A DNA stretch of 64,000 nucleotides. Origin: Candidatus Eiseniibacteriota bacterium (lineage in GTDB: Bacteria; Eisenbacteria; RBG-16-71-46; CAIMUX01; WJJG01). The position numbers were made by a program, and so were the translations under genes. Shown one piece after another: positions 1-64,000 of this stretch (position 1 is its first letter; every line of letters begins with the position of its first letter). The notes beneath the pieces were generated by a model. It made no database searches. It saw nothing but the letters and a program-made list of their open reading frames with translations, and was not told the origin of the DNA. The stretch lies in assembly GCA_023129715.1 (NCBI GenBank), contig JAGMBO010000004.1, positions 1 to 64,000 on the forward strand, given 5' to 3'.

Positions 1-1
1 C

Positions 2-384
2 AAGTCAACGTTACAGGCCACTAGGGAGTCAAGAATCCGGTTCTTGGCCGCCATTTGCTCTTTCGCCATAGTGCCGGGGGCGACCTTGTCCTTGGTCTCC
101 AAGCCGACAAGGGTGTTCCCTCCACCATTGCGGCGATCAACACTGGCGATCTTGACGACACAGTCCTTCGTCTCGAAAACCTCATTCGTGATGGCCTTGA
201 TCCCCAGCTTGTTGGTCATCAGATCCATGCCGCTGAGATCGACTCAGGTGGATTCGTCTTCGTGATCCGGGTTCCACAGAGCTGGGTTGCTCCGCACAGG
301 TGTAGCGTCTATCTTGCAGGCGGCGTGATCGCCCAACTGCCTGCAACCGCGCAAGGTGCCTGTGCGCAGGCAGCGTCGCCCTGA
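2..384 (+). pseudogene. Frameshifted fragment of an AlbA_2/Schlafen-type (AAA_4) domain protein
   Basis: Two plus-strand frames joined near positions 66-75 give one recognisable domain core. Frame 2 ends in FLAAICSFA, and frame 1 continues SAGGDLVLGLQADKGVP, then RLENLIRDGLDP and FVIRVPQSWVAPH (ending near 299). This order matches the Schlafen AlbA_2 putative nucleic-acid-binding domain found at the N-terminus of many bacterial ATP-binding or transcriptional-regulator proteins. The frame change, the missing N-terminus at the window edge and the loss of similarity after about 300 mark a broken gene. The last part of the open frame (300-384) does not resemble the family. I see no intact gene from here to 644. 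Confidence 0.6.
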
Positions 385-557
385 CCTGCAGGCCGTAAAA
401 CCCTGCCGAATACTGCCCCTGAAATGCCCCCATCGCCCTGGCCTACCGCCCGGATGCCGCATGGATGTCGTCGTTGAATGGGAAAAGGACGTTCTTGCAA
501 GGGGTTACGCCAACGGCCACTTTCACGCCGAACAGATGTTGCTGCCGCTATCCGGCC

Positions 558-586
558 TCGAACTCCTTGCCCTTGTGCGATATAAT
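558..586 (+). promoter_or_regulatory. Possible sigma70 promoter with a perfect -10 box
   Basis: TATAAT lies at 581-586, 59 bases before the first beta-helix gene. It stands out in this GC-rich window. The -35 region about 17 bases upstream is poor, so the call rests on the -10 box and its position. Confidence 0.35.
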
Positions 587-644
587 TGCACCGCCGCAAG
601 GCCCTAGATCGTGACGCTGATGACGTGAGCTAAGGGGGGGATTC

Positions 645-3035
645 ATGTGGCGTTTTCTCATCTGTGCGTTGGCTCTGTCCGTCTTCTCTGCAACTGCCCG
701 CCCGACCACTCACTTCGTTCGTCCTGATGGCATGGGAGACTACCTAGCAATCCAGGATGCTGTCGATTCGGCCGCAGACGGGGACACGATTTTGCTCGCA
801 AGCGGGACGTTCTCTGGAATCGGGAATCGGGACATCGATTACTTAGGAAAGGAGATTGCCCTTGTCGCTGAGGACGATGATCCGCGCAACTGCGTCATCG
901 ACTGTGGTGGATCGGCGATTGAGCATCATCGCGGCTTCGTATTCCATTCGGGGGAGAGTGGTGGGACACTTCTGGAAGGCGTGACGATTGCCAACGCCTA
1001 TTGGGCTGGCCCAGACATCGAGGGGCAGGGGGGTGCAATCTCGATCCGTGATGGTTCGGTTCCACTGATCCGACAATGCGTGCTCATTCAGAACCTGGCA
1101 GATTTTGGGGGCGGAATCTACTGTCGGGATTCGGCACCCACCATAGAAAACTGCGTCTTCGGCGGGAATACCGGGGCAATCCGCGGAGCAGGGTTCTATA
1201 ATCACCTCTCCGCTGGGGCGACCCTGCACAATTGCACGTTCTACGCTAACTCCTCGTTGCTGGGCTCAGCCATCAGCTGCCGACGTGGGACCATTGAAGG
1301 GTTCAATTGCATCCTGTTCTCATGCACTGGAGGTGATCCAGCCCATTGCGATGATGGCGACATCTTGCTGTCGTGTTGTGACATATTCGAGAACGAGACG
1401 GGGGACTGGGTCGGTTGCATTGCAGACCAGTATGGGCAAGCGGGGAACTTCTCGGCCGATCCGAGAATGTGCGATCCTGAGAATGGCGACTATCACCTGC
1501 TGAGCGACTCCCCGTGTGCTCCATCGCCTCTCAGATCCCACCGTTGCGGACTCATCGGCGCTTGGGAAGTCGGCTGCAGTCCGCTCCACTACGTCTGCTG
1601 CGTGTACCAGAACTGCTCGGTTCTATCATTTCGGGAATGTAACTGTATCGAAGGGGATTGGATCGTGGGCGAAGGCTCTTGTGATCCTGATCCCTGCGGG
1701 CCGTGGACGTACCGCGTCAGCCCCGACGGCACCGGTGATTTCGAGACAATCCAGGAGGCCATCGGGAACGTCCGAAACATAGCAACAATCGAGCTTGAGA
1801 ACGGAGTGTTCACGGGACCTGGCAACAGAGACGTCCAGCTACTGGGCAAGGAAATCACGATCAGATCAGCAAGTGGCATTCCAGACAGTTGCACAATCGA
1901 TTGCGGAGGAAGTGCCGGTGATCCACACCGGGGATTCGTCTTCGATTCAGAAGGGCCCACCACTGTACTGGACGGTTTTAGAGTGATCGGAGGCTACGCA
2001 GATCGGGGGGGCGCCATCCTCTGTCAGAATGCGTCTCCTTCCATCCGTAACTGCACGTTTGAATCGAACTTCTCTGATTCGCACGGTGGGGGAGCCTACT
2101 GCTCTGGAGGTGAGCCATCCTTCGTGAGGTGCAGATTCCTACAGAACAGCGCCTCTTTGGGAGGGGGTGGGGCATTCTTTGCCTCAGGCTCGGTCCCCGA
2201 GATTACCTACTGTGAGTTCACTGGGAACACGGTCCTAAATGGCGGTGGTGGAGCTATCCATGCCATCGAATCCCATCCGGTGCTCTATCTCACACTCCTG
2301 ATCTCGAACATCGCTCCCTTCGGGGCAGGGCTGGTCTCTCAGGACTCGGATCCAGTGGTGACCAATTGCACTTTCTATGAGAACCATGCGAGTAGCGGGG
2401 CGGGAATCTGGATCAGCGGTGGTCTAGCAGAGATTGAGAACACAATCATTGCCGCCAGCACTTTCGGTGATGCCGTGCATTGTGATGCGGGGTACGTCGC
2501 CAACTTGGGCTGCTGTGACCTGTTTGACAATGCCGGAGGAGATTGGGTCGGGTGCATCGACTGGCAACTAGGTCTGTTTGGTAACATCTCCGCCGACCCG
2601 CTCCTCTGTGATCCTGCAGGCAATGACTATCATGTCATGGGTGAGTCGCCATGCACGCCCTATTCAGAGCCGAACAAGGAGTGCGATTTGATCGGCGCCA
2701 GGGGGACCGGCTGTGATCCGATGCGGGTTCCTGGTTCTGAGGAGCGATATGCAAAACGTGCCATCCGCCTTGCCGCACCGAGTCTCATGGACGGCAAGGC
2801 AGACGTGGTCTTCGAGATCGATCACGACAGGGTGCAGGAATGTCGCCTTGGCGTCTACGATCTTTCTGGTCGGCTCGTCCGCACACTCACGGAAGGTCTT
2901 CGAGAGCCCGGTGTCCACGCAGCGTTCTGGGACTGCAGAGACGCGCTCGGTCACAGAGTCAGTCCCGGCATCTACTTCCTTCGTCTTCGAGTAGCCAATG
3001 AGCAGGTGACGAGGCGGCTTGTGGTGGTCAGATAG
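645..3035 (+). CDS. Secreted tandem right-handed beta-helix protein with C-terminal FlgD-Ig/T9SS-like sorting domain
   Basis: This is a 796-residue exported protein. Residues 1 to about 18 form a signal peptide (MWRFLICALALSVFSATA). Two homologous halves follow, at about 23-340 and 355-690. Each begins with a block like VRPDGMGDYLAIQDAVD, carries rungs rich in NCTF and GGG motifs, and ends in a block like GNFSADPRMCDPENGDYH. This pattern is typical of right-handed parallel beta-helix (pectate-lyase-fold) surface proteins. The last 65 residues (VYDLSGRLVRTLTEGLREPG to GIYFLRLRV and RRLVVVR) are a FlgD-Ig/T9SS type A-like C-terminal domain. No glycosidase or lyase active site can be assigned. 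A purine-rich ribosome site, GGGGGGG, precedes the start. The internal duplication and the Cys-rich linker (about 315-345) are notable. Confidence 0.85.
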   Translation: MWRFLICALALSVFSATARPTTHFVRPDGMGDYLAIQDAVDSAADGDTILLASGTFSGIGNRDIDYLGKEIALVAEDDDPRNCVIDCGGSAIEHHRGFVFHSGESGGTLLEGVTIANAYWAGPDIEGQGGAISIRDGSVPLIRQCVLIQNLADFGGGIYCRDSAPTIENCVFGGNTGAIRGAGFYNHLSAGATLHNCTFYANSSLLGSAISCRRGTIEGFNCILFSCTGGDPAHCDDGDILLSCCDIFENETGDWVGCIADQYGQAGNFSADPRMCDPENGDYHLLSDSPCAPSPLRSHRCGLIGAWEVGCSPLHYVCCVYQNCSVLSFRECNCIEGDWIVGEGSCDPDPCGPWTYRVSPDGTGDFETIQEAIGNVRNIATIELENGVFTGPGNRDVQLLGKEITIRSASGIPDSCTIDCGGSAGDPHRGFVFDSEGPTTVLDGFRVIGGYADRGGAILCQNASPSIRNCTFESNFSDSHGGGAYCSGGEPSFVRCRFLQNSASLGGGGAFFASGSVPEITYCEFTGNTVLNGGGGAIHAIESHPVLYLTLLISNIAPFGAGLVSQDSDPVVTNCTFYENHASSGAGIWISGGLAEIENTIIAASTFGDAVHCDAGYVANLGCCDLFDNAGGDWVGCIDWQLGLFGNISADPLLCDPAGNDYHVMGESPCTPYSEPNKECDLIGARGTGCDPMRVPGSEERYAKRAIRLAAPSLMDGKADVVFEIDHDRVQECRLGVYDLSGRLVRTLTEGLREPGVHAAFWDCRDALGHRVSPGIYFLRLRVANEQVTRRLVVVR

Positions 3036-3125
3036 ATTGTGACTCCGAGCCGAGCCTCTTTCGGGGGAAGGGTACAGGATGAAGAGCAGAGCGCGATTGC
3101 GGGCAGGCAGCCGGGGGATAGGGCA

Positions 3126-4175
3126 ATGAGACAACGCCTCGCGGTGATACTGGGTCTGGCGGTCGCCCTCGGGGCGTCCTCCAGCCAGGGCGAATGGAGA
3201 ATGATGATCCACAGGGGCGAGACGACTGAGGAATATGCCGCGGCAGAAGTGGACAGCATTACATTCGTTGACGTTCCCGTGCCGCCCCCGATGGTTTTTG
3301 TGCCTGCGGGGTTTTTCGTAATGGGCGATGGGTCGGCCCACTGCGGCATAGACGAGCGCGAGGTAGTCCTGACGCGGGGTTTCTACATAGGGCAGCGCGA
3401 GGTGACGAATCAGGAGTACCTGGATGCCCTGCAGTGGGCATATGACAGGGGGTACGTGACGGCCAGCGTTGCATCCGCGAATGATCATCTCGACGGGAGC
3501 AGCGCCCAGCTCTTGGAGCTTGCCGATGAGGACTGCGAGATCCAGTTCGATGGCGAGAAGTCATTCTTCCTCCGCGAGGCTCCTTCTGGCTATGCACAAG
3601 CCGCCTATCCTCAGGGCTACAGCCCCGCCAAACACCCAGTGAAAGAAGTGACCTGGCAGGGGGCAACTCGGTATTGCGACTGGCTCAGCATGCAAGCTGG
3701 ATTGCCTCGAGCCTATGAGCACGGCGGGGACTGGTCGTGCAATGGTGGCGATCCCTACGCCGCAGAGGGGTATCGGCTACCCACGGATGCGGAGTGGGAA
3801 TATGCTGCCCAGTATGATGATGAGCGTGCCTACCCAAGCGGAAACGTGGATCCGGACTGCAGTCAGGCGAACTACGAGGGGTGTATCGGGTGGACTGCGC
3901 CGTTGGGTAGCTACGCGGTTGCGCCTGAGGCACTGGGGTTGGCGGACATGGCCGGGAACATGTGGGAGTGGTGCGACGACTGGTACGTCTGTGACTTGGG
4001 CACGGCATCTGAGATAGATCCTGTCGGTGCAATGGCAGGCTCAACACGTGTCGTTCGTGGGGGCGTTTGGTATCACGCACGGAGCTACATGCGCTGCGCC
4101 TTCCGAACGGATCGTGAGCCGAGCCACACAAGCGGCGGCCATGGCTTTCGGATCGCCCGAACGGCTGCGCGCTGA
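3126..4175 (+). CDS. Exported SUMF1/FGE-fold protein, probably without FGE activity (copy 1)
   Basis: The 349-residue reading starts at MRQRLAVILGLAV, chosen because the two paralogues at 7246 and 9129 start at the same MRR/MRQ signal peptide after a purine-rich site. After cleavage near GEW comes a short module ending VDSITF. A formylglycine-generating-enzyme (SUMF1) fold follows: FVPAGFFVMG, EVTNQEYLDA, YRLPTDAEWEYAA, DMAGNMWEWCDDW, and GFRIART at the end. The paired catalytic cysteines of true FGE (human C336 and C341) have no equivalents; the matching stretch reads YHARSYMRCAFR. It is more likely a structural or binding member of the fold, as in many SUMF1-like proteins outside sulfatase maturation. 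No sulfatase gene is nearby. Confidence 0.8.
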   Translation: MRQRLAVILGLAVALGASSSQGEWRMMIHRGETTEEYAAAEVDSITFVDVPVPPPMVFVPAGFFVMGDGSAHCGIDEREVVLTRGFYIGQREVTNQEYLDALQWAYDRGYVTASVASANDHLDGSSAQLLELADEDCEIQFDGEKSFFLREAPSGYAQAAYPQGYSPAKHPVKEVTWQGATRYCDWLSMQAGLPRAYEHGGDWSCNGGDPYAAEGYRLPTDAEWEYAAQYDDERAYPSGNVDPDCSQANYEGCIGWTAPLGSYAVAPEALGLADMAGNMWEWCDDWYVCDLGTASEIDPVGAMAGSTRVVRGGVWYHARSYMRCAFRTDREPSHTSGGHGFRIARTAAR

Positions 4176-4199
4176 GAACCTAAGGACGGGAGCACTGGT

Positions 4200-4283
4200 A
4201 TGCGAGCAATCACCTGCCTTGTCAGAATCATTACCCCAGCGTTGTTTTTTCGTGATTGGCCCAGATATGAACGGGGGGCCTAA
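4200..4283 (+). CDS. Possible 27-residue leader ORF coupled to the next gene
   Basis: A short frame begins MRAITCLVRIITPALFF and stops with TAA, overlapping the ATG of the next gene as TAATG. A GGGAG sits about 8 bases before its start. The hydrophobic start resembles a signal peptide. It could be a translational coupling leader, the relic of another secreted gene, or chance. Confidence 0.2.
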   Translation: MRAITCLVRIITPALFFRDWPRYERGA

Positions 4284-6541
4284 TGCGAGTCATCGTAGCG
4301 ATCTTCGTTCTCATCAGCTGTGGGTTCCTATTCGGCATGTGTGCTAAGGCCGAGCAAGTCGTTTTCGATTTCGAGAACGGCCCGGGACCGCTGTTTGAAA
4401 TCCCGAACACGGCCGATCTGTGGACCATCGACTGCGACGGACCCAATCTGCGCATCAGTAAGCCTGAAGACCCGCTCACCGTGAATCCCAACGGGTTCAT
4501 CGCGGGTGGCATTCGATCCAGGTTCTGGGTCAACGGTGACTTCAGTGTCACGGTCGATTACGAATTGTCCACGTTCCAGCGTGATCCTTCCAATGGAAGC
4601 ACACTGAATGAATCCATTCTGGGAGTGCAGGATGCGGTTTCCCAGCTATTCGAGGTGCTCAGGTTCGCGCATGGCTCGTCGGATCAGAGAATCGAGGCAT
4701 ACGGGCCCGATGCTCCCATAGGCGCGCAAGACCCTCCGCCTGAGGTCCTATGGGCTGGTCGCTATCGGGTGACCCGCGTCGGTGAGACAATGACAGGGGC
4801 ATTTGCACCCTTGGGCAGCGAGGTCTTCACATCCTTGGGATCTGCGGGGGGCTACGGCGGTCCCGTGCAGGTCATTTGCATTGGCGCGCAAGGCGTGGGA
4901 AGGGTCGATCGAGAGCGGGCGAACACGGCGCTCGACATTGCCTTTGATAACCTGATTATCGATGGGCTGATCAGTTACCCGCCCACTACGCACCGCGTCC
5001 ACGCTGATGGCTCTGGAGGTTACCCTACGATTCAGGATGCGATCAACGCAGCCGCAGATGGCGACACAGTTCTGCTAGCCAATGGCATCTTTACCGGTGA
5101 CGGAAACCGAGATGTCGACTTCCTCGGGAAGGCAATCGTCGTCATGTCGGAGAGCGGAAGTCCTGATGACTGCATCGTCGACTGTGGCGGGTCAGCCGTG
5201 GATCCCCATCGCGGGTTCTGGTTCCACAGCGGGGAAGGTCCGGGATCTGTGCTGAGTGGGGTGACGGTCAGAAACGGGTATGCCGACAATGGAGCAGGCT
5301 TTCTCTGCGAGGAAGGCAGCTCGCCGCATCTTAGCTCTTGTAGGATCAGGGCCAACACGGCTACGAACATTGGTGGAGGAGCCTACTGCCACCATTGCTC
5401 GCCCACATTCCTAGAGTGTGACTTTCGGGACAACGCCGCCGCCGGAGGAGGGGGGATCTACGCATATGCCACTGTCGACCTCCGGCTTGAGGAATGTCGA
5501 GTGACGGGCAGCGCCGTGCCGGGAGAGGGCGGAGGGCTTTGCTTGCAGAGTGAGTTCACGACGCACCTGACCGACTGCGTGATCATAGAGAACACCAGCT
5601 ACGAAGGAGGTGGTGGGGTCTACTGCCGAGAGGGCGATCTAGTCGTGACCGGAGGCGAGATCTCCGGCAACGCTAGCGGAATCCACGGAGGGGGTATCCT
5701 CCTAGAACTGTCCTCGGCCGTGATCGACAGCTGCGTTATGTCCGACAATGCAACTTCTCAAGTGGGCGGTGGCATCTTCTTATCGGCGGGCACAGAGCTT
5801 ACCATTACAAACTCGACACTCATTGAGAACTGGGCTACGGCTAGCGGGGGAGCAATTGGCGGAGTGGAGTGCACTCTCACCATCGATGGCTGCACAATGG
5901 CATTGAACGGTGCAAACCAAGGTGGAGCGGTCTACCTCTATTCAGACTACGCAATGCCCACCCCATTCATTCAGAACACCGTCATTGCGCTGAGCATTGA
6001 CGGGGGGGCGGTTCGCAATACCCTTTTCGCTACCCCACAGTTTGCCTGCTGTGACATCTACGGCAACGATGGAGGGGACTGGGTGAGTTTCATTGCGGGT
6101 CAACTCGGCACCAACGGCAACTTCTCCGCCGACCCCTGCTTCTGCGATGCCGAGAACGGCGACTACCACCTCTGGAACTACTCGCCCTGCAACCAGCAGG
6201 GGTGTGGTCTCATCGGCGCTTGGCCGGTCGGATGCGAGGATCCGCAGGTGTTGGGGCCGGAGCCCCAGACGCGGGCCTTGTGGGCGAGCGTGTCGCCGAA
6301 CCCCGTATCGGGGACCGCCCACATCCGGTACGTCCTCCCCACCCCCGCCGCCGCCACCCTCACCATCTACGACCCCGCCGGGCGGGTGGTGCGGAGGATG
6401 ATGAGCCGGGGGCAGGCCAGCGGCACGCTGTCGTGGGATGCCACCGACGCGCTGGGACATCGGGTGGCTGCAGGGGCGTACTTTCTGAGATTGAGCATTG
6501 GGGAGGAGGAGGTAGTGAGGAGGGTCACGATCGTCCGATAG
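4283..6541 (+). CDS. Secreted beta-helix protein with N-terminal lectin/LamG-like region and C-terminal sorting domain
   Basis: This is a 752-residue exported protein. Residues 1 to about 23 form a signal peptide (MRVIVAIFVLISCGFLFGMC). Residues about 25-230 form a beta-rich region (VVFDFENGPGPLFEIP to ALDIAFDNLIIDG) resembling a jelly-roll or LamG-like domain; this is inference. Residues about 235-650 are one beta-helix module with the same VHADGSGGYPTIQDAINAA opening and SADPCFCDAENGDYHL closing blocks as the gene at 645. The C-terminus (IYDPAGRVVRRMM to AYFLRLSIGEEEVVRRVTIVR) is a FlgD-Ig/T9SS-like sorting domain. Its coding sequence at 6371-6406 is repeated exactly at 10193-10228. The start overlaps the stop of the short frame at 4200 and follows GGGGGG. 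Confidence 0.85.
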   Translation: MRVIVAIFVLISCGFLFGMCAKAEQVVFDFENGPGPLFEIPNTADLWTIDCDGPNLRISKPEDPLTVNPNGFIAGGIRSRFWVNGDFSVTVDYELSTFQRDPSNGSTLNESILGVQDAVSQLFEVLRFAHGSSDQRIEAYGPDAPIGAQDPPPEVLWAGRYRVTRVGETMTGAFAPLGSEVFTSLGSAGGYGGPVQVICIGAQGVGRVDRERANTALDIAFDNLIIDGLISYPPTTHRVHADGSGGYPTIQDAINAAADGDTVLLANGIFTGDGNRDVDFLGKAIVVMSESGSPDDCIVDCGGSAVDPHRGFWFHSGEGPGSVLSGVTVRNGYADNGAGFLCEEGSSPHLSSCRIRANTATNIGGGAYCHHCSPTFLECDFRDNAAAGGGGIYAYATVDLRLEECRVTGSAVPGEGGGLCLQSEFTTHLTDCVIIENTSYEGGGGVYCREGDLVVTGGEISGNASGIHGGGILLELSSAVIDSCVMSDNATSQVGGGIFLSAGTELTITNSTLIENWATASGGAIGGVECTLTIDGCTMALNGANQGGAVYLYSDYAMPTPFIQNTVIALSIDGGAVRNTLFATPQFACCDIYGNDGGDWVSFIAGQLGTNGNFSADPCFCDAENGDYHLWNYSPCNQQGCGLIGAWPVGCEDPQVLGPEPQTRALWASVSPNPVSGTAHIRYVLPTPAAATLTIYDPAGRVVRRMMSRGQASGTLSWDATDALGHRVAAGAYFLRLSIGEEEVVRRVTIVR

Positions 6542-6610
6542 GACGGCGCTGTGAGTGGACTGATTAGGGCGAAATAGCAAGAGACGAACCGCGCAACAGA
6601 GGAGACAGCC

Positions 6611-7177
6611 ATGCGAGTTCTGACCATCGCTGCAGTTGGAGTCATGATCGCCATCTCTCTCCCCATCCTCGTACGACCAGCGGCGGCCGACGAGCCAATG
6701 CTCGCCATTCGGCAGGTAGGCGGGGAGAGTGCGGTCTACGCTATCGCTGAGATCACCCGGCTTGAGTTTGAAGGTGATACCCTCTTCGTAGTGGCCTCCT
6801 ATGGACCTGACCGCTTCGCCAACGAAGACATCGAGAAGATTGAGTTCCTGTGGGGCTTCTCGGACGTCGAGGACCCCGATGAGATCGTGGCGGCCTTCAA
6901 GGCCATTCATCTGTTCCAGAACCAACCTAATCCCTTCTCGCCGGAGACTCGCATCGATTTCGAGCTTCGCACGGGGGGCCCTGTGGAGTTGGCGATCTAC
7001 GAAGTCAACGGGCGTCTGATCCGTTCCTTGCTGAAGGAGGAGCGCGCAGCTGGACCGCATACCATACGGTGGGACGGCCGAGATGATGATGGCCGCAAGG
7101 TGGCCAGCGGAGTCTATTTCTATAGCCTGACGACCCCTGGAGTTCAAGAGAGCAGGCAGATGATCCTGCTGCCGTGA
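6611..7177 (+). CDS. Small secreted sorting-domain protein (copy 1)
   Basis: A 188-residue exported protein with a signal peptide of about 26 residues (MRVLTIAAVGVMIAISLPIL). The signal is followed by two short hairpin-like stretches ending ITRLEF and DIEKIEF. The same kind of D-I-x-x-I-x-F element begins the neighbouring SUMF1 proteins. Residues about 97-188 are a classical T9SS type A/FlgD-Ig domain: NQPNPFSPETRIDFEL, ELAIYEVNGRLIRSLL, TIRWDGRDDDG, GVYFYSL and QMILLP. There is no room for another catalytic domain, so it is probably a surface or matrix component or an adaptor. It is a close paralogue of the gene at 8494. The start follows GAGGAGA. Confidence 0.8.
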   Translation: MRVLTIAAVGVMIAISLPILVRPAAADEPMLAIRQVGGESAVYAIAEITRLEFEGDTLFVVASYGPDRFANEDIEKIEFLWGFSDVEDPDEIVAAFKAIHLFQNQPNPFSPETRIDFELRTGGPVELAIYEVNGRLIRSLLKEERAAGPHTIRWDGRDDDGRKVASGVYFYSLTTPGVQESRQMILLP

Positions 7178-7245
7178 TCGGCGGGACAAGAGTGAGCGAC
7201 GAAACCAACAGGCTTCATTGTAGGCAGCGGGAGGAGGATAGCTCA

Positions 7246-8301
7246 ATGAGACGATGCATCCTAGTGCTGATGGGCCTTGTGTTCGTCCTTGGCGCAACCG
7301 CGAGCCAGGGGGAATGGAAGATGCGGGTAGAGCACGCAACTGGGGCGGATGAGCTCGCTCTGTCTGATGTCGATAACATCACCTTCCATGACAGGCCACG
7401 AATGGTCGCGGTTCCGGCAGGCGTCTTCACCATGGGGGACGGCGAGTCCTACTGTGGAGTCAACGAGCGACAGGTGACGCTGACACGCGATTTCTATTTG
7501 AGTTGCCATGAGATAACGAACCGGCAATACATGCATGCTCTCCAGTGGGCGTATGATCATGGCTATGTGACGGCCACAACAGGCTCGGCAGATGACAATC
7601 TGGACGGGAGTACCGTGCGGCTTGTGGAACTCGGCGATGAGGATTGCGAGATCGCGTTCGATGGAGCAGGCGGCTTCCACCTGCGGGAATCGCCTTCTGG
7701 CTATGCGCAAGGAGCGTATCCGGGAGGGTATGATCCATCGAGTCACCCGGTCATGAAAGTGTCGTGGTATGGAGCCGCTCGCTACTGCGACTGGTTGAGT
7801 CTGCTGGTAGGATTTCCGCGGGCGTACCAGCACGGCGGCGACTGGTCCTGCAATGGCGGAGATCCGTACGGAGCCGCAGGCTACCGGTTACCGACGGATG
7901 CAGAATGGGAGTATGCGGCACAGTTCGATGACGAGCGACTCTATCCCTGGGGAAACGCCGAGCCTCACTGCGGCCGAGCCAATTACCACCCGAATCCAGA
8001 CCCCAGGTGCATAGGTTGGACCTCTCCAGTGGGGAGCTATCCGGAAGCTCCGCAGATTTTGGAACTCGCGGACATGGCAGGGAATGTATGGGAGTACTGC
8101 AACGATTGGTTCTCCTGCGACCTAGGGACTGCATCGGTCACAGACCCTGCAGGTCCGGGCAGTGGATCAGACCGTGTCATGCGTAGCGGCTCCTGGTACA
8201 ACTACGCGATGTCGTTGCGCTGTGCCATGCGATTTGGCTATGTTCCTCAATTCCCTCCAGACAACACTGGTTTTCGAATTGCACGGACCATGAGTCCATG
8301 A
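7246..8301 (+). CDS. Exported SUMF1/FGE-fold protein (copy 2)
   Basis: The 351-residue reading starts MRRCILVLMGLVFVLGATAS after GGGAGGAGGA. The mature part begins GEWKMRVEHATG and ends its first module with VDNITF. The SUMF1 fold follows, closely parallel to the gene at 3126: VPAGVFTMGDG, EITNRQYMHALQWAYDHGYV, YRLPTDAEWEYAAQFDDER, ADMAGNVWEYCNDW and GFRIART. The region corresponding to the FGE active site reads WYNYAMSLRCAMR and lacks the catalytic cysteine pair. It lies directly downstream of a small sorting-domain gene, as does the third copy, so the two probably form a co-expressed pair. Confidence 0.8.
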   Translation: MRRCILVLMGLVFVLGATASQGEWKMRVEHATGADELALSDVDNITFHDRPRMVAVPAGVFTMGDGESYCGVNERQVTLTRDFYLSCHEITNRQYMHALQWAYDHGYVTATTGSADDNLDGSTVRLVELGDEDCEIAFDGAGGFHLRESPSGYAQGAYPGGYDPSSHPVMKVSWYGAARYCDWLSLLVGFPRAYQHGGDWSCNGGDPYGAAGYRLPTDAEWEYAAQFDDERLYPWGNAEPHCGRANYHPNPDPRCIGWTSPVGSYPEAPQILELADMAGNVWEYCNDWFSCDLGTASVTDPAGPGSGSDRVMRSGSWYNYAMSLRCAMRFGYVPQFPPDNTGFRIARTMSP

Positions 8302-8320
8302 TGCTCGGATCTCCAGCTGT

Positions 8321-8425
8321 AGTGCCACCGACGCGCTCGGGCAGAGAGTGGCGGCGGGAGTGTACCTCCTGAGGCTCTGCGTCGGGGAAGATGAAGTAGT
8401 GCGTGGGCTCGTGATCGCCCGCTAG
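8321..8425 (+). pseudogene. Remnant C-terminal tail of a beta-helix/sorting-domain gene
   Basis: An open stretch of 34 codons reads SATDALGQRVAAGVYLLRLC and then EDEVVRGLVIAR, ending in TAG. It matches the last residues of the beta-helix protein at 4283 (ATDALGHRVAAGAYFLRLSI, EEEVVRRVTIVR). It has no start codon or upstream domain. The bases just after the stop (GACGG...) also resemble those after the 4283 gene, which likewise precede a small sorting-domain gene. It is best read as the surviving end of a deleted beta-helix gene. Confidence 0.75.
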
Positions 8426-8493
8426 GACGGACCTGGAATCGACTGGAGAAAGGATCATAGCGGGGACAAACCACGCAACATCGGAGGAGAATC

Positions 8494-9060
8494 ATGCGAG
8501 TTTTCACCATCGTCGTAGTTGGTGTCATGATCGTCATCTCTCTCCCCATCCTCGTGCGGTCAGCAGTGGCCGATGAGCCGATGCTCGCGATCCGACAGGT
8601 GGGGGGCGAGAGTTCGATCTACGCGATTGCCGAAGTGACCCGACTCGGGTTCGATGGCGACAGCCTCGTCGTCGTGGCTACCTATGGTCCTGACCGCTTC
8701 GCCACCGACAAGATCGAGAAGATCGAGTTCCTGTGGGGCTTCTCGGGCGTCGAGAACCCCGATGAGATCGTCACCGCCTTTGGAGCTATTCACCTATTCC
8801 AGAATCAACCCAACCCATTCTCGCCGGAGACACGGATCGACTTCGAGCTTGCGAAGGCGGGTCCCGTGGAGTTGGCGATCTACGAGGTCAACGGGCGTCT
8901 GATCCGCTCCCTGCTGAGGGAGGAACGCATCGCCGGGAAGCACACGGTGCAGTGGGACGGCCGCGATGATGATGGCAACAAGGTTTGTGGCGGGGTCTAC
9001 TTCTACAACCTGACTGCCCCCGGAGTTCGAGAGAGCAGGCAGATGATCCTGCTGCCGTGA
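8494..9060 (+). CDS. Small secreted sorting-domain protein (copy 2)
   Basis: The protein has 188 residues, the same length and layout as the gene at 6611: a signal peptide (MRVFTIVVVGVMIVISLPIL), two short elements ending VTRLGF and KIEKIEF, and a T9SS type A/FlgD-Ig domain from NQPNPFSPETRIDFEL to QMILLP. Differences are mostly conservative substitutions. A strong ribosome site, GGAGGAG, precedes the ATG. It is followed at 9129 by a SUMF1-fold gene, repeating the 6611-7246 arrangement. Confidence 0.8.
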   Translation: MRVFTIVVVGVMIVISLPILVRSAVADEPMLAIRQVGGESSIYAIAEVTRLGFDGDSLVVVATYGPDRFATDKIEKIEFLWGFSGVENPDEIVTAFGAIHLFQNQPNPFSPETRIDFELAKAGPVELAIYEVNGRLIRSLLREERIAGKHTVQWDGRDDDGNKVCGGVYFYNLTAPGVRESRQMILLP

Positions 9061-9128
9061 TCGCAGCGGGCAGGAACGTGGGATGCAGCAAAGGGCGAGA
9101 TCACAAGCAGCGGGAGGAGGATCCAGCA

Positions 9129-10097
9129 ATGAGACGGCGCACCCTGATGATGTTGGGCCTGGCGCTGGCTCTTGGCGTCACGGCGAGCCATGGTGATTGG
9201 AGAGTGCGAGTTCACGAGGGGGCGAGCGTGACGAAGTTCACGGTGTCCGACATCGACAGACTGACCTTCTACCAGGCTACGCTTCAAGAGATGGTCTGGA
9301 TCCCGGCAGGCAATGTTCGCATGGGCCAGACCGGGATCGCGGAGCCCGTGCACGATTTCTATGTCGAGGGCTTCTACATCGATGTGCGCGAGGTCAGCAA
9401 CGAGGAGTACGAGGAATTCATTGACGCGGGGGGATACACCACCGAAGCATGGTGGAACCCGGTCGGCTGGGCCTGGAAGGTGACGGCCAACATCACGCTG
9501 CCGAACGGATGGAATGAAGACGCCCGCCACGGCGGCGGCATCCCCGGCAACGAGAACTTTCCGGTGAACGGCGTCTCCTGGTGGGAGGCGGACGCCTACT
9601 GCCGCTGGGCGGGCAAGCGGTTGCCGACCGAGGCGGAGTGGGAGAAGGTGGCCAAGGGAGGTTGCGAGACCCACGGGGATCCGGGCCAGTGCGACGTCTC
9701 GGACACGCCGACCTACCCCTGGGGCGAGGGGATCAGCGGCCTGCGAGCCAACTACTACCAGAGCGGCGACCCATACGACAACAACTCGACACCTGTCGGC
9801 TACTACGATGGCAGCAACCACGGCGGCTACCAGACGATCGACAGCCCGAGTCCGTATGGGCTCTACGATGTGGCGGGGAACCTCTGGGAGTGGGGCAGTA
9901 CGAAGTACGCCAGTTACCCTTACAACCCGAACGATGGGCGGGAGAACCTGCCCGCGACTTTCAACGAGTGCTGCCGAATGCTGCGCGGGGGCTCGTGGCA
10001 AGACGGCACGGACTACATGCGCTGCGCGTACCGCCTCAGCCACATGCCGGACGGTCGCAACAGCACCTTCGGTTTTCGTTGCGCGAGGACCGATTGA
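9129..10097 (+). CDS. Exported SUMF1/FGE-fold protein (copy 3, divergent)
   Basis: This copy has 322 residues, starting MRRRTLMMLGLALALGVTAS after GGGAGGAGGA. The mature N-terminus GDWRVRVHEGAS and DIDRLTF match the short module of the other two copies. The SUMF1 fold then diverges and is nearer to general PvdO/EgtB-like members: WIPAGNVRMGQ, EVSNEEYEEFIDAGGY, NFPVNGVSWWEADAYCRWAG, KRLPTEAEWEKVAKGG, DVAGNLWEWGS, MLRGGSWQDGTDYMRCAYR and FGFRCART. The catalytic FGE cysteine pair is absent. A frameshifted sorting-domain remnant lies about 95 bases downstream. Confidence 0.8.
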   Translation: MRRRTLMMLGLALALGVTASHGDWRVRVHEGASVTKFTVSDIDRLTFYQATLQEMVWIPAGNVRMGQTGIAEPVHDFYVEGFYIDVREVSNEEYEEFIDAGGYTTEAWWNPVGWAWKVTANITLPNGWNEDARHGGGIPGNENFPVNGVSWWEADAYCRWAGKRLPTEAEWEKVAKGGCETHGDPGQCDVSDTPTYPWGEGISGLRANYYQSGDPYDNNSTPVGYYDGSNHGGYQTIDSPSPYGLYDVAGNLWEWGSTKYASYPYNPNDGRENLPATFNECCRMLRGGSWQDGTDYMRCAYRLSHMPDGRNSTFGFRCARTD

Positions 10098-10117
10098 GGG
10101 ACTGTGGATTCCGAAGA

Positions 10118-10192
10118 GTGCACAGCGCATGCGCTGAAGGGAGGTCTGGTCGACCGACTGACGGCAGCCTTGCTGCAGGGAAGACGGGGGAC
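10118..10192. repeat. Intergenic repeat, also found near 25318
   Basis: The stretch with GCGCTGAAGGGAGGTC, CGACTGACGG and TTGCTGCAGGGAAGACGGGG resembles 25318-25402 (GCGCTGAAATGAGGTC, CGACTGACAGG, TTGCTGCATGGAAGATGGGG) over roughly 80 bases. Both copies lie just after the stop of a secreted-protein gene. Confidence 0.55.
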
Positions 10193-10362
10193 GACCCCGC
10201 CGGGCGGGTGGTGCGGAGGATGATGAGCAACGGGCAGGCGACTGGTTCCCTGACGTGGGATGCCACCGACGCGCTCGGGCAGAGAGTGGCGCGGGGCTGT
10301 ACTTCCTGCGGGTGAGCGTTGGGGAGGAGGAGGTGGTGAGGAGGGTCGTGGTAGTTCCCTGA
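10193..10362 (+). pseudogene. Frameshifted remnant of a sorting-domain gene tail
   Basis: Frame reading gives DPAGRVVRRMMSNGQATGSL, TWDATDALGQRVA, and after a one-base loss near 10295 continues GLYFLRVSVGEEEVVRRVVV to TGA. It matches the end of the beta-helix protein at 4283; positions 10193-10228 are identical to 6371-6406. No upstream coding domain remains. This is the second truncated tail in the array and follows the third SUMF1-fold gene. Confidence 0.75.
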
Positions 10363-10713
10363 GGACCTAGTGGCACAGATACAGTGGGAGAGCGTGCCCT
10401 GGCGGCATTGGGATGAGTGTGGTGCAAGTTCTGTGGCTAGGTCAGCACCGCGTCTTCGACGCGAGGCATCCTCAGGATCGGAGAGCGCTGTTGAAAGGCG
10501 TGGCGAGCTATGCCACAATCCTGGCATTCTGTTGTAGCCGGGCAGCTGATATGGATCATGATTCGAGACGATTGCGTAGCGGCTGTCCAATACTCAGGTG
10601 CAGTTTTCGCAGGACCGATCTGGATGGGTCCCTTGTGGCACACAACCCTTGGGATTACAGGCCGACGGAGTTCTCGTGACCGCAGGAATCAATCACGCGG
10701 AAAGGAGATTGTG
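10363..10713. other. Intergenic region with no confident gene
   Basis: About 350 bases between the sorting-domain remnant and the gene at 10714. A GTGGC/GCCAC inverted repeat occurs near 10501. A TGGCAC at about 10636 is not followed by a correctly spaced sigma54 -12 element. An AAAGGAG ribosome site ends the region. Confidence 0.5.
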
Positions 10714-11571
10714 ATGAAGAGAAACATGGCAGTTAGAGCTGAGGCTGCAGGCGCCATTGCACGGTTGGGGATACCAATCCTTGCCGGGATCCTACTTGTG
10801 TCTGTGGTGGTCGCATGGGGGGACACGGATCTACCCCCCGAGGCTGCGGCAGGAGCTCAGATGTCTGAAGCCGAGGCACAGTATCGCGAAGCGATTCGTC
10901 CAAACCAGATCCCAGAGGGTTCTGACGATGCAGTCCGAAGCGGTGTTGTAATCCTTTACGGCGCATGGCTTGAACCACCCTACGCAATCTCCATTCTCGA
11001 CCAAGAGCTCTTCTTGAACGGTGTACGCATCGATCCCCCCATTGTTCCTCCCTGGAAAGGAGGTCGGGACCACGTCGAACCTTCTGAGATTGGACGTCAG
11101 ATCTCAGAGTCGAGCGGGCGTATTCGGACTGCGTACGCGGATCTCAAGAGAGAGAAACAGACCCGAGAACTCCAGATGGCTCTATTAGAATACATTGCGG
11201 ATGCCGAGGGATCGGTGCGGAGGGCGGAATGGGAGACGCGTGACAGACTGCACATAGTGATGGTCGAAGGTGCGGAGTTCTCTATCAACTTGGCTGAGGG
11301 CCCAGAGATTCATGACCCGACCCAGGTTCGGAATGAGATCCTCCTTGAAGCCAAGCAGCGGTATGAAAGGAGTCTGGATGCAGGCGCGCTTCTGGTGATC
11401 GGGTGCGGAGCCGTGCTCACGGTCCCCAGCACAGATGTTGAGGACGCCCGCAGGCAGATTGAGCAAGCCTTGGAGGAGCGTTCTCTGGACAGAATGAAGC
11501 AGACACTGCACGATCGCGAGCTGGTCAAGGAAGTCCTCTTTCTGCATGGCATTCCGATGGGGGAGGAATAG
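10714..11571 (+). CDS. Exported protein of unknown function, coupled to the VWA protein gene
   Basis: The 285-residue reading starts MKRNMAVRAEAAGAIARLG after AAAGGAGATTGTG. A hydrophobic segment at about 22-38 (IPILAGILLVSVVVAW) is a signal peptide or anchor. The rest is charged and partly helical: a middle coiled stretch (about 130-165, RQISESSGRIRTAYADLKRE) and a C-terminal helix (about 245-280). Phrases such as YGAWLEPPYAISILDQELFLN and MVEGAEFSINLAEG are not recognised as a known domain. It ends 3 bases before the 1314-residue VWA protein gene, so the two are very probably co-transcribed and may act together, for example as a partner or regulator. Confidence 0.7.
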   Translation: MKRNMAVRAEAAGAIARLGIPILAGILLVSVVVAWGDTDLPPEAAAGAQMSEAEAQYREAIRPNQIPEGSDDAVRSGVVILYGAWLEPPYAISILDQELFLNGVRIDPPIVPPWKGGRDHVEPSEIGRQISESSGRIRTAYADLKREKQTRELQMALLEYIADAEGSVRRAEWETRDRLHIVMVEGAEFSINLAEGPEIHDPTQVRNEILLEAKQRYERSLDAGALLVIGCGAVLTVPSTDVEDARRQIEQALEERSLDRMKQTLHDRELVKEVLFLHGIPMGEE

Positions 11572-11574
11572 ATC

Positions 11575-14500
11575 ATGAATCTTCGCCTGAGTCAAGTACT
11601 GCTGGCATGCGTAGTCGTTGCGTTGTCGTTTACAAGTGCCTTTGGCCAAAATGAGACACCGTCCAGCCGTGTGGCAGTCGTCGTTGCGCCGGTGCGGTTT
11701 CAGGCTGACAGGGGTGAGGCCATCTTCCTCTCGGAGACTGGCGATCCCAGTGGGCAGCGCTATCTCACTCTGTCTCTGCAGGAGACTGCAGACCCTGGAC
11801 TCAATCCCCTAATTGACTTATTAGATCACATCGAGCGAGTCGACGGAACGTACTCAACTGGTATTCTCCTTCATACGGGCCACGGCGGAACGGGCGGCGT
11901 GATCATGATGGAGAGTTTCCGCGGAGACGATGCGCAGGCGACAACAGCTTGTCAGGATCGGCTGGAGGAGTATGAGAACGCAGGCTGGGACGTGAGCGGC
12001 ACTGACAGGGAGATCGCCTCCTACCAGCACGAGACTGGCTGGTGGGCCATCCTCATGTACGCGCAGGCCATCCACAACCGGGGGGATGGCCTGTTGACAG
12101 ACCATCCTATCGTCTACATCGCCGCGTGTCACGGGGCAGATATCGGACCCGCATACGTTGCAGAGGGGGCGCGCGTTGCCTTGGGTCCCAGCGTCACTCT
12201 GCTTTCCAGCGAGAATCGAGCTAGGGTGGAGAGATTCTTCCGGCGCATGAATGGACGCGATGGGCAAGCGGCCCGAACTGTGGCAGCGGCGCGCAGCGTA
12301 CTGACCCAAATGGGAGCGACTGGGGCAGAGAATACGACGCTTGCACCATCAGTATTGAGCCTGGATGTTCCGGATCGGATCCATGCAGGGGATGAGATTA
12401 CTGTCACACTTGATACAGCATGCGATCAGAGCATCGTACCCGATATCGTCGGTACGAATTGTACAATCGCAAATGTGAGTTGGGTGAATTCCACAACATT
12501 GCGAGGCACATGCACAACCCCAAGTCCTCCGGGGGTTAGCAACTTCACAATAACGCTGAAGTGGAATGACGTGTACAGTGTCAATAACACAGCTCGCTTG
12601 GACGGGAACACTAATCCGCCGGGAACTAACGCAGAGGGGCCAGCACACGACGACTATGTTGAGGAATTCACTGGCCCTGAGGCTTGCATTGCGTACATCC
12701 TCGACCGATCCGGTTCCATGCAGGGTGTGCCGCTGTTGGGCGCGAAGTTCGCTGCGAACGTGGGGATCACGCTCATGCGCGAGCAGGATGAAGTCGGGGT
12801 CGTTTCCTTTAGCAGTACGGCACGGGTCAACTATCCGAGAACGAGGATCACAGGCGATGCAGTCCGAGCGGCAGCGAGGGCAGCAGTGAACAGCCTATCG
12901 GCAAGCGGAATGACATCCATCGGAGCGGGATTGCTGACGGGCTACAACCAGCTCGCAAGTTCGGAGGCGACTAGGCGCAACTACCTGCTTCTTTCTGATG
13001 GCAAGGAGAACACAGCGCCCTGGGCTCGCGATATCTTGCCACTGTTCCTGAACCTGAACCAGTTGTCCCAGAAGATGTTTGTCAGTGGCGGTGTGGGGGC
13101 AACAGTGGAGGAAGAGATCGATCACACGATCCACTCGATCGCATATGGTCCTGGTGCAGACCAGGTGCTTCTTGCAGAACTGGCCAATGCGACGGGCGGG
13201 ATATTTCTCTTTTCGCCTTCGGTCACCGATCCCCTGGAGCTGGCGAACATCTTCTTCACGATCCAGGGTGAGATATCCGATGAACAGAGGTTCGCATCCT
13301 ATGAGGGCCATGTCGTGGCTCCCGCGGTGGAGACTGTCCCTTTCCTGATCGGTCCTGACGTGGTCGAAGAGACTGTGTCCCTGATCTGGGATGGCACCGG
13401 CAACGAACTCTCTCTCGCGCTCGAACGCCCGGACTCTGAGATCATGGATGGCAGCAACTATGAGAGTTATCCAGGTGTGACGAGAGTCCAGGGACCTGGC
13501 ATCGAGTACTTCACGATCACGAGCCCGATGCAGGGTGACTGGATTGCTCAGATCACAGCGCACAGCGGCAGTTTCAACTACGCGCTGATCCTGAGCGGCC
13601 TGAGCACCATCCGGATGGAATTGGCGTTCGATCGGGACGCTTACGGAGTCGGGGTGCCTATAGGAATCACCGCCACTGTGATGGAGGGTACAGAGCCGAT
13701 TCTCGGAGCAACCGTCACGGCCGCAGTGCAGACTCCCACCGCCGCGGCCCTCCTTGTGAGTTCCAGCGAAGGGGACGACCGCGAGTCAGTGTCGACGGAG
13801 CTGCAATGGGGTCCAGAGAAAGGGACTCTAGTCGATTCGGAGGGAAGAGTCCTGTATCGAGAGGCAAATATCATCCTCTTCGATGATGGAGCGCACGGTG
13901 ACGGCGGCGCTGACGACGGCGTCTACGGAGCCTACTTCGCGGATACAGACATCGAGGGAAGCTATACCTTCCGTGTGACGGGCACCGGGTTTACGCCGTC
14001 CGGTCAGGAATTCGCACGTGATGCGACAAGATCCACTGTCGTCACTGCCTCCGCCAATCAGCCTCCGGAGATTGTCAGTGTGGATCCCGCATCCCAGGAG
14101 GTGCAGTACAGCGACGGCGTTGCTCCCGTAACGATCACCGTCACCGATCCCGACGGCGATCCAATCGTCGTCTCGGCGAATCCGACGCTCGACGCGCTCG
14201 TTCTGACTCAGACCGACACCGACACCTGGGTGCTTTCAGGCCAAATGCTGCAGTCCGCCAATGTCTATGAGGTCGCGCTGACGGCGAACGATGGCCAAGC
14301 GGACAGCGATCCAGTGACCGTCACGATCACCGTGGTCCCCGAGCATGCGAGGGTCGCGTTCGACAACAGCAACCCGCTGGAGGTCCAGGTCCCCGTACCC
14401 CGTGGCAACAGCGGACCGTTTTCTCTCAGCTTCAACATCGCCGAGTTCGACAATCCTGACGATGTCCAGGGTGACGCTAACCTTGCTGGTGACATCGGTC

Positions 14501-15519
14501 TTGCCACCGTGACCGTCCGGCTGGTACCAGTGGGGCCCGGGGGAAACGTTGACCCTGCCGATGTGGCCTCGATGATCAATCCTGGGACGGCCGATCCGGA
14601 AAGTCCCTTCGATTACGGTGTACGCACCCTTGAGTGTAGCTTCGATAACGTGCCAGTGAACACATACTCAGTAGTTGTGGAGATCGATCAGTCCGGGTTC
14701 TACGCGGGTGATGGGGAGGACGTTCTGGTCGTAGCGGATCCCTCTCTCGGATTTGTCACCGGAGGCGGACACTTCTACTGGCCCGGAACGGAGGATCCGG
14801 ATACCGGCTATCCCGGTGACCGGACGAACTGTGGGTTCAACGTCAAGTACAAAGGGAGGACCGGGAACAACGCAAAGGGTGCTCTGCTGATGATCCGGCA
14901 CTTAATCGATGAGACCCGGTATCGGCTTAAGAGCAACGCCATGAACGGTCTCGCGATCGGGGAGTCTCAGGACGGGGACCTGACATTCGGTTGGGCATCG
15001 TTCGTTGGCAAGGCTACCTACAAGGAGCCCGGATGGGAAGAGCCGATTGGCAACTACGAGTTCACGGCCTACATTGAAGATCGCGGAGAGCCTGGGGCTG
15101 GAAGCGACCGCTTCTGGATCCAGGTTCTGGATCGAGATGACGAGGTCGTGCCAGATCTCTCGTTTGCCGAACCTGCAACGGTCAATGCAGTCACGATCAC
15201 TGGTGGCAACATTGCCGTGCCCCATGGGGCCGAGGAAATGCGGGGCGACATGCCGAAGGCGGTTGGGTCCGAATCGAATCTCCCCAGGCTGTCTAGCTCA
15301 GGGACGACAATCCGCTTCCAGATTCCCGAGCCCACACATGTGCGGATACTCGTCTACGACGTGACGGGCAGGGAAGTGGCGCGTCTGGTCGATGGCCCCA
15401 TGGCAGCAGGATCCTACGAGCGATCGTGGCAGGCATCTAACCTTGCCAGCGGCATCTACGTCTGCCGGATGCAGGCGGGCTCCTTCACCGCGACGAGGCG
15501 AATGATGCTTCTCAAGTGA
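11575..15519 (+). CDS. Secreted multidomain protein: caspase-fold peptidase-like domain, VWA, Ig-like modules, post-COAP-1-like module, sorting tail
   Basis: The protein has 1314 residues. Residues 1 to about 24 are a signal peptide. Residues about 30-240 resemble clan CD peptidases: LLHTGHGG gives a His-Gly motif (H103) and IVYIAACHGAD a hydrophobic block plus Cys (C185). Residues about 368-560 form a VWA domain with a complete MIDAS pattern (DRSGS at 377-381, MTSIG, SDGKEN). After that come a choice-of-anchor-like region (DDGAHGDGGADDGVYGAYF), a cadherin/Ig-like module (NQPPEIVSVDP to VTVTITVV), and a module ending in VTGGGHFYWPG, CGFNVKYKGR and RLKSNAMNGLAIG that resembles post-COAP-1 domains. 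The last 75 residues (VRILVYDVTGREVARLVDGP to RRMMLLK) are a FlgD-Ig/T9SS-like tail. It is likely a cell-surface or secreted self-processing or adhesion protein. The peptidase assignment is motif-based. Confidence 0.8.
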   Translation: MNLRLSQVLLACVVVALSFTSAFGQNETPSSRVAVVVAPVRFQADRGEAIFLSETGDPSGQRYLTLSLQETADPGLNPLIDLLDHIERVDGTYSTGILLHTGHGGTGGVIMMESFRGDDAQATTACQDRLEEYENAGWDVSGTDREIASYQHETGWWAILMYAQAIHNRGDGLLTDHPIVYIAACHGADIGPAYVAEGARVALGPSVTLLSSENRARVERFFRRMNGRDGQAARTVAAARSVLTQMGATGAENTTLAPSVLSLDVPDRIHAGDEITVTLDTACDQSIVPDIVGTNCTIANVSWVNSTTLRGTCTTPSPPGVSNFTITLKWNDVYSVNNTARLDGNTNPPGTNAEGPAHDDYVEEFTGPEACIAYILDRSGSMQGVPLLGAKFAANVGITLMREQDEVGVVSFSSTARVNYPRTRITGDAVRAAARAAVNSLSASGMTSIGAGLLTGYNQLASSEATRRNYLLLSDGKENTAPWARDILPLFLNLNQLSQKMFVSGGVGATVEEEIDHTIHSIAYGPGADQVLLAELANATGGIFLFSPSVTDPLELANIFFTIQGEISDEQRFASYEGHVVAPAVETVPFLIGPDVVEETVSLIWDGTGNELSLALERPDSEIMDGSNYESYPGVTRVQGPGIEYFTITSPMQGDWIAQITAHSGSFNYALILSGLSTIRMELAFDRDAYGVGVPIGITATVMEGTEPILGATVTAAVQTPTAAALLVSSSEGDDRESVSTELQWGPEKGTLVDSEGRVLYREANIILFDDGAHGDGGADDGVYGAYFADTDIEGSYTFRVTGTGFTPSGQEFARDATRSTVVTASANQPPEIVSVDPASQEVQYSDGVAPVTITVTDPDGDPIVVSANPTLDALVLTQTDTDTWVLSGQMLQSANVYEVALTANDGQADSDPVTVTITVVPEHARVAFDNSNPLEVQVPVPRGNSGPFSLSFNIAEFDNPDDVQGDANLAGDIGLATVTVRLVPVGPGGNVDPADVASMINPGTADPESPFDYGVRTLECSFDNVPVNTYSVVVEIDQSGFYAGDGEDVLVVADPSLGFVTGGGHFYWPGTEDPDTGYPGDRTNCGFNVKYKGRTGNNAKGALLMIRHLIDETRYRLKSNAMNGLAIGESQDGDLTFGWASFVGKATYKEPGWEEPIGNYEFTAYIEDRGEPGAGSDRFWIQVLDRDDEVVPDLSFAEPATVNAVTITGGNIAVPHGAEEMRGDMPKAVGSESNLPRLSSSGTTIRFQIPEPTHVRILVYDVTGREVARLVDGPMAAGSYERSWQASNLASGIYVCRMQAGSFTATRRMMLLK

Positions 15520-15571
15520 TCTCAACTTGAAGAACGGCATCTGTCAGGTGGATGTCTCGCTTCCAACATGG

Positions 15572-15606
15572 GGGCTCCCAATCCGGATAGCCGTGACTGG
15601 GAGCCC
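15572..15606 (+). terminator. Possible transcription terminator hairpin
   Basis: GGGCTCCC (15572-15579) pairs with GGGAGCCC (15599-15606) around a 19-base loop, about 50 bases after the end of the VWA protein gene. No T-run follows. Confidence 0.35.
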
Positions 15607-15635
15607 TCGATCCTACGTTGTGTTGATGACCGCAG

Positions 15636-16140
15636 GAAGCGAGAAGGGGGAGAACAGTTGTACCCACCTCGTCTCGGGGAGGCGAGAGGAGGTGGTCGAT
15701 CTCAAGGCGGCGAGGGTGGTTGACGGAGGGGCCGGTGGTCGCCGCTACAGGGCCCGGCTATATCCCGCACGGGGGTAGACATTTGCGAGGTCGGGAGGAA
15801 GGCCGGGTTCTCTGGTCTCGACCTTCAATGGCCTGCCAACACCGCTGTCGAGCCGCTCTCCTGCCAAGACCGCCGAAGTTCTCCCCGCTCTCTGTTCTTA
15901 AGGCCAGAGTGGTTCAACGCACTTCACCATCTCGGGGGGCGAGGCGAGGGGAGGGCGAACTCGGGGCGGGAACAGCAAGCCGGACAGGCGCTCACTGAAG
16001 CCCGTCGATCGCACTGATTCTCCGCTTGGCCCATCTCCTGTAGCAGAAGGGCGATGGAGTTCTTGGGACGGACAGGCCTCCCATGCTCATCCCGGCCCAG
16101 TGGGGTCGCCCGGATGGAGTTCTCGCGACCGACAGGAATC
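15636..16140. repeat. Composite intergenic repeat, copy 1 (blocks A, B, C)
   Basis: This fills most of the 15520-16223 gap between convergent genes. Block A (near 15655-15790) has TTGTACCCACCTCGTCTCGG and ends TATCCCGCACGGGGGTAGA. Block B (near 15880-15960) has CTCTCTGTTCTTAAGGCCAG, AGTGGTT and CATCTCGGGGGG. Block C (near 16050-16130) has GGCGATGGAGTTCTTGGGAC. The same blocks in the same order occur near 17.7-18.1 kb, and partly near 21.2 and 21.8 kb. No gene is convincing here. Confidence 0.6.
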
Positions 16141-16223
16141 GAACTGTAGCTGAGCGACGCAAGAGGGAGGGGGCAGGGCCACCCTCCCCCATTGCGAAGA
16201 GGCAGATAGCGATTCCTCTCCCG

Positions 16224-17429
16224 TTATGGAGTCAGGCTCACGCCGCCCGGAACGTCCGGCGGCACCGTCGTGATCGTGTCACAGCCTTCGATGGGCATAC
16301 CGTCCAGGAGCGCTCCTGTCAGGCACGCCTCGGTATCACCGGCCAGGATGCCTGTCTCCTGAGTGCGGAAGTGGGCTACCAGATCCATGATCCCATCGCC
16401 GTCAACATCCTCGATGTGGGCGTGGCGGTGGGTGATCGGGGCCTCTCCAGGGCCGAAGCGCAGTGTTTGATCATCGATCTGGGTGACATCGAATTCCGCG
16501 GTTCCATAGATGGCCACCGGGATCACGCCGTGGCTCTTTGGGTTGATCGGATTCGTGTCGCTGCCCGGCTTGATGTCGAGGCTCTCGGTGATCACGATGA
16601 CGCACGCGGGAGCGAACCCCATTCCCTGAGGTAGGCTGCCACCAACCAACGGACGCATGTTGGATACAACGCCCGTCAGCGGGTCGATCTCGAAGAGCCA
16701 GTGCTCCGTATTGCTAGTCATCGAGCTGCCGATCAGTGTACCCGATTCATGGAAGACAATTGACCCGGCGACACCGATATCCTCGCTGAGAGTGGCCACA
16801 ATCGTTGCGGTTCCAGTTGTCAGATCTACTGTGGCCAATCGCTGCTCAACTGCCTCTAAGGGGGTGAGTTCGAGGGCGTAGAGGACGCCCGCGGCGTCGA
16901 AGTCGGCGCCTCCCGCCCTGAAGCCGGAGCCGAGAGAACCGATCTCGTAAGCCACTCCAGAACCAGAATCGATCGCGTAGAGACTATAGTTTAGTGCGAA
17001 CAGACTATCGTAGGGCGCGAAAGCCAACGCTTGCATCGATGGCTGATCCGGCGCGGCCGGCGTGTGGACGGTGGCGATGCCGGTGCAGGGGTCGACAATC
17101 AGGAGCTGATGCACAGCGGAGTTGGTCCAGACATGGATGGTGTTGCAGTAGTGGCGCACCGCCATGGCGACCGGCGTCGTGAAGTGCGTGTCGTCATCTG
17201 GATCGAGCGGACCGATGAAGGTCACGCTTCCCGTGAGGGGATCGATGATGCTCAGGCCATCGTCGACAGTGTTGACGCCATAGAGCAAGTACGTGGTGGG
17301 ACCATTTGCGCCGACGAGTGAAGAGACGGCAAGGCTGAGAGGTTCTGTGGGTGTGGAACCCTCCTGCTGGCAGCCGCCCGCCAACACGATGGCCGCGAGA
17401 ATGCCGAATAGAATGGGCATGTGTTTCAT
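16224..17429 (-). CDS. Lipoprotein with beta-propeller-like region and C-terminal calcium-binding-like domain
   Basis: The protein has 401 residues. The signal ends in a lipobox (VLAGGC, Cys at about 20), so it is anchored to a membrane. Residues about 45-295 carry repeats such as LSIIDPLTGSVTFIG, LLIVDPCTGIATV, LATVDLTTGTATIVA and LFEIDPLTGVVSNM, typical of a beta-propeller or TolB/DUF4394-like fold. The C-terminal part (SLDIKPGSDTNPINPKSHG, VIPVAIYGT, HIEDVDGDGIMDLVAHF) is a module common in secreted bacterial proteins, with a D-x-D-x-D-G calcium-type loop. GGGGAGGG precedes the start. No enzymatic role can be given. Composite repeats lie on both sides. Confidence 0.75.
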   Translation of the reverse strand: MKHMPILFGILAAIVLAGGCQQEGSTPTEPLSLAVSSLVGANGPTTYLLYGVNTVDDGLSIIDPLTGSVTFIGPLDPDDDTHFTTPVAMAVRHYCNTIHVWTNSAVHQLLIVDPCTGIATVHTPAAPDQPSMQALAFAPYDSLFALNYSLYAIDSGSGVAYEIGSLGSGFRAGGADFDAAGVLYALELTPLEAVEQRLATVDLTTGTATIVATLSEDIGVAGSIVFHESGTLIGSSMTSNTEHWLFEIDPLTGVVSNMRPLVGGSLPQGMGFAPACVIVITESLDIKPGSDTNPINPKSHGVIPVAIYGTAEFDVTQIDDQTLRFGPGEAPITHRHAHIEDVDGDGIMDLVAHFRTQETGILAGDTEACLTGALLDGMPIEGCDTITTVPPDVPGGVSLTP

Positions 17430-18150
17430 GATCGGACCCTCCCCTTCCGTTCAGGTTACTAAGAGGCCTGCTGGACCACGGTCGCCAAGCACCGCATAGG
17501 GCGATGCGACCAGGTTGAACAATCGGCCTCGGGGAAACACAGTCACCTAGCTATGCATACTCTAGAGGCTGGTGAGCTGGCAGTCAAACCAATCGATGGA
17601 CGCTGTCCATCGGCAGCGCATTGGCCCTACCTGTCCATCCCGAAAACCACACCCGCCACGTGCGAGCGCAGTTGGCGTAGGTTGGGACAGGCGAGCAATC
17701 GGGCAATAGTTGACCAAACCGAGCCCCAAGCACGGAGAATGGTTGTACCCACCTCGTCTCGGGGAGGGGAGAGGAGGTGGTGGGGTGGCTGGTCGCTGGA
17801 GTGGTTGACGGAAGGTCCTCTGGCGGTGGCTGCCGAGCCCGCGCATATCCCGCACGGGGGCAGATAGTTGCGAGGGCGGTTAGTGGGTCGGGGTCTCCGC
17901 GACTAACGCCCGATCGTCTGCCTGCGCGCCCAACCCACCGCCCTCCCGCCCAACCGCCCCAAATTCTCCGCGCTCTCTGTTCTTAAGGCCAGAGTGGTTG
18001 ACGCACCTCACCGTCTCGGGGGGGCAAGGCGAGGAGCACTATCGGGCAAGCTGCTCCTCCGATTCCACCTCGGTGCAACTCCAGCAGCCGCTGGGCGATG
18101 CAGTTCTCGGGACCCAGAGGGGCGTCTGGACGGCGATTCTGCCGATTGCG
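17430..18150. other. Gene-poor intergenic region dominated by repeat copy 2
   Basis: About 720 bases between two minus-strand genes. The first 200 bases show nothing assignable beyond the expected promoter area of the lipoprotein gene at 17429. The rest is the composite repeat described separately. Short open frames here are low-complexity and shared with other repeat copies, so I do not call genes. Confidence 0.5.
17631..18140. repeat. Composite intergenic repeat, copy 2 (leader plus blocks A, B, C)
   Basis: It begins CTGTCCATCCCGA, then has GAGCCCCAAGCACGGAGAA and block A (TTGTACCCACCTCGTCTCGG, then CATATCCCGCACGGGGGCAG). Block B follows (CTCTCTGTTCTTAAGGCCAG, AGTGGTTGACGC, CGTCTCGGGGGG), then block C (GGGCGATGCAGTTCTCGGGA). 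It keeps the block order of copy 1 and has the most complete layout of the family. Confidence 0.6.
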
Positions 18151-19611
18151 CTACCTCGGGCGCACAAGCGCGCGGGTGCATACCGTCTTCCCCATCCTGA
18201 GCCGGGAGAAGAAGGTGCCCGAGCCGCAGGATCTGCCACTGGCATCCGTGCCGTTCCAGATCACCTGGTTCAGTCCCTCACGCAACTCACCGTCGATCAG
18301 CCGCTTCACCAGGTGCCCTGTCGCATCGTAGATCGCTAGCTCGGCATGCATACGACGGGGGAGCAGGAGCGAAATCGTCGTCGCCGCCATGAACGGATTC
18401 GGGTGGTTGGAGAGACGCTGGATAGCTGGGCGAGGCGTTTCGCCCGTTGCCGCGGACACCGAGTGGTTCATCCACAACGAAAGCGTTCCCAGCGCGGATG
18501 CCCCGCCAACGATATCCGGCCTCAGATCCCCGTCGAAATCATGACACGCGAGCGCCCAGCCGCCGAGATAGCCCATCCGCAGCGTGTCCGCCAACCAGGA
18601 GAAGTCGTCATTCTCATAGATGAGCAAGTGGCCCGGATCCTTGCCGACGGCCACGATATCCAGATCGCCATCCCGGTCAAAGTCCCGGCCGAGGGCCTTG
18701 GTGGCAATGCCGAGTTGGCTGGTGATCGTGTGTTGGGTCCACAGGTCCGCCGTGAGATCATCGCAAGTGAAATAGGCGACCTCTCCGGACAGATAGGCAG
18801 TGGCAATCAAGTCGTACAGCCCATCGCCGTTGATGTGGCCGGGATCGAAGTCATGACTTCCGTTGAAGCTCGATGTCACGTCATGCTGTAGCCAGACGAT
18901 CGGCTGCCCTCCGGAGTTTTCCCACCAAGAGATCTGATCGGCATCGGCAGCGGCTGCTACGAGATCGGGATCTCCATCATGATCGAAATCGAGGATGTCG
19001 ACTGACTTGCCACCATCGAAAGCGCTGGTTACGTCTTGAGTGGTCCACAGGGGAGGATCGGCTCCCGTTTGGTAGCAGACCATAATGCCGCCCGGTGTGG
19101 AATTGATGCCGACCACATCGACATGGCCGTCGTCGTCAATGTCGTAGCATTCGGCATCGTGCGCATTGATGAAGGATGACTCGATGGCGGCCTTCGTCCA
19201 GGTGGAGGTCGGATCGCCGGTGTGCGAGAACCAGGCGATCTGGTGGAAGTCCCATGAGGTCGCCACGATGTCCGGGAAGAGGTCTTTGTCGATGAAAGCC
19301 ACCTCGACCGACATGACATTCCTGAAGGAGGCATCCACAGCGAAGCGGGTCCAGGTAGGCGGACTGCCGCCCTCGTTTCTCCACCAGGCGATTCCGATGC
19401 TTGACGACCACGGGGTCCATTCAGAGCCCCCGACGATATCCATGTCGCCATCCAGGTCGAGATCGGCGATGTAGACGCATGAGATACCCTGGAAGGATCC
19501 GTCGATCGGATACTCGGCGAAGTCGAGGTTCGGCGCCTCTGCACTCGCGCGCGCCATCAGGAGAAGCACAGCGGCACCGAGCATGAGCAACGACTGAGCG
19601 GTCTGCTTCAT
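18151..19611 (-). CDS. Secreted FG-GAP/VCBS repeat protein with C-terminal sorting domain
   Basis: The 486-residue reading starts MKQTAQSLLMLGAAVLLLMA after GGGAGGGAGAAACAG. It is exported by a signal peptide of about 24 residues. Residues about 30-400 carry at least seven VCBS/FG-GAP-type repeats with acidic loops: DLDLDGDMDIVGGS, FIDKDLFPDIVATS, DIDDDGHVDVVGI, DFDHDGDPDLVAAA, HINGDGLYDLIATA, DFDRDGDLDIVAVG and DFDGDLRPDIVGGA. These form an integrin-alpha-like, calcium-binding beta-propeller. The final part (ELAIYDATGHLVKRLIDGEL to GSGTFFSRLRMGK) is a FlgD-Ig/T9SS-like sorting domain. A surface-binding role is likely; no ligand can be named. Confidence 0.8.
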   Translation of the reverse strand: MKQTAQSLLMLGAAVLLLMARASAEAPNLDFAEYPIDGSFQGISCVYIADLDLDGDMDIVGGSEWTPWSSSIGIAWWRNEGGSPPTWTRFAVDASFRNVMSVEVAFIDKDLFPDIVATSWDFHQIAWFSHTGDPTSTWTKAAIESSFINAHDAECYDIDDDGHVDVVGINSTPGGIMVCYQTGADPPLWTTQDVTSAFDGGKSVDILDFDHDGDPDLVAAAADADQISWWENSGGQPIVWLQHDVTSSFNGSHDFDPGHINGDGLYDLIATAYLSGEVAYFTCDDLTADLWTQHTITSQLGIATKALGRDFDRDGDLDIVAVGKDPGHLLIYENDDFSWLADTLRMGYLGGWALACHDFDGDLRPDIVGGASALGTLSLWMNHSVSAATGETPRPAIQRLSNHPNPFMAATTISLLLPRRMHAELAIYDATGHLVKRLIDGELREGLNQVIWNGTDASGRSCGSGTFFSRLRMGKTVCTRALVRPR

Positions 19612-19714
19612 CTGTTTCTCCCTCCCTGCCGGGGGCTTCGGCCGATGTGGCGTTACTGCAGTATAGGGCTCAAGAGACCGGGGTGTTGCCGCGGACTGGC
19701 GGAAAACTGTGACA

Positions 19715-19850
19715 GACTTCCCCGCTCTCTCTATTCTTCGGCCTTCAGCGCTCAACGCTGGTCGGCGGCTCGGGGGGGCGAGGGGAGGGAGGGCGCAAGT
19801 CGGGCAGACGACTTGGGGCCGACGCTCCTGCCGTTTCTCAGGCCGAGGCC
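19715..19850. repeat. Degenerate block-B-like repeat
   Basis: The stretch CTTCCCCGCTCTCTCTATTC followed by GGCTCGGGGGGGCGAGGGGA parallels block B of the composite repeats at 15.9, 18.0 and 21.2 kb, but with weaker identity. It sits upstream of the FG-GAP protein gene. Confidence 0.35.
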
Positions 19851-19884
19851 ACCTCAAGGCTGTGGAGACCGACAAGTTCCACAG

Positions 19885-20898
19885 CTACATCGCCTCCAGT
19901 GCTCGGGCGACTGACTCCCTCACGTCGGCATCGGGATCGGAACGCATGAATCTCAGTCGTCGGACAACCTCATCCCGCCGCTCCTGAAGCTCAGCGAGCA
20001 TCTGATACCAGATCTCATTGTCGTCTTCCCACCAATGGGAAGGGAGGCCGTCGTCAAGGAAGTCACGAGTCGCCTCAACTGCATGCCGCCGCACCCACCA
20101 GTCGGCATGACGATAGCAGGAGAACAGGGTGTCGACCGTGCCGAAACAACTCCCTGGGTAGCGCCAGGGTATGTTCCAGCGATGAGTTCGGGGCGGCGCC
20201 ATGGTCACGCTGTCCCACTCATCTACGACCTGCCCAGGTCCGCGGGGCGGTACCTCCACGTAGAAGTAGGTTCGCTCAGTGCACCCACTGGGGCAATCGC
20301 CCCGACCTTCCGAGTACACGATATGCCAGCGGTCAGACTTGGCGAAGGCCCAGATCCGGTCGCCATCAAGGTCCCCGCAACATGCACCCGCGTAGTAGAT
20401 ATTGAATGACCGATCATAGAGTTCGGCGACGTAGCGAGTGTTCATGGGATAGGCGAAAGTCAGCGTGAAGTGGTCCTCCCACGACCACTCCTGGATGCTC
20501 TCAAGGTGAAACACGGCCGCAAGGGAATCGAGGTAGTGGTCCCCAACTCTCATCCGCCCATAACGCCAGGCGAAGGCAAGATGTGGTGACGCCCTGGCAC
20601 TGATTGACCATCCGACTAGGTCCCTGCGGGGATGGATGGCGGCGAATTCCGGCCGCAAGTGGCGTGTCCGATTCAGGGCGTCGTCAATAGCGGCCGTCAG
20701 TTCGATATCGATCCAGGGGGACGTGCTCTGCCTACCGGCGAGGATGATCGCGTCGTAGGAGAAGTCGGCGATGTGCGAATAGTCCGTGGTCGGCTCGAGC
20801 AGATTGTCCCGCTCCCTGGAACAGGAAAGCGGCAGTGTCGATGCTAGAAGCACTGCCCCCGCCAGATGAACCCATCGGATGGAAGAGCACAAGCGCAC
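19885..20898 (-). CDS. Lipoprotein of unknown function with HEAT-like C-terminus
   Basis: The 337-residue reading uses the GTG at 20898, which has GAGGAGG about 8 bases upstream; an upstream TTG is possible but covers the ribosome site. The signal ends in a lipobox (TLPLSC, Cys at about 26). The central part (about 40-240) is not recognised and has many Trp, Tyr and Cys residues (ACCGDLDGDRIWAFA, GDCPSGCTERTYFYVE). The final stretch (ADWWVRRHAVEATRDFLDD and DPDADVRESVARALEAM) resembles HEAT/armadillo-type repeats used in protein binding. Function unknown. Confidence 0.65.
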   Translation of the reverse strand: MRLCSSIRWVHLAGAVLLASTLPLSCSRERDNLLEPTTDYSHIADFSYDAIILAGRQSTSPWIDIELTAAIDDALNRTRHLRPEFAAIHPRRDLVGWSISARASPHLAFAWRYGRMRVGDHYLDSLAAVFHLESIQEWSWEDHFTLTFAYPMNTRYVAELYDRSFNIYYAGACCGDLDGDRIWAFAKSDRWHIVYSEGRGDCPSGCTERTYFYVEVPPRGPGQVVDEWDSVTMAPPRTHRWNIPWRYPGSCFGTVDTLFSCYRHADWWVRRHAVEATRDFLDDGLPSHWWEDDNEIWYQMLAELQERRDEVVRRLRFMRSDPDADVRESVARALEAM

Positions 20899-21043
20899 GG
20901 CAACTACCTCCTCGGGCGGCAAACGGAAACGGGAAGGTCTCTATGAGAGAAGACCAGCAACTGGGATCATGCCGCCTGCATTTGGGGATGCCCACCACGC
21001 AAGAGTATAGGGCAACTCCCATCTGCCTGGAAGTGCCGCGAGC

Positions 21044-21325
21044 CTCTCCATCCCGAGAACCTCATCCGCCGCCCTCATCACGTCTTGCCCGGCCCTCGCC
21101 TCCTTCCGCCTCGGGGGGCACCGCCCTTGACCTCCGATCGCCCGCCAGAGTCACCTGTCGCCCCTCCCTCCCGCCCAACCGCCCCAAGTTTTCCGCGCTC
21201 TTTGTTCTTAAGGCCAGAGTGGTTGACGCTCTTCACCGTCTCGGGGGGGCGAGAGGAGGAGGGGGCGAAGCGGAATGCCGCTCATCACAAGTTCTGAGAT
21301 GGGCCCGATGGAGTTGTCAGGAAGC
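21044..21325. repeat. Composite intergenic repeat, copy 3 (leader, block B, part of C)
   Basis: It opens CTCTCCATCCCGAGAACCTC, has CGCGCTCTTTGTTCTTAAGG (block B) followed by CCAGAGTGGTTGACG and CGTCTCGGGGGGGCGAG, and ends in a short block C relic (GATGGAGTTGTCAGG). Block A is missing. Confidence 0.55.
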
Positions 21326-21437
21326 ACACGGTAACGCGCGCAGGTCGTGCCCACATTGAATGGCGACAATCATGGTGCTACTGGAGCTACAGCCCATGGT
21401 ATCCTAAGCACTGCTGGAACAGGATTCCGTTCTCCGA

Positions 21438-21575
21438 ATGCGCTCACTGTGCTGGAGGTCCTGCCATGCGCCAATTGCATGCACGCTGTATGGGAATGAG
21501 GCGAGCGGGGCGGGAGGCGGGATCTTCAGTTCAAATGCATCCGTGGACATGGCGGGTGCGATCGTTGCCTTTTCC
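21438..21575 (+). pseudogene. Relic of a beta-helix protein gene
   Basis: The frame reads CTLYGNEASGAGGGIFSSNA and then VDMAGAIVAFST, closely like rungs of the beta-helix protein at 645 (NCTFYENHASSGAGIW, IENTIIAAST). It is about 40 residues long, with no signal peptide, flanking rungs or sorting tail. It ends where repeat copy 4 begins, which suggests deletion or replacement by the repeat. Confidence 0.6.
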
Positions 21576-21577
21576 AC

Positions 21578-21993
21578 CTGTCCATCCCGACAATCCCATC
21601 TGTGCCGTCAACCATGGGGCCAACGAGGCGCCGACGCACTTCTCGGGGGTGGGGGAGGTAGGGTGCCTGCCCATCCGGGACTTGGGGATCACCGCTGCGT
21701 AACCTGAACCTCGGCAAAGGTGGTTTGGGCGTAGTGCTGCGCGCTGTTGGAGTTGTGGTCGGTGGGGACGGCCAAGCCATCGGGGGAGGATCGGACCAGT
21801 CTGAGCCCCGAAGGCGGAGAACAGTTGTACACACCTCGTCTCGGGGTGGCGAGGGGAGGGGGGGGGCGAACGAGGGGCGGGGGTTTGGCAAGAATCGCCG
21901 CACGGCGGGTGTTCCTGCCGCTCCTCAGTGCGGAGCAACTCCAGTAGCTCAAGGGCGATGTAGTTTTCGGGACCCACAGGCATCAGCCTCCGG
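21578..21993. repeat. Composite intergenic repeat, copy 4 (leader, blocks A and C)
   Basis: It begins CTGTCCATCCCGACAA, has TGAGCCCCGAAGGCGGAGAA, block A (TTGTACACACCTCGTCTCGG) and block C (GGGCGATGTAGTTTTCGGGA, then CCCACAGG). Block B is missing. Block C runs to within a few bases of the ATG at 21994. Confidence 0.55.
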
Positions 21994-24900
21994 ATGCTTC
22001 GATACGAGTTGGTCGCAATAGTCATCCCCGGATTCCCTGGACGCGGCGGCGGCGGCGGCAGCGGCGGCTGCCCGGCACACGGCGCCTCAGGCGGTGGGGC
22101 GGGTGGCGGAAGCGTCGGCATCCAGATGATTGGCCCGCCGGTCGTGACGCTGGAGAACCGGATCACTACCCTGGGCGGAGGCTCGGGAGGTATGGGTGGA
22201 CAAGGCGGCGACGGGGGCGCTGGCGGGGCCTATGCGCAGGGCACTGCCGGGCACAGTCCCGGGTATCCAGTCAGTCCTTGGTGGTGGGATCCCGCCGGAA
22301 ATGGCGAAAGGGGCGGCTGGGGAGGCCGCGGCGGCCCCGGAGGCGGTGGCGGCGGCGGCTCGGGAGGCTGTTCGCACGGCCAACAACTCCTGACCCCGGT
22401 ATACATCTGGCCCCGGGGCAGCGGCGATGTCCATGACATCGGCCCCGGCGGACCTGGAGGGCAGGGGGGCCCAGGAGGCCTCTATGGGGAAGTGGAGGCC
22501 GCGGGAGAGGACGGCCTTCCCGGACCAGCCGGAGATCACTTCGGCTACATCATTCCATTCCCCGACCTCGATTTGACGCTCCGCATTCCGCCGGAGGCGA
22601 TCGCCGAGCGCCTGCACGAGATCGGCGGCATGCCCGACTTCGATATCAACTTCGGCGTACGGTTCCCCACGGGCGATATCCCGATGCGGATCATCCGGCC
22701 CGGCGGCGGCATCATCGATCGCTGGAGTCCCCCCGCACCGGATGTCGAACACTCGATGGGCCCCGGCTTCGAGTTCTTCCGTGTCGGTACCCCCGAGCCG
22801 GGTACTTGGACGATCCAGCTCCTGGGCACTCAGGTACCGCCGGGAGGCGGACAGGCGTCCATGCAACTCCAGGAGATTCCCGCCAACCTCCCGCCGACCG
22901 CCGTGCCGGGCATGAGTCAGATCATCGAGGCACGAGGCCCCCTGGGTGCGACGGCGGTGCTCGATGGATCGGCCTCACTGGATCCGAACGGCAACCTGCT
23001 CTCGTTCGCCTGGGACTTTCCGTTCTCCAAGAAGCGTTCGGGTGAACCGTGGGCGGAAGTCGACCTGCCTCTCGGCACACACCTTCTCAAGCTCACCGTG
23101 GACGATGGATTGGGTGGTGTCGACTCGTCCGAGGTGGAAGTCTCGATCGTCGACACCACCCCGCCGGTCATCGGCCTGACTCGGACTCTGCTTGTCTTGC
23201 CGACGGAGACCGATAGCGCAACCGTCGACTACACGGGAATCGCCACGGCGACAGATGTTGTTGATCCCGCGCCTACGATCTGGTTCGACCCTGCGGAGGG
23301 AAGCCGCCTTCCCCAGGGGCTCTTCGAGGCCGTCTGCTTCGCTGACGACGTGTTCAACAATGTCTCGTCCGACACCTTCCAAGTGCTGGTGACGGATGCA
23401 GTGACATCGGTATCCGGGACCGTCCTCGCCGGTGATCCCTCTGCGGGAATCGAGTTCCCGGCCGAGGGCGCCCTCGTCGAGGCGCGCGCTCTCTTCGGTG
23501 GCCTGGTCTCCTCCTGCGTTGCCGACTCGGCAGGATCTTATGTGCTTGAGGGACTGCCCATTGATTCCACATATGTATTCTCCGCAATTGGAGTGCCCGG
23601 CTACCGCGTATGGCCCGCGGATCCCGAGATGCAAGTCTCCTACTATCCGGCCGCTCTGGGTCTGGTGATGCGGCCGGATGTCCCCCCGTGGGCGGACATC
23701 ACTGCTCCGCCCATCGACCTCTCCGGTGCACAGGGACCTGCGGCCTGGGCGGACTACGACGTTGACGGCGACGAGGATCTGTGCGTGGCCTTGACGGCAG
23801 GCGGCGCCCGCCTCTTCCGCAACGACGGTCCTGCAGGCTTCTCACTGATTGAGAGCGAGGCGCTCTCTTCTGAGTCGGGCGTGACGGAAGGACTTGCCTG
23901 GGCGGACTACGACAATGACGGCGATCTCGATCTCTATTTGGCGATCGACGGTGTGGACAATCGCCTCGTGCGAAACGACGGCGGCGGGTTCTTCACATCC
24001 GTTCCCTGCGGTCCGCTGCAGGAGGTGGGCGCCGAGCGGGGCATCGCCTGGGGGGACTACGATACCGACGGGCATGTGGACCTGTTCGTTGCCGACTATT
24101 CCGGAGACGACAAGCTCTTCCACAATCTCGGGGATGGCACCTTCGAGGATGCCACGCCGCTTGTGCTACAGGACGCCGCTCCCACCTTCGCCGGGGTCTG
24201 GGGGGACTATGACTATGACGGAGATCCAGATCTGTACCGCCTCTCCGAGCTCGGGAACAAGCTGTTCCGAAACGATGGAGGCAGTTTCACGGATGTGACA
24301 ACCGGTCCGCTCGCGGGCAACGGGGCGTGCCGCGCTGCGGCGTGGGGGGACTACGACAGCGACGGAGATCAAGATCTCTACATCGGCAGCTGGCAGTCTG
24401 CCTCTCTCCTGCTGCGCAATGATGAGGGGGTCTTTGTCGATGCGACCACAGGCGCGGAGGGTGCCGCATGCGAGATCCGTTCGGTCGCCTGGATCGACTA
24501 CGATAACGACGGTGACCTGGACCTCTACAGAGTGTGCGCGGACCAGGCTTCCGTCCTGCTCGCCAATGACGGATATGGAGTGTTTTCCGCAGTTGTCGAT
24601 GGCCCGACCCTCTCTGTCGCGAGGGGCTGCGCTTGGGCTGACTTCGACAGCGACGGCGATCAGGATGTGTACCTCGCCGGGGATACACCCTCCGGTATTC
24701 TCGTGGAAAACGTCGCTGGAGGCTGGCTCAACTGGCTGCAAGTGGAACTCAGGGGAACGGGATCCAACGCGGCGGGAATCGGAGCGCGGGTCCTGATCGA
24801 TACCCACGGCCACCGGCAAGTTCGGGAGATCGGAAGTCACTGCTACGGCCAGAACTCCCTGATCGCCTCCTTTGGCGTGAGCGTGGAAACCGAAATCGAT

Positions 24901-25302
24901 ACGGTGCGGGTCTATTGGCCAAGCGGTGTCGTCCAAGAGCGTGCCATGACAACGGCGAATCAGCGTATGCTGCGCATCGAGCCTGGGGCAACGGACACGG
25001 CCGAGCCTGTCGCCCATCCGGCCGCCCTCGTCCTTCATCCCTGCCGGTCCGATTTGCAGCGGGGAACCACGACGATCGAGTACGAGCTGCCCGCGGAGGC
25101 CGTCGTCGACCTGCGGATCTACGACGTCTCGGGGCGCCTCGTCAAGGATCTCCTCCGGGCGGCCGACCAGCCGCGGGGCCGCCATAGCATCGACTGGGAC
25201 CAGCGTGGCACAGGCGGCCATCCGGTCTGCAGCGGGATCTACCTGGTGCACCTCGTGGCCGGCGGGCAGAAGCAGTCCGGGAGGCTGGCCGTCTTGCGGT
25301 AG
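21994..25302 (+). CDS. Gly-rich FG-GAP/VCBS and ASPIC/UnbV surface protein with sorting domain; N-terminus possibly truncated
   Basis: The protein has 1102 residues. It opens without a clear signal peptide (MLRYELVAIVIPGFPG) and goes straight into Gly-rich stretches (about 17-170) like those of extracellular G-x-G-G proteins. A proprotein-like beta domain (about 185-290), a PKD/Ig-like module (NLPPTAVPGM to VEVSIVD) and a HYR-like module follow. Residues about 560-900 have six or more VCBS/FG-GAP repeats (WADYDVDGDEDLCVAL, WADYDNDGDLDLYLAI, WGDYDYDGDPDLYRL). Residues about 905-995 are an ASPIC/UnbV domain (NWLQVELRGTGSNAAGIGAR, VYWPSGVVQER). The end (VDLRIYDVSGRLVKDLL to LAVLR) is a FlgD-Ig/T9SS-like tail. 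Because the start lies beside repeat copy 4, the original N-terminus may have been lost, and expression of this form is uncertain. Confidence 0.75.
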   Translation: MLRYELVAIVIPGFPGRGGGGGSGGCPAHGASGGGAGGGSVGIQMIGPPVVTLENRITTLGGGSGGMGGQGGDGGAGGAYAQGTAGHSPGYPVSPWWWDPAGNGERGGWGGRGGPGGGGGGGSGGCSHGQQLLTPVYIWPRGSGDVHDIGPGGPGGQGGPGGLYGEVEAAGEDGLPGPAGDHFGYIIPFPDLDLTLRIPPEAIAERLHEIGGMPDFDINFGVRFPTGDIPMRIIRPGGGIIDRWSPPAPDVEHSMGPGFEFFRVGTPEPGTWTIQLLGTQVPPGGGQASMQLQEIPANLPPTAVPGMSQIIEARGPLGATAVLDGSASLDPNGNLLSFAWDFPFSKKRSGEPWAEVDLPLGTHLLKLTVDDGLGGVDSSEVEVSIVDTTPPVIGLTRTLLVLPTETDSATVDYTGIATATDVVDPAPTIWFDPAEGSRLPQGLFEAVCFADDVFNNVSSDTFQVLVTDAVTSVSGTVLAGDPSAGIEFPAEGALVEARALFGGLVSSCVADSAGSYVLEGLPIDSTYVFSAIGVPGYRVWPADPEMQVSYYPAALGLVMRPDVPPWADITAPPIDLSGAQGPAAWADYDVDGDEDLCVALTAGGARLFRNDGPAGFSLIESEALSSESGVTEGLAWADYDNDGDLDLYLAIDGVDNRLVRNDGGGFFTSVPCGPLQEVGAERGIAWGDYDTDGHVDLFVADYSGDDKLFHNLGDGTFEDATPLVLQDAAPTFAGVWGDYDYDGDPDLYRLSELGNKLFRNDGGSFTDVTTGPLAGNGACRAAAWGDYDSDGDQDLYIGSWQSASLLLRNDEGVFVDATTGAEGAACEIRSVAWIDYDNDGDLDLYRVCADQASVLLANDGYGVFSAVVDGPTLSVARGCAWADFDSDGDQDVYLAGDTPSGILVENVAGGWLNWLQVELRGTGSNAAGIGARVLIDTHGHRQVREIGSHCYGQNSLIASFGVSVETEIDTVRVYWPSGVVQERAMTTANQRMLRIEPGATDTAEPVAHPAALVLHPCRSDLQRGTTTIEYELPAEAVVDLRIYDVSGRLVKDLLRAADQPRGRHSIDWDQRGTGGHPVCSGIYLVHLVAGGQKQSGRLAVLR

Positions 25303-25317
25303 TCCGCCTGTCCGTCC

Positions 25318-25402
25318 CGAGAGTGTGCCACGAAGGCGCTGAAATGAGGTCGGATAGATCGACTGACAGGAGCTTTGCTGCATGGAAGATGGGGGGCGGC
25401 CC
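25318..25402. repeat. Intergenic repeat, partner of 10118-10192
   Basis: GGCGCTGAAATGAGGTCGGA, CGACTGACAGGAG and TTTGCTGCATGGAAGATGGG align with the copy after the third SUMF1 gene. Both copies follow directly after a secreted-protein gene. Confidence 0.55.
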
Positions 25403-25572
25403 CCTGGGAACGGGTTGCCGGATCAGGTCTCAAACCCGGCCCACGCTCCCGATGAGTTCTGCCCCATCGATCGTCTGGCCAAGGCGGCGGTGTTTTTTGC
25501 CTGCTTCCCGGGGCTGTACTGTGAGAGGCGGGGGAAGTCGGGGACTGGCCAGCAGTACCCGTCGAGAGCGAC

Positions 25573-25645
25573 ACGCGGCAGCTCAGGTGGCAGAGCAGGG
25601 GACTGCTAACCCTGAAGCGTCAATAATCCTGGTCTGATCTCGGGG
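25573..25645 (+). other. Degenerate tRNA-like segment
   Basis: GCTCAGGTGGCAGAGC (25581-25596) is a canonical tRNA D-arm. It is followed by GGGGACTGCTAACCCT, which resembles an anticodon arm with GCU. The anticodon stem has mismatches, and neither a proper T-arm nor a matching acceptor stem is visible. A serine GCU tRNA would also need a long variable arm. I read it as a tRNA relic or chance, not a working gene. Confidence 0.25.
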
Positions 25646-26013
25646 GAAGATATTGAAAACGGGCTCCACTTGTGTTTCCCCGTCCATCCCGAAGATCTCA
25701 TCCGCTGCCTTCATCTCGGGTTGAGCCGCCCAGGTTGGTGAAGGCGTCGGGCGGCAAGCGGCCCGTTTGGCCCGGCTTCAGAAGCGCGCGGATCATCAGA
25801 CCTTCATCCTCCAAGACCGTACGGCCCTCGCCCCTCGCTCCTCTCAGTCGCCCCGGGCGTACCCAGTGGGACAGGGCCGCGTACCCGGGGGGACACGGGG
25901 CCGCCGCGGGGATCGTCGCCGCGCCCATCCCGACTCCTCCCGCCCTTCAGGGTGACCCCGTAAGCATTGGGAATGGAGGTAGTTGCAAAATCACTACCGT
26001 CCTGTGCTCCCGC

Positions 26014-26029
26014 TGGCACGCAGATGGCA
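26014..26029 (+). promoter_or_regulatory. Sigma54-type promoter
   Basis: TGGCACGCAGATGGCA matches the TGGCACG-N4-TTGCA consensus at all but one defined base, with exact GG-N10-GC spacing. It lies about 100 bases before the lipoprotein start at 26133 and on the correct strand. Confidence 0.5.
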
Positions 26030-26132
26030 TAGATGCCGGGTGACGGCGAGTGGGAGGGGCACAGTCGGGCTCTGGATGAGGCCCGTTCCAGTCTTGGGGC
26101 TCCCTCGAGGCACGGAGAAAGGGGTAACAGAG

Positions 26133-27257
26133 ATGAGATTTGTTCGCGGCAGCATCTACTTCACGATGGGTGTCCTGATCAGTGGCTTGCTTCTCCTGGG
26201 CGGGTGCAGCGATGAGAACAGCACCGCTGCGGGAGGCGCGATCACCGCCGAGAATCAGACGATCGACCTGGATGATCCCTATGGCGGCTTCCTGGCGGTC
26301 GATGAGGCGCCCGCCTTCGGCGATGCCGAGCTCGCGGCAATGGGGGCCTGCGAGGAGCGTCAGAGAGACGGCTATGCAGGACTCTCGGCGGGGAGCCGAC
26401 AGACGGCCGTCGAGCTGGAAGAGTCGGATGATCGCGACGCCTACTCACTGACCATTCTCTGGGGTTGTCTCTACGATGAGAGCGACAGCGCGGGGGTGTC
26501 CCTCGGCGACGAGACTCTCGAATGGCCGGGATCCCTCGAACTCAGTGACGGTGCCATCCGTCTGCTCAGCCTGATCAACTTCGAGCGCTGGGAAGATCAC
26601 ATCCTGCGCGATGGCGAGCCCGGGAAGATCGCCTGGGAATCGATCACGCACGGCTCCCTCGACGGTATCCGCGTCCTGGTGATCGTACCGGCCGACTCAT
26701 CCGGCGAGGTGCCGGTCCAAACCCTGAGTCTCGAGCTCGGCGATTACACGCGGGAACTGAGCACCACGGAGCTCGTCGATCTCGACGAGCTCATCGAATT
26801 GAGCGAGACGGCCAAGATCTCCCTGCGTGCCTTCAAGGTCGACGAGGGTGCGGAAGTGCATGGCTTCTGTAATGGGTTCTGGGGCCGGCGTCCCGGGCAG
26901 AAGGTCGGTACCTTCCGCGGCGCCTGGGTTCTCGAGGATGGGCGTCTGGTCGGATTCATGCGCGGCCACTATGGGATCAACTCCCAAGACGCGCGCGTCT
27001 TCTTCGGCAAGTACATCGACGGCTACGGACGCTTCGGTGGGTTCCTGCGCGGGCACTGGGACGTGACCGAAACCGACGGGGTTGAGGGAGAGGAGAGCTA
27101 CTCGGAGAGCGGAACCTTCGAGGGCATGTGGGTCAACTGGCGCGGCAACGCAATCGGCAGTCTCAAGGGGCATTGGGGTCGCCGGGAGGGACGTCCCGGC
27201 ATCTTCAACGGCGCCTGGCATGGACATCTCATCGTCCCCGAAGTCAACGAGCCCTAG
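26133..27257 (+). CDS. Lipoprotein with C-terminal G-x-W/GHWG repeats
   Basis: The 374-residue reading starts MRFVRGSIYFTMGVLISGLL, chosen for the GAGAAAGGGG site just upstream and the lipobox GGC (Cys at about 25). The middle (about 90-215) has no recognised domain. The C-terminal third carries repeated elements: GFWGRRPGQKVGTFRGAW, GRLVGFMRGHYG, GRFGGFLRGHWD, SGTFEGMWVNWRGNAIGSL, KGHWGRREGRPGIFNGAW. This G-x-F-x-G-x-W/G-H-W-G pattern suggests stacked hairpins of MORN-like style, probably at the cell surface. A sigma54-like promoter lies upstream and strong palindromic hairpins follow the gene. Function unknown. Confidence 0.7.
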   Translation: MRFVRGSIYFTMGVLISGLLLLGGCSDENSTAAGGAITAENQTIDLDDPYGGFLAVDEAPAFGDAELAAMGACEERQRDGYAGLSAGSRQTAVELEESDDRDAYSLTILWGCLYDESDSAGVSLGDETLEWPGSLELSDGAIRLLSLINFERWEDHILRDGEPGKIAWESITHGSLDGIRVLVIVPADSSGEVPVQTLSLELGDYTRELSTTELVDLDELIELSETAKISLRAFKVDEGAEVHGFCNGFWGRRPGQKVGTFRGAWVLEDGRLVGFMRGHYGINSQDARVFFGKYIDGYGRFGGFLRGHWDVTETDGVEGEESYSESGTFEGMWVNWRGNAIGSLKGHWGRREGRPGIFNGAWHGHLIVPEVNEP

Positions 27258-27263
27258 AGCCTA

Positions 27264-27284
27264 GTCACCCCGGGGGCTCCAGCC
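27264..27284 (+). terminator. Possible terminator hairpin after the lipoprotein gene
   Basis: A short GC stem (CGGGGGC against GCCCCCG around a TCCA loop) begins within about 20 bases of the stop codon. A second imperfect hairpin (CCGGTCCCT against AGGGAAACCGG) follows near 27308-27338. Confidence 0.4.
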
Positions 27285-27349
27285 CCCGCGGTAGACGGGA
27301 GTTCCCGGCCGGTCCCTTTGCGCCCCTCAGGGAAACCGGCAGGAAGGCT

Positions 27350-27375
27350 GGGGGGGAACCGATCGGTTCCCCCCC
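27350..27375. terminator. Perfect 26-base palindrome, probable bidirectional terminator
   Basis: Seven G, then AACCGA, then the exact complement TCGGTT and seven C, form an uninterrupted palindrome. It lies between the lipoprotein gene and the YacP-like gene. A protein-binding site is the alternative. Confidence 0.45.
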
Positions 27376-27642
27376 GTGCTGTCCGGCCTTGACCCCGTGG
27401 CCATGACCCGCTCCTCATCTCCGGCGGTTTCAGTGTTCTCCTCCTACTGCGCCGGCTCTGCGAGTGCGGCTCGGGCCCCGCTCCTCATTAACGTCGTGGC
27501 GAGCGCGCCCATCTTGCTCCCGATGCGCTGATCCGCTAGATTATGGACTGAGGATGGAGTGCTGGGCGGCCATCGTGCGCAGCTCCTCCCCCAGGGCGGG
27601 AACACATGCCGAACGCTCGATCCACAAGCGAAAGGGTAAGCC
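27376..27642. other. Short intergenic region before the YacP-like gene
   Basis: No gene is visible. An AAAGGG ribosome site at its end supports the GTG start at 27643. A promoter is expected here but no clear -35/-10 pair stands out. Confidence 0.4.
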
Positions 27643-28512
27643 GTGGTCGATCGCCAACGGAGCTGGATCCTCGACGGCCACAACATGATCTTCGCCCTGC
27701 CGCAGCTGGCGGCCCTGCAGGAGGGGGGAGAGAAAGCCCGCGCCCGCGACCAGCTTGAAGCCCTGCTCCTGCCCTTCGCCGCCGCGCGGGGCTTCCTGAC
27801 CGTCGTCTACGACGGCAATCGCCTCCCGCCCGACCCCGATGCGCGCGAGACGCCCTACTTGCGCGTTGTCTTCAGTCACCCGCCCCAGGATGCCGACGAT
27901 CGCATCGTCGAGCTGGCGACGAGAGACAATCTGCGAGGACTGCAGGTCACGGTGGTCACCAATGATCGGCGCAGTCTGATTCCGCGCCTGCCGCAAGGCG
28001 TCGACACCCTGGGGATCGAGACGTTCCACCGGCGCCTCGTCGGGAGAAGACCTGCCGCGGCCGAGGCGGATGAGAAGCGCTTCTCACCTGCGGAGGCAGA
28101 GGCGCTGGCCGCGGAGGTGCTTGCCAGGACGGCATCGGCGGGGTCGGCTAGCGCGGGGGAACTCCGCCGCCGGGAGCAAGCGGCCCACGAGCAGTGGCTG
28201 ACGCGCAGCGGGCACCGCCTGCCCGGCACCGAGCAGACTCCGCCTGTCCGCAGGCGGCCCGCAGATCGCCTCGCGTCTCAACGCACCGCGCATGCCTCGC
28301 CCCAACCGCGGCGATCCGCGCCCGGTGCGGGTGGCCGAGCGTCCCCTACGCATGACTCTCGAGAACAGCGATCCGCCACGACCGATCGGGAAACGCATGA
28401 ACGCAAGCGCGAGCGCGGATTGCGCAGGCAGCGACGCCGGCTGGCCCAGCTCGAGCGGTCGCGATCCCAGGATGCCCGCCGGCGGAAGGCGAGAAGGAAG
28501 GGATGGAGATGA
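27643..28512 (+). CDS. YacP-like NYN domain ribonuclease with basic tail
   Basis: The protein has 289 residues with a GTG start. Residues 1 to about 140 match the YacP/NYN (PIN-like) fold: WILDGHNMIFALP with the first acidic residue, TVVYDGNRLPPD, DADDRIVELA and VTVVTNDRRSL, which provide the conserved Asp residues of the metal site. In Bacillus, the YacP/Rae1 relative is a ribosome-associated endoribonuclease; the same role here is inference. From about 150 onward the protein is very rich in Arg, Ala and Ser and ends in a basic helix (RLRRQRRRLAQLERS-like), an unusually long tail that could bind RNA. It overlaps the next gene by 10 bases, so the two are translationally coupled. Confidence 0.75.
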   Translation: MVDRQRSWILDGHNMIFALPQLAALQEGGEKARARDQLEALLLPFAAARGFLTVVYDGNRLPPDPDARETPYLRVVFSHPPQDADDRIVELATRDNLRGLQVTVVTNDRRSLIPRLPQGVDTLGIETFHRRLVGRRPAAAEADEKRFSPAEAEALAAEVLARTASAGSASAGELRRREQAAHEQWLTRSGHRLPGTEQTPPVRRRPADRLASQRTAHASPQPRRSAPGAGGRASPTHDSREQRSATTDRETHERKRERGLRRQRRRLAQLERSRSQDARRRKARRKGWR

Positions 28513-29195
28513 TTCGTTGCGATGAGACGCCGAAGGGCGCGGAATTCAACCGCCCCTGTCTACGACCTGGGCCCTGGACGCGCGCCATTGTTCTGCTGGG
28601 GCTGGTTGGCCTGCTGGTTGCTGCGCCGTGCGCCTGGGGGCAGGCGGCGCAACGCCCGGAGGCACCCGATTCCTCCGCGATCCGCACCGCGGCGGCGGAG
28701 GTTGCGTTGCGGCCGGATGATCCCGATGCCCACAATCGCCTCGGAAGCGCATATTATGCGATTGGAGCGTTTGATCGCGCCGTGGCCGCCTTCCGCCGTG
28801 CGGTGGTTCTGGATCCGCGAGATGTCGCCGGGCTGGTGAACATCGGGGTGGTTCTCAACGAGCAGGGCAATGCCGCCGAGGCGCTTGAGCATTTCCGGCG
28901 AGCCCTGGCCGTCGATCCGCAGGATGTGATCGCGACCGCCAACGAAGGGATCGCCCACTATGCGCTGGGTGACACGGCGGCGGCGGTCGTCTCCTGGATG
29001 CGGGCGCTCGATTCAGACCCCGGGAGCGTGCTGGCCCACTTCTATCTCGGCATTGCCTTTGCCGATGCCGGCATCGTTGCTGAGGCGATTCGCGAGTGGG
29101 AGGCGGTTATCGCTGCCGAGTCCGAGGGGGCGGCGGCGGCGCAGGCACGGATGAACATCGCCCGGATCAGGGAGAGAGCCCCTAGCGAAAACTGA
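28503..29195 (+). CDS. Exported or anchored TPR protein
   Basis: The protein has 230 residues. A hydrophobic segment at about 28-46 (AIVLLGLVGLLVAAPCAW) is a signal peptide or anchor. Residues about 60-220 hold four TPR repeats (DDPDAHNRLGSAYYAIGAFD, DVAGLVNIGVVLNEQGNAAE, DVIATANEGIAHYALGDTAA, SVLAHFYLGIAFADAGIVAE). It is a scaffold-type protein in the periplasm or at the inner membrane. It overlaps the YacP-like gene, and another TPR gene follows after 156 bases with its own promoter. Confidence 0.75.
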   Translation: MEMIRCDETPKGAEFNRPCLRPGPWTRAIVLLGLVGLLVAAPCAWGQAAQRPEAPDSSAIRTAAAEVALRPDDPDAHNRLGSAYYAIGAFDRAVAAFRRAVVLDPRDVAGLVNIGVVLNEQGNAAEALEHFRRALAVDPQDVIATANEGIAHYALGDTAAAVVSWMRALDSDPGSVLAHFYLGIAFADAGIVAEAIREWEAVIAAESEGAAAAQARMNIARIRERAPSEN

Positions 29196-29282
29196 ACGCA
29201 TGTTGGTGCAATGTGTTGCCAGGCAAGAACTAGTGGGGGCCCTCAGGTGTTGTTAACCGAGAAGGCCGTAGGGGTGGGTTTC

Positions 29283-29311
29283 TTGACACCCCGGGGGGGC
29301 TCTGGTAGCGT
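29283..29311 (+). promoter_or_regulatory. Sigma70-type promoter before the second TPR gene
   Basis: A perfect TTGACA (29283-29288) is followed after exactly 17 bases by TAGCGT (29306-29311), about 41 bases before the ATG at 29352. Confidence 0.55.
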
Positions 29312-29351
29312 CCGCGTCCGTTGATTGCCAGGTGCTTCAAGGAGGGGACCG

Positions 29352-30572
29352 ATGCGGTGTTTCAACGCCCGTTCGCCGCGGGATCGCGGCACGCTGATGG
29401 GGAGTCTCCTGACGGGTGTGGCCGTACTCGTGGCCACCGCTGCCTCGCTGATCCCGCCGCCCGCCTTTGCCCAGGCGCGGGACGCGGAGATCTTCTCCCA
29501 AGAAGAGATCTGCCGGCGCCGCTATCAGGAGGGCATTCAGTACAAGAACAACCAGCAGCTCCAGCAGGCGGCCGAGCGCTTCACCGAGGTGAAGGAAGCC
29601 TGCCCCGACATGGTAGAGGCCTACCTCAACCTCGGGGAGATCCAGGTGCGGCTGCGTCAGTATCAGGAGGCCATCGACACCTACCGGGATGCCCTCGATG
29701 CCGATCCGGGCAACCTCGATGTCCAGGAACACCTTGCCTTCGCCCTGAGCTCATCGGGCGAACTCGATGATGCCCTGGCGCTCTATCTCGAGCTGCACGA
29801 GGCTCGTCCCGAGCGCACGGAGCTTCTGCACAACCTGGCTTTCGTCTATGAGCAGATGGACATGATTGCCGAGGCGATCATGCTCTACAACCGTCTGATC
29901 GAGATGGACAACGCGACCGCGCGCACCGTGTCCCAAGCCGGTCGCCTGGCGCTCGATCATCATCTCTATCTTCCCGCCGTGACCTTTTACGAGAAGCTCT
30001 ACGAGTTCGACCCGAACAACGTGAGCACGCTGCACATCCTGGCGGGTTACTACTTCCAGATCGGGTTCTATGAAGAGGCGCTCGTCTACTACAACGAGCT
30101 GCTCGAGCAGGATCTCACTGAATCGCAAGAGACGACTTACCACAAGTACCGCGCTTACTGCCGCAACAAGGTGAAGGATTTCGAGGGGGCCAAGGAGGAC
30201 TACGACTACCTGGTCGCGATGGAGCCGCAGGATGTCTCCCATCACTGCAATCTCGCCTTCGCTTGTAAGGATGGCGGCCTGCTCGCCGAGGCGCGTCGGG
30301 CGGTTCGGGCAGGACTGGAGCTCCATCCGAACGCCGGTTGTCTCAGCTATGCCTGGGGAGTGACGCTGCTCTCCGATGCGAAGCGTCTCGAGGACCGCAA
30401 GCAGTACCAGAAGGCGATCACGTCCTACGAGGAGGCCCGGCAGAAGTTCCAGCGGGTTGTCGATCTACGCGATGCCAACTACGCCGGCGCCGCCGCCGAG
30501 CAGATCGGACGGGTCGATGCCTTGATCGAAATCACGGGCAAGCTGATGGCGAAGGAGGCAAGCGCGAGGTAA
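29352..30572 (+). CDS. Secreted TPR-repeat protein
   Basis: The 406-residue reading starts MRCFNARSPRDRG, chosen for the AAGGAGGGG site ahead of this ATG. A signal peptide ends near PPAFAQA (about 40). Residues about 55-390 hold eight or more TPR-type helix pairs (GIQYKNNQQLQQAAERFTEV, VEAYLNLGEIQVRLRQYQEA, LDVQEHLAFALSSSGELDDA, VSTLHILAGYYFQIGFYEEA). It probably scaffolds a periplasmic or outer-membrane complex. It is independent of the gene before it by promoter but similar in architecture. Confidence 0.8.
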   Translation: MRCFNARSPRDRGTLMGSLLTGVAVLVATAASLIPPPAFAQARDAEIFSQEEICRRRYQEGIQYKNNQQLQQAAERFTEVKEACPDMVEAYLNLGEIQVRLRQYQEAIDTYRDALDADPGNLDVQEHLAFALSSSGELDDALALYLELHEARPERTELLHNLAFVYEQMDMIAEAIMLYNRLIEMDNATARTVSQAGRLALDHHLYLPAVTFYEKLYEFDPNNVSTLHILAGYYFQIGFYEEALVYYNELLEQDLTESQETTYHKYRAYCRNKVKDFEGAKEDYDYLVAMEPQDVSHHCNLAFACKDGGLLAEARRAVRAGLELHPNAGCLSYAWGVTLLSDAKRLEDRKQYQKAITSYEEARQKFQRVVDLRDANYAGAAAEQIGRVDALIEITGKLMAKEASAR

Positions 30573-30729
30573 TCGCGCCGGAGTGCTCGGTGGTGGACGC
30601 GGCCCTCCTTCCCGGGGGCCGTTCTTATTGCCGTTCGTGCGGTTCGGCGGGGGAGCGCCGCCACGCTGGTGCCGCCGGCGAGCAGACCGGGCGGATCGAT
30701 GCCTGGCGGGGCGCGCGAAGGGTGAGCAG

Positions 30730-31809
30730 ATGGCCCGGATCCTGGTGGGGTTCAGTGGCGGTGTCGACAGCGCAGTGGCGGCACACCTGCTGCGAGAGGC
30801 AGGACACGAGGTGGCCGCCGTCACCCTGCGGCTCCTCCCGTCCGATGCGACGGTTTCACCCGCGGTAGCTGCGGAGCGTCTCTCGACTGCCCAGCGACTG
30901 GCCCGTCGCATGGGATTCGAGCACGAGGTCTGGGACCTTGCCGCCGAGTTCGAGCGGGAGGTCATTGCGCCGTTCGTCGAGACCTATGCCGCCGGCCGAA
31001 CCCCGAACCCCTGCGTGCTGTGCAACGCGCACATCAAGCTGGGCGCCTATCTGGCGCGCGCCCAGGCCGGCGGATGGGAGCGCATCGCGACGGGGCACTA
31101 CGTCCGAAAGGTGCCGCTGCCTCCTGGCGCGGCGGGCCCGGTGGGACTGGCATGCGCGCGCGATCGGGAGAAGGACCAAGCCTACATGCTCTGGGCGGTC
31201 GACCCACTGGTGCTGCCGCTGGTGGAGTTCCCCTTGGGGATGCGAACCAAGGAGGAAGTCCTGGAGATCGCCGGAGAGATCGGGATTGCCGCCGAGATTG
31301 CACCCGAAAGCCAGGATCTCTGCTTCATCGGGGAGGGGGGCTACACAGGTTTCCTCTCTCGCCGCTTGAGACCCGAGCATCCGGGTTGGCAGGCAGGAGC
31401 CCTCGTGGATCAGCAGGGCCGGGCACTCGGCCGGCACCGGGGCTGTCTGCACTACACTGTAGGACAGCGGCGGGGTCTCGGGATCGGTTCGCCGACCGGG
31501 GAGCCACTCTATGTGACCGCCATCGATCCAGCGAGTCAACGGGTCGCCGTGGGCACGGCGTCGGCCCTCGAGCGGCGCGCAGTCGAGGCCACGGCATGCC
31601 GCTGCTTCGTGCCGGGGCTGCTCGCACCGGGCAACCACCTGATGGCGCGTATCCGCTATCGGCAGGCGGCGCGTCCCGGTGAAGTCACGTCCGTGCGGGA
31701 GGAGGCGGTGAGATTCCGGTTCGACGAACCGGTGCGCGGAGTTGCGGCAGGGCAGTCACTGGTGCTTTTTCACGAAGATCTCTTGATTGCCGGCGGTTTT
31801 CTCGTCTGA
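30730..31809 (+). CDS. mnmA: tRNA-specific 2-thiouridylase MnmA
   Basis: This cytosolic enzyme makes the 2-thiouridine at position 34 of Lys, Glu and Gln tRNAs. It activates the base with ATP and receives sulfur from a persulfide relay. The 359-residue reading starts MARILVGFSGGVDSAVA, with the PP-loop SGGVDS at about 9-14. The catalytic Cys pair is present: the Cys of NPCVLCN (about 98) and that of ESQDLCFIG (about 198). TGHYVR and YTVGQRRGLGI are family motifs, and the C-terminal beta-barrel ends near the stop. Length is normal. The annotated ATG follows GAAGGGTGAGC; an upstream frame extends but lacks family similarity. Confidence 0.95.
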   Translation: MARILVGFSGGVDSAVAAHLLREAGHEVAAVTLRLLPSDATVSPAVAAERLSTAQRLARRMGFEHEVWDLAAEFEREVIAPFVETYAAGRTPNPCVLCNAHIKLGAYLARAQAGGWERIATGHYVRKVPLPPGAAGPVGLACARDREKDQAYMLWAVDPLVLPLVEFPLGMRTKEEVLEIAGEIGIAAEIAPESQDLCFIGEGGYTGFLSRRLRPEHPGWQAGALVDQQGRALGRHRGCLHYTVGQRRGLGIGSPTGEPLYVTAIDPASQRVAVGTASALERRAVEATACRCFVPGLLAPGNHLMARIRYRQAARPGEVTSVREEAVRFRFDEPVRGVAAGQSLVLFHEDLLIAGGFLV

Positions 31810-31950
31810 CTGTGGCATGCAGGTTGTGGCACGAGGAATCTTGACGGACGGCAGGTAGATTCTCTTCAGGACACCGCTTACTCTATCCGTGGGTCTGAGC
31901 GCGCCACTCTCCAGCTCGTATTGGCCCCGCTCCGGATACGGCCAGTGGGA

Positions 31951-34446
31951 TCAGAGCATCTTGACCAGAAGAAGCGTGGTGTCGTCATCCAACGGCGTCG
32001 GTGAAAACTGCCGGACTTCCCTGAGAATCGAGCGCTGGAGGGCGCCGACACTCCAGCGGCGACCTCCTTGCAGGAGTTCGCGCAGCCGCTGGTATCCGAA
32101 CTCTTCCCACCCCGCTCCGTTGCTCACCGCTCGGTGCCGCTCATTGATTCCATCGGTATGGAAGAGGAGAACATCTCCTGAGCGCATGATCGTTTCGCCC
32201 CCCTCGTAGGTTGCCTGGGAACGGATGCCCAAGGGAAGACCACCATCGGTCAGTTCCTCGATTTCCCCGTTGGTGCGGGCCAGCAAGGGACTGGGATGTC
32301 CGGCATTGCAGTAGGCCAGGGTTCCGGTCAGCGGATCGACGCGTGCCAGGCAGAAGGTCACATAGCGTTCGGGTGTCCGCATCTCGCAGAGGCGCCGGTT
32401 GATGCGCTGAACGATGTCCCAGGGGGGCAGGGCGCGCAGGCCCTCGGTCTTGACCAGCGCCTGCAGGTTCGCCATCAAGATGGCGCCGGGCACGCCCTTG
32501 CCCGAGGCATCCCCAATGGCCAATACGAGTTGCCCCGTAGGGGTGCGGAAGCAGTCGTAGTAGTCGCCGCCGACGCCGCGGCAAGGAATCGAGAACCCGC
32601 TGATCTCGAGGGATTCGATTTGCGGCAAGTTCTTGGGCAGCAGCTGTTCTTGCAGCTTGCGAGCAATGTCCATCTCGTACTGGAGGTGCTTTTCTTCACT
32701 GGCGCGCTCGTGCAGCAGGGCGTGTGCGAGCGCGATGCTGCCTTCATCCGCCATCGTCTCGGCGAGGCCGCGATCCCGCGAGGTCAGTGATTCGCCATGG
32801 AGCGGACCGCCGATGAGCACCAAGTCGTTCAGCCCCGACCCCGCACGCAAGGGGATTACCAGCTCGGTGCCGCACGCAGCCAGGATGCCCTCGTCGCCCG
32901 GGGAGAGGTAGCCGAAGGGCAAGTCGGTCTCCAGGTCGCCCCAATCGATAGGAGACTCCAGGCGGCCGAGCTGTCGGCTGAGCGAGGTGCTGAAGCGGTA
33001 TCGGCTCAGCATTGCCGTGGGTAGACCGCAGAGGAATCCGGCTTCGTAGACGCCGCGTTCATCGCGTTCGAAGTAGGCGGCCCGTTGAACGCCGAGAGCC
33101 TCGCTGATCGACTCCGTGATCACGCGGACGAGTTGGACCCGATGGGGAGAGGCGCGCAGGGCCCGCCCGAACTCATGCAGGATGTCTCCCCGGCCGGATT
33201 GCGCATCGCCGACAACGCCCGCGAGCAGAGTCTGAATGCCGCGCTGGGCGGGCAGGAAGAGTAGGGCCGCCACAATCAAACTGATGAACGAGATGGTCAT
33301 CGGAGAGGTGCTCTGCGGAGGCGGGAGCAGGGAACCAAGAACCAGCTGCACGGCGAAGTAGGCGAGCACCAGGAAGATCCCGAGCGCACTGAATGCCAGG
33401 CTGCGGCGCAGGATCAGGGTCGCATCGAAGAGGCCATGGCGCACGATCGCATAGCCGAAACTCAGCGGGATCAGCACGACGGAAAGCGCCGCGAGCCGGA
33501 TGCCCGGCAGGGCGGCCGAAGGCCAGAGATGGAATACCGCCACCAAGATCACCAGCGGCAGCGTGCCCAGAATGGTTCCCCAGAGAATGACCCGCACGCG
33601 GCGCCGGGAAGTCTCCGTGTGGGCGTGGCGGTACGTCTGGACGAAGAGCAGGATTGCGCTGGCGATCCCCGCGACCCACAGGAGGGTTGCTCCCGACTCG
33701 GTGAGTTGCGGTGCCCAGTGGCTGGCGAGCTGGCGGGGATCGAGGTTGATTGCTCGCACGCCGATTGCCAGGAGCAACAGAAGCGCGCTGGGAAGATAGA
33801 GCAGCCTCGGCAACCAGCGATGCCGAGCGAGGAGGGGATGGCGCAGCGGAAAACGCAGGAACAGATGAACGAAGAGGGGTGGGGTCAGCAACGTCAGGCC
33901 CTCGCGCAAGACATGCTGGGCTTGGAGGAGCCAGCCCTCGAGCGGCACGTAGGGAGGATGCACGAGATAGCCCATGCTGAAGCAAATCGAGGCGAAGATC
34001 AGGGTCAACGGGCGCGGCTTCTTGAAAAAGACGAGCAATCCGATCATCAGCGTCAGCACGCCGACACCCGCCAGGGCAAGGCGTTCGAAAACGTCGCCTT
34101 GCGTCGGTCCCTCGGGGGTGAACTGAGTCGGCAAAACCGCGGCATCCCGTTGCAGATGGAGGGTAACCGCCCTTCCAGGTTCCTGGTGCCTGAGCAGCGT
34201 CTTGGCGTTGAAGGCATGGCTGACCGGGTGATTGCCCACGCGGAGAATGAAGTCCTGCTCGTGAATGCCTGCCTGCGCCGCGGCTCCGCCGGCATCGACG
34301 GAGGCCACGCGGGATTCCTTCAGGGTCATTTCCAGGCGGGGGACTTGCGCAGAACGCTCCGCTTCCAGGATCTGCCCTGAAAGGGTCAGGGCGGCAAGTG
34401 CGCCAAGAAGAAGGCGACCTGCTCGGTGCACGTACAGGTTGTCCAT
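31951..34446 (-). CDS. PDZ-membrane-GAF-SpoIIE (PP2C) phosphatase
   Basis: The protein has 831 residues. After a hydrophobic N-terminus (about 10-28), residues about 45-100 form a PDZ-like domain outside the membrane (DAGGAAAQAGIHEQDFILRV, GRAVTLHLQR). Residues about 122-400 contain seven to eight membrane segments (LMIGLLVFF, LLYLPSALLLLLAIGV, ILLFVQTY, LVILVAVFHLW). Residues about 435-585 are GAF-like and carry a linker helix. Residues about 600-831 are a SpoIIE/PP2C phosphatase with its metal-binding acidic residues: GVGGDYYDCF, IGDASGKGVPGAIL, FHTDGINE, DDDTTLLLV. It probably dephosphorylates an anti-sigma-factor antagonist in response to an external or membrane signal; no partner gene is nearby. 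Confidence 0.85.
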   Translation of the reverse strand: MDNLYVHRAGRLLLGALAALTLSGQILEAERSAQVPRLEMTLKESRVASVDAGGAAAQAGIHEQDFILRVGNHPVSHAFNAKTLLRHQEPGRAVTLHLQRDAAVLPTQFTPEGPTQGDVFERLALAGVGVLTLMIGLLVFFKKPRPLTLIFASICFSMGYLVHPPYVPLEGWLLQAQHVLREGLTLLTPPLFVHLFLRFPLRHPLLARHRWLPRLLYLPSALLLLLAIGVRAINLDPRQLASHWAPQLTESGATLLWVAGIASAILLFVQTYRHAHTETSRRRVRVILWGTILGTLPLVILVAVFHLWPSAALPGIRLAALSVVLIPLSFGYAIVRHGLFDATLILRRSLAFSALGIFLVLAYFAVQLVLGSLLPPPQSTSPMTISFISLIVAALLFLPAQRGIQTLLAGVVGDAQSGRGDILHEFGRALRASPHRVQLVRVITESISEALGVQRAAYFERDERGVYEAGFLCGLPTAMLSRYRFSTSLSRQLGRLESPIDWGDLETDLPFGYLSPGDEGILAACGTELVIPLRAGSGLNDLVLIGGPLHGESLTSRDRGLAETMADEGSIALAHALLHERASEEKHLQYEMDIARKLQEQLLPKNLPQIESLEISGFSIPCRGVGGDYYDCFRTPTGQLVLAIGDASGKGVPGAILMANLQALVKTEGLRALPPWDIVQRINRRLCEMRTPERYVTFCLARVDPLTGTLAYCNAGHPSPLLARTNGEIEELTDGGLPLGIRSQATYEGGETIMRSGDVLLFHTDGINERHRAVSNGAGWEEFGYQRLRELLQGGRRWSVGALQRSILREVRQFSPTPLDDDTTLLLVKML

Positions 34447-34911
34447 CCCGGATTCCCTCGGGATTGTGTAAGGTCAAGGGCACGCTACCCCGGCAAACGC
34501 GCGCGGTCAAGCAGCCTGCCCGTGGATTCGGGATGCCGAATCCTCCCTCCACCATGGAAAAGATTTCCCGGTCGGCAAGAAAGTGCCCACCTCCACCCCT
34601 GATCCCCGGCCACCAAGACCGTTCTCCGCAAACGTTGCGCGCGTCCTCCCTCGCACTCTCAACTTGCCTGGGAAGAGTATCTTGCGGCGGTCTTCGCCTC
34701 GCTTGCCCTGTCTGGGGCCCGCCGCGGCACCGGTTGCGGAATGGGGTTTGCAATGCGTGAGGTGGACGCTTCCCTTGCGGCCCGACAGCATGCTGCCGGT
34801 GGCGATCGGACCGCGAGGGAGAACCTCGAACGCAGACGGCCCCTCGGGAGCGGTGGCGGGAGTGGTCACGGTGTTTGCCGGGCCGGTTCCCCGCGAGAGA
34901 GGAGACCAGGG
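34447..34911. other. Divergent intergenic region before the flagellar cluster
   Basis: It lies between the minus-strand phosphatase and flgF. A hairpin (GGATTCGG and CCGAATCC, 34524-34543) is present. No correctly spaced sigma54 site was found, although TGGTCACGGTGTTTGC near 34863 comes within one base of the required spacing. The flgF promoter should be here. Confidence 0.45.
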
Positions 34912-35625
34912 ATGGTCAGGGGAATCTTGATCAGTGGCGCGGCACTCGAGCCCGCGACCCACGCCCAGTCGGTGCTCGCCAACAACCTCGCCAACGCCAG
35001 CGCGGCCGGATTCCGCCAAGATCGGATTGGGTTCGAGCAAGTTGCGGCCCGATCCTCTTCCTCGTCGGGGGTGGTCGGGACGCCCGCGCCGCAGCTCTTC
35101 GCAGCCCTCGATTCCCGTCCCGGGGCCTACGAGGTGACCGACCGGCCCTTCGATCTGGCGATCCAAGGAGAGGGATTCTTCGTCGTCGATACCCCTTCCG
35201 GCGAACGCTTCACCCGGGCCGGTCACTTCCAGCGAGGCGAGGATGGCACGCTGGTGACGAGTCAGGGCTTTCCCCTGCTGGGCGAGGGGGGGGCGCTGGT
35301 CATGCCCGACGGTGCCCCCTGCCGGGTGACTCCGAGCGGTGAGCTCCGAGCCGGAGAACAACTTGTCGGCCGCGTGCGCGTGGTGCGCTTCGAGGATCCG
35401 GCACAGCTGCGCCACGCAGGCGGTGGGCTACTGGACAGCGACGGCGAGCCGCTGCCGGCAACAGAGAGCCGGGTGCTTCAGGGGGTTCTCGAGGGACCCA
35501 ATGTACAGGCCCTGCAGGTCCTTGTTGAGATGCTCACGCTGACGCGTCACTTCGAGATGAACCAGAAGGCCTTCCAGGCGCAGGACGAGAGTCTCGGTCG
35601 CCTGCTCGATTGGGCGCAAGCCTAG
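34912..35625 (+). CDS. flgF: Flagellar proximal rod protein FlgF
   Basis: FlgF builds part of the proximal rod inside the periplasm. The 237-residue reading starts MVRGILISGAALEPATHAQS after GAGGAGACCAGG. The N-terminal rod motif (VLANNLANASAAGFRQD) and the C-terminal coiled region (VEMLTLTRHFEMNQKAFQAQ) are typical. The core motif FDLAIQGEGFFVVDTP is characteristic of FlgF/FlgG. It is assigned FlgF because it precedes a full FlgG and is shorter. It opens the plus-strand flagellar cluster; flgG follows after 35 bases. Confidence 0.85.
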   Translation: MVRGILISGAALEPATHAQSVLANNLANASAAGFRQDRIGFEQVAARSSSSSGVVGTPAPQLFAALDSRPGAYEVTDRPFDLAIQGEGFFVVDTPSGERFTRAGHFQRGEDGTLVTSQGFPLLGEGGALVMPDGAPCRVTPSGELRAGEQLVGRVRVVRFEDPAQLRHAGGGLLDSDGEPLPATESRVLQGVLEGPNVQALQVLVEMLTLTRHFEMNQKAFQAQDESLGRLLDWAQA

Positions 35626-35660
35626 GTCCGGGTTCCGGCCCGGGAACAGAGGAGTCGGCC

Positions 35661-36446
35661 ATGCTGAGAGCGTTGCGCACCGCGGCCTCGGGAATGACGG
35701 CCCAGCAACTCTACATCGACATCGTTGCCCACAACCTGGCCAACGTGAATACGACCGGGTTCAAGAAGAGCAGCGTCGATTTCGAGGATCTGCTCTATCA
35801 GACCATTCGTCCCGCCGGTCCCGGAGAGGGCGGCACGCAGGTGCCCTCCGCGCTGCAAGTCGGCCACGGGACCAAACTCGTCGCCTCCCCGAAGGTCTTC
35901 TCGCAGGGTGATACGGAGGCGACCGGCAATCCCCTCGATCTGCAGATTGAAGGCGACGGGCTCTTCCAGGTCCAGCTCGGCGACGGCACGACCGGTTACA
36001 CGCGTGACGGATCGCTGCGCATCGATGGCGAAGGACGCCTCGTGACCGCCAGCGGCTTGCCCCTGATGCCCGAGATCACGATTCCCGAAGAGAGCGGATC
36101 ACTCCTGGTGACGAGCGATGGACGGGTCTACGCGCGCGAGGCGGGCGAAGATACGCCGACCGAACTCGGCCAACTCCTGCTCGCTCGCTTCATCAACCCG
36201 AGCGGCCTCGAGTCGGTCGGCGGCAACCTCCTGCGCCTGGGAGCTTCGAGTGGAGATCCGATCATTGGTGCGCCGGGGGAGTTGGGCATCGGTTCGCTGC
36301 AGCAGGGAGCGCTCGAGCGCTCCAATGTCAATGTCGTCGAGGAAATGATCAAGATGATCGTCGCCCAGCGCGCCTTTGAGATCAACTCGAAGGCGGTGCA
36401 GACCGCCGAGGATCTCCTGAGCATGATCAACAACTTGAAACGCTGA
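35661..36446 (+). CDS. flgG: Flagellar distal rod protein FlgG
   Basis: FlgG is the main distal rod subunit, linking the basal body to the hook through the L/P rings. The protein has 261 residues. The N-terminal motif (AAHNLANVNTTGFKKS-type) reads DIVAHNLANVNTTGFKKSSV. The middle has NPLDLQIEGDGLFQVQLGDG, and the C-terminus has VEEMIKMIVAQRAFEINSKA with LLSMINNLKR at the end. Length and ends are normal for the family. A GAGGAG site precedes the ATG. Confidence 0.93.
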   Translation: MLRALRTAASGMTAQQLYIDIVAHNLANVNTTGFKKSSVDFEDLLYQTIRPAGPGEGGTQVPSALQVGHGTKLVASPKVFSQGDTEATGNPLDLQIEGDGLFQVQLGDGTTGYTRDGSLRIDGEGRLVTASGLPLMPEITIPEESGSLLVTSDGRVYAREAGEDTPTELGQLLLARFINPSGLESVGGNLLRLGASSGDPIIGAPGELGIGSLQQGALERSNVNVVEEMIKMIVAQRAFEINSKAVQTAEDLLSMINNLKR

Positions 36447-36479
36447 TCGCGACATAGGACCGCGGGAGGGTAGCCCACA

Positions 36480-37340
36480 ATGACCTGGATCAGCCTGGAG
36501 CCGCACGGGCAGGAGCGGCTGCCCGCGCGCGCGCGGGGAGTGTCTGAGAGAAGCTGCTTGGTCGTGCTCGCGATGGTCGCGATTGCCTTGATGGTTTCCG
36601 GGGTGGGGCGCGGCGGTCGAGCTCTGGCAAGTACGAGCGAGCCGGTTCCCTCAGGGGCGGGCGAAGTCGCGGGAGGCGCCGACGCCTCTGCCGAATCCTG
36701 GGCCCGGCAGCCGTGGATCGTGCACGACGGCGCCGGCCTGCATGCCGCCCTCGACGTCGTCTTGGGCGCGGCCTTCCCGGAGCGCGAGGTGCGCTGGACG
36801 CTGCCGCGCGAGCATTCCTGGGAGCACTCCAAGACGGGGGCCGGAACGGACTACCGCCTGATCATCCCCGAGCGACTCCGCGGCGGCCGCAACTGGTTCC
36901 ACCTGCAACCACCCGGTGGGGGGGGGGCTTTTCTCCTGCCAGTTGAGGTGAGCTGGCGGGACACCGCCTGGGTCGCCCTGCGGGCGCTGCCGGCGGGACA
37001 CATCGTCACCCCGGCCGATCTCGACCGCCAGGTGTGTTGGCATACGCATCCGCCTGCGGAAGTGCGTGACTGCACCGCTCCGGTGGGGGGACGCCTGATG
37101 AAGAGTGTCGGCTGCGGGGCCTTGATCACCCTGAGCCTGATTGGCACGCCTCCGCTCGTTGAGCGGGGGGATGTTGTTCGTCTGGTCTATCGGAGTTCCG
37201 GGCTCGAGATCGCGACCCGGGCTAGTGCGATGGAAGAGGGCTGGGCGGGCGAGGCGATTCGTGTCCGGCCGCTTGACAGCCGGCGCATCTGTCAGGCGCG
37301 CATCTGTGGTGTCGGCGAAGCGGAGGTGATCGTCCCATGA
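36480..37340 (+). CDS. flgA: Flagellar P-ring assembly chaperone FlgA
   Basis: FlgA is the periplasmic chaperone for P-ring assembly. The protein has 286 residues. A hydrophobic segment at about 28-45 (LVVLAMVAIALMVSGVG) exports it. The SAF-type domain (about 165-286) contains WVALRALPAGHIVTPADLDR, PPLVERGDVVRLVYRSSGLE and a C-terminal beta region. It has the low sequence conservation usual for FlgA, so the call also rests on its place between flgG and flgH. Its stop overlaps the flgH start (ATGA). Confidence 0.75.
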   Translation: MTWISLEPHGQERLPARARGVSERSCLVVLAMVAIALMVSGVGRGGRALASTSEPVPSGAGEVAGGADASAESWARQPWIVHDGAGLHAALDVVLGAAFPEREVRWTLPREHSWEHSKTGAGTDYRLIIPERLRGGRNWFHLQPPGGGGAFLLPVEVSWRDTAWVALRALPAGHIVTPADLDRQVCWHTHPPAEVRDCTAPVGGRLMKSVGCGALITLSLIGTPPLVERGDVVRLVYRSSGLEIATRASAMEEGWAGEAIRVRPLDSRRICQARICGVGEAEVIVP

Positions 37341-37939
37341 GAGTGAGCTGTGGCGCAATCGTCACTGGGGTCCTGGGTGTCTTGCTCGGCTGCCTTCCGG
37401 CGGCGGCCCTGGAGGCGGAGGGTTCTCTCTGGAGCGAGGCGTCGGTCCCGTTGTTCGGCAATCGCAAGGCGACGCAGGTCGGCGATGTCGTGACGGTGAT
37501 CATTATCGAAGAGGCTTCGGCAAGCAATCAGACGCAGCTGAAGTTGACCAAGGAGAGTAAGACCGATCTGAGTGGGCGGGGATCCGGGAAGCTCGACTTC
37601 ATTCCGCTCTTTGGCGGGCAGATGGATTACAAGAAGGAGCACCAGGGCAAGGGCCAGACCTCGCTCAGCGGGAAGATGTCCGCCCGGGTGACGGCCGTGG
37701 TGATGGAAATCTTGCCCAACGGGGATTTCGTCATCGAGGGTAGTCGCAGTGTTCGCATCAATGATGATACCGATCAGATCACCGTCCGCGGCGTGGTGCG
37801 CCCCGAGGACATCCGCGCCGACAACACGGTGCTCTCGACCTTCCTGGCGGATGCCCAGATCAGCTACACCGGTTCCGGCCCGAGTAAGAACACCGGCAAG
37901 CAGGGGCTGATCGCCCGGCTACTCGACTTGCTCTTCTAG
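37337..37939 (+). CDS. flgH: Flagellar L-ring protein FlgH
   Basis: FlgH forms the outer-membrane L-ring around the rod, so it supports a Gram-negative envelope. The protein has 200 residues. LLGC near residue 18 is a possible lipobox, as most FlgH are lipoproteins. Conserved parts: ATQVGDVVTVIIIEEASASN, VTAVVMEILPNGDFVIEGSR and ITVRGVVRPEDI. It is translationally coupled to flgA (ATGA), and flgI follows 13 bases downstream. Confidence 0.92.
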   Translation: MRVSCGAIVTGVLGVLLGCLPAAALEAEGSLWSEASVPLFGNRKATQVGDVVTVIIIEEASASNQTQLKLTKESKTDLSGRGSGKLDFIPLFGGQMDYKKEHQGKGQTSLSGKMSARVTAVVMEILPNGDFVIEGSRSVRINDDTDQITVRGVVRPEDIRADNTVLSTFLADAQISYTGSGPSKNTGKQGLIARLLDLLF

Positions 37940-37952
37940 TGGGGAGGCGAAG

Positions 37953-39182
37953 ATGACGCGCACGGTTCGTCGGCGGCTCGATCGTCGGATCGCCCTGCAG
38001 CTGGCGCGGCGGGGACGCGCCCGGCGGCGGCGACCGCTTGGCTGTCCCGCCCACGGCCGGCCGCGCGGGGCTCGGCTGGTCGCGGCTCTCGGTGTCGTTC
38101 TGTTGTTGCTCGGCCTTGTTCCCTTCCCGGGGGCGGCGACGGTCGGGTCACGGCTTCGGGACATCGCCCGGATCCGGGGGGTGCGCGACAACCAACTCGT
38201 CGGCTACGGCCTGGTGGTCGGACTGACGGGCACGGGCGACAAGAGCGGCGCCGGGTTCACCTCCACGTCGGTGAGCACAATGCTCGAAGGCATGGGGATC
38301 ACCGTTCCGGCCGATGACATCAGGGTCAAGAACGCTGCGGGCGTCGTCGTTACCGCCACCCTGCCCGGGCTTCTGAAACCGGGCAATCGCATCGATGTCA
38401 CCGTCTCTTCCCTCGGGGATGCCAAGAGCCTCAAGGGCGGCATCCTGGTGCAGACTCCGCTGCGGGGCGCCGACGGGCACGTCTACGCCGTGGCCCAGGG
38501 AGCGATCTCTCTCGGTGGCTTCGGTGCCGAGGGACCCGGCGGGAGCAGTGCGACGACCAACCACCTGACCGTCGGGCGAATCCCGGACGGGGCGCTCGTC
38601 GAGCGGCAAGTCGAGAGCACCTTCGTCCGCGAGGGGAGTTTCGAGATCACCTTGCGCCGCCCCGACTTCACCACCGCTCAACGTGTCGTCGAGGCGGTCG
38701 ACGCAGTCTGGGGACCCCATACAGCTCGCGCGCATGATGCGGCGACGATCGAAGTCATCGCGCCGGATTCGACGCTGCGGGGAACGGTCGAGTTCCTCGC
38801 GCGCGTCGAGAACCTAACGGTTCTGCCGGCCGAGCGGGCGCGGGTGGTGATCAACGAACGAACCGGCACGATTGTCGCCGGTGGGCAGGTCATCATCCAT
38901 CCGGTGGCCATCTCCCACGGCAACCTGAACATCCGTGTCGAGGCGGCGACCGGGGTCTCTCAACCTCTGCCCTATTCGATGGGAGAGACCGCCTATGTGA
39001 CCGATTCACAGATCCAGACGGCCTCCGGGGGCGGCCAGTTCACGGTTCTCTCGCAGGGCACGACCCTCAACGAGATCGCCAGTGCGCTGAATGCCATCGG
39101 GGTCAGCTCGCGCGACATGATCGCGATCTTTCAGGCCATCAAGGAGGCAGGCGCACTGCAGGCCGAGTTGGTTGTCCTCTAG
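37953..39182 (+). CDS. flgI: Flagellar P-ring protein FlgI
   Basis: FlgI forms the periplasmic P-ring. The protein has 409 residues. The N-terminal 40 residues are unusually Arg-rich, then a hydrophobic signal (LVAALGVVLLLLGLVPFPG) leads into the mature part. Core motifs: RLRDIARIRGVRDNQLVGYG, GLTGTGDKS, RVVINERTGTIVAGG and NEIASALNAIGVSSRDMIAI. Length slightly exceeds typical FlgI because of the basic extension; the true start may be further in, but GGGGAGGCGA precedes the ATG used. Confidence 0.92.
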   Translation: MTRTVRRRLDRRIALQLARRGRARRRRPLGCPAHGRPRGARLVAALGVVLLLLGLVPFPGAATVGSRLRDIARIRGVRDNQLVGYGLVVGLTGTGDKSGAGFTSTSVSTMLEGMGITVPADDIRVKNAAGVVVTATLPGLLKPGNRIDVTVSSLGDAKSLKGGILVQTPLRGADGHVYAVAQGAISLGGFGAEGPGGSSATTNHLTVGRIPDGALVERQVESTFVREGSFEITLRRPDFTTAQRVVEAVDAVWGPHTARAHDAATIEVIAPDSTLRGTVEFLARVENLTVLPAERARVVINERTGTIVAGGQVIIHPVAISHGNLNIRVEAATGVSQPLPYSMGETAYVTDSQIQTASGGGQFTVLSQGTTLNEIASALNAIGVSSRDMIAIFQAIKEAGALQAELVVL

Positions 39183-39236
39183 CTACGCACGCGCCTGCAG
39201 GTGCCGGATGCTCGATCCACAGATCAAGGGATACCG

Positions 39237-40061
39237 ATGAGCGGATCGTCCATTGCACCCGCGGCGATCGCGAGGGCGGCCCCCGGAATCGCCCGCGCCG
39301 ATCTGGAGCGTGCAACCCCGGAGGGTCTCAAGGATGCCTTCGAGGCCCTGCTGGTGGGGGAACTGCTCACCCCCCTGGAGGACAGCTTGCGCCGTTCGGG
39401 GCTGTTTCCGGACGGCTCCGCAGGTGATATCTACGCCTACTTCTGGAAGCAACACATGAGCAACCTGCTGGCCGGAGCGATCGATCTCCTGCCCGGCTGG
39501 AATGCTCCCGCCGCCAAGGCCGGCGACACGCCGCCGTCGGCGCCGTCATCACCGGCGGCGGCCAGCTCCGCGTCGCTTCCGGTTCGTCTGCCGGCCCGCC
39601 GGCACGACGGGGGGGCCGCGACGATGGCCTCGGAAGCGGCGGCAGGACCGCTCTCGAGGCTGGCGCCGTTCGAGGCGGCGATCCACCAGGCCGCGCGGGC
39701 GGCCGAGATCAGCGTCAATTGGGTGCGTGCCGTCATCATTCAGGAGTCGGGAGGCAAAACGGATGCCCTCTCCCCGAAGGGAGCGCAGGGGCTGATGCAG
39801 TTGATTCCCACGACCGCCGATGCTCTCGGTGTCAAGAACCCGTTCGATCCCACAGAGAACATTCAGGCCGGGACGCGCTACCTCGGCGGCCTGCTGCGCC
39901 GCTTCGGTGACATGCGCCTTGCCTTGGCGGCTTACAACGCCGGGCCTGCGCGCGTCGCTGCCTACGGAGGATTGCCGCCGTTCCGCGAGACCCAGGAGTA
40001 CGTCGCGCGAGTCGTGCAGCTCAAGGAGCTCTTCGACCGGTCCGCGGGGGTTCCCAGGTAG
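39237..40061 (+). CDS. flgJ: FlgJ-like rod-binding protein fused to an SLT lytic transglycosylase
   Basis: This protein caps rod growth and opens peptidoglycan. The 274-residue reading starts MSGSSIAPAAIARAAPG, just after an AAGGG site; a GTG 36 bases upstream is possible. Residues about 20-80 form the rod-binding domain (LKDAFEALLVGELLTPLEDS, IYAYFWKQHMSNLLA). A low-complexity Ala/Ser/Pro linker (about 90-125) follows. Residues about 140-270 form an SLT-type lytic transglycosylase (GH23-like): AVIIQESGG contains the catalytic Glu, followed by GAQGLMQLIPTTAD and AAYNAGPARV. E. coli FlgJ instead carries a GH73 glucosaminidase, so the partner domain has been replaced. Confidence 0.88.
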   Translation: MSGSSIAPAAIARAAPGIARADLERATPEGLKDAFEALLVGELLTPLEDSLRRSGLFPDGSAGDIYAYFWKQHMSNLLAGAIDLLPGWNAPAAKAGDTPPSAPSSPAAASSASLPVRLPARRHDGGAATMASEAAAGPLSRLAPFEAAIHQAARAAEISVNWVRAVIIQESGGKTDALSPKGAQGLMQLIPTTADALGVKNPFDPTENIQAGTRYLGGLLRRFGDMRLALAAYNAGPARVAAYGGLPPFRETQEYVARVVQLKELFDRSAGVPR

Positions 40062-40268
40062 TGGCATGAGGATTCGGCGGGTGGATGGGCCAATTGATGT
40101 GGCCGGTAGGAGATGGTCCTCGCCGGGGCCGGCGCGGAGCAACGAGCCGGGGAATGCCGATCAGGAAAGCGAAGCAGCCCCGCTGCGTGCCGAATCCTGG
40201 TTCCACGATCTGGGGAAAGAGTGGGGGCCTGTCGATAACCCAAGTAGACCCGCCGCAAGGAGGATGCT
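40062..40268. other. Intergenic gap between flgJ and flgN
   Basis: 207 bases, the longest gap in this part of the cluster. A GTCGATAA near 40231 resembles a sigma28 -10 box, but its -35 partner is badly spaced. A promoter for flgN-flgK-flgL is plausible but not proven. Confidence 0.35.
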
Positions 40269-40775
40269 GTGCGCGGAGAAGCCAAGGACTGGCGTACCTC
40301 ACTGATGACCATGCTCGCCGAGGCGAGCCAGGCCTACGAGCGCCTGGGAAACACCTCTCTCGATCTGCGCCGCGCCCTGATCCAGGGCGAGCTGCCGAAG
40401 ATCCGCGACCAGGTCGCCGCCCATCAGGATTTGCTCACCGTGTTGGCTCAGATCCACGAGCAGTGCGCAACGTTCTGTCGCCAGGGGGGGCTGCTTGCCC
40501 CGGACCAGCCCTTCGCCGTGGGCCGCCTGGAGGCGGCGCCGGCGGTGCGGGCGGATGAGCCCCTTCATCGCTGCCTGAGCGGCCTGCAGGCCAGTGCCCG
40601 CCGGAGTGCCCAGGAGATGCAGCACAATCGGTACTTGATCGCGCGCCTTACCGAGTGGACCGAGAAGGAAATGCGACTGGTTCTCGAGCCGCTTTTCGAA
40701 TCGGCCGGCTACCTCGATGACGGCGCCACGCGCCGGGGGCCCACGCATCCGGCGATGATCGACCGTCGTGGATAG
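40269..40775 (+). CDS. flgN: FlgN-like export chaperone
   Basis: FlgN holds FlgK and FlgL for export by the flagellar type III apparatus. The protein has 168 residues with a GTG start after AAGGAGGATGCT. It is largely helical, with the FlgN-style heptads (LAEASQAYERLGNTSLDLRR, IRDQVAAHQDLLTVLAQIHE, AQEMQHNRYLIARLTEWTE). Sequence conservation of FlgN is low, and the call leans on size, fold pattern and position immediately before flgK and flgL. Confidence 0.72.
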   Translation: MRGEAKDWRTSLMTMLAEASQAYERLGNTSLDLRRALIQGELPKIRDQVAAHQDLLTVLAQIHEQCATFCRQGGLLAPDQPFAVGRLEAAPAVRADEPLHRCLSGLQASARRSAQEMQHNRYLIARLTEWTEKEMRLVLEPLFESAGYLDDGATRRGPTHPAMIDRRG

Positions 40776-40784
40776 GATGATCCA

Positions 40785-42140
40785 ATGCCTGGACTGAGTC
40801 ACACGTTGGACATCGCTCGCCGGGCGCTGATGACCCAGCAGGCGATGATGAGTGTCATCGGGCACAATGTCGCCAATGTCGGCACGGCGGGCTACTCGCG
40901 CCAGGTCGCCCGTCTCGAGACGCAGCGCCCCTTCCTCGTCGGGCAAATCAGCTGGGGCGATGGCGTGCGGCTCAGCGACGTCGTGCGCCAGCGCGATCGG
41001 TTCCTCGATGAACAGTTCCGCGCCGAGGTCAGCGACTCGGGATGGTGGCAGACCCGGGCCAACATTCTCGGCGGGATCGAGTCGTTGATCGGCGAACCAT
41101 CGGACACGGGACTCAGCGCGGTGCTCGACGATTTCTGGGCGGCCTGGTCGGAGCTCTCGAGCAGTCCGGAGGACCCGGCTCTGCGCGGCACGGTCCGGGA
41201 GGTGGGCCGTGCCCTCGCCGATCGCATCGGGAGCCTCGCTGATCGGTTGGCGCAGGCGCGCGCTGATCTCGGCCGCGAGATCAGCCGCGAGGTGGATGCG
41301 CTGAACCGGCGCCTGGGCGACCTCGCCGATCTCAACGGGCGCATCCAGGCGGCCGAGCTTTCCGGTGGTCAGGCCAACGATCTGCGCGACCGGCGTGATC
41401 TGCTGCTCGACGAACTCAACCGGCAGGCCAAGGTGACCTGGAGCGAACAGGAGGATGGCTCGCTGATCGTCCGGCTGGCGGGGAAGACCCTGGTCGACCG
41501 GGAGGGAAGTCATCCGCTGGCCGTGGCTACGGACCTGAAGGCGGACGGTACCCGCGCAGCCCGTCTGAGCGGCCCGGACGGCGAGAGCTTCCAGGTCGAG
41601 ACGGGGCGCCTCGGCGCGCTGCTCGAGATGCAGCAGGAGAGCGTGCCCGAGCTGCAGGCCGGACTCGACGGGCTCGCCGCTGATCTCATCCGCGAAGTCA
41701 ACGCCCTGCACCGCGCCGGACCCTCGGGCGTGGATTTCTTCGCCGGTTCGGGCGCCGCCGACATGGCCCTGGCCGCCGAGATCCAGTCCGATCTCACCGC
41801 CATCAACGTCTCGACTTCGGGGATCAGCGGGGAGAACGACATCGCCCTGGCGATCGCGCAGTTGCAGCAGAGCCCGATCAGCGGGGGAGGCACGCTGACG
41901 CCGTCGGAGTCCTGGGGCGCCTACGTTGCCAGGCTTGGCACCATGGCGGCCGAGGCATCCGCTCAGGAGACCAACACGGAGTTGGCGACCGAGGCGCTCA
42001 GCAACCGCCGCGAGTCGGTCAAGGGCGTCTCCCTCGATGAGGAAATGGCAGCCATGGTTCAGACCCAGCAGGCCTATCTGGCGGCCACCCGTCTCTTCGA
42101 AGTCACCGCGGGGCTCTTCGAGGCCCTGCTCGAGATGTAG
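40785..42140 (+). CDS. flgK: Hook-associated protein 1, FlgK
   Basis: FlgK joins hook to filament. The protein has 451 residues. The N-terminal pattern (ARRALMTQQAMMSVIGHNVA, TAGYSRQVARLETQRP) and the C-terminal pattern (EEMAAMVQTQQAYLAATRLF, TAGLFEALLEM) are characteristic. The central coiled region (LADRLAQARADLGREISREV) and the middle domain are relatively short. It is co-transcribed with flgN (9-base gap) and flgL. Confidence 0.92.
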   Translation: MPGLSHTLDIARRALMTQQAMMSVIGHNVANVGTAGYSRQVARLETQRPFLVGQISWGDGVRLSDVVRQRDRFLDEQFRAEVSDSGWWQTRANILGGIESLIGEPSDTGLSAVLDDFWAAWSELSSSPEDPALRGTVREVGRALADRIGSLADRLAQARADLGREISREVDALNRRLGDLADLNGRIQAAELSGGQANDLRDRRDLLLDELNRQAKVTWSEQEDGSLIVRLAGKTLVDREGSHPLAVATDLKADGTRAARLSGPDGESFQVETGRLGALLEMQQESVPELQAGLDGLAADLIREVNALHRAGPSGVDFFAGSGAADMALAAEIQSDLTAINVSTSGISGENDIALAIAQLQQSPISGGGTLTPSESWGAYVARLGTMAAEASAQETNTELATEALSNRRESVKGVSLDEEMAAMVQTQQAYLAATRLFEVTAGLFEALLEM

Positions 42141-42178
42141 GCGACGCCCGGGCGAAGACCCGGGAGGAGGAACTGATC

Positions 42179-43090
42179 ATGCGCGTGGCGACCACGATGC
42201 TACGCCAGGCGGTGTTGGCGGGAATCGGCCACAATTCCGAGCGGCTGCTCGAACTCCAGGCGCAGATCGCCACCGGGATCCGCATCCGCGCGCCCTCCGA
42301 CGATCCAAGCGGCACCGGCCGCGCCCTCGAGGCGCGCACGCTCAAGCAGGCCGCGCAGCAATGGCAGCGCAATCTCGATATGGCCCGCCACTTTGCCGTT
42401 GCGACCGAGAGCAGTCTGGCCCGGATCATCGACCTGACCGCCGAGGTGCGAGTCGTCGCCACCCAGGCGGCCAGCGGCAGCTACGGCGCCGATGAGCTGC
42501 AGGCCTTCGCCAAACAGCTCGACGGCATACTCGAGGAGCTCGTCGCCGAGGCCAATCACAGTGAAGGGCGAGTCCATCTCTTCGCCGGCACCGACACCAG
42601 CCGCGACCCGGTCGCCGTCGAACGAGATGCCGATGGCCAGATCATCGCCGTTTCCCACTCGGAGGAGGGCAGCTTCGACGGGATGATGCAGCGCCTGGTC
42701 GGCGACGATGTTCTGCTCACGATCAACACCCATGGCTCCGATGCTTTCGGTGAGGAACTGGAGCTGTTCACCCATCTGATCGAGCTGCGCGATGCGGCGG
42801 GATCGGCGGACCAGGAGGCCATTGCGGCCCTGCTGACCCCGGTTGATGCGGATCTCGAGCGGGTGTCCATCGCCCAGTCGGTGAGCGGGTTGTTGATCCG
42901 GCGCATCGATGCTCTGGCCGAGTCATTGCAGGGGCAAGAGCTGGAGGCCGAGACCCGGCGGTCGCAGGAGGAAGACCTCGATCTCGCCGAGGCGATGGTA
43001 GCGTACCAGGAGCGGCAGACGCTGCTCCAGGCGGCGCTCACGGCGTCTTCGCGCTTGCTGGATCTGACGCTGGTGAACTTCATGACCTAG
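42179..43090 (+). CDS. flgL: Hook-associated protein 3, FlgL
   Basis: FlgL is the second hook-filament junction protein. The protein has 303 residues. The N-terminus (LELQAQIATGIRIRAPSDDP, GTGRALEARTLKQA) and the C-terminus (DLDLAEAMVAYQERQTLLQA) match FlgL, a flagellin relative. A strong GGGAGGAGG site precedes the ATG. It ends 8 bases before fliW, so hook-junction and checkpoint genes share an operon. Confidence 0.9.
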   Translation: MRVATTMLRQAVLAGIGHNSERLLELQAQIATGIRIRAPSDDPSGTGRALEARTLKQAAQQWQRNLDMARHFAVATESSLARIIDLTAEVRVVATQAASGSYGADELQAFAKQLDGILEELVAEANHSEGRVHLFAGTDTSRDPVAVERDADGQIIAVSHSEEGSFDGMMQRLVGDDVLLTINTHGSDAFGEELELFTHLIELRDAAGSADQEAIAALLTPVDADLERVSIAQSVSGLLIRRIDALAESLQGQELEAETRRSQEEDLDLAEAMVAYQERQTLLQAALTASSRLLDLTLVNFMT

Positions 43091-43098
43091 GGGGAAGG

Positions 43099-43572
43099 AT
43101 GAGGATTCGTACACCCCTGTGGGGAACACTCGAGGTTGCCGACGACCAACTGGTCCATCTGCCGGAGGGCTTGGTCGGCTTCGAAGACTTCCATCGCTTC
43201 GTCTTGGTCGACGTTGCGGAGTACCACCCGTTCCTCTGGCTGCTCTCGACCGAGAACCCGAGTGTCGGTTTCGCGGTCGCCGAGCCGCGCTACTTCCGGG
43301 AAGGGACGTATCCGGTGACGCTTTCGGCCACCGATGAGAGCCACTTGGAGCTGGCGGCGGGCGACACGCTGGCAATCTTCGTAATCATTGCGATCGATGC
43401 CGAACAATGCGTCACCGCGAATCTCCGCGGACCGATCGTGCTCAACACGCGCAATCGGATCGCCAAGCAGATCATCGCCTTCGGCACGTCTCTGTCGCTA
43501 CGCGAGCCGATCCGGCCGGGCCTCGCCGCCCCGCCGGTCTCTGCGGTGGAGCCTGCGGTGAGTGGGGCCTAG
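43099..43572 (+). CDS. fliW: Flagellar assembly factor FliW
   Basis: FliW binds CsrA and flagellin in turn, so that flagellin translation is repressed when its export stops. The protein has 157 residues. Conserved stretches: [74 protein letters not shown]-terminal extension (about 140-157, [13 protein letters not shown]) is extra. It lies between flgL and csrA, as in many FliW-CsrA systems. Confidence 0.95.
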
Positions 43573-43598
43573 AGCCAGGGGAAAGGGGCGATCGATCC

Positions 43599-43859
43599 AT
43601 GCTCATCTTGACGCGCAAGCTGGGCGAGAACATCCGCATCGGGGATCAGGTGAAGATCACGGTCCTCGATATCAAGGGTGGCCAGGTCAAGCTCGGCATC
43701 GACGCCCCGCCACACATTGCCGTCCATCGTGAAGAGATCTATGAGCGTATCCGCGAAGAGAACCGGCGGGCGAGCAATGTCACGCCGCGCCTGTTGCGCG
43801 AGGTTGCCGGTGCGCTGCGTACGAACAAGAAGCCGCGCCGTCCCCGGGAGGGATCCTAG
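43599..43859 (+). CDS. csrA: Carbon storage/translation regulator CsrA
   Basis: CsrA binds GGA motifs in mRNA leaders and, in the FliW system, represses flagellin translation. The protein has 86 residues. The start [20 protein letters not shown] and the core ([34 protein letters not shown]) are typical. A basic C-terminal tail (about 60-86, [20 protein letters not shown]) makes it longer than the usual 60-70 residues. It is followed by 318 bases of leader sequence before fliC, with several GGA motifs near the fliC start (GGGAGAGGAACACG) that are candidate targets. Confidence 0.95.
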
Positions 43860-44177
43860 GATGCGCGCCGGATGGAAAGACGCGGGGTTGCGGTGCCAGG
43901 CCACGGGGGTCGAGCGGCTCCGGTGGCGGAAACCAGCCAAACGGCGGCCGGAACCGTCGTTGGCCGAGCGTGGAGAGACGAGGCTAAAGGGCCTCAGGCG
44001 GAATGCCGAAACAGCTTCTAGGGAGCCCAATGGGACTTGGGGTTGTGGGGTGAGGGTTCCGGTGAGTCATGCCACACGTAGGCTAGTCGGGCGAGGAGAA
44101 GGATAGCCGCATCAGCAGAGCCCGCGGCCGGCGGCCACGCGTGAGTTCGAGGCGGTTCACGCAGGGAGAGGAACACG
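43860..44177. other. Leader and promoter region of flagellin
   Basis: 318 bases between csrA and fliC. It contains a sigma28-type promoter candidate (see 43985) and GGAG/GGA motifs in the likely 5' leader that could bind CsrA. Nothing coding is convincing. Confidence 0.5.
43985..44012 (+). promoter_or_regulatory. Sigma28 (FliA)-type promoter before flagellin
   Basis: TAAA (43985-43988) is followed after 16 bases by GCCGAAAC (44005-44012), compared with TAAA-N15-GCCGATAA. It lies about 165 bases before fliC, leaving a long 5' leader. Confidence 0.5.
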
Positions 44178-45020
44178 ATGGCCAACATTGACCTTACTCG
44201 GATCCGGTCGAATATCCAGGCGCTGGAGATCTTGCACAATCTGCGCACCGTCAACAGCAAACTGGCGACCCACCAGCTGCGGCTGGGGACCGGCAAGCGG
44301 ATCAACAGCGCTGGAGACGATCCCGCCGGACTCACGATTGCGACCAAGCTCCACTCCCGCTATCGGGTGCTCTCTGCACTCTACGACAATGTCGGACAGG
44401 CGAAGAACCTGCTCGCCGTTGCCGAGGGCGGACTGCTGAACATCAACGACATCCTGGTCACGATGAAAGAGAAGATCATCATGTCGGCGAGCGATTCGAT
44501 CGGCACCGAGGAGCGCCAGGCGATCACCCAACAGTTGATCCAGCTGGTTGCCGAGATCAACGACATCGCTACCCAGACCGAGTTCAACGGGGTGCTGCTG
44601 CTCAACTCGGCAACGGGCCTCAATTTCCAGACCGGCCCCGACAGCCAGACCACCTGGACGACGGCGATCTACACGCCGGCCAGTCTCGGGATGGTCAACC
44701 TGGCGGCGCTGCTGCCGACCGACACGATCGACAGCACCAACTACACGAACTACACCACCGAGATCGACGCGGCGATGACTGCCGCCTCCAACGGTCTGAC
44801 CGAGCTCGGCTCGCTGGTCAATCGCTTCACCGCCAAGGAAGACATGATCTCGGTGGCGCAGATCAACACCGAGGCGGCCTACAGCCGGATCTACAACGCC
44901 GACATGGCGCTCGAGCAGCTTGAGGCGACCAAGTACCAGATTCTGCAGCAGACCTCGATGATGATGCTCACGCAGGCCAACATGAGTGCGGCCTCGATCT
45001 TGAGCCTGCTCGGAAGTTGA
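44178..45020 (+). CDS. fliC: Flagellin FliC (compact)
   Basis: This is the filament subunit, exported by the flagellar type III apparatus. The protein has 280 residues, short for a flagellin. The N-terminal D0/D1 part (LEILHNLRTVNSKLATHQLR, LGTGKRINSAGDDPAGLTIA) and the C-terminal D1/D0 part (DMISVAQINTEAAYSRIYNA, KYQILQQTSMMMLTQANMSA) are well conserved. The middle contains only a small variable segment (about 155-200, FQTGPDSQTTWTTAIYTPAS), so the outer domains D2/D3 are largely absent. A sigma28-like promoter and a CsrA-type leader precede it. Confidence 0.95.
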   Translation: MANIDLTRIRSNIQALEILHNLRTVNSKLATHQLRLGTGKRINSAGDDPAGLTIATKLHSRYRVLSALYDNVGQAKNLLAVAEGGLLNINDILVTMKEKIIMSASDSIGTEERQAITQQLIQLVAEINDIATQTEFNGVLLLNSATGLNFQTGPDSQTTWTTAIYTPASLGMVNLAALLPTDTIDSTNYTNYTTEIDAAMTAASNGLTELGSLVNRFTAKEDMISVAQINTEAAYSRIYNADMALEQLEATKYQILQQTSMMMLTQANMSAASILSLLGS

Positions 45021-45083
45021 CGCTGACGTCCTGCCGCCGAAGCGGGCGCCGGATCGACGGCCGGAAGGGATGGTTGAGCTGCG

Positions 45084-45105
45084 GGGCGCTCCTGATGGGG
45101 CGCCC
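45084..45105 (+). terminator. Possible terminator or attenuator after flagellin
   Basis: GGGCGC (45084-45089) pairs with GCGCCC (45100-45105); GCCGGA and TCCGGC can extend a larger outer stem. It lies between fliC and fliS. No T-run follows. Confidence 0.35.
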
Positions 45106-45144
45106 TCCGGCTAGGAAGCGATGATCTACGGCTAGGAAGCAAAC

Positions 45145-45456
45145 ATGCGGATGGAACCGCCCCACATCCAAGCCTACCGCCGCCAGCAGGTCGCGGGCGC
45201 CGGCCCGATCCAATTGCTGCTAATTACCTATGAACAGGCGCTGGCCGGATGCCGGCGCAAGGATCGTTTCTTGGCCCGCCGGGCGGTCGAGGAGCTGATC
45301 GGATCACTCGACTTCGACCAGGAGGGCGCCGGCGGATTGCTGGTGCTCTACGAGTGGGTGCTGCGCCTGTTGCGCGAGGGGAAATTCGCCCAGGCGGAGC
45401 AGATCCTTGACGAACTGCACACCGCCTGGTCGGGTGCTCTCGCCGCCGCCGGCTAG
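45145..45456 (+). CDS. fliS: Flagellin export chaperone FliS
   Basis: FliS binds the C-terminus of flagellin before export. The protein has 103 residues. Motifs: AYRRQQVAGAGPIQLLLITY, EQALAGC, RRAVEELIGSLDF and LLREGKFAQAEQILDELHTA. It is slightly shorter than many FliS but retains the four-helix arrangement. It sits between fliC and fliD, as expected. Confidence 0.85.
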   Translation: MRMEPPHIQAYRRQQVAGAGPIQLLLITYEQALAGCRRKDRFLARRAVEELIGSLDFDQEGAGGLLVLYEWVLRLLREGKFAQAEQILDELHTAWSGALAAAG

Positions 45457-45510
45457 GGTGCGCCGCTGCTGAGCGGCACGGGCAGCGCGAGCCAAAGGAG
45501 GGGCACCGCC

Positions 45511-46914
45511 ATGCCGACGACCGGAAGTATCGGGTCGACCGCCAGCGCCGAGATCATGACCCTCGTCGGGCAATACCTCGCGCTGGAACGCACACCGCTG
45601 ACGCGTCTGCAGACCAGCCGCACCGATCTCGACGCGCGCATCGAGACCTTCGATCAGCTCAAGAGCACCCTGCGGGATCTGCGCGGGGAGATCGAGGGCT
45701 TCCGCTGGCCCGGCGCCCTGACCCCCCTCAATCAGTTCAGTGCCACCGCGAGCGATCCCCAGGTCGTCGAGATTGCCGCCAGCGGTAGCGCCTCGATCGG
45801 CCATCACCTGTTGACGGTCGAATCCCTGGCCCGGGCTCACAGCATCGGGTCGAGCGGCCTGATCGGCAGTGAGCCGGCTGGACTCTCCGGCGACTACGGG
45901 CTGCAGATCACCCAGGGTGGGGAGAGGGTCGACGTCAACCTCTCGCTCACCGCCGGTGTGACCTGGCGCGAGACGCTTGGGGAGATCGCCGCCGCCATCC
46001 GGTCGGCCGGCGCCGGGGTGAACGTAGCGGTGGTGACGAGCAACCAACTGACCGATGAGGTTCGTCTGCTCCTGACCAGCGCGGAGAGCGGCACCGCGGC
46101 GATGATCGACGCGGTTGGGGATGTGAGCGGCAACCTGGCCCAGACTCTGGAACTGGCCGGTGCCTCGACCCCCGAGAGCTACGCGGCCAATACGATTCAG
46201 ACGGCGGCGAATGCACAGTTCACCATCGATGGCCTCGCCTTCGTCGCCAGCGGGAACCAGGTCGACGGCGCCCTGAGCGGCGTGACCCTCACCCTGCTCG
46301 GCACCAGCAGCGCCTCGGTGACCTTGTCGGTCGCCCGCGACGTCGACGCCGTGCGCTCCAGCGTCGAGAGCTTCATCGAGACCTACAACAAGCTCGTCGA
46401 CTTCGTGCGCACCGAGAGCCAGGCGGCCGACAAGAACGGGGAGAACCGCGGCGCCTTCGCCGGGGATGCGATCTTCATGGGCCTGCGCCGTGACCTGCGA
46501 CGGGCCTTGACCGACCCGGTTGCCGCCCTGGGCGAGAGTGGGGCGATCGACAGCCTGGCCAGGATCGGGATCACCGCCGATCGGGATGGCCGGCTCTCGA
46601 TCTCCGATCCGACCGCCTTCGCAGAGGCGCTGCGCAGTGACGCGGCGGAGGTCGACCAGCTCTTCCGGCAGGAAGAGGATGGCATCGCCGTGCGGGCGCT
46701 CGACCTGATCGAGCGCCATGCCGCCACCGACGGACTCATCGCCAGTCGCACCGATACGCTCGAGTTCCGTGGCCGCCTGCTCGACCGGCAGATCGATCAG
46801 ATGGAAGACCGGCTGGCGCGGCGCGAGAAGCAGCTGATCAACTACTTCTCTTCGCTGCAATCGATGATGGTGCGATTGGTCGAGCAACAGAACTCGCTCA
46901 GCGGGCTCAGCTAG
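45511..46914 (+). CDS. fliD: Filament cap protein FliD
   Basis: FliD caps the growing filament and assists flagellin folding. The protein has 467 residues. The N-terminal region (GSTASAEIMTLVGQYLALER, PLTRLQTSRTDLDARIETFD), the central variable region with QIAASGSAS-like blocks (LLTVESLARAHSIGSSG), and the C-terminal part (DSLARIGITADRDGRLSISD, YFSSLQSMMVRLVEQQNSLS) match the family. AAAGGAGGGG precedes the ATG. Confidence 0.9.
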   Translation: MPTTGSIGSTASAEIMTLVGQYLALERTPLTRLQTSRTDLDARIETFDQLKSTLRDLRGEIEGFRWPGALTPLNQFSATASDPQVVEIAASGSASIGHHLLTVESLARAHSIGSSGLIGSEPAGLSGDYGLQITQGGERVDVNLSLTAGVTWRETLGEIAAAIRSAGAGVNVAVVTSNQLTDEVRLLLTSAESGTAAMIDAVGDVSGNLAQTLELAGASTPESYAANTIQTAANAQFTIDGLAFVASGNQVDGALSGVTLTLLGTSSASVTLSVARDVDAVRSSVESFIETYNKLVDFVRTESQAADKNGENRGAFAGDAIFMGLRRDLRRALTDPVAALGESGAIDSLARIGITADRDGRLSISDPTAFAEALRSDAAEVDQLFRQEEDGIAVRALDLIERHAATDGLIASRTDTLEFRGRLLDRQIDQMEDRLARREKQLINYFSSLQSMMVRLVEQQNSLSGLS

Positions 46915-46921
46915 GGAGACC

Positions 46922-47320
46922 ATGTCCGGCGCGCGTCACACCCCTCCCGGCCACTCCTTGGCCCGCCCCCGTCGGGCGGCGGATGCCGTCGCCCGCGCGG
47001 GTGAGCTCTATGCCGGCGCGCGCCGCGCCTTGGAGCGCGGGGCCTGGCGTGAGGCGACCGCCACGCTCGAACAGGCCGGCCAGTGGCTCTCGGCCTGGGA
47101 GGTTGGTGAGGGCAGGCTGCCGCCTGAGGCAGGCAGCGCGGGTCTGGACCTGGCGGTCGCGGGGGCGCGCGATCAGCTCACCCGCTTGCGCCGTAGCCTG
47201 GCGGAGAAGCTCGAGCGGATCGCCGCGGATCGGGTCCGAGTGCGCGAGCACCGGCGCACGCTGCGGCGCTTCGGGTCGCGGTCTGCAGGCGCGGGGCGTT
47301 GGCTCGACCAGAGCGGCTAG
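46922..47320 (+). CDS. Small helical protein, FliT-position candidate chaperone
   Basis: The protein has 132 residues. It is Ala/Arg-rich and helical (AVARAGELYAGARRALERGA, LRRSLAEKLERIAADRVRV). No confident family match. Its position immediately after fliD (7-base gap) is where FliT, the FliD export chaperone, often lies. It is therefore a candidate FliT-like chaperone, by context only. Confidence 0.5.
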   Translation: MSGARHTPPGHSLARPRRAADAVARAGELYAGARRALERGAWREATATLEQAGQWLSAWEVGEGRLPPEAGSAGLDLAVAGARDQLTRLRRSLAEKLERIAADRVRVREHRRTLRRFGSRSAGAGRWLDQSG

Positions 47321-47350
47321 GAGGCCGCGCGAGCAAGGGAAGGAGCGACC

Positions 47351-47671
47351 ATGGCTGTCGAGAACATCGGGCCCCGGGGAGAATCGATCACCCCGCAGCA
47401 GCGCCCACCAGGAACCGAAGCCACGAGAATCAGCCGTTCGGAGCGCCGCGCAGACGCCGGGGCGGTCCGCAAGCGGGCCGGCGACTTCTCGAGTCGGCTG
47501 GAATACTCGGATCGCATGACCCGGGGGCTGCCGACGGGCCCGGCGATCCGGGCCGATCGCGTGGCGCAAGCCCGCGAGCGGATCGCCGCGGGGTACTATG
47601 AGCAGCCGGTGGTGAAGCGGGAACTCGCGGTGCGGCTGCTGGGAAGTCTCGGACTCGATCGGGAGGACTAG
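47351..47671 (+). CDS. flgM: FlgM-like anti-sigma28 factor
   Basis: The protein has 106 residues. The disordered, charged N-terminal part (about 1-60) is followed by the FlgM-type C-terminal helices (RADRVAQARERIAAGYYEQP, VVKRELAVRLLGSLGL), which bind and hold the sigma28 factor until FlgM is exported. The gene lies after fliD and the FliT-position gene, a common place for flgM. A FliA gene itself is not visible in this window. Confidence 0.75.
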   Translation: MAVENIGPRGESITPQQRPPGTEATRISRSERRADAGAVRKRAGDFSSRLEYSDRMTRGLPTGPAIRADRVAQARERIAAGYYEQPVVKRELAVRLLGSLGLDRED

Positions 47672-47676
47672 ACCCC

Positions 47677-48423
47677 ATGTCGGCGACCATCACCGAGGAG
47701 ATCCTCCGCCGCGTTTTCGCTGCCGGAACTCTCGTGGCCCTCCAGCCGCTCGATCGCCCCGCGGCTCCTCGCTTCCAGGGCTTCGTGGGCGAGTGGAAGC
47801 GGCACGCCTGCCGTCTCGAACTCAGGGCAGCGCGGGAGCAGATTGCGCTCGTCTCGAACGAGCCGGTCGAGATGCTCCATGGGCGCCTGGATGGGCTCTA
47901 TCGCGTGGCGGGGGTGCTGCGGTTGGGCGACCGTCGGCCCGACGAGCCGGCCGCATCCGGCAGGCCGGCTGCCCAGACCGTCTGGCTGCAGCTCACCTCC
48001 GATACCGCCGAGCGTCGTCAGCGCCGGGCGTTCTACCGCCTGCCCGGGCGCTGGCCGGCCCTGATCCACCGTTCGGCGAACCCGGGTCCGGTGCGGGAGA
48101 GCGCGGCGGGGACCCTCGGGGCGGCGGCCGCCAGGGCCCACGATCTCAGCGCCGGGGGGATGCTGATCGACGATTGCGAGGCGCTTCTGGCTGTCGGGAC
48201 GCGATTCCGGGCGACCCTCGATCTGCAGGATGGCGCGTCTCCCCTGGCGCTCACCGCGCTTGCCGTGCGGCGCCACCCGGTTCCCGCCGGCTTTCCGCGC
48301 CGGTGGGGCTGCCGCTTCCTCGATCTGGCCGTGGAGCACGAAGAACGTATCCTCGGCCGCTTGCATGCCCTCACCCGCATGCGCCTCGCAGGGGGTGTCC
48401 GGCTCGGGCCGTCCTCGCGGTAG
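47677..48423 (+). CDS. PilZ-domain protein (YcgR-like flagellar brake candidate)
   Basis: The protein has 248 residues. The C-terminal PilZ domain has the c-di-GMP-binding pattern: R-x-x-x-R (ERRQRRAFYR, about 110-119) and D-x-S-x-x-G (HDLSAGGML). The N-terminal part (about 10-100) resembles the YcgR-N domain that contacts the motor. By context and domains it is a c-di-GMP-responsive motility regulator. It overlaps no other gene but is only 5 bases after flgM. Confidence 0.82.
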   Translation: MSATITEEILRRVFAAGTLVALQPLDRPAAPRFQGFVGEWKRHACRLELRAAREQIALVSNEPVEMLHGRLDGLYRVAGVLRLGDRRPDEPAASGRPAAQTVWLQLTSDTAERRQRRAFYRLPGRWPALIHRSANPGPVRESAAGTLGAAAARAHDLSAGGMLIDDCEALLAVGTRFRATLDLQDGASPLALTALAVRRHPVPAGFPRRWGCRFLDLAVEHEERILGRLHALTRMRLAGGVRLGPSSR

Positions 48424-48527
48424 CGTGGGGGAATGGCCTTTCAGCGATTTGCGAGCGCTGCTACGATTCCCTCGATCGCTGACCCTATCGCACAGCCCTG
48501 CTCCTATCATCCGTGAAGGGAATCGCG

Positions 48528-50157
48528 ATGGAGGAACCGAGCGCAACTCAGTCTCTGGGCGCGCTGGCAACGCCGACGTGGATCGAGGCCCCGGGCCGTG
48601 AGGCTGGCGACCGTGATGCACGAGGACTGCGCGCGGCGGCCGCCACGGCCTACCGCAGTGCGGTGCGTTGGGCAGTGGTGATCGATCTCGAAGGCACCGC
48701 CCACCGCTTGGCCGGCCCGCTTCCCGCAGGATCCGCCGGGCCGCGTTTGCTCGAGGCCCTCGAATCCCCCCTGATCTGGAAACAGGTGCAGCCGGGCGAG
48801 CGCTATGCCGCCGGGCGCCTGCGGGATCTGCTGCCCGCCTGGCCATCGCTGCCCGACTGTGAGGTCCGCTTTCTGCGCGAGGGCGAACGTCCCTTGGGGG
48901 CCGTCGCGCTGAGCGGTGGGCGCTCGCATCCGGAGGGTCCCCCTGCCGAGGGCGACCCCGTGCGCGAGCAACAGGAACGCGCGGGTGATCATCTGATGAC
49001 GCTGGCCGCCCGCGGTTGGCTGCTCGAGCGGGAGGCGCGCAGCCTCTCGCGGTTCGCGCGAGCGCTCGTGGCCGCCTCCGATCGAGGCGTGCTGGCGATC
49101 GATGAGCAGGGGTGCGTCACATTCCTGAGCCCCCGGGGCGGTGAGATCTTGGGCGTCGAGCCGGCGCAGGCGGTCGGATTGGATTGCACCCGGCTCTTTC
49201 TCCCGGCGGTCGGTGAGCGCCACCCGCTGCTCGATGGTCTCGATGGGGCGCTCGCCCGCATCGACCTCTACGTCACCGATGCCCGCGGGCATGACTTGCC
49301 GCTCTCGCTGAGCATGCACCGGATGTTCTCCGCAGGAGACCAGGTGCAGGGGCTGGTCTGCCTCTTCCGGGACCTGACCGAGGAGCGCACCTTCGATCTC
49401 GAGGCGCAGCGGCGCGAGCGGCTCGCCGCGATCGGGGAACTGGCCGCCGGCGTAGCCCACGAGATCCGCAACCCGCTGACCGGGATCGCCAATTGCGCCC
49501 AAGTGCTCCAGATGCGCCTGGAAGGGGAGGATGGCAACCGCCGGATGGCCGACTTGATCCTGCGGGAGACCCAGCGGCTCGAGCGGATCATCACCGGTCT
49601 GCTCGGGTTCGCCCGCCCGGGTCCGCCGCGCATGCAGGAGAGCGCGATCGAGGAGATCGTGCGCACCGCCCTCGAGCTGCAGGCGCCGATCTGCGAGCAG
49701 CGCGGCGTGCGCTGCGAGCTACGCGTGGCTGGGCGCATCCCGCCGCTCCATGTCGATCCCGAGCAGATCCAACAGGTGCTCGTCAATCTGATGCGCAACG
49801 CCGTGGCTGCGATGCCCGACGGGGGCTTGCTCGACATCGAGACCTCGGTCGCCCGGCGTCGGCCCCACCGCCGCCGCGGCATGGGGCGCCGGGCGACCGA
49901 TCGCGTGCGCGTGCCGCGGGAGGCCCCGCTGGCTCGTTTCGTGCGCGTCCGCGTCCGGGACACCGGCTGCGGGATCCCCGAGGAGACGCTCGGTCGGATC
50001 TTCGATCCTTTTTTCACCACGCGCTCGGAAGGCACCGGCCTGGGGCTCGCGGTGTCGCAGTCGATCATTCAGGAACATGGCGGATTCCTATCCGTGCAGA
50101 GCGTGCAGGGCCGGGGCACGACCTTCGATGTCGATCTTCCGGTGGAACGGAGGCGCA

Positions 50158-50186
<29 letters not shown>
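48528..50186 (+). CDS. NtrB/FlrB-like sensor histidine kinase (first pair)
   Basis: The 552-residue reading starts MEEPSATQSLGALATPTW after GAAGGGAATCGCG. A variable N-terminal region and a PAS domain (about 170-290, ALVAASDRGVLAIDEQGCVT) come first. The HisKA helix has the phosphorylated His in GVAHEIRNPLTGIAN (about 310). The HATPase part has the N box (QVLVNLMRNAVAAMPDGG), G1 (VRDTGCGIPEETLGRIFDPF) and G2 (GTGLGLAVSQSII). No membrane segment is seen, so it is a soluble kinase. It overlaps the next gene, a sigma54-dependent regulator, and very probably phosphorylates it. Confidence 0.88.
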
Positions 50187-51609
<1,423 letters not shown>

Positions 51610-52162
51610 TCCGCAGTGCCTGATCTCCCGTAGGCCGGCGCACCCGTCCCCGGGCCTCGCCTGTTCGCATGTTCGCGTGTTTGCGGGGCGAGGGAGGGGA
51701 CGAGGCCAGCGGGACCGGCGCGCGCCGGGGCAGGCCTGCCGCAGGAGCGCGCGCCTTGGGTCCGCTTCGCGCGGCGCATCACCGTGCATGCCCGCGGAGT
51801 CTGGGCCGCGCGGCGGACACATCCCGCCGACCCCGTCCCCTCCCTCGCCCCTCTGGGGAACTCGGTCTCGCGCAGCGGGGCCGTGCCCGCACTTAGCTCC
51901 GGCCAGTCCCTGGCCGCAGGGGATGGTTTCTTGCCCTCCCGATCATCCGCGCCGCCTTCTCCGATCTCGCCGGGCATCGGCGGCATGGTTGAAGTAGGGC
52001 TTTGGAGATCACGCGTAACGCTGTTGTGTGCAGTCCGTTGGACGAGCGCGCGATCTGTAGACCGACTCCTGGGACCGTGGCTCTGCTCCCCTCCGTCGGC
52101 CGCTCCGAAGCCTGGCACAGGCATTGCAAGTCTGGATGGGCATGAGGGGAGGTGGGTAGAGG
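51610..52162. other. Intergenic region with a sigma54 promoter
   Basis: About 550 bases without a gene; the longest gap in the cluster. Apart from the sigma54 site at 52113 and the ribosome site GGGGAGGTGGG before 52163, I see GC-rich sequence and no convincing gene. Confidence 0.5.
52113..52128 (+). promoter_or_regulatory. Sigma54 promoter before the sigma-region-4/CheB-like operon
   Basis: TGGCACAGGCATTGCA fits TGGCACG-N4-TTGCA at nearly every position, with exact GG-N10-GC spacing. It lies about 35 bases before the start at 52163. Confidence 0.75.
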
Positions 52163-52465
52163 ATGGCGTCCTCAACGCGACTCTGGTACGCGCTACGCCG
52201 GCTGGCCGCCGGCGACTCCCGCCCGCGGCAGCTCTCTGTTGCGGTGCGCGAGAAGGTGGTCGCCGAGGCGATCGACCAGCTTCCCGAGCGCGCCCGCCTG
52301 CTCGTGGCCCTGCGCTACTTCGAGGGCCTGGGCCGCATGGAACTCTCGGCAGCACTCGGGCTGGCCGAGGCGGAGATCGACCGCGAGATCACGGCGGCGG
52401 TGACCGAGATTCACGCGGCGTTGGACCGCGCCGAGGCTCGCTGCCGGGTGGGGAGTGCGGAATGA
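52163..52465 (+). CDS. Small protein with only a sigma70 region 4-like domain
   Basis: The protein has 100 residues. Residues about 37-85 (AIDQLPERARLLVALRYFEG, LGRMELSAALGLAEAEID) match sigma-factor region 4 in the FliA manner (A-I-x-x-L-P-E-R-x-R-L-x-L-x-L-x-Y-x-E, then the HTH). Regions 2 and 3 that bind -10 DNA and core polymerase are absent, so it cannot be a complete sigma factor. It might act as an auxiliary, antagonist or binding partner of FlgM, or be the end of a truncated fliA. It is translationally coupled (ATGA) to the CheB-like gene and follows a sigma54 promoter. Confidence 0.65.
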   Translation: MASSTRLWYALRRLAAGDSRPRQLSVAVREKVVAEAIDQLPERARLLVALRYFEGLGRMELSAALGLAEAEIDREITAAVTEIHAALDRAEARCRVGSAE

Positions 52466-53535
52466 GGGATTGGGGAGCACCGGCCGGGAATCCGGTGCGG
52501 CTGTATCTGGCCGACGCGGACGCTTCCCTGGCGGCGCAGATCCGTGAGTGGGCGGGAGCGGCTCCCGGCGCATTCTCGCTGGAGGCGTTTCCCTCGAACC
52601 GGCAGCTGCTGCGCCGGGTCGAGTTCGAGTGTCCCGACGCCGTGCTGCTCGATGTGACCATGCCGCGACTCGACGGGTTGACCGCCCTGCGCGCGCTGCG
52701 CTCGACCGGCGTGCCGGTGGTCATGCTCAGTCCTAATACGATCGAGGGGGCCCGCGCGGCGATCGAGGCGCTGGTTGCCGGCGCCGCCGATTGTTTCTTG
52801 AAGAAACGCCATCACCGGCAACCGCGCTTGGCGATGACCGGCCCGCAGTTCGTGCGCCGGATTCGGCGCGCCATCGTCGAGCATGACGCCGATTCCCCAT
52901 CCCGGGCGCAGACGACCTGGAGGAGCATCGAGGTCGATGATCGGGGCCGCGTCGTTGCCGGCCGGCCCCATCCGGTACCCTTCCCGCGCCGGGAGTCATG
53001 GGTCGGCCTTGCCTGGACCCCCATGCGCTCGTTGGGGCGCCTAGTTCGCAGCCTGGCGGCGGCGCCCGAACGACCTCCGGGCGGCATGCTGCTCGGGGCC
53101 TGCCTGCCGCAGCGCTACACGCGCGCCCTGGCCGAGGGGGCGGCCCGTCACTGGAACCGCGTCGTCCTTGAATTGCAGGCGGGTGAGTCGCTGCGTCCCG
53201 GGCAGTGGCGGGTGATCCCCGGCCGACATCACGTGCGCATGACGGGCAACGGCTCCGCGGGCGCTCATCTTGCTCTGGAGAACAACCGATTGGCCGAGGA
53301 GGAATCGGCGCTTGCCCGCCAGCTCGCGCTGCTCGACGGTGCCGCTGCCTCCCAGCTGCGCCTCTATCTCTACGAACAACCAACCGGACAGAGCGGCCAG
53401 GTGCTTCACCGCCTTCTGGAAGCCGGCTGTACGGTTCTCTTGCACGGCGAAGCGGCGGCAACGCTGCGATTCGAACTCGAGGAGAAGCATGCCGATCAAG
53501 ACTACTGCGGAAAGCACGGGCGCAGCGCGGCGTAG
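52462..53535 (+). CDS. CheB-like receiver/methylesterase-fold protein with a lost catalytic triad
   Basis: The protein has 357 residues. The receiver (about 12-125) is CheB-like: YLADADASLAAQIREW, AVLLDVTMPRLDGLTAL with the phospho-Asp, VVMLSPNTIEGARAAIEALV and CFLKK. The C-terminal half follows the CheB fold (VGLAWTPMRSLGRLVRSLA, MLLGACLPQRYTRALAEGA, LQAGESLRPGQWRVIPGRHH, VLHRLLEAGCTVLLHGEAAA). Catalytic positions look replaced: the GASTGG Ser block reads GLAWTP, the QH(M) His block reads ACL, and the G-M-G-x-D-G Asp block reads QPTGQSGQ. Demethylation of chemoreceptors is therefore unlikely. A phosphorylation-dependent scaffold or regulator role is inferred. Its ATG overlaps the upstream stop. 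Confidence 0.72.
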   Translation: MRDWGAPAGNPVRLYLADADASLAAQIREWAGAAPGAFSLEAFPSNRQLLRRVEFECPDAVLLDVTMPRLDGLTALRALRSTGVPVVMLSPNTIEGARAAIEALVAGAADCFLKKRHHRQPRLAMTGPQFVRRIRRAIVEHDADSPSRAQTTWRSIEVDDRGRVVAGRPHPVPFPRRESWVGLAWTPMRSLGRLVRSLAAAPERPPGGMLLGACLPQRYTRALAEGAARHWNRVVLELQAGESLRPGQWRVIPGRHHVRMTGNGSAGAHLALENNRLAEEESALARQLALLDGAAASQLRLYLYEQPTGQSGQVLHRLLEAGCTVLLHGEAAATLRFELEEKHADQDYCGKHGRSAA

Positions 53536-55186
53536 GGCGCGACGCCTTCCAAGGCTGACGATGGAGCTGCTCGCCGGCGCGGCGGGCAGCTGCTTGGCGG
53601 TGGCCGTCTGCCTGGCGGCGGCCGTCAGCCCTGCGGCGGCCCAGCTGCCCTATGCCGAGATCGAGCAGATCGACATCGTCCAATCGGTCGAGGCCTGGGA
53701 GTTGCGGATTCCCTTCGCGGGCGCCTGGACGCACAGCTCGATGGAGCATCCCCCTCGCATCGTCATCGATCTGCATGACGCCCGCTCGCGTCTGCCGCGC
53801 GCGCCGGGGCTCTACTCGCTACGACTGAGTCGCGGACCGGTCGAGGTGCTGCGCACGAGCCAATTCCGCAATCGGCCCGGCAATCGCAAGGTCCGAGTCA
53901 CGCTCGTGCTCTCCGATGCGCTGCCCTATATGGCCGAGCAGTTCGCCGGGGAGGTCTGGGTGCGCATACCGCGTCCCGCCAACGCCGCCTGGGGCCCCGA
54001 CTGGGAAGAAACCCTGCGGCGCGGTGGTCGGGTGTGGGAGGTTCTTCCGGCGCCCGATCAGCAGGAGACGTTCAGCGAACAGGGTGGAGGAAACGCGGCC
54101 GACCCGGGAGCGGGGCCGGATGCCGCCAATCGAGAAAGCGGGCGGGTCGGGGGCGCGGCGGGCGCCGGGGGCGCGACGCAGACCTCCAGCGTGCCTGTAG
54201 GAGACGAGCCTTCCGTGGGGGAGGCGGCGGTTGCCGACGGGGAGGACCGGGGATGCGACTCCCTGGCTCAGGTCGAGTGGGCCATCGATCAGCTGCTCGC
54301 CGATACGACCCTCTTCCGTCCCGGCCGCCCGCGCGTCCGGCGGGCGTGGGACGATGCCGCGGCGCGCTTGCTCGAGGAGGCACAAGGCGCATTCCTCGCG
54401 GGCGACACCGCGGCGGCGCGGGAGGATCTAGCGACCTGCGTGCGCTTCTACGCCGACACCGATCCCGGTCAACAGGCGCTGCGCCTGCAGGGGTTTTTCC
54501 TGCGAGTCATCGGTGACGAGCTGGTCGCGCCGGCTGATTCGTCGACGGCCGCGGGGCCCTGGCCCCTGCTGCGGGGCGCCGTCCTGGCAGCGCTCTTCGC
54601 CGGCGCCTACGATCAGGGGGACCTCCAACTGGCAGCCGCGATCCTCGGCTGCTGGCGTGACGCGAACCGCACCGGTGACCGCTGGGCGGAGGCAGCCCTG
54701 CACCTGGCCGAGGCCCGGCTCGTCGAGGGTGAGGCAGACCGGGCGCTCACCTGGGTCTCCGCCGCGCTGGCGGCGCGTCCCGACTGGCGCGGCGTGCCGC
54801 GCGTCGCCCTGCTGCGGGCGGGGGTTTGGGGCGCCCTGGGACGGGTCAATGCGGCTGACACGCTCTTGCAGATCCTGGCGGAAGACGTTGAGCCGGCGGT
54901 GCGCTGCCGCGCCCTGGCGGCCCGGGCCGATCTACAGTACCGGCACGGCGCCCCCGCAACGGCTCGCCAGCTCTACCAGAGCCTGCTCGGCGATGGGGTG
55001 CCCGCGGTGGAACGCGAGTGGGCCCACTACCAAGTCGGCAATTGCTGGGCGGCGGAAGGCGCCTGGAGCGAAGCCCGGGCGTGGCTCGAGCAAGTCGCCG
55101 GTGATGCCGGGAATTTCTGGTCGGACAACGCGCGCCTGCGTCTGGCCACGTTAGCCGAGGTGAGAGATGCCGCTGCCTGGCATTGA
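53489..55186 (+). CDS. Exported AMIN-domain protein with TPR-like helical repeats
   Basis: The 565-residue reading starts MPIKTTAESTGAARRRARRL after GAGGAGAAGC and overlaps the CheB-like gene by 47 bases. A signal peptide lies at about 25-51 (LAGAAGSCLAVAVCLAAAVS). Residues about 52-165 are an AMIN domain (IEQIDIVQSVEAWELRIPFA, PPRIVIDLHDARSRLPRAPG), typically binding peptidoglycan or polysaccharide in the periplasm. A low-complexity linker (about 185-255) follows. The C-terminal half (about 270-560) has TPR-like helix pairs (WAEAALHLAEARLVEGEADR, EWAHYQVGNCWAAEGAWSEA). Its place among flagellar regulators suggests a role in placing or anchoring the flagellum. Confidence 0.75.
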   Translation: MPIKTTAESTGAARRRARRLPRLTMELLAGAAGSCLAVAVCLAAAVSPAAAQLPYAEIEQIDIVQSVEAWELRIPFAGAWTHSSMEHPPRIVIDLHDARSRLPRAPGLYSLRLSRGPVEVLRTSQFRNRPGNRKVRVTLVLSDALPYMAEQFAGEVWVRIPRPANAAWGPDWEETLRRGGRVWEVLPAPDQQETFSEQGGGNAADPGAGPDAANRESGRVGGAAGAGGATQTSSVPVGDEPSVGEAAVADGEDRGCDSLAQVEWAIDQLLADTTLFRPGRPRVRRAWDDAAARLLEEAQGAFLAGDTAAAREDLATCVRFYADTDPGQQALRLQGFFLRVIGDELVAPADSSTAAGPWPLLRGAVLAALFAGAYDQGDLQLAAAILGCWRDANRTGDRWAEAALHLAEARLVEGEADRALTWVSAALAARPDWRGVPRVALLRAGVWGALGRVNAADTLLQILAEDVEPAVRCRALAARADLQYRHGAPATARQLYQSLLGDGVPAVEREWAHYQVGNCWAAEGAWSEARAWLEQVAGDAGNFWSDNARLRLATLAEVRDAAAWH

Positions 55187-56294
55187 GGATCTGTCCCGGC
55201 AGTCAGCCTGCATCAGGGGCGCCGCCGCGGCCGAGGAGACGACCGCGCTGCTCGAGGGCTTGCTCGAGCGCGTCACCGATGGGGTTCTCGCCGTCGATCG
55301 CCGGGGCTGCGTGCTCTACTGGTCGGCGGGGCTCGAACGACTGGCGGGCATCACCGCGACCGAGGCGCGCGGCCGCCCGCTGGCCGAGCTGGCGGGGGAG
55401 GCGGCCGCCCGGGCCCTCGCGGACTGCCCCGCTGAGGCGAGTCTCCTCTGGGCCGCGGCCGGGGAGGCGATTCCGGTGCGGCTGGTGATTGCCAAGGTCA
55501 AGGGCCCCGCCGGCTCGCCTTTGGGCAGGGCCTGCGCGGTCACCGATCTGCGCCGGGCCTGGTTGCAGCGGGCCCGCGGGGAACGCACCCATGCCCTGGC
55601 GACCCTCGGCGAGACGGTCGCCAGTGTCACCCATCAGCTGCGCAATCCGCTCGGGGCGACGCTCGGCTATCTCGGCTTGGCAATCGAGGAGGCCCGGGCA
55701 TCGTCCGCCGCCCCACTGCTCGAGAAAGTCCGCGAGGGCCTGCTCGAGATCGACCGCCGAATCGGTGAGCTGCTGGCCTACGTGCGGGCGCGGCCCCCGC
55801 AGTTCGGTCCTGTCTGCCTGCGCACCCTGCTCGAGGAGATCCTCGAAGCGTCCCGGGCGCGGTTTCCCGAGGGACCCCAGTGGCGGACCCGGATCCCCGA
55901 CGGGCTTTCAGTGACCGCCGATCGGGAACAGCTGCGCCAAGCGTTCGAGAACCTGGTGGCCAATGGGGCCGAGGTCGCCGGCGCGGGTGGAGTCGTCGAG
56001 GTGATCCTCCAATCGTGCGATGGACGGGAGGGGGGCGGCGTGCGCGTGCTGGTGCGCAATACCGGCGGTGAGCTCTCGCCGGCCGATCGCGAGAAGATCT
56101 TCGAACCCTTCGTCAGCTCGAAGCGGGGGGGGACCGGTCTGGGGCTGCCCCTGGCACGGCGGATCATCGCTGCGCATGGCGGGCGCATCGCCGCGCTCAG
56201 CGCCGGCGGCTGGACGACCTTCGTCGTCTCCCTGCCGCGCGATCCCAGCGTCACGCAGGAGGAGTGGAGTGCCGATGCAGCAGAGACAAACTGA
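55167..56294 (+). CDS. FlrB/FleS-like sensor histidine kinase (second pair)
   Basis: The protein has 375 residues. A PAS-type domain (about 28-120, LLERVTDGVLAVDRRGCVLY) is followed by the HisKA region with phosphorylated His in SVTHQLRNPLGATLGY (about 152) and by the HATPase parts: QAFENLVANGAEVAG (N box), VRNTGGELSPADREKIFEPF and GTGLGLPLARRII. No membrane segments, hence cytoplasmic, as in FlrB/FleS. It overlaps the genes on both sides and is paired with the sigma54 regulator at 56275. The FlrBC pairs of Vibrio activate class III flagellar genes; the same role here is inference. Confidence 0.87.
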   Translation: MPLPGIEDLSRQSACIRGAAAAEETTALLEGLLERVTDGVLAVDRRGCVLYWSAGLERLAGITATEARGRPLAELAGEAAARALADCPAEASLLWAAAGEAIPVRLVIAKVKGPAGSPLGRACAVTDLRRAWLQRARGERTHALATLGETVASVTHQLRNPLGATLGYLGLAIEEARASSAAPLLEKVREGLLEIDRRIGELLAYVRARPPQFGPVCLRTLLEEILEASRARFPEGPQWRTRIPDGLSVTADREQLRQAFENLVANGAEVAGAGGVVEVILQSCDGREGGGVRVLVRNTGGELSPADREKIFEPFVSSKRGGTGLGLPLARRIIAAHGGRIAALSAGGWTTFVVSLPRDPSVTQEEWSADAAETN

Positions 56295-57852
56295 GCCGCG
56301 CCCCCCGGCGCGCATTCTGGTGGTCGACGATGAGTCGCTGATGCGCGGCTTCCTCGAGGAGGCCTTGCGCCGCCGGGGTCACGTCGTTGCCGCGGTGTCC
56401 TCGGCCGAAGAGGCGCTCATTCAGTTGCCCGAGTTCGCGCCCGATCTGGCCCTCCTCGACGTTCGCCTGGGCGGCATGGATGGAATCGATCTGCTGGCGC
56501 GCATTCGTGAACGGATGCCCGCATGTGGTTGCGTGATGATGACCGCTCACGGAACGGTCGCCACGGCGGTGCAGGCGATGAAGCGCGGGGCGCTCGACTT
56601 CATGCTCAAGCCCTTCACGGTCGATGCCCTGCAGATCCTCGTGGAGAAATCTCTGGGGGTCACGCGGCTCCAAGCGGAGAACCGCGAGCTGCGCGCGCGC
56701 CTCAGCCGTTGGGAGGGCGGGCCGGTGATCATCGGGCGCAGCCGCCCGATGATGCAGTTGACCGATCTGGTCCGCACCCTGGCGCGGGCACGCGCTACGG
56801 TGCTGATCGTCGGTGAGAGCGGTACGGGCAAGGAACTGATCGCCGAGGCGCTGCATGCCTGGGGCCCGCGGAGTGCCGCTCCGCTGATCAAGGTCAACTG
56901 CGCGGCATTGCCCGCCGGGGTCATGGAGTCGGAGCTCTTCGGCCACGAGCGGGGCGCCTTCACCGGCGCGAGTCAACGCCAGCGCGGCAAGTTCGAACTC
57001 GCCGACGGCGGCACGCTGCTGCTCGATGAGATCGGGGAGATGGAGATCGGGCTGCAACCGAAACTGCTGCGCGTGCTTCAAGACCAGGAGTTCTACCGGG
57101 TGGGGGGCAGCCGTCCCGTGCGTGTTGATGCGCGCATCGTGGCGACGACCAACGCCGATCTCGACCGGCGCGTTAGCGAGGGCCGCTTCCGCGAGGACTT
57201 GCTCTATCGTCTCCGCGTTGTGCCGGTGCGTGTTCCGCCCCTGCGTGAACGGCGCGAAGACATCCCGCTACTCGCCCAGCGCTTCCTCAGCCGCGCGGCG
57301 GCGGAGAATGCCCGCTCGCTACGCGGCATCGCGCCCGCGGTCCTCGAAGCGCTGATGCGCTACGACTGGCCGGGAAACGTGCGCCAACTCGAGAACGTGA
57401 TCGAGCGGGCGGTCGTCGTCTGCCAGAACACCTGGATCGAGACGCGCGATCTTCTCTGGGATGCCGACGGCAACGCCGCCGGCGCGATTCGCTCCACCGG
57501 CGGGGAGGGCAGCTTCGACCCGCAGGCGAGTCCGGCGCGGCGCGCGGCGCCGGGCGCCGCCTTTCCGTCGAGCCCGGTCGCCTCGGTCGCTCCGGCCCCC
57601 TTGGTCGCCTCGGTCGCTCCGGTCGCCTCGGTCGCCTCGGTCGCTCCGGTCGCTCCGGCCGCGCCGGGCGCCCCCGCCCCCGGCAATGGTGGCGGCACGC
57701 TCCGGGAACGGGAGCGCCGCTGGATCCTCGAGGTGCTCGCCGCCGAGGGGGGCAACAGGACCCGCGCCGCCCGGCGCTTGGGGGTCAGCGTGCGCACGAT
57801 TCGCAACAAGCTGAGGAGCTACCAGGCCTCCGAGCTCGAGCGGGCGGCCTAG
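56275..57852 (+). CDS. FlrC/FleR-like sigma54 response regulator (second pair)
   Basis: The protein has 525 residues. The receiver has ILVVDDESLMRGFLEE, LALLDVRLGGMDGIDLL and LKPFTVD. The AAA+ part has Walker A GESGTGKE, sigma54-contact GAFTGAS, Walker B LLLDEIGEME and ATTNADLDR. Between AAA+ and the Fis-type HTH (NRTRAARRLGVSVRTIRNKL) is an expanded Ala/Pro/Ser/Val linker with repeats of VASVAP (about 430-470). It is the best candidate activator of the flgB operon promoter, about 140 bases after its stop. The start ATG is preceded by AGGAGGAG. Confidence 0.9.
   Translation: MQQRQTEPRPPARILVVDDESLMRGFLEEALRRRGHVVAAVSSAEEALIQLPEFAPDLALLDVRLGGMDGIDLLARIRERMPACGCVMMTAHGTVATAVQAMKRGALDFMLKPFTVDALQILVEKSLGVTRLQAENRELRARLSRWEGGPVIIGRSRPMMQLTDLVRTLARARATVLIVGESGTGKELIAEALHAWGPRSAAPLIKVNCAALPAGVMESELFGHERGAFTGASQRQRGKFELADGGTLLLDEIGEMEIGLQPKLLRVLQDQEFYRVGGSRPVRVDARIVATTNADLDRRVSEGRFREDLLYRLRVVPVRVPPLRERREDIPLLAQRFLSRAAAENARSLRGIAPAVLEALMRYDWPGNVRQLENVIERAVVVCQNTWIETRDLLWDADGNAAGAIRSTGGEGSFDPQASPARRAAPGAAFPSSPVASVAPAPLVASVAPVASVASVAPVAPAAPGAPAPGNGGGTLRERERRWILEVLAAEGGNRTRAARRLGVSVRTIRNKLRSYQASELERAA
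57570..57660 (+). repeat. Coding tandem repeat (V-A-S-V-A-P linker)
   Basis: Short GC-rich units of the type GTCGCCTCGGTCGCTCCGG are repeated head to tail, with small variations. They lie within the linker of the sigma54 regulator and keep its reading frame. Such a region can change length by slippage in units of three codons. Confidence 0.7.
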
Positions 57853-58064
57853 CGGCCGAGCGAGGGGAAAGACTTGCCGCCGCGGGCAGAAACTTCCCAC
57901 CCCATTGCTTCAACGTGATTCTGCACGATACGCCTCATCCTATTAGTCGACAGTATGTTACGGATTCCATCAGCGGGGTGGCCAAAGCGGCACGCCCCTT
58001 GCACCTATGGGCGTGGAGGCTCGGGGCTCGCCCTGGGCGGGCAAGGTTCGCAAGGAGGCGTGAG
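57853..58064. other. Promoter region of the flgB operon
   Basis: The region is 212 bases long. It carries the sigma54 site at 57988 and an AAGGAGG ribosome site for flgB. A locally AT-richer stretch (57930-57975) may bind an activator. Confidence 0.5.
57988..58003 (+). promoter_or_regulatory. Sigma54 promoter of the flgB-flgC-fliE-fliF operon
   Basis: CGGCACGCCCCTTGCA matches TGGCACG-N4-TTGCA except at the first base, with exact GG-N10-GC spacing. It is about 62 bases before the flgB ATG. Confidence 0.75.
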
Positions 58065-58475
58065 ATGGTGCGTGAGGTTCTCTTCGGTGGACAGTCCTGG
58101 GCGCTACTGCGCCGCGGGCTCGACGCCGGCGCGGCGCGGATGAAAGCCACCGCGCAGAACGTGGCCCATGCAGGGACGCCCGGCTACGGCGCGCAACGGG
58201 TCGAGTTCGAGGAGCTCCTCGGCAATGCCCAGGCCCGCGGCGTCGGGCTCGCCCAAACCCATCCCGCTCACCTTGCCTCGCACCGAGAGCCGGGCTCGCT
58301 CCCGCGCCCCCGGGTGGTGCCGACCCGGGATCCGGTTCCCGAGGGCGCGACCAACAACGTTGATGTCGAGCGCGAGCTGGTCGTGATGCAGAAGAACGAG
58401 ATCCACTTCCAGGCGCTCAGTCAGGTACTGGCGGACAAGTATCGCGGTCTTCGCGACGTGATCCGGCCTTCATAG
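58065..58475 (+). CDS. flgB: Flagellar proximal rod protein FlgB
   Basis: FlgB forms the innermost part of the rod with FlgC and FliE. The protein has 136 residues, starting MVREVLFGGQSWALLRRGLD after AAGGAGG. Motifs: MKATAQNVAHAGTPGYGAQR and VDVERELVVMQKNEIHFQAL. Length is normal. First gene of the sigma54-controlled basal-body operon. Confidence 0.9.
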   Translation: MVREVLFGGQSWALLRRGLDAGAARMKATAQNVAHAGTPGYGAQRVEFEELLGNAQARGVGLAQTHPAHLASHREPGSLPRPRVVPTRDPVPEGATNNVDVERELVVMQKNEIHFQALSQVLADKYRGLRDVIRPS

Positions 58476-58524
58476 GTGTTCGACTGTGCCCGCCGGTGTT
58501 GGCGGGCCTTCTTGAGAGGCGACG

Positions 58525-59040
58525 ATGCGGGTCAACTACCTCGATCGAATGGATGTCAGCGCCTCGGCGCTGGCCGCCTATCGCCAGCGCATGAACACCA
58601 TCGCCGAGAACCTCGCCAATGCGCAGACGACGCGCACTCCGGAAGGCGGACCCTACCAGCGCAAGGCGGTCGTTTTCGAGAGCGTCCCGGCGACGCCCTC
58701 GTCGCCGGCCCCCGCCGGGCAGGTGCCGGGCGGCATCACCCCGGTGCGCACGCACACCGCGCATCTGGAGTCGCCGGCGCAATCGCAGGCGTCGGTCTCC
58801 GATCGGGGCGCGGCGGTGCGCGCGCGCGTGGTCGTCGATTCCGAGACGCCCTTCATCGAGATCTTTGATCCAGGACATCCCGACGCCGACGCCGATGGCG
58901 TCGTGCGCTATCCCAATGTTAATCCGGTCACCGAGATGGTCAATCTAGTGCTGGCCTCACGGGCCTACGAGGCGAACGTCGCCGCGCTGCGCGCCGAGAA
59001 GCGGATGCAGGAGCTGGCCCTGAGCATCGGCCGCGCCTAG
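58525..59040 (+). CDS. flgC: Flagellar proximal rod protein FlgC
   Basis: The protein has 171 residues. N-terminal SALAAYRQRMNTIAENLANA (rod motif), GGPYQRKAVVFESV, and C-terminal VVRYPNVNPVTEMVNLVLAS, RAYEANVAALRAEKRMQELA. It assembles with FlgB into the proximal rod. A short Pro/Ala-rich stretch (about 58-72) makes it slightly longer than usual. Confidence 0.92.
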   Translation: MRVNYLDRMDVSASALAAYRQRMNTIAENLANAQTTRTPEGGPYQRKAVVFESVPATPSSPAPAGQVPGGITPVRTHTAHLESPAQSQASVSDRGAAVRARVVVDSETPFIEIFDPGHPDADADGVVRYPNVNPVTEMVNLVLASRAYEANVAALRAEKRMQELALSIGRA

Positions 59041-59074
59041 AGCGCCGCCCGAGGAGTGTCGAGGAGGGCGTGAG

Positions 59075-59431
59075 ATGAACCCGATCGGAGCGGTCAACGG
59101 ACAAGCGGGGCTTTGGGGACCAGCCGCCGGCCGCATGCCGACCCTGCGGGATGTCGAACCGTGCCAACCGGGGCTGACCCTCGGCGCTGGGCGGTCGGGG
59201 GCGACGGCGGGGCCGGCACCGAGCGAGACCTTCGGCGAGGTCTTGGGCCAGGTGAACGCCCTGCAACTGCGGGCCGACGACCTGGCGGCGAAGCTGGCGT
59301 CCGGGCAGATCGAGAACGTTCACGAGGTGATCATCGCGCAGCAGGAAGCTGCGCTCGCGCTGCGTCTGCTCCAGGAAGTGCGCGACAAGCTCGTCGTCGC
59401 TTACCAAGAGCTGATGCGCATGCAGGTCTAG
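59075..59431 (+). CDS. fliE: Flagellar hook-basal body protein FliE
   Basis: FliE joins the MS-ring to the rod. The protein has 118 residues. The conserved C-terminal region (about 50-118): ETFGEVLGQVNALQLRADDL, NVHEVIIAQQEAALALRLLQ, EVRDKLVVAYQELMRMQV. The N-terminal half is variable, as usual. GAGGAGGG precedes the ATG. Confidence 0.92.
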   Translation: MNPIGAVNGQAGLWGPAAGRMPTLRDVEPCQPGLTLGAGRSGATAGPAPSETFGEVLGQVNALQLRADDLAAKLASGQIENVHEVIIAQQEAALALRLLQEVRDKLVVAYQELMRMQV

Positions 59432-59456
59432 GAACGGGATAGCGAGGAGGTCGCGC

Positions 59457-60929
59457 GTGCCGACACTGGAACAGGTCCGTCGGATCTGGCAGCGGCTCCC
59501 CGGGTCACAACGCCTCTTCATCGGAGTCGTCCTGGTGGCCCTCGTCGGGATCATCATCTTCGTCAGCTCGTGGGCCAGTCGCGATGAGTATGGCGTGCTG
59601 TATGCCAACCTCGCCCCCGAGGACGCCGGCGAGATCGTCGACCGCCTCAACTCGCAGGGCGTGGCCTACAAATTGACCCAGGGCGGACAGACGGTGCTCG
59701 TGCCGCGCCCCGAGGTCTACGAGCTACGCCTCTCACTCGCCTCGGCCGGTTTGCCGCAGGCCTCGGGACAGGGCTACGAGCTGCTCGATTCGAACAAGAT
59801 GGGTTGGACCGACTTCGTCCAGAAACTGCAGTTCCGCCGCGCGCTCGAGGGCGAGATCGCCCGTACGATCCAGACACTCGACGCCGTGCAGCAGGCGCGC
59901 ATCCACATCGTGATGCCCGAGCCCTCCCTGTTCGTCGAGGAGGAGCGCCTGCCGACCGCCTCGGTGATGATCAAGGTACGCGCGGGCGAACGGCTGGCCG
60001 ACGCCGAGGTCCAAGGCATCGTGCGCCTCGTGGCGGCGGGGGTCGAGGGCCTGCAACCGGCCCAGGTCACGGTGATCGACACCAGCGGGCGCCTGCTCAG
60101 CCGTAGCCAGGGGCAGGACTCCCTGCTGGGCGTGACCAACGATCAACTCGAACTGACCCGCACGGTGGAGGAGGGGCTGGCCCGCAAGGCGGAGAGCGCC
60201 CTCCAAGAGGTCTTGGGGCCCCGCCGGGCGGTGGTGCGCATCTCGGCGGTGCTCGACTTCGAGCGCGCCGAGACGACCCGCGAGATTTTCGATCATCAGA
60301 ACCCGGTCGTGCGCAGCGAGCAACGCAACGAGCAGACTTCTTCCGAGTCGGGAACTACCGAGACCAGCACCACGAACTACGAGATCTCCAAGACGATCGA
60401 GCACATCGTCGACACCCCCGGATCGATCACTCGCCTGAGTGCCGCGGTCTTCGTCGACGGTACCTACGAAACGACGCCCGAGGGCGGGCGCACCTATGTG
60501 CCGCGTGATTCCGAGCAGATGCAGAAGCTGACCGCCCTGATCAAGACCGCGATCGGTTTCGATACCCAGCGCGGGGACGAGCTGACCGTCGAGAACATCG
60601 CCTTCAACGACACCGATACCCAGCGCACCGTGCAGGAGCTGGAGAAGAACGAGCGCTTCGAGATGATCCAGAAGGTCGGGGGGGTGGCGGTCTCGGCGGT
60701 GCTCGCGCTCGGAGCGCTGCTCGTGCTCTGGCGCCTCTTCTCCCGCGCGCGCGCCGGCTTGGCGCAGGCCGGCCAGTCCAGCCGGTTCGAGCTCGAGGAG
60801 GACGGCGCCGGGCTGAACAAGCCGCGTGATCCGCAGGCAGTGCGCATCGAGCGACAGCTGCGTCAGATGTCGCACCAGCCGCCCGAGGTGATCGCCAGCG
60901 TCGTGCGCGCCTGGTTGCAGGAGCCATAG
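59457..60929 (+). CDS. fliF: Flagellar MS-ring protein FliF
   Basis: FliF forms the inner-membrane MS-ring and is the base of the motor and export gate. The protein has 490 residues with a GTG start after GAGGAGG. One membrane segment at about 20-42 (LFIGVVLVALVGIIIFVSSW) and one at about 408-428. Between them the ring-building motifs: YGVLYANLAPEDAGEIVDRL, GYELLDSNKMGWTDFVQKLQ, FRRALEGEIARTIQTLDAVQ. The C-terminal tail (about 462-490, QAVRIERQLRQMSHQPPEVI) is the FliG-binding part. It is followed by fliG after 8 bases. Confidence 0.95.
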   Translation: MPTLEQVRRIWQRLPGSQRLFIGVVLVALVGIIIFVSSWASRDEYGVLYANLAPEDAGEIVDRLNSQGVAYKLTQGGQTVLVPRPEVYELRLSLASAGLPQASGQGYELLDSNKMGWTDFVQKLQFRRALEGEIARTIQTLDAVQQARIHIVMPEPSLFVEEERLPTASVMIKVRAGERLADAEVQGIVRLVAAGVEGLQPAQVTVIDTSGRLLSRSQGQDSLLGVTNDQLELTRTVEEGLARKAESALQEVLGPRRAVVRISAVLDFERAETTREIFDHQNPVVRSEQRNEQTSSESGTTETSTTNYEISKTIEHIVDTPGSITRLSAAVFVDGTYETTPEGGRTYVPRDSEQMQKLTALIKTAIGFDTQRGDELTVENIAFNDTDTQRTVQELEKNERFEMIQKVGGVAVSAVLALGALLVLWRLFSRARAGLAQAGQSSRFELEEDGAGLNKPRDPQAVRIERQLRQMSHQPPEVIASVVRAWLQEP

Positions 60930-60937
60930 GGGGAACG

Positions 60938-61969
60938 ATGGCCAATCCACGCAATGCAGCGGCTCTCGGTGATCTCGGCGGGGCGCAGAAGGCGGCGATC
61001 CTGCTGATCAGCATGGGGAGCGATCGGGCGGCCAAGATCCTGGGGCTCCTGCCCGACGAGGAGGTCGAGCAGATCGCCACCGAGATGGCCCGCCTCGATG
61101 CCGTTCCGCACCGCACGGTCGAGGAGATCCTGCGCGAATTCGCCACCATGAGCGGGGCGACCTCCCAACTCCTGCACCGCGGGCGCGACTTCGCGGCCGC
61201 GGTGCTCGAGCGCACCTGGAGCCGTGAGCGCGCCAAGGAAGTCATCGAACGGGTTCAGGCCTCGCTCAATCCGACCGGATTCGACGTGCTCAAGGAGATC
61301 GATGAGGAACAACTCCTCGGCTTCGTGCATCGCGAGCATCCCCAGACCGTTGCCCTGATCCTCTCGCACCTGCGCGCGCGGCAGGCGGCAAGCATTCTCG
61401 GACGACTCGAGACCGACCGCCAGAGCGACGTCATCTCGCGGATGGCCAACCTCGAGAAGGTTGCTCCCGAGATGATCCAGCAGATCAAAGAGAGCCTCAG
61501 CCACATGTTCAGCAGCTGGAAGCGGACCAACACGGATGCCTGGGGCGGCGTCGAGGCGGTGGCCGAAATCCTCAACCTGCTCGACCGCACTGCCGAGAAG
61601 AAGATCCTCGCCGAGCTGGAGAACGAGGACCCCAATCTGGCGGCCGATATCCGGGCGCTGCTCTTCACCTTTGAAGACATTCTCAAACTGACGAGCAACG
61701 ACATCCGCCAGGTGCTGAAAGAGGTCGACTCCTCCACCTTGGCGTTGGCGCTGAAGGCGTCGAGCGACGAGGTCAAGGAGATGATCTTCAACAACATCTC
61801 TCAACGCGCCTCCGACATGCTGCGCGACGAGATCGAGTACATGGGTCCGGTGCGGCTGAAGGCGGTCGAAGAGGCGCAGACGCGCATTACCGAGGCGGTC
61901 ATGCGTCTCGATGAGGCCGGGCAGATCGTCATCGCCCGCGGGGGCGAGGGAGAAGAAATCGTTGCCTAG
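60938..61969 (+). CDS. fliG: Flagellar motor switch protein FliG
   Basis: FliG couples stator force to rotation and binds FliF, FliM and MotA. The protein has 343 residues. Motifs: GGAQKAAILLISMGSDRAAK at the N-terminus, the EHPQT motif (HREHPQTVALILSHL, about 127-141), and the C-terminal torque region (LFTFEDILKLTSNDIRQVLK, ALKASSDEVKEMIFNNISQR), whose charged residues are retained. Length is normal. Confidence 0.96.
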   Translation: MANPRNAAALGDLGGAQKAAILLISMGSDRAAKILGLLPDEEVEQIATEMARLDAVPHRTVEEILREFATMSGATSQLLHRGRDFAAAVLERTWSRERAKEVIERVQASLNPTGFDVLKEIDEEQLLGFVHREHPQTVALILSHLRARQAASILGRLETDRQSDVISRMANLEKVAPEMIQQIKESLSHMFSSWKRTNTDAWGGVEAVAEILNLLDRTAEKKILAELENEDPNLAADIRALLFTFEDILKLTSNDIRQVLKEVDSSTLALALKASSDEVKEMIFNNISQRASDMLRDEIEYMGPVRLKAVEEAQTRITEAVMRLDEAGQIVIARGGEGEEIVA

Positions 61970-62621
61970 CTCGGATGTTCTCCATGGCGCGCGCCTCGTG
62001 CGCGACCCGGCCGCCATCCTGCCGGTGACGCCCTCGGTGGGGGAGTCGGGTGGTTGGGGATCAGCGGGGGGGGCCTGCCCCGCTCATGGGGCTGCCGAGC
62101 GCGAGGCCCTGTGCGCCGAGGCGTACCGCAGCGGCTTCGAGGCGGGAGAACAACGCGGGGGCGAGCGTTTGGCGCACGTTTGGCAGAGCCTCTCCACGGC
62201 GGTGGACGAGATGGAGGGCGAGCGCAAACGCATGGTTGCTCCCCTGCGCGAGGAACTGACCCGGTTGGTGCTCGCGATGACCGAGAAACTCCTCCGCCGC
62301 GCCGTCGAACTCGATCCCGAGACCGCGCGACGCACCGTCACCGCCGCCCTCGAGGCGGTGGGGGGGGCGCGCACGGTCGAGATCCACCTGCATCCCGAAG
62401 ATCGCGAGCTGCTCGAGACCGAGGTCGCGGCGTGGCGCCAGGGGCCGCCGGAGCGGGAGCGGGTGACCCTGATCGCCGACGCCGGCGTGGGTCGTGGCGG
62501 TTGCCGGGTGGTGACGGCGTCCTTGACGATCGACGCGACCCTCGAGGGCCTGCTCGAACGCTTTGCCGAGGGGCTCGGCGATTGGGCGCCCGAGGCGCAG
62601 GAGGTGGCCGATGCGGCTTGA
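61962..62621 (+). CDS. fliH: Flagellar export regulator FliH
   Basis: FliH binds the ATPase FliI and docks it to the motor C-ring. The 219-residue reading uses a TTG at 61962, inside the fliG stop region and after GAGGGAGAAG; an upstream ATG would run deep into fliG. Helical part (about 45-110): AAEREALCAEAYRSGFEAGE, QRGGERLAHVWQSLSTAVDE. The C-terminal part (ARTVEIHLHPEDRELLETEV, DAGVGRGGCRVVTASLTIDA) resembles V/A-ATPase subunit E as in FliH. The gene overlaps fliI by 11 bases. Confidence 0.82.
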   Translation: MPSSDVLHGARLVRDPAAILPVTPSVGESGGWGSAGGACPAHGAAEREALCAEAYRSGFEAGEQRGGERLAHVWQSLSTAVDEMEGERKRMVAPLREELTRLVLAMTEKLLRRAVELDPETARRTVTAALEAVGGARTVEIHLHPEDRELLETEVAAWRQGPPERERVTLIADAGVGRGGCRVVTASLTIDATLEGLLERFAEGLGDWAPEAQEVADAA

Positions 62622-63936
62622 TCTCACTGGCGCCTGGAGCGCGGTCGATGCGGTATCCCCCTTCGTCGAGACGGGGTGGGTGCGGCGGGTGGCCGGCGGA
62701 GTGGTCGAGGCGACCGGTCCGCGGCTGCCGGTGGGGGCCCTCTGTCTAATCGACGATCCGGTCGCCACGGCGGCGGAAGTCGTCGGTTTCCGGGAAGATG
62801 CGCTCCTGCTGATGCCCCTGGGGGGGGCGGGAGGCCTGCGTCCCGGGGCGCCGGTGAGGAGCGGTCGCGTGCCGCTGGGGGTCAAGACGGGCCCTGGGTT
62901 GCTCGGCCGCATCCTCGACGGATTGGGCGAGCCGATCGATGGGCGTGGTCCGCTGCCCGGTCGCACGCAGCCGGTCGTCGCCCAGCCGCCCGCGCCCCTG
63001 GAGCGCCGGCGCATCCGTGAACCGCTGGTCACCGGAGTGCGGGTGATCGACGGGCTGTTGACCTGTGGCAAGGGGCAACGCCTGGGCATCTTTGCCGGCT
63101 CGGGCGTGGGGAAGTCGATCCTCTTGGGCAGCATCGCGCGTCATGCGGTCGCCAACGTCAACGTCATCGCCCTGATCGGTGAGCGCGGGCGCGAGGTGCG
63201 CGACTTCCTCGAGCGCGACCTGGGCGCGGCGCTCTCGCGCTCGGTCGTCGTCGTGGCGACCGCGGAACAACCGCCCCTGGTGCGGATCAAGGCGGCCCTG
63301 GTGGCGCTGACGATTGCCGAACACTTCCGCGACCGCGGCGAGGATGTGCTCTTCATGATGGATTCCCTCACCCGAGTGGTGATGGCCCAACGCGAGATTG
63401 GTCTTGCCGCGGGAGAGCCGCCGACGACGAAGGGTTATCCGCCGTCGGCCTTCGCGCTCCTGCCCGGCCTGCTGGAACGTGTCGGCACGTCCCGCCGCGG
63501 GAGCGTCACCGGGTTCTTCGCCGTGTTGGTGGAGGGGGACGATCTCAGCGAGCCGGTCAGTGACGCCGCCCGCTCGGTGCTCGACGGTCACATCACGCTC
63601 TCGCGTCGTCTGGCGCATCGCAATCACTACCCGGCGGTCGATGTGCTCGGCAGCGTCAGCCGCGTGATGCCCCAGGTGGTCAGCGAGGTTCATCAAGCCG
63701 CGGCCGACGAGGTCCGGCGCGTGCTCGCCGTCTACGCCGAAGCGGAAGACGTGATCAACCTCGGCGCCTATGTCGCCGGGTCGAATGCGGACGTCGATGA
63801 GGCCATCCGGCGCCTGCCGGCGGTGCACCGTTTCCTGCGCCAGCGGCCGGAGGAGGGCAGCGCATTGGATGATACGCTGCGCGGCCTCGAACAACTCGCC
63901 CGGGAGCGCGGGCCCGTGGCGGTGGGGGATGAGTAG
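62611..63936 (+). CDS. fliI: Flagellar type III export ATPase FliI
   Basis: FliI is the cytosolic ATPase of the flagellar export apparatus. The 441-residue reading starts MRLDLTGAWSAVDAVSPFVE, chosen after GAGGTGGCCG and overlapping fliH. Walker A reads FAGSGVGKSILLGS (about 173-186), Walker B LFMMDSLTRVVMAQREI. Further motifs: IGERGREVRDFLERDL, AGEPPTTKGYPPSAFALLPG and DGHITLSRRLAHRNHYPAVD. Length and order are normal. fliJ follows. Confidence 0.95.
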   Translation: MRLDLTGAWSAVDAVSPFVETGWVRRVAGGVVEATGPRLPVGALCLIDDPVATAAEVVGFREDALLLMPLGGAGGLRPGAPVRSGRVPLGVKTGPGLLGRILDGLGEPIDGRGPLPGRTQPVVAQPPAPLERRRIREPLVTGVRVIDGLLTCGKGQRLGIFAGSGVGKSILLGSIARHAVANVNVIALIGERGREVRDFLERDLGAALSRSVVVVATAEQPPLVRIKAALVALTIAEHFRDRGEDVLFMMDSLTRVVMAQREIGLAAGEPPTTKGYPPSAFALLPGLLERVGTSRRGSVTGFFAVLVEGDDLSEPVSDAARSVLDGHITLSRRLAHRNHYPAVDVLGSVSRVMPQVVSEVHQAAADEVRRVLAVYAEAEDVINLGAYVAGSNADVDEAIRRLPAVHRFLRQRPEEGSALDDTLRGLEQLARERGPVAVGDE

Positions 63937-63938
63937 TT

Positions 63939-64000
63939 GTGAGGCGGTTCCGGTTTGCACTCGCGGGCCTCGTCAAGGTCCGGGACGCCAAGGTCGATCG
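63939..64000 (+). CDS. fliJ: Flagellar export chaperone FliJ (partial, cut by window end)
   Basis: A GTG two bases after the fliI stop begins a frame reading RRFRFALAGLVKVRDAKVDR up to the window end. The R-F-x-F-x-L-x-x-L-L/V-x-V-R-x-x-K start is typical of FliJ, the export-ATPase partner that follows fliI. Confidence 0.7.
   Translation, partial: MRRFRFALAGLVKVRDAKVD

Follow-up and report, generated by a model that had tools for sequence, protein, structure and literature searches.

Gingipains are the textbook secreted enzymes of peptidase clan CD. The best-known CHAT enzymes are intracellular and belong to defence and CRISPR-linked systems, and the CHAT enzymes of solved structure function within intracellular systems that also comprise TPR or sensor domains. 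The catalytic dyad of clan CD consists of a His and a Cys located at the ends of strands beta3 and beta4 (PMC4357240). CLCA proteins (protease, VWA and beta-sandwich) carry, according to PMC10669480, a protease domain of the HEXXH zinc type. Here we describe a locus in a 64-kb stretch of DNA (hereafter the window, meaning the whole stretch analysed) that encodes a clan CD-like domain, a VWA module and a T9SS-type sorting tail in a single chain, preceded by a partner gene. The protease family, its partner and the domain exchange reported below are new. Among the papers searched, none combined a CHAT domain, type IX secretion and a caspase-like protein, and, at the level of titles and abstracts, there was no description of this protease family.

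Architecture of the window protein

The gene is a single open reading frame with an ATG start (11575-15519, +; 1314 aa), whose product was divided into the following segments.

11575..11649, +: signal peptide, residues 1-25 (approximate; hydrophobic stretch with a SAFGQ end, by sequence reading)
11650..12315, +: clan CD (caspase/haemoglobinase-fold) domain, residues 26-247 (AF2 model, Foldseek, profile-profile score)
11881..11883, +: H103 (putative active-site His)
12127..12129, +: C185 (putative active-site Cys)
12316..12672, +: Ig-like (beta-sandwich) domain, residues 248-366, common to the family (all-beta in the model; conserved in homologues)
12673..13269, +: VWA domain with complete MIDAS (PF00092; local TIGR00868 match)
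13270..14064, +: post-VWA beta region, CLCA-like, boundaries approximate (NF041940; hCaCC matches in two stretches)
14065..14358, +: Ig/cadherin-like domain, residues 831-928 (weak; sub-threshold Big_9 and He_PIG, boundary by inspection)
14359..15294, +: residues 929-1240, no domain assigned (nothing above the Pfam cut-off)
15295..15516, +: T9SS type A / FlgD-Ig-like sorting tail, residues 1241-1314 (TIGR04183; SprA in the same genome)

The initial annotation had proposed a VWA domain with a complete MIDAS and a FlgD-Ig/T9SS-like tail, and both were confirmed. PF00092 matched residues 372-527 (Pfam, E=1.6e-9), and the five metal ligands (DxSxS, T, D) are all present as D377, S379, S381, T447 and D475. 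In the tail, TIGR04183 scored 25.5 bits against a cut-off of 23 (NCBIfam), with its Pfam counterparts PF18962 (20.4) and FlgD_ig (19.4) both below their cut-off of 27. The choice-of-anchor X motif (NF041940) was found at residues 766-802 (37.8 bits, cut-off 25; NCBIfam). TIGR00868 (hCaCC, NCBIfam) gave a local match (6.5e-15), with 54 bits against a whole-length cut-off of 900.85, and no full-length CLCA match. Residues 26-258 matched no Pfam family at E<=10; PF01364 (C25) was without a match in this segment (E<=10) or in the whole window protein, and the same held for PF12770 (CHAT) and Peptidase_C14 in the domain and in the whole protein.

Fold of the N-terminal domain

A His block (HTGHGG, H103) and a Cys block (AACHGAD, C185) had been read as fitting clan CD, and both residues stand at exactly the positions claimed. 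An AF2 model of residues 26-367, computed from an input alignment of only 12 rows, reached a pLDDT of 75.8 and a pTM of 0.78, with model residues 16-31, 45-53 and 56-68 poorly predicted. Its elements follow the order strand-His, helix, strand-Cys, helix, strand; H103 comes directly after model strand 72-76 and C185 directly after model strand 154-158, which is where the clan CD dyad is expected.

Searched against the PDB with Foldseek, the model matched SAVED-CHAT best (E=1.2e-4, probability 1.00), followed by TPR-CHAT and other CHAT entries, caspase-11, separase and legumain; caspase-3 was also present. TM-scores were low (0.39 at most among the top entries), perhaps owing to the Ig domain within the query. 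One further match below 0.001 was TssM (E=2.3e-4, about 115 columns); because TssM also gave a weak sequence match, covering domain-profile positions 214-294, which correspond to the Ig part, we infer that this fold match reflects the Ig domain. When PDB sequences were searched with the domain profile, nothing significant was obtained.

In hhalign, the H103/C185 pair coincided with the His and Cys of CHAT, and in the alignment with C25 C185 fell in the C25 Cys region. When the domain profile was compared with profiles of CHAT and C25 sequences from this group, P values were marginal (0.026 and 0.034), with C25 scoring about as high as CHAT; the scores against both exceeded 200 of 200 column shuffles, and the reversed-profile control was low. 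Taken together, the model, the fold search, the alignment of the dyad and the shuffle controls make membership of the N-terminal domain in clan CD a well-supported prediction. The structure prediction thus returned a caspase-haemoglobinase-type fold and not a different one, and the proposed clan CD fit of the two blocks finds agreement in the AF2 model, Foldseek and the conservation of the dyad. Sequence gives no secure choice between a CHAT-like and a C25-like domain; of the two, CHAT is the one favoured by the fold search.

Relatives and conservation of the dyad

A single-domain search of 99 related genomes identified one relative, in G007, a genome from the same taxonomic order (29% identity, E=2.3e-7). 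Stepwise profiles then recovered relatives in at least three more phyla, so that the family spans at least four phyla. It is rare: 10 of 385 sampled genomes matched, two of them in the Ig part alone. Scanning named genomes with the C25-like domain carried by most relatives (see below) returned five loci, four of which had been found before, and so added one relative; among the taxa represented were Candidatus Eisenbacteria, a Gemmatimonadetes bacterium and unclassified bacteria. A separate scan with the window domain, over named genomes that may not include the window's own, revealed no close relative.

The His is kept in 16/16 members and the Cys in 15/16, so the conservation check on homologues revealed no general loss of either residue. 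When the window domain was aligned with 10 homologues (14-31% identity to it), seven of the 395 columns were invariant, and H103 and C185 are among these. This invariance and retention argue that the match to the dyad is more than chance. The one member that deviates at the Cys position, L062, has Ala there and comes from the same class as the window genome; the HG motif is altered to HS in L024 and to HA in L064.

Exchange of the rear half

Behind the N-terminal and Ig domains, most relatives carry a C25-like domain (PF01364, with E values as low as 2.8e-35) and a FlgD-type tail. Scored by alignment to C25 sequences from the window's own genome, this C25-like domain keeps its Cys in 15/15 cases and its His in 0/15, the place of GHG being mostly occupied by SNR. 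The active-site pair of these proteins therefore most likely resides in the N-terminal domain. G343 encodes the N-terminal domain with a TIG domain and no C25, and among the members examined the VWA version was found in the window protein only. In the window copy, a CLCA-like VWA module takes the place of the C25-like half of the relatives.

In two relatives from different genera, the C25-like domain has an in-frame TGA codon at a shared position (L027:4768-4770, -; L041:3196-3198, -). Past the TGA, the two sequences are 62% identical, with a pS of 0.79 (synonymous change saturated) and a pN of 0.26, indicating purifying selection. By inspection, the TGA aligns without gaps with a Cys of L026 and L104. 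A hairpin (CCTTCAC-GGC-GTGAAGG in L027) lies 17 nt past the TGA, although the region shows no conspicuous folding energy. No tRNA-Sec, SelA or SelB was seen in 1.02 Mb, about one third of G181. Selenocysteine is a candidate reading of this codon.

An upstream partner gene

The initial annotation made no mention of a second gene, co-encoded upstream, whose stop lies 3 nt before the ATG of the protease gene:

10714..11571, +: partner, 285 aa (signal-like N-terminus; start set by ribosome-binding site and homology)

Partner homologues occupy the same upstream position in loci of several phyla, with gaps between partner and protease of -20 to +14 nt in 12 homologous loci. With a threshold of E<1e-3, leave-one-out profiles recovered 12 of the 13 partner sequences, the exception being L061 (E=9.3); the partner of L104 was assigned by eye only. 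The partner matched nothing in Pfam, NCBIfam or PADLOC, and for its AF2 model (pTM 0.54) no PDB entry reached an E value under 0.25. When the partner profile was used for an independent search, it recovered the protease loci again, together with at least four partner genes that have no protease behind them (G026, G320, G022:C7 and G383). Loci in which no caspase-like gene follows the partner-family gene are listed here.

L093:4018-5745, -: partner domain forming the N-terminal part of a 576-aa frame
L095:4920-5819, -: partner-family gene
L096:1152-2213, +: partner-family gene
L097:4826-5590, -: partner-family gene

The pairing is therefore strong from the protease side and non-exclusive from the partner side. 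Among genomes with the protease, G343 is the sole one without a partner-profile match. The protease family is a two-gene cassette with a small, putatively exported partner, whose gene in nearly every case immediately precedes that of the protease. In one locus (L030:2871-3810, G007:C30), the partner gene is followed by only the first ~64 residues or so of a caspase-like protein; L030 closely resembles L011 and is either a broken copy or an assembly artefact.

Genomic context

A gingipain-like secreted enzyme had been expected to be unusual in this type of bacterium. That expectation did not hold: the 4.8-Mb genome of the window contains 18 Peptidase_C25, 8 CHAT and 45 sorting-tail matches as well as SprA (PF14349, 3.2e-22, G000:C152), and with these a secreted clan CD enzyme is in keeping with the bacterium. 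All eight CHAT matches lie on other contigs. One of eight inspected C25 domains of this genome, L069, has GWA instead of the GHG His motif.

Three genes with an FGE-sulfatase domain lie within 3039-10097 of the window (3039-4175, 7174-8301 and 8985-10097). The latter two are each preceded by a gene for a 188-aa FlgD-tail protein (6611-7177 and 8494-9060), forming a repeated two-gene pattern. GC content is ~0.59 in the first 16 kb of the window and 0.64-0.71 past 20 kb. PADLOC gave no match to anti-phage defence, and we rejected such a role on this ground.

Interpretation and alternatives

We consider it fairly probable that the window protein belongs to an unnamed family of exported clan CD cysteine peptidases with a fold nearest to CHAT, that its activity is under the control of the partner and that its rear half directs it to its targets. 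Partner and protease would both cross the inner membrane via Sec. In the periplasm the partner, whose gene comes first and is tightly coupled to that of the protease, would bind either the protease domain or the complete chain and would keep the protease inactive or aid its folding. The sorting tail would then route the protease through the T9SS to the cell surface, where the H103/C185 dyad may cleave proteins or its own chain, at targets selected by the variable rear half. In the window copy, the CLCA-like VWA module would bind a ligand via the MIDAS metal.

The main rival to the peptidase reading takes the clan CD domain as a non-catalytic binding module or scaffold with structural His and Cys residues, the chain being a surface adhesin built of beta and VWA modules. 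Inactivation does occur in this group, as seen from the loss of the His in all 15 C25-like domains, and individual members lack the Cys (L062) or the glycine of HG (L024 and L064). However, His and Cys are among the only seven columns invariant across 11 divergent members and occupy the catalytic places of the modelled fold, and we regard a pseudo-enzyme as unlikely. An ordinary gingipain of family C25 is far less probable still. It would belong to the same clan, hhalign sets C185 on the C25 Cys region, and C25 domains are plentiful in the genome; yet PF01364 matched neither the domain alone nor the whole protein, for which reason C25 membership was rejected, the His and Cys are 82 residues apart, and other family members carry a separate C25-like domain besides the N-terminal one. 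Of the term "gingipain-like", the assignment to the same clan stands, whereas membership in C25 does not, the N-terminal domain matching no C25 model. Equally improbable are chance motifs within an unrelated fold: the domain lacks a Pfam match and members share low sequence identity, but conservation, model, fold search and profile comparison all speak against coincidence.

A different question concerns the partner: instead of inhibiting or chaperoning the peptidase, it might serve as its substrate or as a cofactor secreted along with it. Tight pairing suits any obligate functional pair, and members of the partner family are also found where the protease is missing; on the other hand, gene order and tight coupling suit regulator or chaperone pairs, without proving them. 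We hold the substrate or cofactor alternative to be somewhat unlikely.

Extending the peptidase reading to the whole family, we tentatively propose, a shade short of calling it probable, that candidate phyla harbour a previously undescribed family of clan CD peptidases that are exported and whose genes are almost invariably paired with that of a dedicated regulator, likewise exported and with a new fold. Most members would carry a live CHAT-like domain and a His-less C25-like domain; in the window copy the second half would have been swapped for a metal-binding VWA, thereby re-aiming the protease head. Such a family offers a small, testable protease-partner pair; should the partner prove to be an inhibitor, its fold would be new among inhibitors of clan CD.

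Comparison with known systems

Among known systems, the CHAT enzymes (SAVED-CHAT, TPR-CHAT/Csx29; PF12770) provide the best fold match to the N-terminal domain, and the THG and A-C motifs as well as a subsequent F-[FY]-x-x-[LM]-x-x-G segment align in hhalign. Unlike them, the window protein has no PF12770 match and is predicted to be exported T9SS cargo carrying an Ig domain. Gingipains and other Peptidase_C25 members (PF01364, including PorU) share the clan and the T9SS-type tail, and most relatives contain a C25-like domain; however, the N-terminal domain lies outside C25, relatives have a C25-like domain that is His-less, and the window protein is C25-free. With CLCA proteins (TIGR00868), the window protein shares the VWA match, a second matching stretch downstream and a protease preceding the VWA, but the matches are local only and a clan CD domain stands where CLCA has a zinc protease. 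Orthocaspases, metacaspases and caspases (C14) have the clan CD fold, with caspase-11 and caspase-3 among the Foldseek matches, whereas the window protein lacks a Peptidase_C14 match and has a predicted extracellular architecture. The combination of a CHAT-like head, T9SS export and, in relatives, a His-less C25-like domain would bridge CHAT enzymes and gingipains.
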